Positions 1 through 64,000 of a DNA stretch of 64,000 nt are shown piece by piece (positions within the stretch are counted from its first letter, which is position 1; each line of letters opens with the position of its first letter). The translations under genes and the position numbers were made by a program. The DNA is taken from positions 62,001 through 126,000 of the forward strand of contig NW_026251785.1 in assembly GCF_025024155.1 (NCBI RefSeq). Direction: 5' to 3'. This DNA comes from Gamsiella multidivaricata. Taxonomy: Eukaryota; Mortierellomycota; Mortierellomycetes; Mortierellales; Mortierellaceae. The notes beneath the pieces are model-generated. The model was not told the origin of the DNA, made no database searches, and worked only from the letters and a program-made list of their open reading frames with translations.

Positions 1-2
1 AA

Positions 3-137
3 AGGAAGCGCTTATGGACCGAATGGATGAAGGCGCTAGCTGGAGAGGATCCGGAGCGATTTATGCTTAAGGAACAGAGGAGTTCACAGTCGGACGATCC
101 CTCCAGTTCTCAGAGTAGCGCACGGTCCATCATATGA
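3..137 (+). CDS. 3' end of an unidentified protein gene (partial)
   Basis: A reading frame is open from the left window edge to a TGA at 135-137, giving about 44 residues. The start lies outside the window. The peptide begins with a charged, Trp-containing stretch (RKRLWTEWMKALAGEDPERF) and ends in a Ser/Gln-rich tail, which looks like a real C-terminus rather than random translation. The composition changes to T-rich, UTR-like sequence immediately after the stop. I do not recognise the family, and nothing visible tells the function. Confidence 0.5.
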   Translation, partial: RKRLWTEWMKALAGEDPERFMLKEQRSSQSDDPSSSQSSARSII

Positions 138-756
138 GCAGCACCATATCCCATCCCCTTACTATTTTTTGCACCTTTTTCTTGTTGTTGTCCTTTCTTT
201 TTCATATCTACCATCTTATCACTGTTTTCTTATGTTTCCATTTGCTTGAGCACGACCTAAAAGCCTTGTTGTCCCCTGTCTCCTGTTCTTGTACATGCTA
301 TTTCTATTTCTTTCCTCTCTTTCATTGCTTTATTTATATCATTCATTTTTGCATCCTCTGTCTTCCTTAATCCTGCTCCAGCCGCTCTGTGAATAATGCC
401 TAATTTGCTACCGCCTTCCTGTACAAATATGCCCTGATTTTGTCCGCACTCTTCTTTCATTTTTGCATCAAGCATTTACCCTGCCTATCAGTCTATCAGT
501 TGTTATTCTCGCTCATTTCTGTGCGTTCCCAATACCATCGCATCATCGTATTCTTTCATTTCTTGCAGCAATATCTTATTTTTTGTAAGCTCAAAAAGAG
601 CGCCCAATAAAGAACGTGACAATTGCACCCGGAGTTGTGGCTTGCATCCGATCCAAAACAATCCAAGAAAAAAAAAAAGAAAAGAAAAAGCGCCTTCGCT
701 CAGTGCATGCTTCCCTGCTCTCCCTCCTTGTCGAATCACACATCCCAGCCGGCACC
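138..756. other. Intergenic: 3' UTR of left gene and CBF5 upstream region
   Basis: This stretch is pyrimidine-rich on the + strand, with many TTTCTT-like runs, and then has an A-rich run near 667-690 just before CBF5. Short open frames on both strands are low-complexity and show no family motif. I see no RNA gene. Confidence 0.5.
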
Positions 757-2575
757 ATGTCCACCAAGTCAAAGAGTATTGAGGAAACCCAGCGGAAGGG
801 CGACTTTACCATCAAGCCTTCGGATGCAACCCCCACCTTGAACACTGCCGACTGGCCCTTGTTGTTGAAGGTACGACCCAACATATCAGCTGCACTTGAA
901 GCGACACTTGCAACAGGACCATACAGCGACTAACGTCAGCTCCATTTTTGCCATCCTTTGATCCACGCCCACCGACACTTTCGATTGCTTCTATTACTCC
1001 GAATAGAACTACGATAAGCTGAACGTCCGCACCGCTCACTACACCCCTATCCCTAGTGGTTGCTCTCCCTTGAGACGTGAGCTCGCTGAATACGTCAGGT
1101 ATGGCAGGATATTTTCTCAGGTCGTATTGTTACAACATACATTCGCATGCAGATCAATTGACTTATCATGCCTCGGCTGTCTGTCGGTATAGATACGGTG
1201 TCATCAACTTGGACAAGCCCGCCAACCCTTCCTCTCACGAGGTCGTCGCCTGGGTCCGTCGCATTCTTCGTGTTGAGAAGACTGGTCACAGTGGTACTCT
1301 CGACCCTAAGGTCACTGGATGCTTGATCGTGTGTATTGATCGTGCTACCCGTCTGGTCAAGTCCCAGCAGGGTGCCGGTAAGGAGTACGTGTGTATCCTC
1401 CGTCTCCACGACGCCATCGAGTCCGAGAAGAAGTTGGCACAGGTATGGGATCGAAATCTTTTATACCATAGACATTGTGATATGGGATATCTATGCTTAG
1501 GGTTGACGGACTACCTTGACTGATTCTGTTGCCTACACAATTGACAAAATTGTGATTGCCTCAATAGACCCTCGAAACCTTGACTGGCGCCTTGTTCCAG
1601 CGCCCTCCTCTGATCTCTGCCGTCAAGCGTCAGCTCCGTATCCGTACGATCCACGAGTCCAAGCTGCTCGAGTTCGACAATGACCGCCACTTGGCTGTCT
1701 TCTGGGTTGCCTGCGAGGCTGGAACGTACATGCGTACGATGTGCGTGCATATGGGTTTGTTGCTCGGCGTTGGAGGACACATGCAGGAGCTTCGTCGTGT
1801 GCGCTCAGGACATATGGGCGAGGAGGATGATATTGTGACGATGCACGATGTTCTGGACGCTCAGTGGATGTACGACAACACCAAGGATGAGTCGTACCTG
1901 CGCAAGGTCGTCCGCCCTCTCGAGACGCTCTTGACCACCTACAAGCGTATTGTTGTCAAGGACAGCGCCGTCAATGCCATCTGCTACGGAGCCAAGCTCA
2001 TGATCCCCGGTCTTCTCCGCTACGAATCTGGAATTGAGGTCAACGAGGAGGTTGTGCTTATGACCACCAAGGGAGAGGCCATTGCTCTTGGTATTGCTCA
2101 GATGACGACGGCTGTCATGGCCACGTGCGACCACGGAGTTGTCTCCAAGATCAAGCGTGTGATCATGGAGCGCGATACCTATCCCCGTCGCTGGGGTTTG
2201 GGACCCAAGGCTCAGGAGAAGAAGAAGCTGATCAAGGATGGCAAGCTGGACAAGTATGGTCGCCAGACTGATGAGACACCTGAGGGCTGGAAGAAGGGCT
2301 ATGTCGACTACAACCGCGATGACCCTATCGCACCTGTTGTTGCTGCTGTTGCAGTTAAGAAGGAGGAGGACGATGAGGAAAAGAAGCGCAAGGCTGCCGA
2401 TTCGAGTGACTCTGACTCTGACAAGAAGAAGGAGAAGAAGAAGGCTAAGAAGGTCAAGACCGAAGAGAAGGAGGAGAAGAAGGAGAAGAAGGAGAAGAAG
2501 GAGAAGAAGGACAAGAAGGATAAGAAGGAGAAGAAGGAGAAGAAGGTCAAGAAGGAGGACTCGGATTCGGACTAA
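757..2575 (+). CDS. cbf5: CBF5/dyskerin, H/ACA snoRNP pseudouridine synthase
   Basis: This is the catalytic subunit of H/ACA ribonucleoproteins, which isomerises uridine to pseudouridine in rRNA and snRNA in the nucleolus. Four exons give 487 residues: 757-870, 1007-1098, 1193-1442 and 1568-2575. All introns are GT-AG. The N-terminal DKC-like segment contains [18 protein letters not shown]. The TruB catalytic loop [14 protein letters not shown] carries the catalytic Asp, and [15 protein letters not shown] follows. A PUA domain starts near [16 protein letters not shown]. The last 80 or so residues are an extreme Lys/Glu/Asp tail (KKEKKEKK repeats, ending DSDSD), as in fungal Cbf5 proteins. The start ATG in GGCACCATGTC opens the conserved protein. 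The gene converges on the OPT transporter, with 357 bp between the stops. Confidence 0.96.
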
Positions 2576-2932
2576 GTCTGCTGTTGAGCCGTTTGCGGCG
2601 ATACTATTTCTTTTTTATATTATTGTTATTTTCTTTCTGCTGCCTGTATTTTTTGTTCTTCATCGACCTCATTAAACTTGCCCCTTCACTATACTTTTGC
2701 TCAATGTGCTGCTGCATATTTGCTTCCTCGATCTTAAGCTGTCAATGTATAGATCGGGAATGTGTACGCGCTTAGCTGTTGGCTGTGTCAAACTTAAAAT
2801 CGCAAGATGTTGTGTCCATGTCAGGGTTTAAAGATGTTTGAGATTGGATTTAAATGGACTATATGTACAATAGAAGGCGTAATGCCTAAGGAGTGCGTGG
2901 TATGCTCTATACACTCCCGCCTGAGGGACCGT

Positions 2933-5534
2933 TTATGCACCGGATCCGTAGCACTTTTCGACCGAATCAGGATCATTACCCCACCATACTGGCATCTCAA
3001 TGATCTTTGCACTTCCAAAGAAGATGAAGATGGCAAGGATCGCCAGGGACAATCCCGTATCGGCAGCGGCACCGATTAAATAGTTGTACTTAACCCAGGC
3101 AGCGTGCCTGTAGCGGAAGAAATAGTACATACAGAAAAACCCTCCGATAAAGGACGACAAGGGGCCGGTCGAGACGTTTCCATAAAAGTTTTCCATGCTT
3201 GAGAAGAAAATGGTGCTGTGCCAGAGGTGGAACTTTGCGCGGGGGAACTTCTTGTGTAAGAGATACATGACCACAGGCGCTATCACTCCTAGTAAGAAAC
3301 CCCAGCGGAGGGGACCGTAGATGGCATCCTGAAACAGACGGGTCGGCCCAACGAGACCATACTGGATACCCTGGTTCAGATAACTCTGAGGGGCCTGACC
3401 AGACCACTGCCCAAGAGGATCTTTTTCGGTGCCATCCAGGTACGGACGTTTGGTGTCGATGACCCAGCGAATGACAGCATAGTTGATTGGGACACCGATC
3501 AAGTTACCCCAGAGCTGAGACAAGAACGTGGCGCGGGGGCTGACCTTCATGTAGTGACCGATCTTCTGGTCCTGCAAAATACTCTGCGCACGGTACCAGC
3601 ACTGTCCAGCGACAACACGGTAGACAAGTGATCCGACAGGATGGGTTCCGGGGGCCATGTATCCGTAACTAGCGGGAATGAGAGAAAGATAATCAGCGAT
3701 GAAGGCCAGCGAACTATTTAGAGCATTGTCAAGCTCCTCATATTATGTGAAGCGGGGATATCTTACATCAGTTCATTCCAGGTTCCAGTGCTGACCTGAT
3801 ATGCACTCACGGCGTAGATGAATCCCATAGGAACAACGGTCAAGGCGCCGAGGACAACACCGACAATGTAGGTCCACCAAGGCAAGTACAAGTCCTGGGT
3901 GAAAATCAAAATCAACATCGTGGTGAAGCAGCAGGCAAAGAGCAGGATGTACCACCACAAAGGCACTTCCTCATACTCCGACATCAAGACATTGAGACGG
4001 TCCTTGAAGGAGTGCTGCTGCTTGTTACGAAGGTGCTGCAGAGTAGACCAGATCTTCTTACGCCCGAACAAGAAGATTTGGACAAAAGCCGAAAGGAAGG
4101 TTGCATAGCCAAAGAAAATTCCCCAGAGATTGTACGTTGACATGTAGACATTTCCGAGATCCTTGAAAGCCTGCTCATCGAAGTGGCCATCGGGTGTAGT
4201 GAGCTCGGTGAAAGGGTACCGGGTACCGTTGGCCATGAAGAGACGGTTGGACATGAGAGGAAATTTGTCGCCATTCCAGATGCCAGTGAAATGGACGATT
4301 GGAACCAAGACCCAGACGGAAAGGACAAAGGCGACGAAGCCAATGACTTGAGTCCACCAAGGAGAGACCATGATAGTCGAGGTGATATTAGACCAGTCGA
4401 GAGTGAAGTTCAGAAAGCCCATGCCTCCGAAGCCACTGCTGATGAACTTGACGCTATCGTTCCTGGGAGCGAACCAGCAGAGGACCGCCAATGAGGACGC
4501 GAATGGAAAGACGTACTCGGGGAGGAAAGACCAGAAGAAGACTCCGATCAAGACTGCCCAGAAGACACGGATCTGCTTTCGGGAAATGTCCAAAGACTGG
4601 CCCTCGCCGCGAAGAGTGCGGTAAAGGGCAGTCTGCATCAGGGCAGAGGGCCAGATCAGATCGGGGTCGTAGAGCAAGAAGCTGCGTCCGATGGCTGCGA
4701 ACGAGTATCCAGTCCAGATAGTAGCCCACATGAGGCAGATGGCTGCCAGCGGATGCATCTGCTCATGGTAGAAAATATCTTTTACCGAAACGATGATCTC
4801 TCCCAAATTGGAGGTCGCGCCAGCACTTGCACTGTAGAAGGTTCAACAAGAAAGATTCAGCATAAGAAGACGGAAAAAAAAAGTGTTGCCTAGGCATCTA
4901 ATATCCCATTCATGGACCTACAGCCCACTCGGACTTACGCGAGAGTAATCAAGACGTGTTCCTTGATCGAGAACGGAGCAGGATTGAGGTTGAACTTGAA
5001 TAGTCCGAGGTTGATGTCCTTGGAGGGCAGGACACGGGCCATGAGATTACCAAGCCAGTACGATACGATTTGGACAAAGAACATCGAGTACGAGGCAGAT
5101 GTGGTTCTGAACCAGGAGATCTGACTGATGACTGCACCAAGGGCGACAAAGAGCGTGCTGAGCACAAAGTAGCTGTAAAAAAAAAAAAAAAAAAAAAAAA
5201 AACGGTTGTATATGAGAACAATAATCTTTCCGCGCTCTCCTATCACGAGTATTAAAGACGTATGAACCGATCTATCTTACCGGAAGGTGACCGTAGGGAG
5301 AGTAGGATCATCCTCCATGGAGACTAGTTCGCGGACGATCTTGGGCACAAGTCGGATGGACTCTTCGAGTTCCTCTTCGTCCCCCAAAGAGCCAGCATCG
5401 GCCTCGATAGCGGCAAGCTCGTCTTTGATATCGCCTTTGTTTTCGGATGGGAAGTGAGGGATGGGGGCTACGGGATCCTCGATAGGGATCTTTTCATCGT
5501 GTATGGATGCAGAGGAACGGTTGCCTGCGGTCAT
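2933..5534 (-). CDS. OPT-family oligopeptide/metal-chelate transporter
   Basis: This is a proton-coupled uptake transporter of the oligopeptide transporter family, probably in the plasma membrane, with small peptides or peptide-like chelates as likely substrates. Four exons read on the minus strand (5534-5281, 5172-4939, 4831-3767, 3668-2933) give 762 residues. The hyd­rophilic acidic N-terminus is followed by the family signature NPAPFSIKEH at about residues 148-157. Many hydrophobic segments follow, including GYSFAAIGRSFL, IWNGDKFPLMSNRLF and GYMAPGTHPVGSLVYRVVAG, which is typical OPT architecture and length. The intron before exon 2 has a run of about 23 T on the coding strand. A TATA-like box lies about 200 bp upstream. 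The exact substrate cannot be read from sequence. Confidence 0.93.
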
Positions 5535-5730
5535 GATGGCGATAGGAAAGGGATGTTGTGCAGGCGAGGACGAAGGGTATATGTAAGAGCGGGCGGGCCG
5601 GTATTAAGCTAATAGTATGGTCAGGCACACGTCCAACTCTTCTTCAGCCGAGTGTGGAGAGGGAAAGAGTGTGAGATTTTGAGATGTATCTGATTGGCAG
5701 AGCAACAGACTTCAGGGAAACCGAGTCCTC

Positions 5731-5738
5731 ATTTTATA
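5731..5738 (-). promoter_or_regulatory. TATA-like box of the OPT gene
   Basis: On the minus strand this reads TATAAAAT, about 200 bp upstream of the OPT start codon at 5534. Position and sequence fit a fungal core promoter. No transcript evidence is available. Confidence 0.4.
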
Positions 5739-7386
5739 GCGCGCCAGCAATCAGGAACAGAGACAAAAATACGATCGAGACTCGGGATGGTGTTTGGATT
5801 GACCGTGAAGGTGAATATGTCAGTGTTGCAGTGGACACTGGCTTTGAATGGCCATCCCAGAAGAGAAAGGTCTATTGAATAGAAGGGCCAAGCGCATTGG
5901 ACCATTATTGAGCTATACTATAGCCTCGCCCTTGCTGCAAATCGGCGAAGTGAGCAAAAAGGCTTTGACGTCTTCGCAATGGTGTATTTGGCAAGAAATA
6001 TTGCGCATGGAATGGCAGACTATAACTCTATTCACCTCCTTTCCTGCACTTGCACTTGCACAAAGATTACTCCCCCGGTTCCTATGTTCGCCGCGCCCTT
6101 GTCTCTCTTCTAAGCCATGCGATCTCTCGATCTCTTCAGGCGTCGGTGTTACACCTGCCCTCGGTCCTAATGCATTTGGTTGTTTACTGGTGGATCGTTA
6201 GGCAATGAACGTCGACCTGTACTGAATAGAACCACAACGATAAACAAAATTGGCAGTTCAAAACAAAGCACAAAGGAGTAGGAGTGCTCTCAACTACCCA
6301 ATCAGAAGCGTCAAAAGCAGTGTTTGTTCCCAAGAAAAGCAACGATCGCGCACTTGCTCAAACAGCCGCCAACTATCAACAAACCATATGGACCCCTCTC
6401 TGTGTTCCTTTAACTAGCCTATGGCGATATCTGACATATTCTCATGCGAGAGAGTAGTAAAATGGCGTCAACCACGGCGTCTATGGCCATCCATTGTTGC
6501 CTAAATAAAATCCTAAGCTGCCTCTTCTCGGCTTAATATCCGAAAAAGTTCAACGAGCGACGCTTATTGTGAAGCACAGTGGATCAAAAAGGCGACAACA
6601 AAGTACTCTCCGAGAAACAAATGAAGCAGCAAAAACTATCCTTGTACTGCTGCCTTCCTATCAAGAGCAAACTACCGATGCACACCAGAAAAACAGCATG
6701 TCTTGATGGGTCCCTGTTCGAAATGATCAGCGGGCCCGCTCCGGATACTGCAAAGCACTATTCTACCAAGGCAGTAGTAAAGTAACGGGATGAGACCCAG
6801 AATGGAGGGTGCAAGGACTTGTCTCTCTCTACCCTTACGGCGCATGGACAGAGCTATCATGCGTAAGTATTTGAAATTAGATCAGAATAATAGCACCGTG
6901 CCAGAGTATTCTCAAAGAGCTTTACATTCATACCATATTATAAGCGATTGAATCCACACTGCGCGCCTATGCAACGTTGATAACATCCCGTCGCGCGATG
7001 GCGCCTTTTTCCTAGATTTTTATTGAACCTTGACACAAGAAAGCAAAAATTCTCCGCAGCGCTCGAGACGCACCACCGTTATTTCTTATTCGCTTTAGAA
7101 CTCCACTCAGTCTCCTCCAAGCGGAATCGGGAGATGGTTGACCTCATGCTAACAGAACCTGTAGAGAGGATTTTGATAGCTGGAGATCTTCTTTCACCAA
7201 GAGCGCGTCATTTCCTACCATACAAACAGAAAAGTGAGTAGAGCAAACGAGACGTAGGAAACGTGAGACAAAGACCTGCAACAATTCCCACGCCTCATCA
7301 GCAGCTTTGAGACTGACAACCCGACAATGCTGCTGTTGCCGCCAAACAAAATGGGACAATTTATTTGACAACCCGGGTTGACACTG
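5739..7386. other. Gene-poor region with no recognisable gene
   Basis: Only short open frames without motifs occur here on either strand. The longest frame (5848-6201, +) has a plausible ATG, but the peptide is unlike any family I know and its composition matches the surrounding DNA. I see no RNA gene, repeat array or transposon domain. Confidence 0.45.
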
Positions 7387-7737
7387 CTATTTGGCAACCC
7401 TATACTAACTCCATGTAAGGCCAACATTTTTTAAATGTCGATTATGCCAGTAGTCCTTATGGTACCTGACCCCGGCTCTTTAAGATAGATCGTCATCTGT
7501 CTCTTAAAGGACTCCACAATGTAACTGATTTCCTATTTCGTCATCGCTGAGTCCGTCATTGATAAAACCTTGTTTTCCGTCAACAAGAAGGCTTTTCCCA
7601 AGGTCGCAAAAGGTTGCATAGGGTGCCAGGTGGAGGAAGGAATGGTTCTCAACCTCTCGCCGCGTTGTTTCGACTTGAAATTCGCAAAGGATACGAGTCT
7701 TGTTTTACATGGGATTTGTGCAGGGGTTGCCAAATAG
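7387..7737. repeat. 14-bp inverted repeat enclosing 323 bp
   Basis: CTATTTGGCAACCC at 7387-7400 is the exact reverse complement of GGGTTGCCAAATAG at 7724-7737. Similarity does not extend beyond the core. A related sequence, GGGTTGCCAAACAGAT, recurs at 13961-13976. This may be the end of a small, worn non-autonomous element, but no coding sequence or clear target duplication is visible. Confidence 0.4.
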
Positions 7738-7783
7738 ATTGATTGTTCTCCTAAGGTCGCAAAAGGTTGCATGGGGTGCCAGG
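7600..7783. repeat. 31-bp direct repeat, two copies 153 bp apart
   Basis: Copies at 7600-7630 and 7753-7783 share AAGGTCGCAAAAGGTTGCAT and then RGGGTGCCAGG, differing at one base. The second copy ends 3 bp before the T-run that terminates the minus-strand tRNA gene. Function is unknown. Confidence 0.6.
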
Positions 7784-7786
7784 AAG

Positions 7787-7792
7787 AAAAAA
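7787..7792 (-). terminator. Pol III T-run terminator of tRNA-Arg copy 1
   Basis: A TTTTTT run on the minus strand lies 43 nt past the tRNA 3' end. It is the expected RNA polymerase III stop. The spacing is nearly the same in the second tRNA-Arg copy. Confidence 0.6.
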
Positions 7793-7835
7793 GAACTTCA
7801 GACCATCGCACATGATGATCTGGAGTTATTGACAA

Positions 7836-7907
7836 TGATCTACGCAGGGGTCGAACCTGCAATCTCCTGATTCGTAGTCAGACGCCTTTCCATTGGGCCA
7901 GTAGACC
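7836..7907 (-). tRNA. tRNA-Arg (anticodon ACG), copy 1
   Basis: The 72-nt gene folds as a full cloverleaf. The acceptor GGTCTAC pairs with GTAGATC (one G-U) and the discriminator is A. The D stem is GCC/GGC and the anticodon stem TCTGA/TCAGG. The loop CTACGAA carries anticodon ACG. The T arm is GCAGG-TTCGACC-CCTGC. There is no intron. A near-identical gene with matching flanks lies at 25337-25408 on the other strand. Confidence 0.92.
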
Positions 7908-8018
7908 TTGCTGAAAGCGCCAGACTCTGGCTATAATTTATTTCCCTAAGTTCAAACCTGTTAAATCCTAGCAATATTACTTTATTTCCATACATATCTA
8001 GTATTTCTATGCTGAATT

Positions 8019-8034
8019 AAAAAAAAAAAAAAAA
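8019..8034 (+). repeat. A-tract joining the tRNA flank to LINE copy 1
   Basis: Sixteen A residues follow GAATT, about 110 bp upstream of the tRNA-Arg 5' end. LINE-derived sequence begins directly after it. The same GAATT-A-rich junction, at the same distance from the other tRNA-Arg copy, begins the second LINE chain near 25227. Confidence 0.7.
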
Positions 8035-10587
8035 TAGCAAAGGAAAGCAACCTGCGAACGGCACCTCGCGCGAGGACTTTGACCCAACAGAAATATTTTT
8101 CTCACAAACAAACACACACACAGTTGCTGCCTTGTCTCCCATCACGTGGCCAACGGGGCCCGCCCAACCTCAGGCGCCCAGTACTGCGGACAATGGGGTA
8201 CAAGTTGTTCCCAGCCTCGCTGCAATTGCTACCAGCAGGGATGCTGCACTCTCTCGCCTCGCAAACAGGTGTGCATTGAAAATTAAGGGCGCCCATGCTG
8301 CATACAATACCGTAAGCGCCGCCATCACCAGCGATTTACAACAAAAGGTCAACAGCGTGCACCGTGCTTCGCGCGCCAATCACAGGCGATACGAGATAGC
8401 CAGCCGTACCTCTGTCCGCAGCCTTTCACCACTCTTGGATCTTAACAGCGCGCAGTATCACACCGTCCTGGCTCGCCTACGAGGACGCGCACAGGCTGCC
8501 TTAGACTCTGCTGCTCGGCGCAGAAAAGCACTTTTGCAAGACATCAACTCACAACGCGCACGTGCATCGCAAGCGATGCATGCCCAGTACGGTACCCAGC
8601 AGGCACGGGAGCGCCGACGCCTGCGTAACAGCGAACGTCGACTACAGCGTCAACAACAACGAGAGTTGCGTCTACTGCCTCAACGCCAAACGTATCCATT
8701 GCTGCCTGTACACCAGCTGTCTGAGGAGGTGGGCACATTATATCCAGACAGAACCACAATTGGACCAGTCAGCTTATCACACGCTGAGGCAGTTGCTGTG
8801 TCACAGCTGCGAGAATCTCCTGTCGACAACACAGCACCGCGAGTCATCTCCTCCGATGGCTCTTTGATTAACACTGGTCAAGAAGACGTAGCCATGGCCT
8901 TTGGGGTCGTTGATCGATCGCAGCCCGTGGTCAGGTGTGTGCAGGGCCGCACAGACGGGTACGCTTCTTCAGCAAAAGCAGAACTCATGGGTCTCCTAGC
9001 TGCCATCCTATCTGCACCACCAGACCAAAACATTATTGTGGAGCTCGACAACCAAGCGGTCGTGCAACAATACCAGCAGCTTGTGCGTTCCCGTGCGGAC
9101 ACGTTACCTCGTAAGCGGTTCCGTAGTACGTACTCTGGACACTGGGCAGCACTACACAAAATTGTCCAGGATCGGTCTGGGTCGGTGGAGGTGAGGTGGG
9201 TCCGTGGGCACAGCACCAACACTGGCAACAATATTGCAGACACTGTGGCGACAGCCGCCGTCCGAGTCGAGTCAATGCCCTGGTCGGTTGATTTAAGCGA
9301 GCAGCAAGACATCCGCTTTTTTGCACATTGCCACGACCATCTTGTGGAACATGATCTGCGGCAGCTACTCAAGCAGCAGACGACAATCAGGCGTCATCAG
9401 GCCTGGACAACCCAACGTCGTGTCAAGAGAGCGATACCAGATCTTGCCGACGTGGAGTGGCGGTCCACCCTTGCCCATGTCCACGACAAGCGCTCTGTGC
9501 ACACGTTCTTCAGCAGTGCTGCTGATACCTCCCAGAGGACACATCATATTAAGAAGCTGCATGGTATACTGCCTACCCTGAATACCATGAAGGCTCGCCA
9601 CCCGAGTCTATATCCTGACCGTGTCTGCTGCGTCTGCGATGTTCAGGACGAAGACAACCACCACCTGTGGACGTGCAGTGCTACTAGAGATGTCCACAAG
9701 GAGATCTGGCGCGAAGGGCTACAGCAGATTGATAAGTGGGGACGAGCTGCAACGACCGCATACAACAAGAACAGCAAGAAGCAGCAAGAGCGTGATAGGA
9801 TCCGCGCTGGAGCCGCCGCTGCTGCACCGAAACCCATTCGATGGGTTTGTCCTAACAACGAGACCCACATCCGAGGTCTATCCTGTATCGCCGGGACCCG
9901 ATCAATGCTCAAAGGCGACGAGTATTATGACCGCTCTCCGGATCTGACCTGGAGCATCAGCGATTTATGCCGTGGCATCACACCCGTAAGCCTTATCAAG
10001 GAGTGGGGCAGTCTATTTACCTCGCCATCGTCGATTGCGCGCCAGGTCATTCACAAGTTCGTCGGCTTTATTGAGGAGAAAGCTACGGAGCTGATCTGGA
10101 AACCACGCTGCAAGGCCACTATTGCTCGAGAGCGAGAATGGGGGATCACAGCCAAGATGAAACGAACTCCATACAAGGGACCGAGAGGGGACTGGAGTGA
10201 TGGGTATGGATACATTAGCGACGATGACCAATGTCCGTGTGGTGCATTACTCGCTGACCATGTAAACGGGAGCTGCCCTGGCCCCGTGCTTGACCCAGAC
10301 GCAGCGGATCGGACGCTGCTGGATTGCCTGCAAGGGAGGAGGCGGTTGACAACCATGGAGGGGATGGGGAAGATACCCTTCTTGTAACAAGGTGTTTTCA
10401 GCTTTTAACACACTGATGAGGTGTGGCAATTGTTGCGCAGGCCCTAGGGGCAGGCCCGGGGAATGTGACCTGTCTTTTGGCGACTGTGGATCGGTTCCGC
10501 TTTGGTGGTGAGGACAGCGATAGTAGATCTTTGCTAGTTAGTCTGATAGATTCGCAGAGTCAATTGACTCGAGAGACAAGTTGTTAT
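8035..10587 (+). mobile_element. 5'-truncated non-LTR retrotransposon (LINE), copy 1
   Basis: The copy begins immediately after an A-tract, has an open frame to 10387, then about 200 bp of 3' UTR, and ends in an A-rich tail. The encoded protein has an RNase H domain and a Cys/His cluster but no reverse transcriptase or endonuclease, so the 5' part is missing. The last part matches two other copies in this window (10623-10990 and 23786-24355). Confidence 0.85.
8036..10387 (+). CDS. LINE ORF2 C-terminal part with RNase H domain (partial)
   Basis: About 783 codons are open from the A-tract junction to TAA at 10385-10387, and no ATG opens the frame. The first ~200 residues are Arg/Gln/Ala-rich. 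An RNase H fold follows, with acidic residues in the right order: Asp in SSDGSLINTG (codon near 8856), Glu in KAELMGLL (8981), Asp in VELDNQAVV (9047) and Asp in GNNIADTVAT (9239). A Cys/His cluster (CCVCDVQDEDNHHLWTC) lies near 9630-9677. The end, with CPCGALLADH, is shared by the other copies. RNase H would remove template RNA during target-primed reverse transcription. Because the reverse transcriptase is absent, the copy cannot move by itself. It carries no stop codons, which suggests recent insertion. Confidence 0.85.
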   Translation, partial: SKGKQPANGTSREDFDPTEIFFSQTNTHTVAALSPITWPTGPAQPQAPSTADNGVQVVPSLAAIATSRDAALSRLANRCALKIKGAHAAYNTVSAAITSDLQQKVNSVHRASRANHRRYEIASRTSVRSLSPLLDLNSAQYHTVLARLRGRAQAALDSAARRRKALLQDINSQRARASQAMHAQYGTQQARERRRLRNSERRLQRQQQRELRLLPQRQTYPLLPVHQLSEEVGTLYPDRTTIGPVSLSHAEAVAVSQLRESPVDNTAPRVISSDGSLINTGQEDVAMAFGVVDRSQPVVRCVQGRTDGYASSAKAELMGLLAAILSAPPDQNIIVELDNQAVVQQYQQLVRSRADTLPRKRFRSTYSGHWAALHKIVQDRSGSVEVRWVRGHSTNTGNNIADTVATAAVRVESMPWSVDLSEQQDIRFFAHCHDHLVEHDLRQLLKQQTTIRRHQAWTTQRRVKRAIPDLADVEWRSTLAHVHDKRSVHTFFSSAADTSQRTHHIKKLHGILPTLNTMKARHPSLYPDRVCCVCDVQDEDNHHLWTCSATRDVHKEIWREGLQQIDKWGRAATTAYNKNSKKQQERDRIRAGAAAAAPKPIRWVCPNNETHIRGLSCIAGTRSMLKGDEYYDRSPDLTWSISDLCRGITPVSLIKEWGSLFTSPSSIARQVIHKFVGFIEEKATELIWKPRCKATIAREREWGITAKMKRTPYKGPRGDWSDGYGYISDDDQCPCGALLADHVNGSCPGPVLDPDAADRTLLDCLQGRRRLTTMEGMGKIPFL

Positions 10588-10622
10588 AAAAAAAAAAAAA
10601 ATAAAAAAAATAAAAAAAAAAA
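10588..10622 (+). repeat. A-rich tail of copy 1 and junction to copy 2
   Basis: Thirty-five bases of A interrupted by two T end the first LINE copy. The next truncated copy starts at the following base. See the LINE chain finding. Confidence 0.75.
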
Positions 10623-10990
10623 TAGCGACGATGACCAATGTCCGTGTGGTGCGTTGCTCGCCGACCATGCAAACGGGGGCTGCCCTGGCCCCGTACTGGA
10701 CCCAGACGCAGCGGACCGGACGCTGCTGGACTGCCTGCAAGGGAGGAGGCGGTTGACAACTATGCAGGGGATGGGGAAGATACCCTTTTTATAACAGATA
10801 GTCTGCAGTTTTCAGCACACTGATTTGCCAGTTCCCGCGCAGGCCCAAGGGGCAGGTCCAGAGAATGACACCAGTCTTTTGGCGGCTGTGGATCGGTTTC
10901 GCTTTGGTGGAAAGGCGGGCTGTAGTAGATCACTGCTACCGTAGTAAGGTCTGGTAGATTCCTAGGGTGCTCATGGGGATTTATGTTAAT
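10623..10990 (+). mobile_element. LINE 3' fragment, copy 2
   Basis: The fragment starts at GCGACGATGACCAATG, which matches 10218 onward in copy 1, and runs through the same C-terminal codons and stop into a 3' UTR. The UTR here is closer to that of the 23786-24355 copy than to copy 1. It ends in an A-tract at 10991-11008. It is only a few hundred bases long and cannot encode a working protein. Confidence 0.85.
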
Positions 10991-11008
10991 AAAAAAAAAA
11001 AAAAAAAA

Positions 11009-11041
11009 GTGGTAGATTCTTAGGGCCAATCCACACGTCGC
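11009..11041 (+). mobile_element. LINE 3'-terminal fragment of 33 bp, copy 3
   Basis: GGTAGATTCTTAGGGCCAAT followed by CCACACGTCGC sits between two A-tracts. It matches the last bases before the tail of the minus-strand copy (TAGATTTGCAGGGCCAATCC). It appears to be a third, extremely truncated insertion in the same chain. Confidence 0.6.
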
Positions 11042-11255
11042 AAAAAAAAAAAAAATCCAACAGATTCGTTTTGTTTCCTCTCATAATTAAAGACGCATGC
11101 CAGTTGAGTTCTCGTGATGAATTTTTATTTTTATGTAATCATGTAATCTGTGTGCATGAAAAAAAAAATGGTATCGAGATGACTGGTTGTCCTTGGCGTT
11201 GTCATCTGTATTTTTCTTTCTGAATCTTGCTGGTTTTTTTTTGTGTGTGTCGTCC

Positions 11256-13143
11256 TTAAATCCTCCGGAGACCCACAAAGTGCTTGGAGTTAAAGTTCCG
11301 CAATCGCCACCAGTACTGCCCGCAAGATCCCCACCAAAGCGCGGTTACACGGCCCTCGTCATTCTGGTACCAGCTTTGGCAGGTTGACGACCAGACTTTG
11401 TCCTCCATTCTGCTATCAAGATCCTTGATGAAATCGTTGCATGCCTTTGAAGTCACCTCCAACGAAGAAAGGTTTTTGGCCATCATGTACGACATGGCTT
11501 TGATAGCGTACTCGACCTGAGTCTCGATCATGAACAGCACCGAATTATGTCCTATATTGTAAATGGTTCATGATTCCAGAGACGGATCGAGATTAGAAGT
11601 CTTACAAGTAGGAAGTCTCACCCATTAGTATCGCAGCGCGATTGAATGACTTACCAAGTCCAGTGTTAGGTCCAAGCAAGAAGAACAAGTTGGGGGTATC
11701 GGGGGTGGTAAGGCCATAGAAGGTCAACGGGTTCTTGCCCCACTTTTCCTTGAGGTCGACACTGTTCTTGCCGATGATAAATTTGGGCGGGACCATCTCT
11801 TGAACTTGGAATCCTGTGGCTAAGACCAGTGCATCCACCTCCTGCACAGAGCCATCCTTCAGAATCAGCGTGTTGCCTTTGACGCCTGTGATGGCCTCTG
11901 TGTGGACGTTGACATTCTTCTTGGTAAGAGCTGGGAAATAATTCGAGGAAACGACGACGCGACGGCAGCCCATCTCGTACTTGGGGGTCAGCTTCTCGCG
12001 GAGGACCTTGTCTCGGACCTGCCAGACACGGTACATCCAAGCCAAACATGTGGCGATCGTGCGAGGTAAGAGGTGGATGAACTTGTTGCTGAAGATATTG
12101 ATTGTAAGCTCCGAGCTCCAGTAGTTTAGCTTGAAGTAGATGAAGTGAAAGAAGGGGACGTATCGGAACATGAACTTCCACAATTTGCTGTAAGCGCCGT
12201 TCCGGCGAGGAACGATGTAGGTAGGTGTACGCTGGTAGAACTCCAGTGTCTTGACCTTGTCCACAATGGCTGGTACGACCTGGATTGCACTGCAGAAGTG
12301 TCAAGAGAGAGCGTAAGTCGATTGCAAGACATAGTCAAAATGCAATTGAACTGATATCATTTACGAAGGAATCTGTCTCTTACCTCGCTCCACTGCCTAC
12401 AACGGCCACACGCTTGTTGGTCAAGTCGAAAGAATGATTCCACTGAGCAGTGTGCCACTTCGGTCCCTCAAAGTTCTCGAATTGCTTTGGGATCTGAGGG
12501 ATGCGCAGGGGTCCCGTGCCTGAAAACACGATGTCAGCTTCCATAACGCTTTGCTCGCCAGTGGCCAAGTTCATGTAGTTCAGAATCCATTTTTGACGGT
12601 CCTGATTCCATTCTACGCGAGTGACCTCGGTCCTGAAGCGGATCTTCTCATATAGGTTGTATTTCTTGGCAACGCGTCTCATATAGGCCCAAATCTCGGC
12701 CTGAGGGGCAAAGCGATGGCTCCATTCGTAGTTGGGTTCAAAAGAGAATTGATCTGTGCATTATGAAGGAGTCAATACGACGCCCTTTATAAACTTATAT
12801 ACTTATAAACAAAGAGGGGTGGTAAAGCATAAAATCACTGGAGTGCTTACAGTTGATGGAGGCGACATCACAGGCTGCTCCAGGGTAGGTGTTGGACCAC
12901 CAGGTTCCTCCAAGATCGGGTTCCAGCTCGAAGACCTGGAAGGTCTTCAAATCCAGCTGCGTTTGAATACGGATCGCAGCACAGAGGCCCGAGAATCTAT
13001 TTTAACAGAGAGAAATAAAGGTGTTGGTCGGGCAGACAATGACAGGTGTTTTATCACGTTTACGGTGGCGGCTGTGCTTACCCTGCACCAATGATAGCGA
13101 CGACGGGTGTGCTTCCGTCCTTGTATGTTTTTGTGAGTCCCAT
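11256..13143 (-). CDS. Flavin monooxygenase, Baeyer-Villiger type
   Basis: This is an FAD/NADPH-dependent class B monooxygenase expected to insert oxygen into ketones or oxidise related substrates. Five minus-strand exons (13143-13082, 12996-12851, 12753-12384, 12289-11655, 11551-11256) give 502 residues. The FAD Rossmann motif GAGFSG is at residues 19-24. The Baeyer-Villiger fingerprint F-x-G-x3-H-x3-W is exact at 164-174 (FEGPKWHTAQW). The NADPH motif GSGASA starts at 189. LVLATGF and GPNTGLGHNS near the C-terminus are standard for the family. The 502-residue length is normal for a one-module enzyme. The Trp at the end of the fingerprint favours Baeyer-Villiger over N/S-oxidising FMO. The substrate is unknown. 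The gene stands alone between the LINE chain and a gene-poor island. Confidence 0.92.
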
Positions 13144-13266
13144 TAGGAAAAGTGTGTACGAAGCGGTGTGGGAGGGGGATGGAGTGAGAGTGTGCTGGAG
13201 CGCCAATGATGACCGAAGGAATGAATGGAATGAAGGAATGGAGCAAAGAGAAAGCGATGGGTATCC

Positions 13267-13273
13267 TTTATAT
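13267..13273 (-). promoter_or_regulatory. TATA-like box of the flavin monooxygenase gene
   Basis: ATATAAA on the minus strand lies about 125 bp upstream of the start codon at 13143. It is a plausible core promoter element, supported by sequence only. Confidence 0.35.
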
Positions 13274-14449
13274 CGAGGACTACCTCGGCTCGCTCCGACG
13301 GCCACAGACACGAACGGGTGTGTGAGCCAGGGCGATTTAATTAAATGGGTCGACCCGCAACCGCGAAACAAAGTTGCAGCCAACCCGATCTTTGCCACTG
13401 AGAGCATTAGCGGGGCAACCTGGGCTCGCAGCAGCCCAGCCGGCTGGCTTGGCCAAGCGGGACGTCCGCCTCTTCGCTCACTCGCTCGGCCCTCCCCCGC
13501 ATGGTGGACTTGAATTTTATTGGACCTGCGTCCTTGCTGCTCGGCCCAGCACTGCGTCCCTGGAGCAGGTTTGTTGATTAGTCTACGTTTGATTTTCATT
13601 TCTGGCTGACTCGGACTTGCTCAGCAAAAATTCGCCCAAAGTGACATGCAACACCCACTCCGCTGGTGCGAAAGCATTGCTGAGTCGCTGCTGCTGATCG
13701 TTGGACTCCAGCAGCACATCGTGCGGCTCGGCCCTGCATCCCTTGTCGCGATCAGGCCAAATCGAGGACGCGGCCACTCTCGCCCTCTATGCGCTCTCGA
13801 CGCCTATCTGGCCAGTGTAGGATCTCTGCCGAGACACCAGTTTAGCGGAGAAATTCCAATTACGAAATCTCGCACCCTCTCATACAAATTTTACAGGAAT
13901 TCTACTATTCGCCTTATGTTCACTCCCAGTTGAAGCAGTTTCTCTTTTGAGGATTTGTATGGGTTGCCAAACAGATCCCTACATATATTTTTTTATCCTA
14001 GTCGAATCCCTTCTATCAAATTTTAAGCTCAGTCTCTTCGCTGACATACTGCTTTTCCATCCGAATAGATATGTAGACGTGGACAAAAGAAGCGAACTTT
14101 AGACAGGGACGCACTTTCACTTGCAAACTAATACGGTATATCAACTATTCATCGATGGAGAAGTGTAATAGTAGCGCTTTTAGGGCCATGAGGCCCTTAT
14201 TGATGGAGAGATAGACAGTATTCACGTCTGTGTCATTATCAGCTTCAATCCCAAAATCAATGACGGGACCTGAGGCGACTGCGAACCCAGTGATGTGGTC
14301 ATATCCGGCACCTTGAACGTCTCACTGTGCAAGATGTACTCCAGCCGTCTGCTACAGCTGTGTTGGACCGTATTTGTCCACGTATCGCGCCAAAGAAGAC
14401 AGACCCCGCTACAGACAGTACCAACGATGACGAACAGGACAAGAATGCC
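13274..14449. other. Gene-poor spacer with a dispersed repeat motif
   Basis: No convincing coding frame is present. At 13951-13976, GGATTTGTATGGGTTGCCAA followed by ACAGAT matches 7712-7739 (GGATTTGTGCAGGGGTTGCC, then AAATAGAT), so the same short repeat occurs twice in the window. The stretch just before 14450 may hold worn N-terminal codons of the Fanzor-like relic, but I could not place a frame. Confidence 0.4.
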
Positions 14450-15699
14450 AGTGACTTGGGGAGGGGTGGCGACAAACAAGAGCAGTTCCTTCCTGGGCTT
14501 TTACGATATCTCTTCCGAAATCTCAAGGTGTCGGGAACGTGGTGAACACGTTCATTGCACGTCTAGAGGACTTGAAGCTGTTGAACAAGGGTGGTAGATC
14601 CACGATAAGGACGATGGCCTACACACCGTCTGGTTTGGTACGGTCTGTTGCCTCGCAACTCTCTGCCGAGCTCAAGAGGACTTACAGGAACGGTAGCTAT
14701 GGGCTTCACGAAAAGGTACAAATCAATGTTCGACGCATTTTGACACATTAATAAACTGAAATTGAGGAGTATGCATAATAGCGTGTACTTGCATTGACAA
14801 TCTTTCTATCACAGCTCAAACGCCAGCAGGAGAAAGGTTTCCTATCCAAGGACTGCAGCATCGAGATTCGCAAGGATAAATCTGCAATCGAGAATTTTCT
14901 CGGCTTGAACAAGATCAGCATGGACAGTCGCAGACTTGCTCCTATGTCGCCTCCGGAACAGCCATTCATGTCATTCATAGAGAGGGAGCTGGCGGCCTTC
15001 TTTTGGAAGAAAGAGTTGCTAAGGGTCAAACTCCAAGATATGGCCTCACCCGACTACCCTGACATCGCTGCTAGCGGACTATCACTCGCAGATGTGACGA
15101 GTTATATTGGGACCAAGGAGCCAGGATCCCTCATCAAGCGCCTACTTTCGGATGTCGCTAAAGAGGGTCTGACTATACGCCAGCGGGGCAAAGCAGGACA
15201 TAGGGCTGAAGTGAAGCTGATGTCCTCGGAGCAGATCAAACAGCACATCGATCCCTTCTGCCAACCCCTATTCGATCCAGAAAGAAAGGCTATGTCTTAC
15301 GAGGTTCCATTCGAACGGACGGGTTTCGCATCTAGCTTCTTACTTTTAAGCTAAAAGAACTACAGTCGGCTCGATACAGGCGGCTACTCAACAACGCCTT
15401 GCCTCCTCGGATTACCTCTACCAAGGGGAGTACAGATTACTTTTTGGCGAAGATCCGCAACGTCATCAAGACTAAGGAGGACGCCGCACAGCTCTGGCCG
15501 GAATGTAGGCCCGAGGACATCATAACTCTGGGTGTTGATCTTGGTCAGGCATGTGTTCTTGGTGCGAGCGCGTTGCTACCGGAGGCTGCTCGCCCAGTCA
15601 GTAATGTCAAAATAAGGGATCGTTCCGATACGGATACCGACGTCGCTATAAAAGGACCATGCAGTACATCTACCGCAGCTACTCCTACCGGGCCGTCAA

Positions 15700-15720
15700 C
15701 CCCCCCCCCCCCCCCCCCCC
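15700..15720 (+). repeat. C21 homopolymer
   Basis: Twenty-one C residues are followed by TCCTCCTCCT inside the linker of the Fanzor-like relic. The opposite strand is a G21 run able to form a quadruplex. Length is likely to vary between individuals and to be hard to sequence. Confidence 0.9.
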
Positions 15721-16208
15721 TCCTCCTCCTGCTATCTTCTACAATTTGGCTGTGAAGCAGAGGGCTGTTTATTAACCAATCTTCAAGCATCGTCACTGGA
15801 TGGAGGAGCAAAAAGGAGGGCGAAACAGAATCCATATCCAACATTGAAAGCAATCTGTCCCCTCTCATGGCGAAGACGCCGGCTACGTGAGCTTTGTCGA
15901 GGTCCTTGAAAAAGTAGAGCAGCGGCTCGATGGCTTCTACAATGATGACAACATGCGCTTCAAAAGGCACAAGTGGAACGCCCGAAGGGCCCGGGAGGAA
16001 AAGAAATCAACAAGGTCGTGATTGCGATTGGTCTTGGGTAGGTTTCCGGTAAAGCGAGGCTTTCCTCGCTGCATGAGTCGTTCATGTCGTACTTCGTCCA
16101 AAAAGTAGGTGCACCGTCGCTGAGCTTTGTTTCGCTTCTGTTGGATTTTTGACATGTGTCTAGCACAGTTTTATAACGTACCTGATGCCGGTCTATTAAA
16201 AAATGATT

Positions 16209-16327
16209 AAAAAAGTCAGTTAAGGAAAAGAGCTAATGAGGACATGAAAAGAAAAAAAGTCAGATGTAGCAAAGAGAAAAAAGGTCAGATATGGGAGCAG
16301 AGCAAAAAAGTCAGACGTGGCAAAGGG
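16209..16327. repeat. Imperfect ~26-bp tandem repeat, AAAAAAGTCAGAYGTRGCAAAG
   Basis: Four degraded units start near 16209, 16252, 16277 and 16304. Each has an A-run followed by GTCAG, and three continue with a form of AYGTRGCAAAG. The minus-strand zinc-finger ORF ends inside the last unit, so the array lies at one border of that insert. Confidence 0.55.
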
Positions 16328-17288
16328 AATAGAAACAATTGGTTTTCATAAGGGACATCGCTTCTTGATCTTTTGACGACGGCGGCAAAGAGTTAGCAAC
16401 AGGTTGACCCTTGCGTACGACGAAGGGCTCTCGATGGGCATCGACTAGTCTTGTCCGGCCATAAGCCTCGATCGTGTTGGCAATGATGACCTGACCGTTC
16501 TGGTTGTTGAGGAGGAGGCATCCAGCAAGAATCTTTGCGCAGGCAAATTGGAGATGGGGAGAAAATTCCCAGTCTCGGTTGAAAAGCTCGCAAACGCCAT
16601 TGTCGAGTTCGATGTACTTTCGCCTCTGTATCAATGCTGCATAGGGCGAAGTCGACAACACATTCTCCAGTCCAGGTGCTTGAGTTGGAGTGCAAATGGG
16701 ACAGGTATCGTGATGGGCATGCTTCCTTTTTTTGGGTGGAGGCATGTTTGGGACGACTTGACCTTGACCAGCGGACAGCTTGACTATGACCGAGATATGG
16801 GCCAGACCATTTTGCTCTGCTCCGTCAGAATCCTTCATGGCGAAAGGCCTCAGTTCGAGTGCATCGACAATGCCCAGTATCCGTTGCTTCTCCGCGTCAG
16901 AGACGTGTGTCTGATTGCAGCTGCACAGGACCGCATCATTGTACTCTCGCATCTAAGGTGTTGAGTCGGCCGTTATTGGGACTGGAAGGTGGCTCGGCAT
17001 GGCGATGACTGGTGGTTGTTGGCCAGGCTCGTCGTTGTCTTGCTCTTCAGGGGCACAGGTCAAGTTGGCCAGGTGTTTGCGGCATCCTACTTTGGTCTTG
17101 AATATAACGCTGCAGAAAGGACAAGAGTAAACACCATCAATCTGCGTGACAGTGGCCTGTTTCGATGAGCCAGCCTTTGTGAGGACGGTGACGGTGAAAG
17201 TGGACGCATGATAGTTCAAGGAATGAGCTCGACACTGATCAGGTTCGTGTTGATGTACACTTGGAGCAAGTCCAGGTTTGGTCGGCCA
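16311..17288 (-). pseudogene. Zinc-finger-like hypothetical protein ORF with one in-frame stop, antisense inside the Fanzor relic
   Basis: The minus-strand frame is open from 17288 to 16311 except for a single TAG at 16955-16953. The first part carries a C2H2-like unit (YSCPFCSVIFKTKVGCRKHL), then an acidic, Gln/Pro-rich stretch. The second part has CSCNQTHVSDAEKQRILGIV, a basic PPPKKRKHAHHDTCPIC segment that could be a nuclear signal, and a helical region ending SLCHV. No ATG clearly opens the frame, so an upstream exon may exist. I do not recognise the family. The lone stop suggests recent decay, or that the two halves are separate exons. It lies entirely within the gap of the Fanzor-like gene, on the opposite strand. 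Confidence 0.55.
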
Positions 17289-17329
17289 TTATGAAGCATA
17301 GCGATAAATATGGCAGGCTGACGAAAGAT

Positions 17330-17381
17330 GGTGATGCTCCTGGCCAGAGAGGTGATGCTCCTGGCGAGAGAGGTGATGAAC
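17330..17381. repeat. 21-bp tandem duplication
   Basis: GGTGATGCTCCTGGCCAGAG plus A is repeated at once with a single change (GGCGAG), followed by half a third unit. It encodes a repeated SLARSIT on the minus strand, but no protein call there is convincing. Confidence 0.6.
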
Positions 17382-17918
17382 TGAAGATTTCCCGTCCTGG
17401 GCCTGTGTCGTTTTTCCATGTCGTATGACTTCAGCAGGACGTGTTTGACAACCACCCCTTAATTCACACCCGCAGATTGTGGTCGATGTAAATGAGTATT
17501 ATACTTCCCCGTATGCGAGCAATTCGTCGCACAGGCTGAAATACGCTGACTCTATTGCTCTCACTGTAAAATATCCATCCACCGGGATGTGATGGCCTAC
17601 CACAATATCGGCAACGTGGTCCGTGGTCATCTGGTCAAGCAACGAGCGCCATCACTAATACCACGTCTATCAACACAAGCAGCACCAGCAGCACCAGCGT
17701 CAGCACCAGCAGCGAAACCCCTTCGATCAGTGCCATGCCGAGCCAAGGTCAATCTATTGGCCGCAAGAGAGCCAGCTCAACGTAGGGGGGACGGGAGGGG
17801 CGTGAAAAAGGCGCGCGCAGTTGTAGATATGTCCAGTTTCTTTGTGTGTTCGCAAGCACACTATTTCTTGCCGTTGCTCAAACGTTGTTGCCTTCTCGGT
17901 GACACCATTAGAGCCTGA

Positions 17919-20900
17919 AGATTAAGCTGTCTTTCGCCAAGCTGGCCGTGTAAACTTGGACAAAACTATGTCTCTTTGTGTTGGGGCACTATTGGTCAGT
18001 AGAGTCGGTCGGTCAGATGACTGAGCTCAATGTGAATCAGAGTAAGAGTTGTGGGGTTGCGGATTCAGTGCGAACTTTGGCCAAAGGCTACATCGACAAA
18101 GTTCACCGCATAGATCGGATGTAAAAAAAAATTCTTACAAATCGGCTTCCTATCGAGATATTCGATGTGGGGTACTGTTCGCCAACGTCTAGAGTCCACG
18201 CGTTTCTGGTAATGTTCTCAAAGGACTACCGCGGGATGTCCTGTGTTTTGCAGTGACGTGCCTGAACTATATTAATATTGACTTTGGCTGTAGTAGCTTA
18301 GGATACGACTAGGGAGGTAAGAGACGTGCGTATTTCGACGGAAGGCGGTGCTGAGGGTAGTTCTATTATAACTCTGAGATCCTGGCGCCCCTTCTGCGGT
18401 CCATTTACAGAGTAAACTGAGCCGAACCTCGACTAAAGTCCCCGTGTGCATGATTTTGTTCGGACAATAATGGACCCTGCGCAGAACCTTAATCTTGCTG
18501 CTCATCACACGCACTTCCTTCCGTACTCGTGCACCGGGTAATCAAAAGAAACGGCAGTGCAACCCAAACACAACATAGACCAAACATCGGATTGCCTTAC
18601 AAGTTCTAACGCGTAGAGAGAAATGAAGACATGAGGCTTAGCTATATCTCTTACCTCTATTCCCCAGCCTTTGGATGGTGTCGATTGTGTGTTGATGATA
18701 CCCATTTTAGTCTTTGTTTGTAGTGCTTCTCAACCAAAGTCGTACAACATATACAAATGAATTTTTGTTTGGGCTATGCGCAGGCACTATCGTCGAGTAA
18801 ACAACAAAGGATGCATTAGAAGGTGAGATAAGAGTTAACGAATATCTTCTTTAGGAGTGCGTTGGGTTTGCCAGTTAAACATATATAGTTCCCGTTAACG
18901 GACCTGAAAGGCCAGAGGGCGAAATGCAATCGAACAGCACGACCACAAAGTTGGGCTAGGTGGTACAATCAGCCATGGAAAGACGGTAACAGGTCTGGAA
19001 GCGCTCACAAACTTGTGCGGGCATTACTGTTGGCAACGATGCAACCCAGGCAATGTTTTTCATGCATGAAGACATTATGAATCTCGATCCGCATGCCTCA
19101 AACCACGTTCCCGGGTCTATTTATTTTTAGACCGAGCCCTCATGCTTCGCGACTAAACTCCAGCAGATGCAGGCTGAATGCGCTGTTCTAACAGCAGTGG
19201 GAGGGCTTCGTTTAGAAGGAGGAAGAGAGGGGAGAGAAGAAGAGACGGGCAAGACCTGATGACGAAGAGGTTGTTGGGCTGGATACAGGTATTGAAGGTT
19301 GAAGCTCTTGGCAATCTTCAAAGATTTAGCTCCGTAGCACAAGGGCACAAAGATACTGGGTCCCGCTCTCGCAAACTCTGCCTGGAACAGCCAACTTAAA
19401 CCGAGGCACGGGGGAGCATAAGGTTCTCAACCCACGCGCGATGAATCCGAGGGACGATAGAAAAACAAAACACAGACGATAACAAATGCTAAACGAGGAT
19501 GCCGATCATCCCATTCGGGCTTCCCCCTCCGATAGCCAGTCCGCGTAGATCGAGGAAAGCCGAGAAAGGGTTATGGTTGCGGCAAAGAACAGCCAACGAG
19601 CAGCAAAAGCCATTGGTCGACAGCCAGCTGACCACGGAACTAAAAACCGGGCCTGGCAAGCGAATAAAAATGAATGCTCAACCATTAAACTTTCATAACC
19701 CACACCGGCGCCTTCCGTTGTTGTGCAGCTCCACACCTTCGGTGCTCTTTGGTGTGGGAGGAGATGCAAGGATAACAGAGTTTGAGACATCGTACGAGGT
19801 AGTGCCCCCATAGAGGCAGATCGAATTCCTTTTTTTACGATTTGAGGGTATCATGGGGCGAATGCAGCGACATGCTGACGAATCCGAAATGGACCTGCGA
19901 CTGCAGTCAACCATGCCATCCTTGCAGAACAAGAACCGGTAGCTGTGATAAGGGGGTAGGGGAAGGGGGGAAAGAGGGGCGGTTTCCTTTCTTCGCTTTC
20001 CCCCCTGTCACTGGAGCACTTTACCGCCTAGTCCTGTTTTAACATCGCTCGGTGATTTTTGCTTTGTCTAGCCCAATAGTGCTCAGAGAATTCTCGGTAA
20101 TCTCACAGTGACGGTGTAGCCTATTAGGCATTGACTTTAAGTTATCTTCCCACCTAAACAGGGTCGAGGTGCTCTCAGTGCTCTTCTTTGCATGTGGCTC
20201 TCTTTTACGGTTCCAGGGCAAACAGTCTTCCTTACAACCCGCGGTCGAAATGTACCAATGGTGCCCCATGTAGTCCTTTGGTGAATCCAGACACCGCTCC
20301 TGGCTATGGGGCCTATGCATTACTGGTTCAGTGGTGTGACATGATATCTTTCTTTCTATTGTCTCATTGGATGATGGCTTCTTTATGTAGTCAGCACACA
20401 CGGACTATGCAAATGTCAATGTCCCGCGCATCAAGTCGAGATTCCCTCAGCATAAAGGATCGTGCCAGAACCGCGGCACCACAAACAGGAGGTCGGACAA
20501 TACAATGAATTGAAGATCTGAGAGTACAACGCTTGGCTTCCGACAGACAAAGTGGTGAGCAGCTGGACAAAGATGACCAAAGAAATACAGGGTGCGGTGA
20601 TACGATCGTCAACATCGCGTTGTCTAGACCAATCTAAAAGGACGAACAGCATGCGAAAGTGAACAGCAATGGCGCTTCCGTCTTGATCAACTACTTGACC
20701 CATCACTTTCTATCCATCTTCCTCGCAAGGTGAAATAAACCACCGGTGTGCTCTTTGACTGTGCATCATTGTTGGAGGATAAACAGTAAGCCTAGCCTCC
20801 CCGTACCTCCGTTGGGCTAGGACGTCAGTATTGGTTGAACACTCATTTCTTTTGTCGTCTTTTGTTACTACTCTCCATCTCCAGATAGACACAAGTCTCT

Positions 20901-21519
20901 CTGAAGAGAAAGAGAACAGCGTCATTTCATAAGGCGGCATGCGCATGAGCTTCTCCAGCACTAACATGTGGAATTGCCCTGCGTCACTGATGAAGATCAC
21001 CACCTCATTACATCCCCTGGTACTTGGCGCAAACGGTACCCTGCTCGCTCTAGGCCTTGAAAAACAAGGGCTAATGGGTGATGGTGGAGGAGAAGGGGAA
21101 GAGGAGGAGAGGGGATTGATGCTGTTAAACATTCTCCAGCCCTTTACCACGAGTCTCACCGTCTGTTTCTTCACCCTGGTCTCGCTCCGCCCCTCCCCTG
21201 CCGAAAAATAAATAAAAAAAGACCGCCCGCCTCTGTCAGGGCGGTTTGGATTAAGAACGGGAAGGGATTCGCTATCGCCGCATCCCAGATGTATTGTTCG
21301 AAAGTAGGCCCATTAGAGTTTCAGTTATCTCTGTTGGGGGGAGGTTTCTGTTTGATTGCAGCCAATGGTGTAAATTACCAGCAATCGACCAAACTGAATG
21401 GCGCCCATTCTATCCTACACACCAGCGGGCTATTTTAGCTTTGTTTCTCAGGGCCGTGCTTTTCTGCCTACGGCCCCCCCTCCACAGTTGTCGCGGTTCC
21501 CGTTGCAGCTCCGTTTTCG
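17919..21519. other. 3.6-kb gene-poor stretch upstream of the MFS gene
   Basis: I find no family motif, RNA gene or complete spliced gene here on either strand. Open frames are short and compositionally like their surroundings. The last kilobase turns C/T-rich towards the MFS promoter. One strong GC hairpin is listed separately. Confidence 0.45.
21205..21245 (-). other. GC hairpin followed by a T-rich run
   Basis: ACCGCCC at 21222-21228 pairs with GGGCGGT at 21239-21245 across a 10-nt loop. On the minus strand a T-rich stretch follows directly, so it looks like a bacterial intrinsic terminator. In a fungal nuclear context this is probably chance or an RNA structure of unknown role. Confidence 0.3.
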
Positions 21520-21527
21520 TATAAATA
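21520..21527 (+). promoter_or_regulatory. TATA box of the MFS transporter gene
   Basis: TATAAATA lies 238 bp upstream of the start codon, followed by a strongly pyrimidine-rich leader that includes a T21 run at 21668-21688. This is a typical arrangement for a fungal promoter and leader. Confidence 0.55.
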
Positions 21528-21764
21528 CGTCCAATCCCCTCCCACTTTGCCTTTTTTCTTCTTTTCCTTGTGCCCGACAGTCGTCCTTCACCTTCTCGTC
21601 CTCCCCCCCAGCTTCACCTTCTCGCCCTCCCCACTCTTTTTTTTCTTTCTCTTTTTTTCTTTTCTTTTTTTTTTTTTTTTTTTTTTTTTGCTGCTTGCTC
21701 TTTCCCCCTTGCTCATCACAACTATCTGGACTCGCCCCACATCTACAAGGATCAACAGCGCATC

Positions 21765-23545
21765 ATGACCGAGACTTATCGAAAGCCCTCGGGCGGCATT
21801 CCTGGCTTCCTCAGATGGCACTATAGCGACACCACCCTCCGTCGCACTTCAGACCAAGTCGAGAGGGAGAAGACAATTGGACTGGGCCCCCTTTCCATGG
21901 CCTACAACCGCTGGCTCATGTTCCCTGCAGCCTTCATCTTCCAGGCCATCTGCGGCTCCCTTTATGCTTGGTCCGTCTTCAACAACCCTATTGATATCGC
22001 CATGTACGGAGGTGGTGCCGATGGCAAGAGTCCGCCAAAGCACAACGCCACTATTACATTCTACCTCGCCGTCGGCTTCTTCGGCTTGTCTGCCGCTATC
22101 AACGGCCCCTGGTTGGAGCGTGTCGGTCCTCGTAAGGCGGCCTTGGTCGGAACTATTCTCTTCTTCATCGGCAACATGGTTGCATCCATCGGTATCCACT
22201 TCAAGGTAAGCAAGGAACACGTCCCTTCTTTGCAGCTAGCGCGATGTAGTCTTGTGCAGAAGCCTGTTTTTGATATATACTGACACATAGCCCTTCCTAT
22301 TTTCATAACCAGATCATTGGATTGGTCTACTTCGGCTACGGTGTCATTGGCGGCTCTGGTCTTGGTCTCAGCTACATCTCTCCCGTCTCTGCTCTTCAAA
22401 AATGGTTCCCTGATCGTCGTGGTGTGGCAGCCGGTTTTGCGGTGTGTGGATTTGGAGCCGGCTCGATCGCTCTCGCCAAGGTCCCTGATCCTCTCACTGC
22501 CGCTGTTGGCTTGACCAACTGCTTCATCACATTGGGCTGCTGCTACTTTGTTATCATGTTCATCTGCAGTCTCATTTTCCGTGTGCCCCCTCCCGGCTTC
22601 ACCGTCAATGGCATGGATATCTATCGCAACAAGGTTGATGAAAACGGAGATGTCGAGGCCTTCAACGGCGACAAGGCTGCCGCCGCTCTTCGCAACCCCG
22701 CCTCGACCCTTTCCTTGATCGATTCGATCTTCTCGCGCGAGTACCGTCTGATCTACCTCATGTTCTTCGGAAACTCCATCGCTGGTCTCGTGTTCCTGTC
22801 CCGTCTCGCGAACATTACCGCAGATATTTTCGGAAAGGACAAGGCAACTGCCTCTACCATTGTCTCCATCAACGGAGGTTTCAACTTGGCCGGTCGCCTG
22901 TTCTTCTCGACGGTATCCGATCGCCTCGGCCGCAAGAATTCCTATATCTTCATGTTGACTACCCAGGTCATCATCCTCGCCTCGCTCCCCACCATTATGG
23001 AGGCGAGAAACTACCCCGCATTCCTCGCGCTCATCTGGATTCTGACTGCATGCTACGGTGGTGGATTCGGATGCATTCCCGCTTTCCTCTGCGACATGTT
23101 TGGACCTACCAACATTGGAGCCCTCCACGGTATTATCCTGACTGCCTGGGCCATTGCCGGAGTGGGCGGCGGTCTCCTCTTCACCGCTATCTACAATAAC
23201 TTGCTCGGATCCGGCTACACCGTCAAGGATGCCTGGATCTATTCTAAGAATTTGTACTGGCTTCTCGGAGTAGCTGCCGCGGGTATGTTGGTCGTCGTTT
23301 TCGTGCGCACCTCGATCCGTGATCGCCTGACGCCCAAGGTCGAAGGCGAATTCACCCGCATCCGTTTCTTTGGTCGTCTGATTCGTGTCGGATCATTTGG
23401 TGTCAAGTTTATCAGCAAGGAGCAGGAGGAGGCTGAGTGGGCTGCCTATGTTGACTCTCATTCTCAGCAGCCCTCGGATCTCCAGGAGGTCAAGCCTCCA
23501 CATGAGAAGTATGGAGAGAAGACTGAGTTGGAGGAAGTCAAGTAA
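21765..23545 (+). CDS. MFS transporter, oxalate/formate antiporter (OFA)-like
   Basis: This is a twelve-helix major facilitator transporter, probably carrying a small monocarboxylate or dicarboxylate across a membrane. Two exons (21765-22205 and 22313-23545) give 557 residues, with a GT-AG intron in phase 0. The start ATG follows CATC. The first helix region reads PAAFIFQAICGSLYAWSVFN, a form typical of OFA proteins. The A-like loop is GPWLERVGPRKAALVG, and GYGVIGGSGLGLSYISPVSA follows. The second half has SDRLGRKNSYIFML. A charged cytosolic loop of about 60 residues joins the halves, and the tail is Glu/Lys-rich. Substrate cannot be decided; oxalate, formate and lactate-like acids are family examples. 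The 3' side borders the second LINE chain. Confidence 0.9.
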
Positions 23546-23775
23546 TTCTGTATATATAGCACGGCAAACTTGTCTTAGGAGACATGGCTCCGCCTCAAAA
23601 AATATCGCAATATATTCAACCTTTTGTACTCTACAAATATCGATATTATGCTGTTTGGCGCACTTGAATTTCAACAAAATAATCCGTTGCTTTGATAAAA
23701 GAAGCTGCCCGTTGACAGTAACTGGTCAAATGAAACGTCGACTCTCTTTTATGAAGGAACTGTATGACCAATATC

Positions 23776-23785
23776 TTTTTTTTTT
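23776..23785 (-). repeat. A-tail of minus-strand LINE copy
   Basis: A T10 run on the + strand is the A-tail at the 3' end of the 23786-24355 copy. Confidence 0.6.
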
Positions 23786-24355
23786 GAAACGTGAGGATTG
23801 GCCCTGCAAATCTATCAGACCTAACTACTGCAGCAATGATCTACTACAGCGCATCTTTCCACCAAAGCGAGACCGATCTACAGCCGCCAAAAGACTAGTG
23901 TCATTCTCTGGACCTGCCCCTAAGGCCTGTGCAGCAACTGGCAACGCCTCATCAGTCTGCTGAAGGCTGCAGACTATCTGTTACAAAAAGGGTATCTTCT
24001 CCATCCCCTCCATGGTTGTCAACCGCCTCCTCCTTTGCAGGCAGTCCAGGAACGTCCGATCCACAGTATCAGGATCCAGGGCAGGGCCAGGACAGCCCCC
24101 ATTTGCATGATCGACGAGCAACGCGCCACAAGGACAATGGTTAGTGCCGCAAATGTATCCGTTGTCCTCACTCCAGTCTCCTCGAAGGCCCTTGTATGAC
24201 GCGCGTTTCAGCTTGGCTTTAATTCCCCATTCTTGCTCCTGAGCAATGGTCGCGTCGCAGCGTGGTTTCCAGATTAGTTCCGTTGTCTGCGTCTCAATAA
24301 AGTTGACAACCTTGTGGATGGCCTGTCGTGCAATCGAAGAAGACACTAAATATGC
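23786..24355 (-). mobile_element. LINE 3' fragment, same family as copies 1-3
   Basis: Read on the minus strand, this copy encodes SIARQAIHKVVNFIE through CPCGALLVDHANGG to KIPFL, matching the C-terminus of the 8036-10387 frame, then a 3' UTR ending at the A-tail. It starts directly after the A-tract of the next copy (24356-24382). It is truncated and non-autonomous. Confidence 0.85.
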
Positions 24356-24382
24356 TTTTTTTTTTTTTTTTTTTTTTTTTTT
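24356..24382 (-). repeat. A27 tract joining two minus-strand LINE fragments
   Basis: A run of 27 T on the + strand is the tail of the 24383-25194 fragment, and the next fragment begins at its end. It is the same junction type as at 10588-10622. Confidence 0.75.
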
Positions 24383-25194
24383 GATAACTAGGACCCACGG
24401 GGACGTGTGGGCTTTATTAGCGTGGTACTATCCTCTAGGGACCCCTATTGCTAGAGACGTAAAGAAAAGTGGTGTCTAATAAACAGCTTTTGCTGCTAAG
24501 TCCCGTTCACAATCCTCGTCAGCATGAGTGGTGTCTCGAGGAGCCCTGCTCCCTACTTGGCCTGTTGTGCACGAAGGTCATCCTCTAGCCAGTATCCACT
24601 GTCATCAAAAACTTGCATCCGTCTAGTCGCTCCGTCAGAGTCAGCTCCAGCTGCTGGCAAAAGCCCTGTACTAGGCGCCTGTCCGCCTCTGCCCTGATCT
24701 CTTCCATGTCTGTTGCTGGTCTCTGACTATGGGCTGATCCCATGATATTACTTCTGCTACGGTTGTGCCCTCCGCCACAAGTGCGTCCTCCGGCGCGTTT
24801 GCTCACAGAAGTGATTCCACGCTCTCATTCCCAGTCCACGGTGACTTTGCAACGTCTGTTCCAGACCTCAGTCCTTCCTAGCTCCTCGATGGCCCTGACA
24901 AAGCGCGCGACCATGTACCTTGCGACTGACTTTGACGTTTTGAACGCTTCTGCCCATTCCATAGTAAAGTTCTTTGGTATCAGTCCATGGTACAAATCCT
25001 GAACGGTCCAACTTGCTTCATTGCTGTGCCTGCTTTCGTCTATCTCGTCAAGGTTCTCGTCCGCGTATCGGATGGTCGTCGCTCCTTTGATCTCGCTCTC
25101 AAGCATCCTTCAGATGGTCGTCTCTGCCAGTGTGGCGAACTGCGGTTCTTTCTTCGTGCTTGGCTGCTGTCCTCGGCTCTCCTCGCACGTGTGG
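24383..25194 (-). mobile_element. Related LINE fragment of a second subfamily
   Basis: On the minus strand the frame reads ESEIKGATTIRYADENLDEI, SWTVQDLYHGLIPKNF and EVWNRRCKVTVDWE, followed by one in-frame TGA and then ERGITSVSKRAGG with a different C-terminus. It aligns in order with LTWSISDLCRGITPVSLI and LIWKPRCKATIA of copy 1 but is clearly diverged. The 3' UTR differs too. It is 5'-truncated at an A-rich run and inactive. Confidence 0.75.
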
Positions 25195-25227
25195 TTTTTT
25201 TTTATTTTTTTTATTTTTATTTTTTTA
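25195..25227 (-). repeat. A-rich tract between tRNA-Arg copy 2 flank and LINE fragments
   Basis: A T-rich run with three A on the + strand lies about 110 bp from the tRNA 5' end. On the minus strand it reads GAATT followed by the A-rich run, matching the junction at 8019-8034. Confidence 0.7.
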
Positions 25228-25336
25228 ATTCAACATAGAAATACAAGATATGCATGGAAATAAAGTAGTAATGGTAGGATTTAGCGAATTGGATTTTGAC
25301 AAATAAAATATAACTAGAATCCAGCACTTCCAGCAA

Positions 25337-25408
25337 GGTCTGCTGGCCCAATGGAAAGGCGTCTGACTACGAATCAGGAGATTGCAGGTTCGACCCCTGC
25401 GTAGATCA
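25337..25408 (+). tRNA. tRNA-Arg (anticodon ACG), copy 2
   Basis: The 72-nt sequence equals copy 1 (7836-7907) except for G at acceptor position 6, which leaves a G-U pair. All arms fold, the loop CTACGAA gives anticodon ACG, and the T arm is intact. Upstream flank (about 110 bp) and downstream trailer (about 45 bp) also resemble copy 1, so the whole transcription unit was duplicated. Confidence 0.92.
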
Positions 25409-25454
25409 TTGTCAATGACTCTAGATCATCAAGTATGATGGTCTGAGGTTCTTA

Positions 25455-25460
25455 TTTTTT
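25455..25460 (+). terminator. Pol III T-run terminator of tRNA-Arg copy 2
   Basis: TTTTTT lies 46 nt after the tRNA 3' end. Similarity to copy 1 stops at about this point. Confidence 0.6.
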
Positions 25461-25806
25461 GAACAGATTTTTGCCATGCGGAAATCCATTTGCCACGTTG
25501 AGCATGCAAGTCAATTCCCGTAGGAAATCCATGTAGCTCGTTTACCCTAAGGGGTCGTCAAATAACACTGGCAGCCCAGGTTAGTCAGTAGACCCTTCTT
25601 GCTCTTAGCCCGCAGTAGAAACATTGTACTCGTTGTTGCTTTTGAGCTAGCCAAGGAGTTGCAGCAAGGTTGAAATATCAGACTGTTCCTCACACAGCTT
25701 AAAAAAAAACGAGACCATTGTTGCGCGGTCGTGCGTTCAATACTCCTCCACGCCCTTCACCATCCTTCCACACTCCTCATTCTCATCCCCAGTCTGCTGG
25801 AACCTG

Positions 25807-28800
25807 ATGTGCCCTCTCGATTCGCAGCCCGAGACCGCCGATGCGATCCACGCGCCCGAACCACCGCTCGGCCACGGTGGACCACCTCGACAGGATGCCG
25901 ATTACCACAGCACGAGCTCCAACAACAACACGCGCATCCCTCAGGATCAACAGCACCATAACGGAATTGACCACGACACTACCTTCTCTGCAGCAACCGC
26001 AGAAGATACAGTACCAGCATTAGGCTCAGCACCAGCGTCGGGTCCAGCACCAGCGTTGAGGCATAGGTCTCAGTCGAATCATCCGTTCTCAGTTGACGCT
26101 TCGCCCAGCCTGCTAGGACCGCGACTTCAGGAACATCTCCTGCAAGCCGCCCATTACGCCCGGGATGTGCAAAACAGAAACCAAGGTACGAAAGTCCTTC
26201 CCCATTCCTTTACGTGCTGCCGTCCGCCACCGATACTAGATTCATGATTGACTGATGTGACATCATAGAACTCGAGACGGAAAACAAGAAGCTCAAGCAG
26301 CTAATCAGACAGCACCGCACCAGTGCTCTGGATTGGTGTTCCCTTGCCAAGAGCTATCAGCAGGACCGCAACTTTATGGCACTTAGACTTGCTGAACTAG
26401 AACTGCAGATCGCTAAGAGAGCTCAACAGCATGTTAACGATTCGCAGGCGACTGCCGAGACGTCCAAGGGTCGCGCAACAGCCGCCAGGCATCATGACGA
26501 GGGCTCTGAACTGAACAACTTTGTCAGTCAGTCTATATCGCAGATTCTGGATCAAATGTATGATCAGCACATTGTGATTTTGGGGGTCGTTCTTCCCACT
26601 TTTGCTCCGATCATTAGCTAACTGATAACATCACAACAACTGGGACTTCCTACATCTAGGGCGCCTTCAAAGACCGCACGAGAACCAAGCCTACCACAAT
26701 TGGGCAAAGGGAAATACGTGCTTGGAAACAACAGCAACAACAATATCAAGGGAGAGGCTGCGCCTTTGCTGCGCTCAGCACTCAAGACCTCATCCAAGTC
26801 ATCTGCCTGCGCATGTGGGTGCCAGGAGGAGCTCAAGTCCTGGAAATCACGCTGCGCCTTTGCTGAAAACCAAGTCACACTAATGGAGATGCGGTGCGAG
26901 CGAACAATCATTATGATGGACGCATATAAGGCGAAATGGGTCGAGTGGAAGGAAGCGGTCGTACGTGAGCAATACCAGCGCCGCCTGAAGGCAGCCATGT
27001 CCCCGCAGGCAGCTCAATTTATGTCTCTGAACTCGCAGGGCGATCAGCCACGACAGCAACAGCAACAGCAACAGCAACAACAACAACAACAACAGCAGCA
27101 GCAGCAGCAGCAGCAGCGGCAACGGCAGGGGCAGAGATCAAGACAGGATCCTCATACAGATCGTAATGACATCAAACGAACACGATTTAACACTGAGGAG
27201 AGGGAGACGTCGCAACAAAGGCAGAAAACGACTGAAAGAAACACGCTTCTCAACCAATTCAGCGCTGTGCATCGTGAGCAACACTCTCGCCGCAGGGGTT
27301 CCGCTTCAGAAAATCGTTTTCATGTTGTTACGGGTTCTGCTGAGTCGCCACATATGATATTTGACGATTTGGACGACGATTTGAGTGCGAGCGAGGCCTT
27401 CGATCTGAGAGGACATCCGCCGAAAGCGCTTGTCCTGGATTCAGAAGAAAACGACGCGTCCACTGATGTCGGCTCTCAACCAATGTCACTCACATTCCCT
27501 TCAGATTTGGCTCTCCGTCGACGTGGTCAATGGTACTCAGAGTCCGAAGACGATGATAAGAGCTATAGCGACAATGACAATGATAACGATATCCACAAAG
27601 GCAATCACGGACGCTTTGGGCCACGTAAGACTTTCACAAGTGTGTCGCCCACAACTCGGGCATCAGAGGCCCGAAGAAAGCGAATACCGGCCGTCAGCAG
27701 CAATAGACCGACGCCTCAGCAGCAAAAGCAAAAGGCCTCGAATACCACTACCGACGACGCATCTGCGATGCTCAACATACAATCCAATCAATCCTCCCCT
27801 CTGTCCGATTCCGAGGATCTCATGGCAGTATCTCTGCACCCATCCGAGAACAAATCGACCAAGGACAACCAGCAGGCGAAATATGATGTTTCTGAGACGT
27901 CTCGATCTACTTCCAGGGCTACCCAGCATACAGCAACCGACTTTACAAATGGCCCAGCCAAAATTGGAACGCATTCGAGTGGCGAACTCCAGGCAGCGCT
28001 CCCACAAACCCCAAAGGCCTCATCTAGGACTGCTGAAGAGGCTCTGTCCGCCGGTCATGTTCCTTATAACAGTCGTAAAGTGTTTGTACCGGAGACCCCA
28101 TTGGAGCTGCAGGGTAGCACTCCCAAAAAAAGCGCGGCATCATCTGTGAGACGTTCACTATCTGTTGTGTCACCGCCCCGTGGCGCTGCACAGGAAACAT
28201 CAGACCAAGGCAGCCGACCGCCTCAGCCAGTTATGCAGGCTCTCACGGTTGATCCGGACGACTCGACATATTCGTGTGCTTTGAGCGGGGTTGACGAACC
28301 CAACAAAGAAAACGAGGCACCGCAGGAGTCGATAACCCAGGCGCATACTGTCGTAGGTGACGGTAACGCGGGCGAAAATTCGCACAAGCAGGGAGGTGTC
28401 GACCCGGACCACCGGCATGAGCAGGGTCATCAGCAGCAGCAACAAAGGATATATAACTTCACTGAACGACGCAAAGACAAGAGGAAGCATATGCACGGCC
28501 ACGATTGTGCCTGCTGTCGCCGAGTAAATACTTCGAACCTCTCTCAGCGTACAAAACTACTTTTTTTTTCTCGCCAATTAAGGCGAAAACTAACAACACT
28601 TTGTTACATGTTTTTGTTTTATAAATCCTAGTTTTATGAGCTGACAGGGCCATTGCCACTTCCAGATGGTCATAACGCATTCTTCACTCCTGCACCCCGT
28701 CCCGGCGAAAAAGAGGTCTGGGAGAAATCTGCTGAGGAGAGGCTGCAAGGTCGTATACAGGAGATTTCAAGACATCGAGTTCATCACGAGGAGCGCCTGA

Positions 28801-28940
28801 CTCCTCCAGGATTCTGGGACACAGATTTCCCATCGACACAAGATCGAGAAGAGTGGGACCGGATCGCTGCTGAGAGACGAGATAGGAAGAAACAGAGGGC
28901 CACGCACGAGCAACAACGGCAGCAACGACAGAGGAGGTAG
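25807..28940 (+). CDS. sae2: Sae2/Ctp1/CtIP DNA-end resection factor
   Basis: Sae2/CtIP proteins activate Mre11-Rad50 to start resection of DNA double-strand breaks and to open hairpins in the nucleus. Four exons (25807-26185, 26269-26557, 26660-28523, 28632-28940) give 946 residues. The call rests on the C-terminal domain. CDCH-like HDCACCRR is joined across the last intron to FYELTG, and the conserved RHR region SRHRVHHEERLTPPGFWD is followed by DTDFPST. The N-terminal third has a predicted coiled coil (ELETENKKLKQLIRQHR) expected for oligomerisation. The centre is long, disordered and rich in Ser/Asp, with a 21-Gln tract and several SQ/TQ sites that could be checkpoint-kinase targets. It is much longer than yeast Sae2 and nearer to animal CtIP. 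The start codon is inferred. Confidence 0.88.
27054..27116 (+). repeat. CAG/CAA repeat coding for 21 glutamines in Sae2
   Basis: Twenty-one Gln codons mix CAA and CAG, with a pure CAG run at the 3' end. Mixed codons should make the tract more stable than a pure repeat. It lies in the disordered centre of the protein. Confidence 0.9.
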
Positions 28941-29060
28941 AAGTACCGGCAACTTTAATGGAGTGGAGCGGGAATATTTTCGGAAACATTATTAGGAAGC
29001 AAATGGAACTTAAACAATATCACCCTAGTCTCTGCCCTCAATAAATATTATGTCCATATT

Positions 29061-32000
29061 TTATGACTTGAGCACATAAACCATATCCGTCTGCTTCAGC
29101 AATATTCCTGGCAATGGATTAGTGAAAACGAAGGGCAGCGCGTTGTTCAGTTCACGATCAGGAGCTCGATACAATCCCAGTGGTATGATCCCATTCAAAA
29201 GCGCCAGCGCCTGGAACAGGCTAAGGAACGATTTACCCTAAGCAATCCGCATTCAGACACAAAGGACGGTACGCGTTAGGGACGAGATAGAATGGTTTCA
29301 ATTTTGTGAAGCACGGCGCAGAGTACTTACAACAAACCTAGGCGGCACCTTCATTAGACACACGTTCGAGGAATCGATTCCAAGAATTTGGTCCAGCTCG
29401 ATAGCCTGCTTGAACCGGACCCCGCAGCACAACTTCACGAGATCCAGGATGTGGGTTTTGGAATACGCCTGGAAGAGAACATTGTCGACCAGACTGCTAA
29501 CTAGGACCTGTCCACTTGCGAAAATCGGTGCCATCCAATAGCCTCCCGATCCAATGCCTCCGCCACGACGACGCGCGCCGTGATACGACCTTACCATGGA
29601 TAGGTCCCGCATATTCAGGAAACGGATGTTGCTTCTCTCCACTAAATCCGAGGCACAAGCGGTATGGCAGGTTAGAACCATATCGCGCATATCGAATCTC
29701 TGGATCCAGTACTCCAGACTGTAATAAAATGAGAACTTACAGATCTCGACAGTGATATGCTGTCGACCCAGGAGACCACGCTGCTGTAGGGTCTGGTAAA
29801 TGATGTGATGGGTCATAATCGCCGTACTGTCTGCAAACTCATCTCGATCCAGTTCCTTAGTGCTGTGCGACATAACTACAATGCTTGATGCTCCCAAAAT
29901 ACCAGCCCGTACGAGATCGCGTTGGTGGCGACAGTTGCCCGCTACCCAAAATACGCTCGGAAAGGACAGGATGGCATCCCATGCTCCTCCTCCACACCAC
30001 TCCTCAGTGCCAATACCGCCATCATCGCTGTTATGTTCGTTCATCTCTCCTATAATGATACTGTCTGAAGTTAGAGCCTCATGCGGATTTGGGGTCAAAA
30101 CCACCACCGTTTTGAGGTCTTCCTTTGAAATCTGAGCCAACCTCAGGGTCGCCAGGAAGCGATAAAGGTTTTCTCCGACATCTGTGCAAACAACAATGTG
30201 ATCTTTTAGACATGACAGATCATCTCTTATCAAGGGCTTGATGTTCTCTGGAGGATGGACCAGAAGGTGACATAAAGGCAGATCCTTGGTTTCCGACCGC
30301 GTAATCGATGTTTGTCCAATGTAGGTCGCTTCCTGAAAGGATCCCAGCACGGAGTGATGGTTATGAAGTCCTGAGTCCGGGATTCGGTTTGTGTCGAGAT
30401 ACTGTGGTGGTTCGAGAGATCGAGAACTCTTGTGCTTCTTGACAGCGGCCATGGGGATCGGTTCTTGTATGAGTATCGGTGGTTGTGGATCGACTGTAGC
30501 TACACTTCCTTGCCTTGGTGCCGACCCATCCGTGTATTGGATTTTCTGCTTTTGGCTGCCCGTATCAGCGGCCGCAGCGGCTGCCGCGTTGCGATCGAAA
30601 TTCGACGAAAACCCCAAAGCGCTGTCCGCCACTGGGGTGACCGAAGGGAACATCTCTCTAAGATTTGCCTGCCCTTGCCCTCCAGGTTTAGTCCAAAACC
30701 TCGCTTCAGATAAAGGTATATTTTCCTGACCTGGACGAAGGGCCTCTTCCCGATCAAGTGCGCCAATTAGGACCTCCTTCTCCTTGTTGCGATTCTCTGG
30801 AGACCGTTGTTGAAGTCTGCTAAAGCTGATCTTGCTACCCCGATGGCTACTTCCCTCATAGGTTTGGGCGCTTTGTGAAGTGCTAGCACTCTTTGTCCGC
30901 TGTAAGGTACTATCGTCGATATATTCGTCGTCATCGTCATCGTCATCGTCGTACAATGCCTTGTTCCAAGCTGGTTGTGCCTTCCTAGAAACTGTCTGAT
31001 GTGAGCTAGCAGATCCTGCCGCGCTTGAAGAAAACAATTCCTTGGTGTTGTTGGCTTGATAGTGGTGATTTTCAGATGACGGTATCTCTGTTGGGCAGCC
31101 GTCCTCTTGCGGCCGATTTAGAGCCCCCCCCGTCTGTCGGGCTTTTCTATTCCTCCTAGCCTCAGCTCTCAGCTTGGCAGCTGCACGAGCCCCACTCCTT
31201 GATTCCCGAAGGCGGCAATACATGTTCATAGCTGCCGCAAAATCCGCCCGGGACTCGTCCAAGTGCCCTTTTTCGTCTTTGGACATTCGGTCATACTGTT
31301 CCACTGTAAACTTGTTGATGGCCACCAAATCAACCGGCGACTGAGCAATAAAAATGAGCTGGTCGAATTTGCCTAATCGGTAGCTGTTTCCAGGATTAAG
31401 TGTCAAATGATATTGTCCTGACGGACAGTCCCTGGAACTATCGTAGTCCTCTGATCTTCTCTTACTCGATGACTTTGCTCGCTGTGCATTGCTTGTATCA
31501 TGAAAGTGAGGGCCATCACGTCCAGATTCCGCAAAGGATGTTTCAGGCCTCAGGAAAATATCCACGCCGATCAAAATCGATTGGAATTCTTGAAACACAA
31601 ACCAGGAAACTTGGGCAAATGTCCAACCAACAAACACTTCAGGGACCGAGCTAACATAAATCTCATTGCCAGTTCCGTCACCGTATTGCGCCTGCCATCC
31701 GTCGTTGTAAACGTTGGCGGGTTCGGAAGGATATAAGAGGTTGAGAATCAAGGTTGCAGTTCCCTGATGCCGACAGTTGTACGCCAATAAAAGCTGCCTG
31801 ACATCGCTGATGCACATGGACTGTTCGACCATGCCCCACTGAAAGGCTTCCGTCTCCGGTAACAGGTTGTAGGTAAAGACACGTGTATCTGGTGCATAGA
31901 GGTGAAGAGACCAAGCGAGAAGAGTCGTCATTGTATCCTGCGATTCCAAATCTGAGGCGACTCGGTCTACAAGGAATGGACACCAAAGGGCGTTAGGATT

Positions 32001-34309
32001 TTAGGATCCGCAGATAACAATAAGATTATTCTGTCGCTTATGCTGTAGCTTAATGCATCTCATAGCTATTCACCTGGGATAATAAAGACCGCTCCAGCGT
32101 CTCGTGCTTGACACCTCTTTAAGTCGACTTCGTCCAAACCATTGCCTACGAGCATGGTTGTCCTGTTTTTGTACATTGGCATATCCATTAAAGTCTTCAC
32201 ATCCTTTGATGGCTTATTTCGCGACAAGAAAACGACACGTACGTCTTTGTCCGAAAATTCCTACAGAAAACGAAAATAAAAAACCCCCCATTTAGCACTC
32301 TATTTCTGCTAAATACATAATACACAACCATGTCCAGCTAGGAGTCTCTCTTACCTTATTGAAAAACCCGCTCAGCATGTCTGCGACGCGCTTAGCATCC
32401 TGGAAATCACCAATCATGACTAGGTACTGCTTCGCAGCACCATTGGCCCCTCTACTTTGGATGTAGGATCCACCTCCAGACCGAGACGACTTCAACGCCT
32501 CAATTGTCCCGGCAATCAGTCCAGGTACTACAGATAGCGCCACGATAATGAAGATCATGACAACAAGCTTGCCCTCGTATGATTTTGGCGTTATGTCTCC
32601 ATATCCTACTGTGGAGGCGGTGATAAGGATAAAGTAAAATGCATCCCAAACCGTGTGCGGTGTTTCGGTCTCGGGCGCAAACATAGTTTCGCAGTAGAGA
32701 AATGCGGCCATGCCGTTATAGAGAATGGCGACAAAGTACGCTACGAGTGCGATGAGTTTTGCCTTGACAGGATCGAATGGCTGGTCTATAAGATAATTGC
32801 ATAAAGTACAATAGTACGTTGTGTCAGATCACACGCACCCTGTGCATATATCGGAGTGAGATATCGAAGTTTCCGTACCAGATATTCCAATATCGACACC
32901 AATGCTGAGGGCTCGCTGCAGACGTGAAATAACGCTCCAGCTTCGCAAGAAATAGGGCACGTAAAGCCATTGTCCACTGGGGAATGCTCCTGATAGAAGG
33001 AAGGGGATGGCGGTGACTGCATCAAGCAAAGTTTGGAACGAAAATATGAACCTCGTTCTAAGTTAAAATGTTTTCCAGGTTAGCGCTTGATCGTTTCATC
33101 ATAAGCGGAGTGATAGTCTAATAGTCTAACAAAAAAAAAAAAAAACTATGACTGGTAACCCAGGTCAGGGTCACCATGCCGTACTTGTTGTCTGCAAATA
33201 TAAACCGGATCAGCGCTGACATCAAGTTCCAGCTGCTCATCGCCACAGCAATGATCCAGATAGCCCGTGGTCGCGGGACAAAGAGCCAGTCTGGGTTCGG
33301 ATAGTCTGTCGAGTCCTTGTTGACCAGATACTGTGCTTCCACCACATATAGAACACAGAACAGTGCGTCAACCACGAGATCCATCATAATCTACATTGAA
33401 TGGGATAGAGGTTAATGAGAGACTGAGCGCTTTCGCCATCGCCTTCAAACTCTTTTCGTTGCTCGCTTGTAGTGTTCTACTTACAAAGAAAATGATCCGG
33501 GCTTTCGAGTTGAGGAGTGCCATTGCCCTGGCCTTGTAGACATCATAGTCCAGACCAAGTCGAATTGAGCTCACAATGTTGCGGAATTCTCTTTCTCTGC
33601 CAAGCAAATGTTGATGTCAAAGAGTTCTTGGTAAGATTTTTTTTGCATCCAGGGGATAGCGTCTTGTTGTGTATGACCTGTCAGTTGATGATAACAACGC
33701 ATGAAAGCAGGGGGTTCCTCGGTAGAGATGCCTAGGACATTGACACATACCTTTTCTCGGCATTATGTAGCCGTATGGTTGACCGAATCGTGTTGTATGA
33801 TGTGTCCTTCCGGCTCGTGATCAAGCGAATGGGCCCTTTTTTGCGCGCACTCCTCACCTCTTGTACATCCTGCATACTAAAAGGGACCCAAAAGTAGTTC
33901 ACAGATTAGTATCCCACAGTGCTAGTGGAATCATCTGTCTATAATGTAGATAGATCACATACGTGCTGTCAAGTGAGTCCCAAATGAAGCCTTGGGATCT
34001 CATATTTCGGTTGTGCGCAATGTTGTTGAGCCGTTGGGTCCATGTAAGATTGGGGTTAAGCAGCGTATCCTCGGCTGAGTGGTTGTGATCTTGACCAGCG
34101 GTCTGTGTTCGAATGTGTGGCAGGCCTCCGAACTTGGAGAGCTGTGTTGATGCATGCCGGTGTGCTTTATAGAGCGTGGGCTGAGTCGTTGGAAAGGGCT
34201 GTGGCCTTGGTGTTGGTGGCTGTGGTTCCTGGGATGCATAAGTCGCTCGTGGAGAGGACGTTCCTGCAGCTGTTGACGCGGAGTCATCTCGCTGTGGATT
34301 GGAATTCAT
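29061..34309 (-). CDS. BK/Slo-like potassium channel with two RCK domains
   Basis: This is a tetrameric K+ channel gated by cytosolic RCK domains, probably Ca2+ or another ligand. Nine minus-strand exons give 1466 residues: 34309-33963, 33876-33751, 33596-33485, 33390-33185, 33057-32879, 32785-32355, 32260-32074, 31966-29331 and 29237-29061. An S1-S5 region includes AIWIIAVAMSSWNLMSALI and YFLRSWSVISRLQRAL. The selectivity filter TASTVGYGDITP has TVGYGD at 382-387. RCK1 follows with YLVMIGDFQDAKRVADML and VRVVFLSRNK. A disordered linker of about 330 residues has an eight-Asp run. RCK2 starts at DHIVVCTDVGENLYRFLATL and continues to FVFTNPLPGILLKQTDMVYV. The order matches Slo-type channels. 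The voltage-sensor helix is poor in the regular Arg pattern, so voltage dependence is uncertain. It converges on Sae2 with 120 bp between stops. Confidence 0.9.
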
Positions 34310-34557
34310 TAATTCTGGCGAAATGAGGATGAGGATGAGGATGAGGAAGAAGAGGAAGCGAATGTACGAGGCGGCTGCGAATCGAGGTCAAGGACAAGGA
34401 ACCAAAGGGTCAAATAGCGAAGCAGAGGAAGGAGAGTTTATAAAAATAAATTACGAATAAATTAGTAGCTGCAGCTGCAGGCTTCTAATTCAGAGAGGCA
34501 GGCGGATGCTCTTCTTCTTGCCTTTAAGGATCTGCTTTAAGCGAACAAGAGCTTCCT
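34310..34557 (-). promoter_or_regulatory. K+ channel upstream region with TATA-like box
   Basis: On the minus strand TATAAA (34437-34442) lies about 130 bp upstream of the channel start codon. GATGAGGATGAGGATGAG-like repeats occur at 34325-34350 in the leader. No gene is present in this interval. Confidence 0.4.
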
Positions 34558-34897
34558 TCAGGAACGCTTCGGGGTAAGGCGCCGAAACTGAACAGTGGGA
34601 GGATTTGCTTTGGCTGTGTAGTAGGCAGGTTGAGGCTGGGGCTGCGGGTTGTCCCTGGTATGGAATCTGGTTTGACTGTCGTACTTCGATATTGTGCATG
34701 TCACAGGGCGATTACATGACGACCTGTCATCGAAAGAGAGATGCTGGCTATCAGAAGCACCGCCCTCGCTTAACTGATTGGGGCCCTAGGCCCCAGACAA
34801 GTACTTGCTGTCCTGGAGTAGGTCATTCTGGCGCATGCTACGCAGGCTGTCCCTTTTTTTGGTCGCCAAAAAAAGAAAAAAAAAGATGCTGCTTACG
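34558..34897 (-). CDS. Small spliced hypothetical protein, 3' exons
   Basis: Two exons in matching phase read on the minus strand: 34846-34805 (42 nt) and 34723-34558. They have good GT-AG borders and give LRSMRQNDLLQDSKSSCNRP, then YDSQTRFHTRDNPQPQPQPA and YYTAKANPPTVQFRRLTPKRS before TGA. An upstream exon appears to end at the donor at 34896 (GTAAGC). Its frame and start codon are not settled, though a TATAAAA run near 35010 could mark the promoter. The Gln/Pro-rich tail looks coded rather than random because three splice junctions keep one frame. I do not recognise the family. Other frames of the same DNA are also open, so the call is tentative. Confidence 0.35.
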
Positions 34898-35014
34898 GAT
34901 AAGAGCAAGACGAGGGCCATGAAGGGCAGAGAAGTCGTTCAGTAGATAGCCGCAGATCCGAGATCGGGATAATGTGAAATAGCCACAGAGGAATGCGTTC
35001 ATTTTTTTTATAGA

Positions 35015-35719
35015 GGGCAGGAGCAGGGGCAATGGTGCCCTCGATGCTGTGGGAGATCGAAGGTAGCCCACAATTTCTGAGAAACTATGGCGCATGGACT
35101 ATACGCAATGACGGAGCGATACGGACTTCAAAGGACAGTAGCCGGGAGTAGATCTAGCAAGTTTAACCTGGATAAGCATTTTGGGCCCGCTTACAGTAGA
35201 TGGCTGGACAATTATTCCTAAAGAAGAGGGGCAATTGCGCCCACCGCATCCATGCTGTCTGAATATTTGGAGAGGGATTGGATACAGAAACAATCCGGCA
35301 AAGGAACAAGGATTGAAAGAACATCAGGAGTTTAGCTGTGCGAGCATTATGTGTGCATAGATTAGATGTCCGTCAAACTCACTGCACTGACTTTTCAAGA
35401 ATCAAAAGACGACTGACAGCAAATTATGCGAACTGGTTCACCTGTTCATACGATTGGCATACGCGTAGATGAACAATAGCAATGATCTTGCTGGATAATC
35501 CGTTGGCCCAGCCTGGTTTGAATCATTGCACCCAAACACTTTGATTTAGTTTTCAGTCATCAAAACCGTTGTAGGCCCACTACAGAGAAGTTAGGCGTGA
35601 TGTATTATAGATAATTAGATACTACTGCAAGGTCATAAGGCGTATAACAAGTTTGGGTCCCAAAGCTTGCAGACTCATCGGATGTCTCCCTCACCGAGCT
35701 CCAGCGATGGGGGTTGCTT
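35015..35719. other. Intergenic, nothing recognised
   Basis: No motif-bearing frame, RNA gene or repeat was found between the small spliced gene and the tetraspan gene. It probably holds the promoter of the former and the 3' UTR of the latter. Confidence 0.4.
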
Positions 35720-36380
35720 TTAAACGTCTCCATCATCAACCGCCTTCAGAGCTGATGCCACGGCGGCGTCTTGCTTGACCTCTCTCAGGAACCGCTGGAT
35801 CACCCATCCAAACAAGCACATGATCAGGAACTGGATTCCCAGAACTACAGCTGAAATGATGACAGTCGTGCGGTAGCAACTGGTAACTTCTGAGTCGGTC
35901 ACTAATGTGCCATTAGAAGGAGTGAGATCCTTTCGACACACGTCCTCAATAGCAGCCTTGTCGTCCCTGGCCACCAGAATGATGTTTCCGATTGAGAGCC
36001 CGAGAACTACGACAGTGAGGCACCACCAAAGGAAGGAAAATATTCTTGTGATGCCGACGGACTTTGTGATAGCAGAGAGAAGACCGAGCAACGCGATGAT
36101 CACCTGGAGGGCCGCCGAGACATAGATCACAATTTTAGCGACATGATCGCCTATCAAAAATGCAAGCAGAAATGTTGAACTGTTAACACATTGCGCGCAA
36201 GAGCTGTGCAAAGCTGACGCGTGGTGATATTCGCGTCCATTAATGTACGCTACCAGTGTTATTGGCGACATATTTTTGATAGGTTGTTGCGGCGATAACA
36301 ACAAGATAGATTAACGAGACCACTCCCACAGCGAGTCGAAGTCTGATGCAGCAGCAGCACAAATCCCTATCGGTAGCCAT
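35720..36380 (-). CDS. Small tetraspan membrane protein, function unknown
   Basis: Two exons (36380-36254 and 36150-35720) give 185 residues. The cytosolic start MATDRDLCCCCIRLRL has four adjacent Cys, likely palmitoylation sites. Four hydrophobic segments follow: LAVGVVSLIYLVVIAATT, IVIYVSAALQVIIALLGLLS, FLWWCLTVVVLGLSIGNIIL and TTVIISAVVLGIQFLIMCLF. A loop of about 40 residues with two Cys lies between helices 3 and 4. The topology resembles tetraspanin-like or MARVEL-like fungal proteins, but the tetraspanin CCG motif is absent. The C-terminus is short and acidic. A TATA-like box lies about 95 bp upstream. No partner is suggested by the neighbours. Confidence 0.75.
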
Positions 36381-36472
36381 TGCGGTCTCTCTGGTAGTCG
36401 TTGGTGTGATTGGCGTGGGGTGTCGGACGTGAGGGAGCGAATGGGTCTGGACAGAAGGTAGGATACCTGTCT

Positions 36473-36479
36473 TTTATAT
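36473..36479 (-). promoter_or_regulatory. TATA-like box of the tetraspan gene
   Basis: ATATAAA on the minus strand lies about 95 bp before the start codon at 36380. Confidence 0.4.
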
Positions 36480-36480
36480 C

Positions 36481-36973
36481 GCGAGCCCCCCACAGACGCC
36501 CCTGTATCATGGGATATCCATGAGGCATAACTCCATTGCTTGAGTTTGTACTTCGCCGCAATACAAAGGCATGTTGTTGCTGAAGATCAGCAAACCAGAA
36601 CATATGACAAAGGGACAAAGAAAGGGGTTGCAAAGGAAACCATATAAACGTTGAAGTCAGTTGCCCGACGCTCCCATTTTTTTTTTGAATAACATAAACA
36701 CGCAAATATGAAAAATAGGGGATAAACAACATTCAAGTTCAAGTCCATGTTTATTGTGCGACGACATGACATTTGGGTATTCTATGTCTACAAAGTTACT
36801 ACAAAGTGAATATCATATCCTCGGTCATACATAGCTGGAGAGGCCATAGTCGAGGTGGCAGAACAAGTGGTAGGGGCCGCGAAAGACAGTAGTGGGCTGG
36901 GAATCGGCGTTCGTAGCACATAGGATTGAAGAAGATGCGAGGGAAGAATCCAGGCTGCAAAAGGTCTCCACTA
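36481..36973. other. Intergenic between the tetraspan and CPSF30 genes
   Basis: This holds the tetraspan promoter and the CPSF30 3' UTR. No other coding or RNA signal was found. Confidence 0.4.
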
Positions 36974-38322
36974 CTACATCTGCATGTCATGCTGTCTTCC
37001 TTGCGGACACCTATTTGCATAATGTCCCTTTTGCTGGCACTAAAGTTCAAATGATAGAAAAGAAAAAAAAAAAAAGAAGATTAATAGCAGTTCTAAGTCC
37101 GCGAGGTTCTATAACGGTATAACGCGGTCTGTGAAATTGGCAGCTTACTTTAAAACAGGTAACATCCTCAAGATTCCGCGTCGGAAATGATTCACCATTT
37201 GGACGTTGTTGTGTCTAAAGGCGTATCGCAAGAAATGTCCGTTAATCTCCATAGAAATAAAGTAGCGGGGTTGTTGCTTTGCGGACCGCAAATGCCTAGT
37301 ACGGCCAGCTCACCTCATCGCGCTCAAATGATCTTTCTTGAGGCATTGGTCGTGCTCCCTGACCATCGTCCCAATTTGGTGGAGGCAACTCGTATTTCGG
37401 GCTGAAGGAAGAAAAGATATTAGATTATTATTCCTGTGTTAATGTGGTTGTTATGAAAGCCATTATACATGTATAACATCCGCCTGAAAAGCAGACACTT
37501 ACTGTCCGTTCGGGCAATTGGATCCCTGAGGGCACCATCCTGTGACATAGTTTTGACAGAGCACCTTCCGGGTATGCTTGTGTCGACAATTGGGTCCATG
37601 TTTGCAGAATCCTCGCGCGTACCACGGGCAGTCTTTAATCTTGCTTTCCGGATCGATATGAAGATACTATGTCAACAGCACGCAGAAACAAGCTTAGTAG
37701 GTCGATCCATAGGCAAAATTTCAAACTTATTCACCAATGTTAATTCCATGATACTTGATACTTACAATGCATTCGGAGCCGCTGTTACATTCTCCGTACT
37801 TGCTGTAGAACCAACATTCAGGCATTTTCCTCAGGTTGTACTCGTGCAAAAACTCGCAATTGTCACCCTTTTTGCAAAGTCCTCGAAGCCAATGTTTGCA
37901 GACAACCGCCTTTGACGGATCTGTCCTGACATGTCTAAACGGGCAGTTGTTTCCTTTTGAGCAATGTCCTTTCAAGAAGAATCTGCAGATATTATCTCCA
38001 TTTTCTAGTACAGCGATTAAAATAAGAGGGAAGCTTTGATTAGTCATTAAACGAGCTCTTTATTTGAGCTTTCCATAGTCCATCTATCCACTGTCCAGCA
38101 TAATTGGTCTTTCCGGTGCGGTGCTGGGAGCGAAAAAAAAGCCGATTTATACACGCGCTTTTTTAACAAAACGCTCTGTTTTCTAATCAAGAGCATACCT
38201 CCATTCTTCTTTGCCATGTTGGTAATGTCAAGTCCAACCTCATTCCTGACATACTCCTCAAAGTCGAACGAGTAGTCCTGAAAGCCGATTTCGGAAGGGA
38301 GAATAGAATATGTCATAGCCAT
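36974..38322 (-). CDS. yth1: CPSF30/Yth1, mRNA cleavage-polyadenylation factor
   Basis: CPSF30 binds the poly(A) signal and U-rich RNA within the nuclear cleavage and polyadenylation complex. Six minus-strand exons (38322-38199, 38004-37766, 37666-37503, 37401-37314, 37214-37149, 37039-36974) give 248 residues. Five CCCH fingers run in order: CRFFLKGHCSKGNNCPFRH, CKHWLRGLCKKGDNCEFLH, CWFYSKYGECNSGSECIYLH, CPWYARGFCKHGPNCRHKH and CQNYVTGWCPQGSNCPNGH. A C-terminal CCHC knuckle, split by the last intron, reads TCFKCQQKGHYANRCP. This is the full animal/fungal layout. Reading through the fourth intron instead would stop after DEVSWPY and lose the knuckle. The N-terminus (YSFDFEEYVRNEVGLD) is conserved. 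The gene is divergent from NAD kinase with 355 bp between starts. Confidence 0.95.
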
Positions 38323-38677
38323 CTTGAGGAGCGCTTATTGTAGGTGCTGCTGAGCTTGATAATAGAAAACTGCAAGTTATGAAAGAGTAATGGTGTGTGG
38401 GCAGCGCGAAAAGCCGATGGTATGAGATGAAGGATCGAAGAATATCGGACGAATATACTTGGTGGTTGATGGCTAATGATTGATGGTTGACGGGATGAAT
38501 GAATCAACGGAGGTGTACCTCTTCAGGGCGATGCAAAAATGAATTGCGCTTCCTTTTATCCTTTTGGCTGCTGACAAAGCCACTCTCAGGTTGGAAAAGA
38601 CGGTCTCAGATCAGTCGATCTGGTTGAGCACGCGTGTGAAGATACTGCCGCATTTTCGCTTTCACTTTACAAGGACC
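38323..38677. promoter_or_regulatory. Shared divergent promoter, CPSF30 and NAD kinase
   Basis: The 355 bp between the two start codons must hold both promoters. It is AT-rich in the middle, with no clear TATA box. A long frame on the + strand reaches into it from the NAD kinase gene but has no ATG. Confidence 0.5.
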
Positions 38678-40740
38678 ATGCGCAGAGCAAATCTCCACGC
38701 CTTTCAGGAGTCCTTCCAGGCCTTCGTTTCGAAGCAGATCCGTGCTCCTCATGTCACTCAGCTCCACGCATGCGTTCCACGCTCACACCTCTCTGGCATC
38801 ACATCGTCAACTGCAGCCGTCTTTGGGACAAGATTCTACACGACTCCCCGATGCGGAATGCAGTCGCCATGTCGCCGCTTTGGTATTATCGGGAGCACCA
38901 TAAAGCATATAGACATGCATGTCTCGACGACGAAGCGTGGGCGCAAATCATTCTCTAGTTACGTACCTTACCACCAGGATCAGAAAGACAGGACAGAGAG
39001 CGGCAAGGATATCACAATAGATCGCCCGGCACGATCAGAAGGCGGATCGACAGGGGCCGGTAAACTAACCAGTGAACTGCCAACCAGAATCAAGATGATC
39101 CTAGATACGCCAGGTAGCGTCAGCATGTTTCTGTCAACTGCTTGATGTTTCCGTGACGTTTTTGATCAGACAGCGTTGGCTAAGCACATTTTATTATTGT
39201 TCTGTCACAGGCGTCTTTCCGAAAGATCTTGCGCCCAATACTGATAAGGAACCGAGCCGGGAGATCGTACAATCTTTTGGGACGACTTATGGGTAAAGCT
39301 TGGCTCGAGCATGCATGCGCAACGGATGGATGTTACCACTGGGACAAGGGCACCCACTGACAGCCCATTTGCAAATGCGATCGAACAGGGGAAATTACAT
39401 GCTGCAATGGGAAGACGCACCGAGGACAATACTCATCATCAAGAAACCCAACGATGAGCTAACAGACAAGGCCTTAGTCGATGTGGCAACGTAATTCGCG
39501 TGTGGTTTCAACTATATCCGTAGCAGGTATAATGATGCCTTTGGAAGACATGATGGGAACTAAATTTGGAACTCTTGCCGCGCAGATGGATCCACTCCAC
39601 ATATCCCCACATGAATGTAGTGGTCGAGCCAGAAGTCGCTCACGAGTTTGCGGGACGATTACCGTTTCTATATACCATCCCAGGTAAGGCAGAGGGACAA
39701 AAGGCAGGAAGGTCCGGTGCAGTGTACAGCGAAAGGGATATTCATTTTCATCCCCTTTGTCTAGATAACAAGCGAGTCGAATACACGCGAGTGACAGACT
39801 TGGTAGTGACCTTGGGTGGCGATGGAACGATCCTTCACACATCCTCGCTATTCAACTCTGCAGTACCGCCAGTCATTTCTTTCTCAATGGGTACCTTGGG
39901 ATTCTTACTGCCATATCGTAAGTCTTTAGTTCGAACTGTCGCTGTTATTTTGTAGAAGCAGCGCATGCTAATGGTACTACTGAGTTGTCGTATATAGATA
40001 TCAACAATTACCAGGCCGCATTAACTAAATTGATCGACAATCGACAGGCATCTCTTTTACTCCGTATGCGACTCAAATGCACTCTACACGGCGCGGATGG
40101 ACGGCGCCTGCAGGCGAAAGATGGCTCAGGACGAATCAACGATCTGACGGTCATGAATGAGGTTAACTTGCATCGTGGGCGATATCCGCATTTGACCTGG
40201 ATTGGCTGCTATGTCGATGGACACCTGATCACCGAGGCTGTCGCGGATGGACTTATCGTTGCATCTCCGACTGGATCCACAGCTTATTCTTTATCGGCAG
40301 GCGGATCTATAGTGCACCCATCAATTCAGTCCTTGCTATTGACACCGATTTGTCCAAGATCATTGTCGTTCAGACCAGTATTGCTGCCTCCGAACGCCAC
40401 CATCCAGCTTAAGGTTTGCATGAATACTTACTTGTTGGTTACCCTTCGAAGTGGTTCATATAGCTGCCACGTTGGGCATATGTTGACCCTTTTATTTTGC
40501 TTCCACATATCATAGATCGGAGAAAAATCTCGAGGTCCAGCAGAGGTTTCTCTGGATGGCAAGGAGACTTTCTTCTTGGACAAGAACGAGTTTTTACAGG
40601 TGTGCATGTCGGCTTTCCCTATGCCCTGTGTTAACCGAGTCCATGCAGGCGAGGACTGGATTAAGGATATCAATGACCTCTTGAAGTGGAATCAGGGCTT
40701 TCTGAACAAACAGAGCATGAGCCATTACATGTCCGAGTAG
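38678..40740 (+). CDS. NAD(H) kinase, probably mitochondrial
   Basis: The enzyme phosphorylates NAD or NADH to NADP(H) with ATP. Seven exons (38678-39113, 39211-39292, 39389-39490, 39586-39683, 39765-39917, 39998-40413, 40516-40740) give 503 residues. The kinase hallmark GGDGT is at about 257-261. [14 protein letters not shown] and [15 protein letters not shown] follow, and the end DDW-like [16 protein letters not shown] is conserved. The first 90 residues are rich in Arg, Ser and His with no acidic patch early ([19 protein letters not shown]), which suggests a mitochondrial presequence as in yeast Pos5. Exon 3 can alternatively start 25 nt earlier, but that breaks the frame. The first in-frame ATG, in ACCATGC, was taken as the start. 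It converges on Vps22, with 87 bp between stops. Confidence 0.92.
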
Positions 40741-40827
40741 ATCCGCGCAAATAAAACTTCTGGAGCATATACAAATGCTTGGTGCCCTAATTTATTCTCA
40801 TTTTGAAGCACTCGACACTCTCCTGCG

Positions 40828-42032
40828 TCATGAAGAGGCCGATGTTCCGTACATGTCATCGTCCTCTGGTTCAAAGAATCCAGGCACCCAGTATTCGTAC
40901 GGATCCGCCTGTTGATCGATCCACATCAGACTATCGTCCAGCAGTGTATCCTAGTGAGGGACGATTGAAAGTTGTCAGTTATGGAGAGCTCACACATACT
41001 GGAGCCTGATCCGACGTAGCGTAGAAGAAAAGGTTATCTTCCTAAATGCTTACCAGGGCTGTCATTATGCGGCCGTGCTCCCATCCAAGTCGTTCGTTGA
41101 TAATATTGACGTTGACATGTCCATTGGTGTCCTGAACGAGTGCCAGGATAACAGACTGATCCCGGTTCAATTCGCGCGGGACTGAGCTTACCATTTTCTT
41201 GTCCCCAATCTGCAGCACCTGGAATCCACTTCCCAACGGCACTAAGGTTTTGATCGACCGTAAGACATCGTCCTCCGTAATCTCCATACTGGTATCCTTG
41301 CCGGTTATGCTTGCCCATTTACTGCTGGCGGCGGCGGTGGTGGTGGTGAAGGTGCTGTTGTAATTATTCGTTCCTTTGTTGTCCCGTATTCCACGCATAC
41401 GCTCCACTCGCCGCTTGACTTCCGACAATTCCATGAGTCCGCCGTTCAAGGCTCTAGTCGACAGACATACATCTATGATCTGTATGCCAAGTTCGTAGTA
41501 AAAATCACCCACACCAAGAAGTTCTCCCCAGTATCCCTTACTCGCTAAAAATCCCAGAACAGAGAAAGGAATGTTGAGCGAGCGCTATCGATACTCCGCA
41601 TCCAGACAGAGAAAGACAGTGCACTTGTCTCCGCTAATCATCTTTATATCTTTACGTACATGCTAATGGGTCGACGCCAATGTTCCCGCACATCTTTTGA
41701 AAGTGCATGCGAAAGACGGGATCCTTTTGGATATCCTTGCGGTGCAGCCGTGCAAATGTCTCGAGGTTGGCCCGGAACGTATCCAGCTGGCTTTGGAGCT
41801 GCTCCAGTTGGTTGTCTGAGATTGTCTGGCCGACCCGTTGATACGATTCCTGTTATAAGCACAGAAAGATAGTAACAAGACTTAGTTCACGTTGATGATT
41901 CCGTTTGCACATTCCTTGAACAAATGCTTTACGAGGATGCTGTTTTTGAGGATGCAGTAGAAGACATACGTTCGTTGCTTTGAGGCGCTCATTGTAAGCC
42001 CTTCCGCCGAGTTGCATGCGTCTTCGGTTCAT
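40828..42032 (-). CDS. vps22: ESCRT-II subunit Vps22 (SNF8/EAP30)
   Basis: Vps22 is the core of ESCRT-II, which sorts ubiquitinated membrane proteins into multivesicular bodies. Four exons (42032-41970, 41849-41660, 41544-41054, 40950-40828) give 288 residues. The conserved start MNRRRMQLGGRAY fits the family, so I prefer it to an in-frame ATG 96 nt upstream. An N-terminal coiled coil (QTISDNQLEQLQSQLDTF) precedes FQKMCGNIGVDPLA and KGYWGELLGVGDFYYELG, the family signature. Two winged-helix domains follow, the second ending MWIDQQADPYEYWVPGF. An insertion of about 25 residues rich in Asn, Thr and Ala (NNYNSTFTTTTAAASS) sits between family blocks. The length matches other fungal Vps22 proteins. 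Confidence 0.94.
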
Positions 42033-42354
42033 CTTGTCTGTGTCAGCGTCAGTGTCAGTGGTATTTGCGATGGTGGGGTGTAGCAAGTTTAACAAAGGGC
42101 AGCAGAGGGGGCGACCATAGATTTCCATATTTGGTGAGCCTCAAAGCTTACTGGTGTTGGAACCGCCCTCCAGAATGCGGGGTGTGCTAGGTTGCCTGAC
42201 GGATGTCTCGTCGCTGGTCATATCCACTTCTTGGACATCAATCAACGTTGACAAAAAAAAAAGGTCAAAGAATAGATGCGGTGCAAGTTTTATTTGAAGC
42301 GCGTTTGTTTTAAAGACATTGAGCTGTTTGATGCTGAGTGGTTAGGGGAGAAGT

Positions 42355-44113
42355 CTAATGCCTCTTGGGCCGGCCAGTTCCTACTGATGTAGGTGCGCTT
42401 GTTTTCTGCACTGGAGTCTTCTTTGCGCTGCTAATTCCATTGTTTCGGAGGATAAAGTAATCCAAGAAATCGGCCTTGTCCTGAACATTCAGCCCTAGCT
42501 TTCTGAACCGTGTCATGCGTCCCATCAGATTGATAATCACACCGCCGAGAGGATCCTCTTCCACTGGTTCAATTACGCCCATGGCGGCGCCTGAGGGTGT
42601 GCTAGAAAGACCGTCAATGGCCGAAAAGTGTGCGTTTGAGGGAGACTCTTCAGGTGCGAGACTCTTCACGGAAAGCGTGTTATATAATTGAGCGCACATG
42701 CGGAACAAATGTCCAAGGCGATACGAGTTGTCGAGTCCAACGGTGAAGGTTGGAGCAAATTTGTGGTAGTCGTACTTGAGTGCCAAGACGCCGATGTTGA
42801 TCGACGTCTCGGGCACGGAGCATTTCGTGAAGATCGGCACAAATTTCAAAATCGCCCTGTTGTTCGTTGTTGTGCCCTATTATAGATGTTTTCACCGAAT
42901 GAACACGAGCAAATTCAACATTGTCCGCCTAGTATCATGCGTAAAACACGGAATTCTGTGTCAATTACCTCTGGAAAAACGACGACAGGCCCAGCGCCCT
43001 TTTTATGCATGGCTTTGACGAAGTCCAGGATAGGTAACGTCTCGACGCCCTCTGGCGGCGACGACTCTGGGTAACTTCCTGATAAACGCAATGCCTCCCA
43101 GAACGAGATCTGACGGACAGTCAGTGTCGCGGGATAGATTTGAGTGAAGACGGGGTCATATCTGAAAGGCTTTGTTAAATCCCGATTGTATTAACAGAGA
43201 GACGACATGGCAGTCTAGAATCACTTGTCGATCGGATACAACGTTCATACCTGAAAACCAAATACAGGATGTCGATATACGATGACCAATTGCAGATTAT
43301 CAGATCCCCTGAAGCCGTAGCTTTCCTGTTCAGCGATTGTGCTTTGTTTGTTCCTGCGCTACGTCTTAAATTAAGTGAGCAAATGCTGGGTAAGAGCGGG
43401 GTACCTGACGCTATTACACAACAAAGCTAGACTAGGCTAGGCTCGCCATGTTGTACATACCCTCGCTTTAGGGTAACAACCTCGTGCTTAATCCAAAAGA
43501 AGCCGAGTAGTACCAGGATCATCCGGACAAAGATGGTCGAAATTAGACGGTGATAGAGCTTTTGTACCGGGCCAAAAGGGGACTATTCCATTAAGGTTCA
43601 ATGACCTTTGTTAATTTAGCGTCAGCGAGGCAGGACAATCAATGGGGAAATAGCCATCCCGCTGTAACAGCTATTACCAAGACTAGTCCTAGTGTTTCCA
43701 ATGTCACTAGCACAAGAGCCAGAGCGCAGACGACGACAAATTTTACGGCTCCCGTAATGGGTTTCACAACTATAAGGATAGCTGTTATGACCTTTTCGAT
43801 AGGGGAGTGATCCGCATTTGCTGGCTGAAAAAATAAGAAAAAACGCAGATATGTTTAGATCGGCTTTCCTGGATCGAGCTGAATATCCAGAATGTTCATC
43901 TAGTGTCCATATTTATAAACGGAGCCATAATTACCACTGGTGGCAAAAACGGTTGGATGCCTGTTCCTTGGTCCTAAGTATTCGGAAGGCACGTCAAGAG
44001 CACTGTTGATGTTAGTGTTGATGTTAGCCCAAGTTGCATTCCTGTCCTATTATGCTGATTACTGTCGAGATGCGATGGTGATGACTTGCCCTCCAGCGCG
44101 AAAACTTCTCCAT
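42355..44113 (-). CDS. loa1: Loa1/Vps66-like lysophospholipid acyltransferase
   Basis: The family transfers acyl chains from acyl-CoA to lysophosphatidic acid or similar lipids in the ER or on lipid droplets. Seven minus-strand exons (44113-44090, 43973-43935, 43824-43678, 43582-43461, 43364-43251, 43161-42969, 42876-42355) give 386 residues. The N-terminus MEKFSRWRDQGTGIQPFLPP fits fungal Loa1 proteins, and it requires two tiny exons and a GC-AG first intron. A membrane segment (ITGAVKFVVVCALALVLVTL) precedes motif I. Motif I reads NWSSYID (136-142), where most relatives have N-H-x4-D. Motif III FPEGTTTN starts at 211. The C-terminal part is about 110 residues and ends in a basic tail (GRPKRH). 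Loss of the catalytic His makes activity doubtful; see the finding. Confidence 0.82.
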
Positions 44114-45541
44114 GATGCTGATGAACGGTATACGAGACGAGGTTGTTGGTCAATGAGAAGTGATGAAGCGGTCAAAATTGCGACTATTACGCCGGGTATT
44201 CAATTGTATCGTATCTTTTAAGTCTTTGTGGTTTGCTGTGTTAGGCCAACTCTGTTTATCTGAAGACTGCTATTGGCCATTGATACGGCCAATCAAATGT
44301 GCTTATTGAATATATCTTTCTTAACAGTTGAATGGACGACCGTGGGTTACACAAAAGACGTGAAGTGTTCAATTGACAGGGGTCGTGAATGTCATATAGA
44401 TGCGTCACTGAACATGCCATGAACCTTAAACATCCATTCAACAACAAGAAAGAAATCCAGACCTTCCATGAAGTATGAAGCCCTGCTGTTTCCACTGCTT
44501 CCAAAGAACCACTTTACTAAGAGATCTAAGGGGTGGAAGCAAAGTGCTTGCGCACAACTAAACATTTAGGCAGTTTACGAAACCCAATTTCAATTCACTA
44601 ACTAGAGTAAAATTTACGCTAGAAATTTGCCTAAACGTATTTTTACACGAAAATGAGAATTCAAGGGCGAAGTTGGAGATGGATCCTCAACTACAGCCCG
44701 TGAAGATGAGGATCTATACTCATCTCCAAAACGACCACATTAACTTCTCGCAACCTATCAGCTCCTCTCTACCCATCGTTCCCCCACCATGAGCTTCACA
44801 CAGGCCTCCTCCTCCTCTTCGACCATCCACCAACACCAGCAAGTGCCCCCCCCCCCCCCCCTCAAACATCCGTTGCTGTCGTTGCTCATGTTGTTGTTGC
44901 AGTTACTCTTGATGGGTTTGGACAAGTCATGGTGTCAAACAGCAGCCCATGGAGAACTGGTTTCGCAAAAGACCTTCCCCAGCTACGATTAAAGATGGCT
45001 ATTTCAAGAACTTTGTCTTATGGTTTCGCAAACTGTATATTAACGTCTCTCTTTATTAAGATTTTTGCTTATCGATCCATGTCATGGCACAAGTATGCGA
45101 ACCATGATCGTAGTGTCCTGCACATGGGAATAAAAAATAATGAATGGGGTGCCGACAAGGGTCAGTTGAAAAAAAAAAAAAAAAAAAAAGGCCACTTTGT
45201 GTGTCTTGTTCTTTGTCTCCAACGGTTCAAGACAACTCGTCCACAAATAGCGTGGGTCAAGGCGCGTCGTGAGACCAACATGACAGGGGAAAGATTAATA
45301 CCCAATTCAATCAAATACAATCAAACTCTATGAACTGAGGACACCTATTTTATTGGTTACCAAAGATACACACCCCTGTGTCTGCGTAAAGGGCCGCTTT
45401 GTCCAAACAACTCTTCTTTCTTCAACTCTGTCATCGTTCTCATTCGACCTCATTCCTACTCATCGCCTCCATCACTGCATCTCTCCTACACCTTTCTCTC
45501 TCTGTACTCTTCTCTTTAATTAAATAACTATTGGTCGCGTG
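44114..45541. other. Intergenic with one short secretory-like ORF
   Basis: This interval holds the upstream regions of the Loa1-like and CAS1 genes. At 44789-44992 (+) a 67-codon frame starts at CCACCATGAG and encodes a Ser/Gln/Pro start (with a C16 run at 44846-44861), a Leu-rich hydrophobic stretch and a short tail, like a signal-anchor peptide. In another frame, 44945-45060 reads MENWFRKRPSPATIKDGYFK and NFVLWFRKLYINVSLY before a stop, which looks like a coding scrap. Neither can be assigned. An A19 run is at 45170-45188. Confidence 0.35.
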
Positions 45542-48493
45542 ATGCAGATCTCCGCCGCCTTTCGAAGGAGTCTTCAACCGTTATTCTGGGTTGTGGCGAT
45601 CGCGATCGTTTCCCTCGCTGGATTGCGGGGATTATTTGGTGAGGGACACATCTTAATGAATCTGAAAGATGGCGGTGCAATCATACATCAGCTTCCATTT
45701 CAATTTGCCTCTAACGAGCGCTGAACACCATGGAAATCATTTTAACAGATCCAGCAGACAAGACACGGTGCAGCAGTCTCTTGAACCATGGTTCGTGGCT
45801 GGACAGCGAGCGGACTCATTGGCAGCCAAAGGGATGCATGCTCAGGACTTATGATATCCAGCACATAACAACATGTATGAGTGGATCAAGGGTCGTTGTC
45901 ATTGGCGACTCAGTCGCACGTCAACTCTACTATGCCATCGTCAAGAAAGTCCTTCCTGATGCCAATACCGAGGGCAACAGGCACTCCGACATTTACTTTC
46001 AGGATCCAACCTCAGGAACATCATTCGAATTCTATTGGGACCCGGTACTGAACATGACAAAGACTGCTTCTCTCTTGACTGGATCAAGCAATCGCGTCTT
46101 GGGCAAGGAAGTACAAACGCCAACGATCTTCCTAGTCGGCTCAGGACTGTGGTATCTACGCTATCCAGAGTGGTCAGGAGGCGTCGAGCGGTGGCAGCAA
46201 GTCATGGAGAACTTGGTTCGACAGATGGGCAGCTCGCGTCTGGAGCCATTGGCGCGACATCTGTTCATCTCACCCATTCCAACGGTCAACACTGAAAAGC
46301 TGTCTGAAGAGCGGCTCCATACACTCTTGCCAGTCGATATTGACAACATGAACAACTATCTCAGAGATGCGACCAAGGACACTCCAGTCTCAGTGCCCTT
46401 CAGTTGGAACAAGATGAGGGAGGCAGCCGGCAATCAAACAAACGACGGTCTGCATTACGTTGAGAAGGTTGTGACAGTCGAGGCAGACGTCCTGCTTAAC
46501 TACGTCTGCAACAACAGGGTTCCCAAGATCGCTCCCATGAGCGCCACGTGCTGCTACAGTTACCCCTCTAATCATTGGTATCAGACACTGATGCTGGCCA
46601 TCTTCCTGATCTGGCTCCCAGTAGGATACATTCTCCAAACATGTAACAATCCATTCCCCCGCGAAATGATATCCAGACACGAATGTTGACAGAGAAAATG
46701 TCTGACACAACCCTTTTGCTTACTCTTGTGTCACAGACTACCATGGCCATCCGGTGTCGCGCTTCTTTCCCAGTGTGGGCATTTTGCACTCGTTCGCGGT
46801 GGTAGCTGCGGCTGTGATGTACATGTACTATGCCGATCGCACTAGTCTATTCGCCAAGGGTAGCAAGATGTTTTCCGCGCCGTCATCCATTTACCTTGTC
46901 TTTTTGTGCCTCATGGCCGGCTCCATGACATTAAAGAGATCCGAAAAGGACCAGGCGTTCTTGAACAGGGACCAGACAGACGAGTGGAAAGGCTGGATGC
47001 AGGTCATGATCCTTATCTATCATTATGTCGGTGCCTCTTCGATATCTGCTATCTACAACCCAGTGCGGATGCTGGTTGCCAGTTACCTTTTCATGACTGG
47101 ATTCGGACACTTTGTGTTTTACTACAAAAAGGCCGACTTTGGATTCAACCGCGTTGCCTCGATCCTGGTGCGCTTGAATCTGCTCACCATTTTATTGGCA
47201 TACACCATGAACACGGACTATCTGGCTTATTATTTCGCACCGCTGGTCTCTTTCTTCTACTTGGTCATCTACGGGATGATGTATATCGGTCACTCGCATA
47301 ACCACAACCCCTTGTTCATCCTCAGCAAGATCCTGGTCACATCCATCCTGACCGCAACAGCTATCCATCGGCCTCTAGTCCTGGGCTCGATGTTTAAGCT
47401 CCTGCATTTTGTGTTTGGTGTCACTTGGTCAGCTGCGGAGTGGAGATTCCGACTACAGCTGGATGTATGGATCGTATTCATCGGAGCGCTCTTTGCATAT
47501 GGATTCACTAAGGCCCAGGAGGTGTCCATCACGACTCACCCGCAGTGGAGCGTTATCAGGAAGACCTCGATCATTGCGTCCGCTATCGGACTCCTAGGAT
47601 ACTTCTCATTTGCGGCTTCTATACAGAAGTTCGAGTACAATCACTGGCACCCGTACATTTCCTGGATTCCCATCCTCTCTTTCGTGGTCCTACGCAACAG
47701 CACTGCTCCTCTCCGGAATACAGTTTCGACTTTTTACACGTTTGTCGGCAAGTGCTCGCTAGAAACCTTCATCTGTCAGTTCCACATGTGGCTCGCTGCC
47801 GATACCAAGGGAATCCTGGTCATCTCGCCATGGGTAGAAGGAGTAGGAGCCTGGACTATCAACCTCGCTCTGTCAACGTTCCTGTTCTTCACTATAGCGC
47901 ACGTACTGAGTGGTGCAACAGGAGAGCTCTCGGACTGGCTGATCACAGGACGCGAGCCAAAGCCCAAGGGACGCCCTGCCGTACAGACAGTACCTCTCAC
48001 AGTGGTTACTAATACGAGCGATAAAGAGTACGAAAGCGGAGCCGGTCTTCCCGTTGCCGTAAAACGACAGTCGGTCATGGTATCACCCATTGCAGCCTCG
48101 GCAGGAGCTGTGGGGCCGGCCACGCTCAAGAGTCTTATGGAAGCAAGTCTCGAACTGGGAGAATCCAATGCCATCACAAGTCAGGCTGGAAGGATGGGTC
48201 AAAAAATTGAAGTCCAGCTTCCGAATGACCACTCCAAGGGCACCAAAACAGGGCAGAGCCCAACAAGCGCATTCGGAAAAAGCAGCGATAGCGGCAGCAG
48301 GGATGACAGGACGCAGGACGGGGTCGTCCTCCAGATCGATGCCAGTAGGGTAGGCCGGGTACGGTCTGGCGGCGTTGTCGCTTCAGCAGCGCCACCATCT
48401 GCAGATGCATTCAAGCGTCTCTGGATGCAGCCAGGCTGGAAGGTGGCCATTTTTTTCACGGTCATTTGGGTGCTGAACTACGGATCCACATGA
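45542..48493 (+). CDS. CAS1-domain O-acyltransferase (CASD1/Cas1p-like)
   Basis: Cas1-type proteins are multi-pass Golgi enzymes that O-acetylate glycans, first known from Cryptococcus capsule polysaccharide and animal sialic acids. Three exons (45542-45638, 45749-46642, 46737-48493) give 915 residues. A single N-terminal anchor (WVVAIAIVSLAGLRGLF) leads to a lumenal SGNH/PC-esterase-like domain with the nucleophile motif VVVIGDSVARQ (GDS 85-87) and the partner D-x2-H in NDGLHYVEK (265-268). A ten-or-more-helix acyltransferase region follows (GWMQVMILIYHYVGASSISA, YGMMYIGHSHNHNP, GKCSLETFICQFHMW). The last 170 residues form a disordered Ser/Gly-rich segment ending with a hydrophobic anchor (WKVAIFFTVIWVLNYGST). 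The polysaccharide acceptor is unknown. A (T)27 run lies just 3'. Confidence 0.92.
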
Positions 48494-48553
48494 GACACAC
48501 ATGGAAAGCATAGCAATAAAAATCGCACGCATCATATACCATCATCAATGATC

Positions 48554-48586
<33 letters not shown>

Positions 48587-48740
48587 CTCTCTTTCCTTCG
48601 TCATCTACTCGTTTTTGCCATCCATTCCTGCTCTACCTCTTCTGATCTTCACATATACGATATCTAGATATCTACAAGTGCCCACAGAAGGCCCATTTTT
48701 ATCGACCCAAGCAGCTTACAACTTTTACGCTTTCAACCAA

Positions 48741-50669
48741 ATGAACCCTGAAAACGCGCCTTTGCCTGCCGAGAAGGATCCAGCGCCTCCTCAGGAAAAA
48801 GTCTCTGACAACAGCGAGAACAAGCCCACGGTTGCGGAAGCCTCTGCAACTAGTATCCAACATGCTGAGCTCTCGTCGTCTGCCACTGCCAGTGGGGTCG
48901 AGTATAGGAAGGTGGTCAGCGACGAGCTTTTCGACATAAAGAAGATCCTACAGCAAGTCTTTCAGCGTGTGGAGCGTCTGGGAACCTCTATGAGGGACAC
49001 GGAGGTCGTGGCTTCCGAAGGCACCCTCACGGAGCCTACTAGACGCTCGTCCTTGGATTTGCCGAGTCCAATCAGAGAGCGAAACAATCGCGGAAGCACT
49101 CGCTCAGCCGGCCCTCGTGGAAGACGCTACGCACGGCCGTTTTCATCACGAAAGCCCAACTGGACCCTGAAGGTAAAAAAAAAACCCCTCCATCTTACTT
49201 CCCGCCATCCATATGGAATATAAATATGTTGTCCAGTAACGGCTCAAGCATCATCCATTATTGGGGGGGTTTTTTTCGTGCAAAGGTGCTTGATCCCCAT
49301 GGTCTAGAGCCGGTCGAGTCGCTTGACAAGATCGAAATAAAGGAGTCGACGCTCAAGTGCCTGAAGGAGGACGGGTGAGCTGATTCCTGATCATTTATGA
49401 TTGGACATGGATCCCTTTGCCAAGATCGCATCATTTTCTAACTGCGTGCTCCTTTAACAGCATCACAGAGGCTGGATATATCGAGAAGAACATCCTTGAA
49501 AAGCTCAGTGCTGGTAAAAGCGGGTGAATGTCTCTTTACAAAAATGTGTTTTATTAAGCTTGATCAACTTTGCGCTAGAGACGACGTTTTTCTATGGTTT
49601 GACACGGGACACCCGATTTCCCACATAGGACACGATGCTATCCTTCAAATCAGAGGCGACAAGCTCGAGAAACTCTCCATCTACCCTCTTGTGGACCTGT
49701 TTGAAAAGGCCGCGCCGGAGCTCCAGGTCCTCATCCTGATGAGCCGGCTGGACGCCATGAGCAGCAAGAGCTTCCTGACATCGTTCCAGAAGTACCTTGA
49801 TATCGCCGATCTCAAGGTCGCTATCCATGTGGTCCCACAGGAATTGAGCCTCGATCTCGGTCCGTTGTCAAAACTGACGCCCAACAAGCCGACTGTTTTT
49901 GTCACGACTCCCAAGATGATGCGGCGACTGAGGGCCGAGAACATTATCAAGCCGATGTTTGTCCAGGGAATGGTCGTGTACGAAGCCGAATATGTGTTGC
50001 GCACACCCGCCCATGTCGATATGATTCAATCAGCCTTGAATGATTTCCAAATATGTCAGGTCGTACTCTCTACACATGATGGTACCGAGGACGTCGTTCG
50101 TGCTGCGGAGGCCTTTGATTTCTCAGAGGACGCCATTGTCTTCAGCATGGATCGCATCCACATCGACAATTCGAAGCACTTTTATTACACGGACAATGCC
50201 CTGACAGAGATCGCGTTGAATCACGCAGTCAAAGTAAGCAAGTTGAAAATGGCGGTCGTGATCTGTCACGACCAAACGGAGGCCAACAAGCTGCGAGATG
50301 AGTTTGCTGAACGCACAGACGCAGTATGTTTACACGGACGGATTCAGATCTACTGCTGCTGCTGCTGCTGCGTGTTCATGGGGCGTTTTCAATCCAATAA
50401 CATTTTAAACGTTCCTTGGCGGTTCATCCGCATGGCGTGAAAAAAAAAAAAAAAAATTAGTACACAATTGCCAAGATGGCAGAGTCGACTGAACTGGTTG
50501 GCGGATTGCTGTTCACCTCGCAGGTCATCAGCAGCGTTTTCCATTCACGATTGCACAACACCGTGGGGATGATCATGAACCTCTCGGGTGCATACCCTTT
50601 CCCTGGCAGGTACTTGGAAATGTAAGTCCCGCATGCTCCCCTTTTTGCAGCTGCCGGTGTGCTTGACAC

Positions 50670-50707
<38 letters not shown>

Positions 50708-50882
50708 GTGGTGGTGGAGACGGACTGACACCCGGTTCGATGGATAACTTAGGCTGGCTTCTTACATGGACATTGGAGAACCCTGCCAGGTGATCACGAA
50801 GGTGGTGGAACCTGAGGTTTTGAGGAGCATCGGGAACCTTGGAGTGACTTTCAAGGAGTATTCCGCGGGAACTGCTCAATAA
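48741..50882 (+). CDS. Degenerate DEAD-box (Dbp5-like) pseudo-helicase
   Basis: Six exons (48741-49172, 49286-49374, 49461-49513, 49581-50323, 50461-50621, 50753-50882) give 535 residues. The fold order of a DEAD-box protein is visible, but the catalytic motifs are changed. Walker A (GTGKT) is replaced by IRGDKLEKL (215-223). DEAD is VYEAE (324-328). SAT is STH (355-357). The usual ARGID and HRIGRTGR blocks are replaced by LLFTSQVISSVFHSRL and RYLEMLASYMDIGEPCQVIT. The N-terminal 140 residues are disordered and Arg/Ser-rich near the end (RERNNRGSTRSAGPRGRRYA). ATP hydrolysis is unlikely. All exon phases agree and no stop interrupts it, so the gene looks maintained rather than dead. It may act as an RNP scaffold or a regulator of an active paralogue; that is inference. 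Confidence 0.72.
50350..50370 (+). repeat. (CTG)6 run inside an intron
   Basis: A short CTG run lies in the fourth intron of the pseudo-helicase gene. If the intron were retained it would encode a run of Cys and then a stop. Confidence 0.7.
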
Positions 50883-50932
50883 AAACAACCCCCCGATCGA
50901 GCCCATTGGGGGGAGGGGGGGTCCAAGCACGC

Positions 50933-50964
<32 letters not shown>

Positions 50965-51566
50965 GCCTTACGCACACACTTTTTTTTTCTTCACTTCTTT
51001 GGGTACATCTTTCACTAGCAGCTTGTACCACGCGCGTGTGCGCAGCCAATTCATTTCCCCAGAATCTTTTATGTTCAACCTCCAGTCGTAGCGCTGCTGA
51101 TAGTTTACGCACTGGCCCTCCCATTACTTTGCACCCGATAATAAAATTGCAATGAACAGCACTTAGTCCATCAAATGCAGCAGGGATGGGGGGAGGGACT
51201 CAAGCCTTGGGCGTCAAACGACGATCGCGACGATCCTCTCCACCCCCCCAAGGGCGCAAACAAACGTTAGCAATAATTTAATCCGCAATGCGTAAAATGC
51301 GTGGTCAATATGTGGATAGAGAGTACAGTTTTTCTTTTTATTTTCAATTCAGGTTCAAACAGGATCGAATGAAGAGTCAAAAGAACGAAAAAACCGGACC
51401 GATCATTCTCATGATTGATCAACAGCAGATATAAAGAGATAAGAGACGCTTCGCGACGAGAGACAACTGTCCTTGTTGTCGTCGTCCTTCAGATACCAAG
51501 AAGCACATACACACACACATGGACGTCCCGTTGATTTTTTTCGCAAAAAAAAAATTCACCTCTCCT
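50883..51566. other. Intergenic between convergent genes, with an (AC)n microsatellite
   Basis: This region holds two 3' UTRs. A CA-rich microsatellite lies at 50928-50966. No coding or RNA feature was recognised. Confidence 0.5.
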
Positions 51567-53068
51567 TTAAAAGTGAAGCGAAACCTCGGCCTCAGTGGTG
51601 GTGTAGAGAATCTCGCTCTTGCGGAAGCCGTTGAACTGACTGGCGGCCGTGATGGTGTAGGCTCCCATGTTGTCAAAGTAGAGCCAGTCACCCGACTCCA
51701 TCAGCGGCAGGCTCGACTTGGCCGAGATGCAATCAATGCTGTCGCAGGTCGGGCCCCAGACCGAGGCGTATCCGTGGGGCAGCTCCTTGACCAGGGACTG
51801 CTGGTACGCAAACATTCCCTCCTTGAGCAGAACCTTGGGCTCGCACACCTGGTGGTCAAACATGATGCAGTTGAACGAGCCGTACATACCATCGTTGATG
51901 TAGTACATGTGCGAGGGGTTCTGGCTCTGTTCGTGTGACAAGATCTCGTCCAGATCGCGCTGGATGGTGCGGCGGGCAATGACCTGGGTGGCCAGGGTAA
52001 AGGCCGATCCGACGTAGTAGCGACCAGGCTCGGCAATGACACGCACCTCTGGGCCAAACAACGCGTTGACGGTCGATCCCAAAATGGTGGCAACCTTCTC
52101 GAATGTGATCCCTTCAGTCACATGAGCAGATGGGAAACCGCCACCAACGTCCAAAAAGTTGAATTCGAAACCGTAATCCTTGGCCTGGTCAAAGACACGG
52201 CGGGCACGGATGACGGCCTCTCCGAAAGCATTGGCATCAAAGCAACCGCTTCCGACGTGGAAGCTGATACCGATGACGTCCAAGCCCAGCTCCTGAGCCG
52301 TTGCCAGCAGATGTCCGGTCGTGTCCAGAGGGGCACCGAACTTGAGACCCAGCTTGCACAGAGACTTGGAGTCGTCCGTGAGAATACGGAGGACGAGCTG
52401 GGCCTCTGGATGGAAGCGCTTGATCTTGTGCAACTCCTCGGCATTGTCAAAAGTCATCATGCGGACCCTGTTGTTGTACGCATACTTGACAAACGAGTTC
52501 TGCTTGCAGGGGTTCGCGTAGATGATGCGCGAGGGGTCCACACCCATCTCGAGCACAGACTGGATCTCGTTCTTGGAGGCACAGTCGAAACCGGCTCCAA
52601 GCGAGGCCAAAAGGCGCATGACCATGGGATCGGGGTTGCACTTCATGGCTATTTAGCAAAAAAAATAAAAACAACCAAATCGGTCAGGTACGGTGTGCCA
52701 CTGGAAAAAAAATTATTTTCATGCCACAAATCAGATTCTGGCATTTCCCACGAAGCAACTGAACACGACTTACCAAAGAAAGGCTCAATACGGGGCAGGA
52801 GAGCCTTCCATCGCAGATGCTGGCGGTAGACCTCGCCCAGATCGGCGACATAGAACGCATTGTCGGCCTCGGCATCCTCGCTCTCGGGATCGATGGAGGC
52901 AAGACGAGCATGAAGCATCTGGTCAATGGGGAGGGTGTGGACCTGGGGCAGCTGGGCCTCACGAGCGAGGTTGGCCTTGACACGGGACTTGAGAACCTCG
53001 ACCAAGGTGGGCTGAACCAAGGTGGGGACCACCTCGAACTGGTCCTGCTGGAGAGAAATATCGATCAT
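51567..53068 (-). CDS. spe1: Ornithine decarboxylase
   Basis: This PLP enzyme converts ornithine to putrescine, the first committed step of polyamine synthesis in the cytosol. Two exons (53068-52774 and 52648-51567) give 458 residues, the usual fungal length. The PLP lysine lies in FFAMKCNPDP (K101), formed across the intron. ISFHVGSGC, FLDVGGGFP and EPGRYYVGSAF are cofactor-binding blocks. WGPTCDSID holds the active-site Cys contributed to the partner subunit of the dimer. The C-terminus ends YTTTEAEVSLHF. There is no obvious C-terminal PEST tail like that of the mammalian enzyme. A TATA box about 800 bp upstream implies a very long leader, a setting in which antizyme and polyamine control of translation is common. 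Confidence 0.96.
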
Positions 53069-53875
53069 CGGTTGGTTGGAAGAGAGTGTGATGGAATGGA
53101 GGGAAATTTAAAAAAGAAAATGGAGCAGGGACAGCTGCGGTCGACGGCAGGGTTGATTGAACTTGCAGGGACTGGAAGGGGGGACTCTGTCAAAGGTTGC
53201 CTGGACGGGGCGTTCGTTGAGCAGAGAAAGGGGGTTGACAACAAAGAAAGGACGGCTTGAAAAGACGGAAGTAGTGCTTCCCAATAAGGCGTGTTTGCTT
53301 GAGGTGCTTAAAGGCGGGGTGGATATCTTGCAAGAGGTGTGCCTGAAGACAGTAGAGTAATTCAGACAAGACCTTGGTTCTCGGGAAGCCAGGGAGGCGA
53401 TCGCCGAAAGAGAATGGACCGGATGTTACTGTTGCGTAGCGCCGTGATGTTAATAGCAAACCGAAGGTGAACGGCCTGCCTGGGTGGGAAATGGGTGGAA
53501 GCCCGGGGATCTCTTTTAAGGGAGAAAAGGTTTTTGGGGGGTGTTTTTTAAAGAAAAAACGAAAAGGAAGGAGCAGACAACGGTGTAGTTGTGAACTGTC
53601 TAGCAGAGTTGAAGCGGTGAAAGGGGGAAAACTGACTAGAAAGAGTGACAGTCGAGTGTTGCTTGAGGATCCTTTTTCTGGCGGGGTGAAGGATGCTTGA
53701 ACAGGTGGGGGCTAAAGAAAAGGTGGGTTAGAGAGGCTGTGGGTTGTGCTCTGGGCGTGGTTTGGTGAGTGGTGGACTCGAGAGGGGGGGGTGGATGGAT
53801 GGATGAACAGAAAGAACTGTGAGGGAGAAGGAAAAGGAAGAAAAAAAGCGGAGGAGATGGTGGCAGGGGCCCGCT
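53069..53875 (-). promoter_or_regulatory. Long ornithine decarboxylase leader region
   Basis: About 800 bp separate the TATA box from the start codon, unusually long in this window. Several short ATG-led frames lie in it on the minus strand, including one at 53894-53712 starting near the TATA box and another from 53459 to 53190. They may act as upstream ORFs, or an intron may remove part of the leader. This is inferred from sequence only. Confidence 0.4.
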
Positions 53876-53883
53876 TTTTATAC
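53876..53883 (-). promoter_or_regulatory. TATA box of the ornithine decarboxylase gene
   Basis: TATAAAAA on the minus strand, in a GC-rich setting, is the clearest core promoter element upstream of the gene. Confidence 0.5.
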
Positions 53884-56201
53884 GCCGATCTCATGTCCCC
53901 GGCATAGGGGGGGAAAACAGCGCGGCAGAGGCGGTGGTTTGTTTATCTCTTCATAATCCTTTGAACCCCGCAAAGAAGAATATTTATTTATATTGTCTTA
54001 TTGTTTTATTGTTTTATCTCGTACTCGCTCGCTCCTTCTACATGCAGCACTCCACTCCACTCGACCTCTCCATCCTCCCCTCTCGTCTTTCCCCCTCCCT
54101 TCTTTCCCTCTCTCCTTCTCTCCTTCTCTCCTTCTCTCCATCTTGCGCGAGCTTGATATATTACACGCGGTCGTTTAACTACCATAATCAGGTCATCAAA
54201 AACTGCTCTGTGGACCGTCGAGCAGAGCAACCAACAGAGAACAGGGCGTATAGTTTAGTCCAGTCCATGTACAACCTTGCGCAGGAACACATTAGAAAGC
54301 AGCCTGGCTGCCCTGTCAAGAAACGATCACAACTGGGAGCCACAAGAAAAGAGAGAGAGAGAGGAACAAGGTGCTCGTGTCCACTGGTTGGTTCACGTCT
54401 CAGCCGTAGAAAACGCAGAATGGCCTTTCTCGAGTTGAGGCAATTATTAATTTCATGTGCATGGTTCAGTATGCGATTGTGAGGACGGATCCGAAGCCAG
54501 AGTCAAAGATAAAAAAAAAAAAAAAAAAAAGTGCATCCCCTCCTGAGCCATTGCGTGTGGTACACGGACGGTTGTACTTCCGTAGATTTGGGATTGCATT
54601 TGGGATTTTAAAGCCGCTGCCTGCACCCACATCAATTGACCCTGAGGCATGTAAGAAAAAAAAATAATAATAATGCAAATGCACTATAGGACTTTGAACA
54701 AAGAAACGGACACGCCACGAGGCACGCGCATACTCAACTCTCTCTCTTTTTACTTTTGCAGAATGGTGTGTTTGTGCTCTCAAGGACACACCCTTCCCTT
54801 CCCCTCTGGTTGGTATTTCCATGTTGTGCTTGAGTTTTTTTTTTTTTTTGTTTTGACCCTGAGAATTCCCTGCGTCCGTACGCGGTCCTCGGTCGGATTT
54901 CGCACAAGGTTTTTTTTTTTTTTTTTTTTGTTTGTGGCCTGCGAATCTTTTTTAAAAATACGAACGAATTCAAACGAGTCCTGAGCCAAGAACCAGAAAA
55001 AAAAATCCTAATCCCCCCAATCTGCAAACGACAACAACTTGGACAAAGAATTCATATCCCGCGCAACAATCACAACTGGCTTTTTTTTTACCCTTCTCGC
55101 TCGCTTTTTTGGGAGGACCGTCGAGTACCATCCAGATCGCGGTCAGGAACCCCTCCCCATATAGGATCATCAAACCCCATGTACCAACGTTTCTATTTTG
55201 GACAGATCCGTGTCAAGGAAAAACAACAACAAAAAAAAAACGTATATATCAGACGGGGCTGTTCTACCTGAATCCAGAAAACCAATAAGATATAAAAATG
55301 GTCCAGTAAAGCAGTAATCGCGTGCAACGTACAAAAAAAAAGGACGAGAGTTTGGTCTTTTTCAAGAGTTCTTCCACGGCTTCCATGAACGACCATGCTT
55401 TACAGACCAAGAAACGTTCTGGACCCAGACGCGACATGGTCTTTTTTTTTGCTGGACATGGCTAACATTACCCGGGCTACTGTCCTATTGCTGATCCCCC
55501 TCCCCCCCTCTTCAATGATCGCTTGGTAATGATGATTGGATCAAGCAAAATTAAAAAAATCCAAAAAAAAAAAAAGAAAAACCAGAGGTGTCTTCGTGAG
55601 GATGAGAGAGGACCCTTCACGTTTTACGGCGGTAGCGTTTTCGTTATCGTTATTTGTTTGATGTTGACACGATCAAGGCGTTTTTTTTTTTTTGGACTTG
55701 CTCTTTCTATCCGCGTTTGGTCGGTTTTTGCCGGCCCACGGCTATTGTGCTATTGTGTGTGTGATTTATTTTTTATTTTTTTCGGACAAATTACAAAGGA
55801 GACAGATCCGCGTGCATGCATTCCTGCAGATCTGTTGCTGGGGAGACGAAAATAATAGGACGAGGGAGGGGGGACGAACCGGCCGAATTGAGACGTTCGT
55901 TGCAAAACGCGCGCGTCATTTTATGCTTTTTTTCAAATCTCTCGAGAGGCGTCGCGCACAATCCCCCCACCGCCTCGCATAAATTGGTTTAGTGCTCATT
56001 TTCATTATCTTTGTGGTGAGAAGATCATTCGAGGGGCTAGCCTATGAAGGGGACGTGATGACGAAGATGAAGATGGTGATGATGATGATGATGATGATAC
56101 ATGCGCACAGGTAGTAAGCTGGAGAAAAATCTATCTTTATTCTAAAGGGGGGTTTTCCCTCCAGGGTTATCGCGCGCGCCTAGGGGGGGAGACATACCCG
56201 C
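53884..56201. other. Gene-free low-complexity stretch
   Basis: The region is rich in homopolymer A and T runs (for example 54511-54530, 54836-54849, 54909-54929 and 55561-55575) and C/T-rich runs near 54060-54140. A (GAT)n run lies at 56077-56098 close to the 3' end of the SPX transporter. I found no conserved frame or RNA gene. Confidence 0.5.
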
Positions 56202-59120
56202 CTACCATCCAGACAACGTCATGAGAGTGTAGCCTAGGGTCACAACCGTAACACAGGCCACGACACTCGATGGTACACCGACCTTCAAAAAGTCACCGGT
56301 GCTCAGGTACGGCTGACCCATCTCGTCCTCCATCATGATCGCATTCATATTCGGGAACCCAGACACTGGCAAGCCCATGGCTCCAGAGCACATCAACGCT
56401 GCGGACTATTCAGCGCATAGATAAAAAAAACGTGAAAGAGCAAATAGCAAATGAAAGATAAAGGCCTAGTCAGTATTTAGACCGTTGCAGACATTCTGAT
56501 AATGAAATTCATTGCATCTTCCTCAAAGGGCGAAAAAAAAAAACTGCATATACAGCTTACCATAACCAAAAGGCGTGGGTGAGGATCCGGCAGTGTGGCA
56601 CCAACTTGCGCCACGATCGGGAGGATGATCAGCGCACCAACAGTATGGGAGATAAACGTTGTGACCACCAGGACCAAGATCGCAAAGACGCAGCAGACCA
56701 TAAACACAGACATGTCCTTGACATAGTCCTGCACACCCATTGCGATAATGTGAAGCAACCCGGACGATTCCACAGCCTTCCCAAGTGCGATGCCTCCCAT
56801 GGCAAGGATGATGACCGTCCACAAAAAGTTGTTAAAGTCCTCCTTGGTGAGGATGCCCGTTCCAAAGAACGCGAGGAGCGGGATGACGGCGATCAATCCC
56901 ATATCCCCAAACAGCCATTCGAGGTGATGTTCAAAGCACCATAAAACGATCGTAATTGCCGTGATGCTGCAGACAAAGATCTGGGTCTTGGTAATAGGAT
57001 CCTTGGTTGAGCGAATGATGCTGATCGTGGGCGTGCTGTTAGATGGTCGATAGACCTGGAGCAAGAGACCCCAGATCGCCAGATCGCATGCTAGACACAC
57101 AGGAAGGGCGACCAGAAACCATTCAAGCCAACTTGGCGCCGGACTCATGTACTCGATGGCGATAATGTTTTGGGGCGAGCTGATCGGGGATGCCATGCCA
57201 CCGACATTTGACGCCAAAGCGATCCCGAGAATCAAACACTTTGCAAACGGGGATCCTGGTGGAAGGGTACGCAGGATGGGCTGTTGAAAGAAATGGGTAA
57301 GTATCTAGCAAACTCATTGTGAAAAATGGAGAAGCTCTTGGGGCCCTACCTGAATCAACGAAAAGCAGAGTACAGGAGCTGCGACGTTGCTGATCCACAT
57401 ACTGGCAACGGTGGCAACAAGCATGTGGGCCAGCAACACAGCGCTTGGACGGGTACCTGCCCTCGATAGGACAACTGTAGCCATGGCCTTGGCAATGTGG
57501 AACTTTCTCATCGCAGCAGCGACCGCGAATCCACCGAGGAGCAGCATGATCACAGGCGAAAACATGAGCGAGAAGATTTTTTTAGTAGCGGCTTGAGCAT
57601 CTAGTCGTATATGATCTTCGCCATCGTCCCGCATCACTCGCAGCATCGCGACCAAGAGTGGCACCAGTAGCGAAGTGACAAACAGTGGCATAGCCTAGGA
57701 CATGCAAAGACATAATCGTCCGAGCCCGTTTAGTTGGTCACCATTGCAGATAGATAGATCTAACAGGCGCCAGAGGGATGTGCTCTTACCTCTGTTGCCC
57801 AGAGAAGTGAGGCGAAGATGAGGATGGCAAAGCAGTTTTGCTGTTCGGGCTCATCAAAGAGACTCACGTTGAGGAGAGCGATAAAGATACAGCAGCAGAA
57901 AGCCATTAAGAGAACGTTCCCGGTGAAGTACTTTGGTAGCACAATCAAATCAGACTGTGTCCTCAAAGGGACAGGCTCTTCCTGAAGCACCGGCAGGGGG
58001 CCAACGCTAACGGCCTGGCTCTTGCGCTCCGCCTCGATCATATCTCTCCAGATCGTGTTGCGCTTCCAAAATATGTGGTCCTCAAGATACGTCCCAAGCG
58101 ATCGCTTGGCCAACTCAAGGTCACCGCCTGCGAAAATCCGTGCATAGATGCCGGTGACATGATCGATCTGCTGCTGCAGCTTGGCTGTAGTCTCGCTCAA
58201 GAACGGATAGGCCTGGAAGATGACTCGGTTCATGTCGATCGTCTTGGTGTCATTCTCCGAGCTTTTGTCGTACTTCTTGAGGGCCATGGAGGAACCTGTG
58301 CTGTTCAGTTTAACGTACGCTTGCAGCTCCGAGAGTTTGATAAATATCTCAATGCATCTGTGGCGAAAGTGCATTCCATCCTCCTCCACCTCTGACTCAA
58401 ACCAAAGACTCTTACCGTCGTCTTCCTCGTTGGCCAATGCTAGGGCCGCATCGTGGCCCCAGGATCCTGACCTCACTTGGAGTGAACGACGACTTGCTCT
58501 GTTGTCCCATCGAGACCTTGTCCGCTTGGTGCTGTCACCCCCTGTCGAGGATCTTCTGTGGCCATTAAGGAGGGTGTCTGCTCTGCAGTAAAAAATATGT
58601 TCCACATTCTGGATGTCCGAGACCAGTGCTTCAACCTCCGCATAGATTTCCTTCTCTTTTTTGTAATAAAACGACACGACATTGTCCAGCTCCACGCCAA
58701 TTGATGGTGAAGACGTATTGATGTTGACATGTGCTTTGGCGTTCGCGCGTGTGTTTGGCAATAGCAGACTCGTCGTTTCATTGGGTTCCTGGCTCTGGAT
58801 TAACAGCCCTGATTCGATATCGTCCTTTGACGCCACCAAGTCCTTTTTGACTTTGTATATGATTTTTTTGAGATTCGAGCATCTATCCCGGGCTCCGTCA
58901 AAAATGACATGAAGCGATGAGTATGAGGCGGTGATGAAGTTCATGCTGACATTGACATTGACATTGACTTTTTTTTTTTTTTTTTTTTTTTTCTTGGTGG
59001 AATGAATGCGAACAAGAGATGAGCTTGCGCAGTATTTGACCGGCAGCCCCAACCGTTTTGCACTAGTAGGCTGCACATTCGGGGGACCAGGTTGAACTGG
59101 AGCTGGTGCGAGAACTTCAT
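56202..59120 (-). CDS. SPX-domain phosphate/anion transporter (Pho87/90/91-like, DASS fold)
   Basis: These proteins carry inorganic phosphate across the plasma or vacuolar membrane and sense inositol pyrophosphates through SPX. The C-terminal two-thirds are clear. Exons end at 57790, then 57694-57350, 57280-56561 and 56405-56202. They carry SNVAAPVLCFSLIQPILRTL, ALASNVGGMASPISSPQNII, ISHTVGALIILPIVAQVGAT and MCSGAMGLPVSGFPNMNAI, the twin SNT/SGF-type motifs of DASS transporters. The SPX part shows SNLKKIIYKVKKDL and later YCRADTLLNG, HRCIEIFIKLSELQAYVKLN and MNRVIFQAYPFLSET. The SPX start MKFSHQLQFNLVP at 59120 fits the family, but the first splice is uncertain. A donor at 59076 to an acceptor near 58946 keeps frame yet leaves an extra stretch before LKK. 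An A21 run lies in that first intron. Confidence 0.85.
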
Positions 59121-60341
59121 CGGTGTGACCCGGAATGACGAGCGCGGAGAACGCTATGGTGTTATGAGGGTATTCGAGTAAAATCAAAAACAGAGCACAA
59201 GGCCTGACTGTTGGCGATGGACGAGCGCACCGCCCCTGCTTTGTATGGCGGGACAATTCTCGAGATGTTCATCGTCGTTTCGCTCTTCCCATTCCCGGTG
59301 CTCAGGGAGGGCGCTTTGAGCGTGTATAGGCTTGCGTGCACACTGGAGAGCTGATCAGAGTACCTGGTACCCCGTGTCCAGGATCACTACGAACAATGGT
59401 CCCACACCACTGACGCCTAAAAAAAAAAAAAAAAAAGCGAGAGAGACAAAAGGACAAAAGAACGAAATGTACCAAACGCATCTGGTCATAAGCATAGACT
59501 ACCATGCGTAAAAAGAGCGGAACATCTTATTCCTCTGCTGCTTGTAGACCCGTGGCCGGTTGAACATGACTCGACTGCCATTGAGAAGATCTTTGATCCG
59601 ACCAGGTCCAGACGAATGTGAGACACATGTGCGCTTCTCCTGGTCATAGACTGGATGGCGCAGCGCACCCTGCGCTGCCTTTGCGTCAGCGTGTAGAGCG
59701 CATGTGAGTCTTGTCCACAGGCATGGGTCTAGTGCCTTGTTTTGGGGCTGCAGGTGTCTGAGAGTGCATGCCGGTGTATTTCGCCTCCCGGAGCAGAGGC
59801 TAAAAATGAGATTGGGCATTATTCAGTCTTCCAGAGGGTGCGTATTCTTTGGCTCGTGGACAGCACCTTCCATATTTGAGCATTGAGACCGACGTGTGCC
59901 TCATTAGTGGAACGATGGGCCAGTTTTACCTTTCCCCCTCTCTCCAGCCAATGGAAAAAGGAGTAGGTCGACTCAATCTTCACTGGGCCCCCTCCCCCTC
60001 TCACACGGCCAGTGGACCCTCGGCTTTTTTTTTTTTTCATTTTTTCATTTTTTCATTTTCTTTTGGTCTTGTGGATAAACAGTGTGTTCCGCCCCTATGG
60101 AGAGACAGGGTCAGCAACCGCACAGGGAGCAACGAAAATCCGAGAGTCGTGCTTTTCTCTTGCGCAGGCGTGTCGGAAAAGTCGCTGTACAGACACATTC
60201 GAGACCAGGCTGTTGCAGTATAACAGTATTAACAGTATAATAGACAGCCAACAACAGAGAAGATCCGCGAGGAGCTGCCACAGCCCAGACAGACAGATGC
60301 CTGTACTCTACTCACCCACACTCTTGAACCCACCTATTCAT

Positions 60342-60379
<38 letters not shown>

Positions 60380-61946
60380 GAGGTCGACTCAACCTCTGAC
60401 GTATCGCACACTACGCAGGATCATGAGTAGCAAGCACGAGGGGAGGAGGAGGAGGAGGAGGAGGAAGATGGCCAAGAACCATTGTGTTCGCATGGACAGA
60501 GTGTGCCGAACCTTGTTTGTCTCATCACCAGCGAAGCATACATAATTCAGCACGTCCAATGCAGGGTTCCAAGGACGAGAAGCAGCCTGTAAACTAAGAA
60601 ATAGTCGATAGGAACAACGATGGACAGAAAAGATGCCCGAGGTTTAATGACAGACCTGGGTAAACTTGTCCTCGTGGACAGCAGATAGACACGATAAGCG
60701 AATATAAGCCAAGCGAAAATTTTGACAGATGGACAAAATAACGTTTCTGGGCTTTGGGTTGGGGTCGGGTTTTGTTTGGTTCGAGCAAGAGAGCAATAAT
60801 ATTCACGTTTATTTTTGTTTTAGCCTGGAACTATCCTCTTGAGGTGCGGCATTTTTTTTTTCTCTTGCTTTCGATATGATAATGATGCAGTTGCTCGGTA
60901 CCGAGGGATTTATCCACGGTCGGCCAAAAGGAAAAGTATGCTCCCGTTTACGCTTATTCCCCGCCTTTTGGTGTTGACCGGTGCTCATATCGCCACTCGT
61001 GAAGCTACAGCGAGCGCACGGAAGAGAAGGAGGAGTCTGTCGAGGATGCTGGTGATGTAGTCAGTGCTGCACCAAGAAAAAAACGAGACCACATTTTTGT
61101 GTTCGCTTGGCCAAAAAGCGGAGAGATGTGAGCAACGATCCGAAAGACACAACACAAAACATCTCTGATGAGCCATGGTATCAAACACCTTTTTATTGTT
61201 TAGATATTTCTTGGTGACACCCTGCGCAGAACCCAGGATCCCTTTGTTGCGCTGGCGGAGGACCGCAGTGGTGCCCCTCTGGGTTTGCTACAGGCTGTAG
61301 CGAAGAGGGCGGGTGATTAGGAGAGGTGGGTGAGGAAGCGAATTCGTCGTCATCGTGGGATGAAGGTCTTTCTTGGCACGGAAGAGGAAAGCGCTAGTCT
61401 GGTTGGGTGAGAAACGAGCCCCTCTGGGTCCGTCCCAATAGGAGTCCGGGCTATATTGCATTCATTTTATTTGACTTGATTGTGATGACTGATTGCGAAG
61501 GGGAGGGGAGGGGAGGACAGGCAGGATGAGCAAAGGCTGGAGAGGGGACTATTCCCAAACTGTATTGCATTGTATTGCGTGGTGCGGTGTGGTGCTCTCA
61601 TTTGCTCCCCCTTTTGTTTGCGTTTGTACTGGTCCGCCGGTGATTTGGTTATTTTTTGTCCTGCTGCTCCAATTTATCCATTTCGCACTCCTCCCGCCCT
61701 GCTCTCCCCCTCTATAGACACCCTCGGCGACTGCAATCCTCGGTAAAAATCAAAAGAGGGACACCCAGGCGGTCCAGATTTGTCCAAGCTGGTCAGTTGG
61801 ACAGCCCGCCCTCCCCCCTCAGCTAGCCCGAAAGAACTCAGTAATCTCTCCCCATATATTATCCCAACAAAGAGCAGTTTTCCTCCTCCGCCCCGCTCTT
61901 CTCTTCTCTTCTCTTTTCTTTCTTTCTCTTTTCTTTCCTTCTCTTT

Positions 61947-61995
<49 letters not shown>

Positions 61996-62275
61996 CCACT
62001 CATTCCCTCTTCTCTTTTCCACTGATCACTCGCCCTCCACGCCCCCCACACCCTCCACTGCTCCCTCCCTCCCTCTCTCTCCCCTCCCCTTCCCCCTCCC
62101 TACACATGAGACTCTGCTGATTTTCTCTCTCTCTCTCTGTCTCTCTGTCTCTCTGTCTCTCTATCTCTATCTTTCCTCCTCGCCTGCTCACCTGCTCGCC
62201 TGCTCGCCTTCTCGCCTTCTTCCCCTTCTTGCTTATTCCTAATCGCCAGTCGCCCGCAGAGGACAAGGAAATATA
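59121..62275. other. Long intergenic region with C/T microsatellites; velvet gene leader
   Basis: No convincing gene was found in 3.1 kb. A minus-strand frame at 59819-59499 (106 codons) ends in a Lys/Arg/aromatic tail but has no known motif. Dinucleotide runs (TC)n at 60342-60376 and (CT)n at 61951-61992, plus further CTGT/CT repeats at 62124-62170, precede the velvet gene and probably form its promoter and leader. GGAGGA repeats lie near 60440-60470. Confidence 0.45.
61951..61992 (+). repeat. (CT)21 microsatellite
   Basis: Twenty-one CT units are embedded in a longer pyrimidine-only tract, about 285 bp upstream of the velvet start codon. Such tracts often mark fungal promoters. Confidence 0.85.
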
Positions 62276-64000
62276 ATGGTCAAGTCTGCGTCCTCGACAC
62301 CCTACTGCTTCGTCAGTGGCCAGACCGATAAATCTAAGGTTGCCTCATCGTACGTAAAAATTATCCTGGTATCCCCGGATAAATGTCGATAGCTGCCTCG
62401 TCAAAACCTTCGCATCCATTTATGGCACCCTCCCTTCGCCCTGCAAATCACACCCATGGCATGACCCGAGCACGAATGACGCCCACACTCTGTTCCCCTC
62501 GCTAACAACACCGCCCCCCTTCCTTCCCTTCTAGATCGAAATATGTCCTCACCCTCCGCCAACAGCCACAGCGCGCAAAGGTCTGTGGGATGAAGGAGCG
62601 CGACCGTCGCCCCATCGACCCGCCCCCCATTGTCCAGATCAAGCTGGCTGACCCTGCCTCCGACAGAAACAAGTATGTCCTCCTCCGGTTCAATGCCAGC
62701 CCAGAGGGCCGAGTGCCGAATGCTGAATGCCAAGTCACGTCTCCTAACGTCCTTTTTTCCTTTTCTCTCGTTCTCTCTTCATTTCCTTGGATCAACAGGG
62801 ACTATCTCCAAAGCCCGTATCTCTTCATGTGTTGCAATCTCGTCCATGCCGACGATCCCTTGGGCGAGATCGTCGCCCCTGCACACCGCGCCCTCGCCGG
62901 CACCGTCGTCTCCTCCCTCAACCGCCTCAAGGACGTCGACAACTCCGACGGCGGCTTCTTCGTCTTTGGCGACATGTCCGTCCGCATCGAGGGCCGCTTC
63001 TCTCTGCGGATGACGCTCTTTGAGCTCATTGAGGGCCAGGTCGTCCACGTCATGACCACCGTCTCCAACCCCTTCACGGTCTACTCCTCCAAGACCTTCC
63101 CCGGCATGTCCGAATCCACCTTCCTGTCCAGGAGCTTCTCAGATCAGGGCGTCCGCATCCGCATCCGCAAGGACCACCACGTCAAGCCCAAGAAGCCCAT
63201 CGCCAGCGACACCGTCGATGGCTCCATGCACAGCCCCCCCTCCTCATGCCACGAGGCCGAGCATAGCGACAACGACATGGACATACACCACCAGGCCAAG
63301 CGGTCCCGGCCTTCGGTCCATGCCTGCGACGATGCTGCATACCCCGTGCAGGGCCATGCGAGCACGCACCATGTGGCCATTGCCGCACGCCCCAAACATA
63401 CAGAGGCGCGCTACTCCTTGTCAGAGCCCGTCGACCGCAGCCCTCCTTCCTCGCCACACACACATCTGGCTCAGGATCCGGCACCCTCTCGTCCTCGTCA
63501 CAACCCCTACGCACCTGAGGAGGCCCCTAGACGCTTCGGCGGTTGCTCCTCTTCAGAGCAGCACCCATACTACAGTAGCCCTAGCAGGCCTCCGTACTAT
63601 GACAGCCAACCGTACTACCGTCATGAACACGGTTATCATCCTCACCCGAGCTACTGCTCCGGCAGTCCAAGGCAACACCCGTACTCTCTAGAGCACCACC
63701 GTCGCCTCTCCTCCACTGCCGGACCGGGTTACCCTCACCACCACCCTTCCCACGAGTATGGCTACTATTCGGAGGGATCTTCTTCCTCCTATGCCTATGC
63801 TCCGTCTTATCCAATGGGCGCTGCTCATTCGTCTTCTCCCTCTTCCTCACCTTCCTCGTCTGTACATAACTTTCCTCGTCATCCTCACTGCCACTCGTCT
63901 GTCCCTCCTCATCCTTATTCACTCGTGCATGCTGGCCGTCACGGGTTTCCGACTGCGTTGTTGAACGATCAAGAAATGGAGTTGGCCCCCGCTCCTGGTC
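62276..64000 (+). CDS. Velvet-domain regulator (VosA/VelB/VeA family), 3' end outside window
   Basis: Velvet proteins are fungal DNA-binding regulators that dimerise and control sporulation and secondary metabolism in the nucleus. Exons are 62276-62349, 62535-62672 and 62799 to beyond the window end, all in phase. The domain is complete: YVLTLRQQPQRAKVCGMKER and RRPIDPPPIVQIKL, then SPYLFMCCNLVHADD, VSSLNRLKDVDNSDGGFFVF and GDMSVRIEGRFSLRMTLFEL, ending PFTVYSSKTFPGMSEST and LSRSFSDQGVRIRIRKD. The N-terminal extension is only about 25 residues. A long disordered tail rich in His, Ser, Pro and Tyr (SRPPYYDSQPYYRHEHGYHP) follows and is still open at the window edge. Subfamily (VeA, VelB, VelC or VosA) cannot be fixed by eye. 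Confidence 0.92.

Follow-up and report, generated by a model that had tools for sequence, protein, structure and literature searches.

The locus at 14.3-17.9 kb of the window (the whole 64,000-nucleotide stretch of Gamsiella multidivaricata DNA that was analysed) is very probably the remains of a mobile-element copy that died long ago, with a main gene that encoded a 5′ nuclease of FEN1/EXO1 type fused in front of an RNA-guided nuclease, Fanzor. Fanzors are eukaryotic RNA-guided nucleases, and an earlier note on this DNA had read the locus as a decayed Fanzor-like gene. That interpretation is right but incomplete, as the ancestor most likely made a fusion of FEN1/EXO1 and Fanzor and belonged to a MULE-type element. 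The relic itself is dead and is an ordinary fossil.

The Fanzor-like character of 14.3-17.9 kb is confirmed by its motifs, by tblastn with Fanzor relatives and by the Pfam zinc-ribbon model PF07282. All five of the motifs that had been quoted are on the + strand and in the order claimed, namely GVDLGQ (RuvC-I, 15531-15548), IGLG (end of a core strand, 16027-16038), NEYYTS with the alternative RuvC-II glutamate (17491-17508), CSHC (half of a zinc ribbon, 17556-17567) and HRDVMAYHN (RuvC-III, 17580-17606), and this five-motif match is far above chance. A tblastn search of all 64 kb (E ≤1e-3) with 69 protein-database homologues, almost all of them related to Fanzor, gave matches confined to 14.0-18.0 kb, and no Fanzor protein matched anywhere else in the window. 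The best 6 of the 69 query proteins span 14306-16137 and 17452-17678, with the top query (P0014) giving E 3.8e-86 at 31-63% identity, while the reading frame passes along the matches from +2 through +1, +3 and +2 to +1 and, past an insert, from +1 to +3. A profile search of the whole genome also finds the relic: PF07282 detects it at 17442-17609 with E 0.0026, where its score of 23.4 bits is below the cut-off of 26.3 and the match contains three stops. The frame changes, the stops and the missing first CxxC from which decay had been read are all there. It is extremely improbable that the locus is instead the relic of an unrelated RNase H-like family. The relic's own pieces are weak in Pfam (PF07282, E 0.08) and its three pieces have no match among PDB sequences at E 1, but the genome search with PF07282, tblastn and fold comparison group the relatives with Fanzors, no profile search preferred another family, and a complete TnpB-type zinc ribbon is present in those relatives.

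Three features of the locus go beyond the earlier description: a start further upstream, at 14274, with a FEN1-like remnant, a 99-nt intron and an insert. The remnant, GDCEPSDVVISG (14274-14309, + strand), corresponds to the strand that leads up to the DxD acidic pair of an XPG/FEN1-like domain. It is identical at 10 of 12 positions to P0012, a protein from a different Mortierellomycete (E 0.004, with the 69 proteins searched against 2 kb). Only these 12 residues are left and the 69 queries behind that E value are mostly interrelated, so that the piece might be due to chance and the relic that of a plain Fanzor lacking a FEN1 fusion, but this is very unlikely given that the piece is on the right strand and in the right order, abuts the first Fanzor match (4 bases overlap) and has a BLOSUM score of 56, where 60 three-base-block shuffles reached at most 27, a test for which the query peptide came from the P0012 match itself.

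With the remnant taken as the last of a fused FEN1 part, the remaining gene can be followed exon by exon on the + strand. The decayed N-terminal Fanzor exon (14306-14715, frames +2 then +1) was located by tblastn with Mortierellomycete proteins and is 43.9% identical over 57 aa to the same exon of a related locus, L058 (E 5.5e-9). It is followed by the 99-nt GT-AG intron (GTACAA...ATCACAG, 14716-14814), at the position of intron 3 in the relatives C94, C122 and C96, and by the decayed main exon (14815-16104, frames +1, +3, +2, +1), which holds GVDLGQ and IGLG, was traced by tblastn and sequence and includes a poly-C run (15700-15720). Intron 4 begins at 16105 (GTAGGT after ...SYFVQK), as judged from its position in C122 and C94, and the sequence up to 16370 contains A-rich 25-bp repeats (16250-16329). 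What comes next, at 16371-17378 on the - strand, is not Fanzor but a foreign fragment of ~1 kb that invaded the relic. By nucleotide alignment it is 94% identical (976 of 1036 positions) to another locus, C122:281273-282308, where the sequence belongs to a reading frame of 735 aa. The antisense, gene-like reading frame at 16314-16952 is explained by this insert, and has nine further genome matches, one in C122 at 95% identity and eight at 24-49%. The decayed last Fanzor exon (17452-17678), supported by PF07282, tblastn and sequence, carries the alternative RuvC-II glutamate, the half zinc ribbon and RuvC-III. Neither a direct repeat indicative of target duplication nor a transposase remnant was found at the relic.

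The rest of the genome (37.5 Mb in 180 contigs was searched) contains many better-preserved copies. TnpB-type zinc ribbons (PF07282) give 140 matches at E ≤1, of which 104 are above the Pfam cut-off, and the best-preserved piece of the relic (14782-15351) has 77 other matches, the best at 46% identity, with open frames around them of up to 633 aa. The prediction that active relatives exist in this genome therefore holds for the relatives but not for their activity, as what is seen are open or nearly open frames only. Beyond this genome, at least 67 Fanzor homologues were found in the protein database (7,992 candidates scored), from genera that we take to be Mortierellomycetes. The alignments described below comprise 23 long proteins of these at least 67 homologues, and 47 were used for the model.

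The class to which the relatives belong is indicated by their active sites and folds. Bao and Jurka (2013, PMC3627910) give the Fanzor1/TnpB pattern as D-X(125,275)-[TS][TS]xx-C4 zinc finger-X(5,50)-RD, and this fits the relatives with RuvC-I D944, TS 1184-1185, C4 1188/1191/1205/1208 and D1215 in the numbering of P0002. In the relic one CxxC of the C4 zinc finger is gone. Among the 23 aligned proteins, the RuvC-I and RuvC-III aspartates are each present in all 23, the four zinc-ribbon cysteines in 23, 21, 23 and 22, and the alternative RuvC-II glutamate, which a study of Fanzors places six residues before the zinc finger (PMC10711439), in 21. The full pattern occurs in 37 of the 67 homologues, some of which are partial, and NEYYTS is retained in the relic. 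That study describes DPG at RuvC-I as occurring "near exclusively" in Fanzors (PMC10711439), and here DPG is found in 2 of the 23, the middle residue otherwise being L (9), G (7), A (4) or M (1), and the relic has DLG. With DPG taken as typical rather than defining, the relatives are still classed as variant Fanzors. Their C-terminal two thirds have the overall Fanzor fold, and a PDB profile search returned no Fanzor chain among the 28 matches listed, so that Fanzors surface by fold alone. The N-terminal part has the XPG/Rad2 (FEN1, EXO1) fold, and its seven XPG acidic positions are D or E in 17/18, 20/21, 22/23, 23/23 (as D), 20/23, 22/23 and 22/23 of the proteins that have a residue there. 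The position that is D in 23/23 corresponds to E160 in FEN1 numbering.

This architecture is linked across dozens of loci of the genome. In the relatives, the Fanzor exons are preceded on their own strand by a FEN1/XPG-like exon, which is found across divergent subfamilies. The 104 FEN1-like genome matches merge into 90 loci, at 67 of which a Fanzor lies 1-8 kb downstream on the same strand, with a Fanzor upstream at four and on the opposite strand within 8 kb at 11. At the protein level, the N-terminal 330 residues of P0022 detect seven other proteins, four of which carry PF07282. The fusion gene is laid out as a FEN1 exon, a helical exon, an exon for the linker and N-terminus, the main exon and the last exon, and each of the four joints in C122 can accommodate a GT-AG intron, the best of several candidates in every case. 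The C122 exons themselves carry stops and a frameshift, and in several host copies the FEN1 or linker exons are interrupted by stops or frameshifts.

If the FEN1-like part and the Fanzor were instead two neighbouring genes of one element, merged by gene predictors, the two proteins would be separate. This is unlikely, and the linker is where the two readings diverge. Four recent A-family copies that can be read through the linker show no third-codon-position bias there, the variable sites numbering 7, 9 and 7 for codon positions 1, 2 and 3 (L035 was dropped from this comparison because it has no readable stretch), and 8 of 22 proteins have a Met at one column upstream of the Fanzor core that is a possible start, both as expected of separate genes. 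However, the linker region has ten columns (P0002 residues 365-445) that are conserved in 17-22 of the 23 proteins, and all ten precede that Met. In addition, an in-frame GT-AG intron from FEN1 to linker can be placed at the homologous point in two divergent subfamilies, C122 and C96, picked from 3 and 15 candidate pairs, and the 23 long proteins of other species, which are independent gene models, align through both the FEN1 and the Fanzor parts, some with incomplete N-termini that begin within the FEN1 part.

The fusion gene is accompanied in related elements by a MULE-type transposase gene, which lies upstream on the opposite strand so that the two are divergently transcribed. In the Gamsiella transposase pieces Pfam recognises a SWIM domain (E 1.1e-5, above its cut-off) and, weakly, MULE itself (E 0.11), and nothing else, while the transposase homologue P0073 carries PF10551 (MULE) and PF21056. 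The element that is bounded on both sides (C93:971941-979884, 7,944 bp) is flanked by a 12-bp direct repeat, and no terminal inverted repeats were found in it. Target duplications of MULEs are 8-11 bp. The direct repeat is 9 bp at C122 and 8 bp at C124, although the latter could be chance because 8-bp repeats at other offsets are also seen in C94 and C47. At C47 there is at most a 6-bp partial repeat, and C94 and C111 have no convincing direct repeat. The 3′ ends of the elements are sharp in the B, C, D and E subfamilies and less certain by a few bases in the A family, and the 5′ ends are ragged. Some copies lie at contig ends, and the idea that these are telomeric elements was rejected, as there were no telomere-like repeats in 64 loci, including five stretches that reach a contig end. 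ACGTCA occurs in the 70 nt ahead of the first conserved base at 10 of 16 5′ junctions vs 0 of 245 control windows, and may represent a Fanzor target motif, a transposase preference or a subterminal repeat.

At the other end of the related elements, a nested hairpin extends from behind the Fanzor stop up to the end of the element, with the core GGTGACGTA in most subfamilies and unrelated flank beyond it. The guide RNAs of TnpB and Fanzor end at the 3′ boundary of the element, behind the nuclease stop, and the hairpin is likely to be the scaffold end of a putative guide RNA (omegaRNA), for which the flank would supply the guide. Seven of 11 related 3′ ends fold at z -3.6 to -6.2 and the other four at z -1.3 to -2.3, scores that are somewhat favoured because the 5′ limits of the stretches were chosen after seeing the folds, and D-family ends fold differently from those of the other subfamilies. 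Compensating changes can be seen by eye, for example in L096 against L082 and in L086 against L097. RNAalifold gave no common base pairs on a MAFFT alignment of 13 ends, and hence the model built from such ends, R1, is a sequence-only model, from which the relic and D-family ends were left out. The core pattern (≤2 mismatches) has 44 matches in the genome vs 2 for a reversed control. Fifteen of the 44 are located 50-900 nt downstream of where a zinc ribbon begins and none upstream of one or on the opposite strand, and the 29 that have no ribbon just upstream may mark ends next to Fanzor fragments that escaped detection, or else solo ends.

A guide RNA had been expected at about 17.6-18.3 kb, and a weak version of the candidate scaffold end does lie in that interval (17844-17931). 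It consists of the hairpin GTGTGTTCGCAAGCACAC (17844-17861, + strand), by comparison the counterpart of the GTGTG..CACAC hairpin 3′ of several related Fanzors, and a decayed candidate scaffold end (17883-17931, + strand) with a CTCGGTGAC core at 17895-17903. The latter was found with model R1, for which the relic core is the first of six matches in 12-20 kb on both strands (5.5 bits, E 0.14). Two stretches of the relic 3′ end fold no better than shuffles (z -0.53 and -0.84). Compared with related ends, the relic element probably ends at 17931, and related 3′ ends suggest that an intact element would read its guide from the flank at 17932-17951 (+ strand). The reading of the relic as a fossil Fanzor is thus supported by relatives with a complete zinc ribbon, by better-preserved copies in the genome and by a candidate guide-RNA end in 17.6-18.3 kb.

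The 3′ hairpin could also serve the MULE element as a terminal structure or as a site bound by the transposase, and not be a guide RNA, a plausible reading though on balance a doubtful one. Part of the 3′ core may indeed be a transposase site because its reverse complement is the ACGTCA that recurs at 10 of the 16 5′ junctions and in none of the 245 controls, and the zinc ribbon is missing just upstream of 29 of the 44 cores. On the other hand, the hairpin is one-sided and stops at the very boundary at which TnpB and Fanzor guide RNAs end, no inverted copy of the 3′ end was found at the other end of the C93 element, and the stems recur with different sequence between subfamilies.

With the 3′ hairpin read as a guide-RNA scaffold, a function can be suggested for the fusion, tentatively and at somewhat less than even confidence. 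Mortierellomycetes would possess an RNA-guided cutter and a resecting nuclease in one polypeptide, using a guide from the flank beside an ACGTCA-type target to bring about copy-back of the element, and the window would contain a fossil of this system. The transposase would move or excise the element and leave an empty site, which the Fanzor, with its guide from flanking DNA, would recognise and cut. The FEN1/EXO1 part would then trim or resect the 5′ ends at the Fanzor cut, and this resection would favour restoration of the element from a homologous copy over end joining. Through such copy-back by homologous repair the element would keep its place and copy number. Since a repair-type 5′ nuclease is attached to the cutter, the cut is probably meant for processing towards homologous repair. 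Alternatively, the FEN1 part may process flaps made during integration. The relic is incapable of any of these proposed functions because most of the FEN1 part, several frames and one zinc-ribbon Cys pair are gone and a foreign insert is present.

Comparison with known systems shows what is familiar and what is new. The Fanzor1 structures SpuFz1, PpFz1 and GtFz1 (PMC11423790) share with the relatives the fold of the C-terminal two-thirds, the alternative RuvC-II glutamate, the zinc ribbon and the RuvC-III RD, whereas the relatives add an N-terminal FEN1/EXO1 domain and linker of ~440 residues and have a RuvC-I that is mostly DLG, DGG or DAG rather than DPG. MuDr-type Fanzor1 elements are reported from Rhizopus, Phycomyces and Mucor by Bao and Jurka (2013, PMC3627910), and have in common with those studied here a Mutator-type carrier, early-diverging fungal hosts and target duplications of ~9 bp. 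They are said there to have MuDR-like terminal inverted repeats and no transposase gene (PMC3627910), unlike the Gamsiella elements, which have a head-to-head transposase and Fanzor and the added FEN1 domain, and among which no terminal inverted repeat was found in the C93 element. XPG/Rad2/FEN1/EXO1 nucleases resemble the N-terminal part in fold and in the seven acidic positions, but in the relatives the second Glu of the E-x-E pair is Asp in 23/23 and the domain is fused to an RNA-guided nuclease and carried by a mobile element. In the open-licence literature, no paper was found on Fanzor together with XPG or with Mortierella, nor on transposons of G. multidivaricata, and Fanzor with flap endonuclease gave nothing judged related; the fusion may be in print elsewhere. 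Relative to the open literature searched, the FEN1/EXO1-Fanzor pairing is new, in what is otherwise a known kind of Fanzor.

An engineered Cas9-exonuclease fusion is reported to enhance homologous recombination in Pichia (PMC9450370). Such fusions likewise combine an RNA-guided cutter with an exonuclease in favour of homologous repair and are man-made, whereas the family represented by the relic, which is apparently natural, would be their natural counterpart. The many related copies with different flanks are material for testing the guide, the target motif and retention of the element, and fusion to a repair-type 5′ nuclease is a direct clue to what Fanzors do for the elements that carry them.

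The intron-4 region of the relic, a decayed Fanzor gene that was most likely a FEN1/EXO1-Fanzor fusion, contains an insert (16371-17378) that is 94% identical to part of a 735-aa reading frame on contig C122 of the host genome; this reading frame has 21-bp tandem repeats. The window also holds two tRNA-Arg (ACG) genes, one per strand, at 7836-7907 and 25337-25408.

Among the related Fanzor elements elsewhere in this genome, subfamily D has been amplified recently. Eleven copies were seen (loci L017, L019-L027, and L011), most of them 95-99% identical, and five of the 11 lie close to the right-hand end of a contig; no telomere repeats were found in the 64 loci searched.

At locus L113 (C126:734465-734625), a D-type and a B-type element meet, the former with its 3' end directly followed by the 5' end of the latter; these insertions are either nested or side by side. 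Behind a truncated Fanzor copy at L038 lies a reading frame (L038:2672-3460) that looks like a putative pogo/CENP-B-type transposase, and given this frame, one element appears to be nested inside another.

At the 5' junctions of elements L101-L113, and of those on contigs C47, C124, and C93, the sequence ACGTCA appears repeatedly. Wherever a target duplication can be seen, ACGTCA lies outside it, and its reverse complement matches the conserved 3' core of the elements. In 29 of the 44 places where a genome pattern search allowing up to two mismatches located this core motif, no zinc ribbon was found just upstream (e.g., C46:342585 and C119:165820), and these guide-RNA-like motifs may represent guide RNAs standing alone or short elements that are non-autonomous. 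At L102 (C171), an oppositely oriented core motif directly abuts another element's 5' end, and the guide-RNA end of one element may thus be the target of another.
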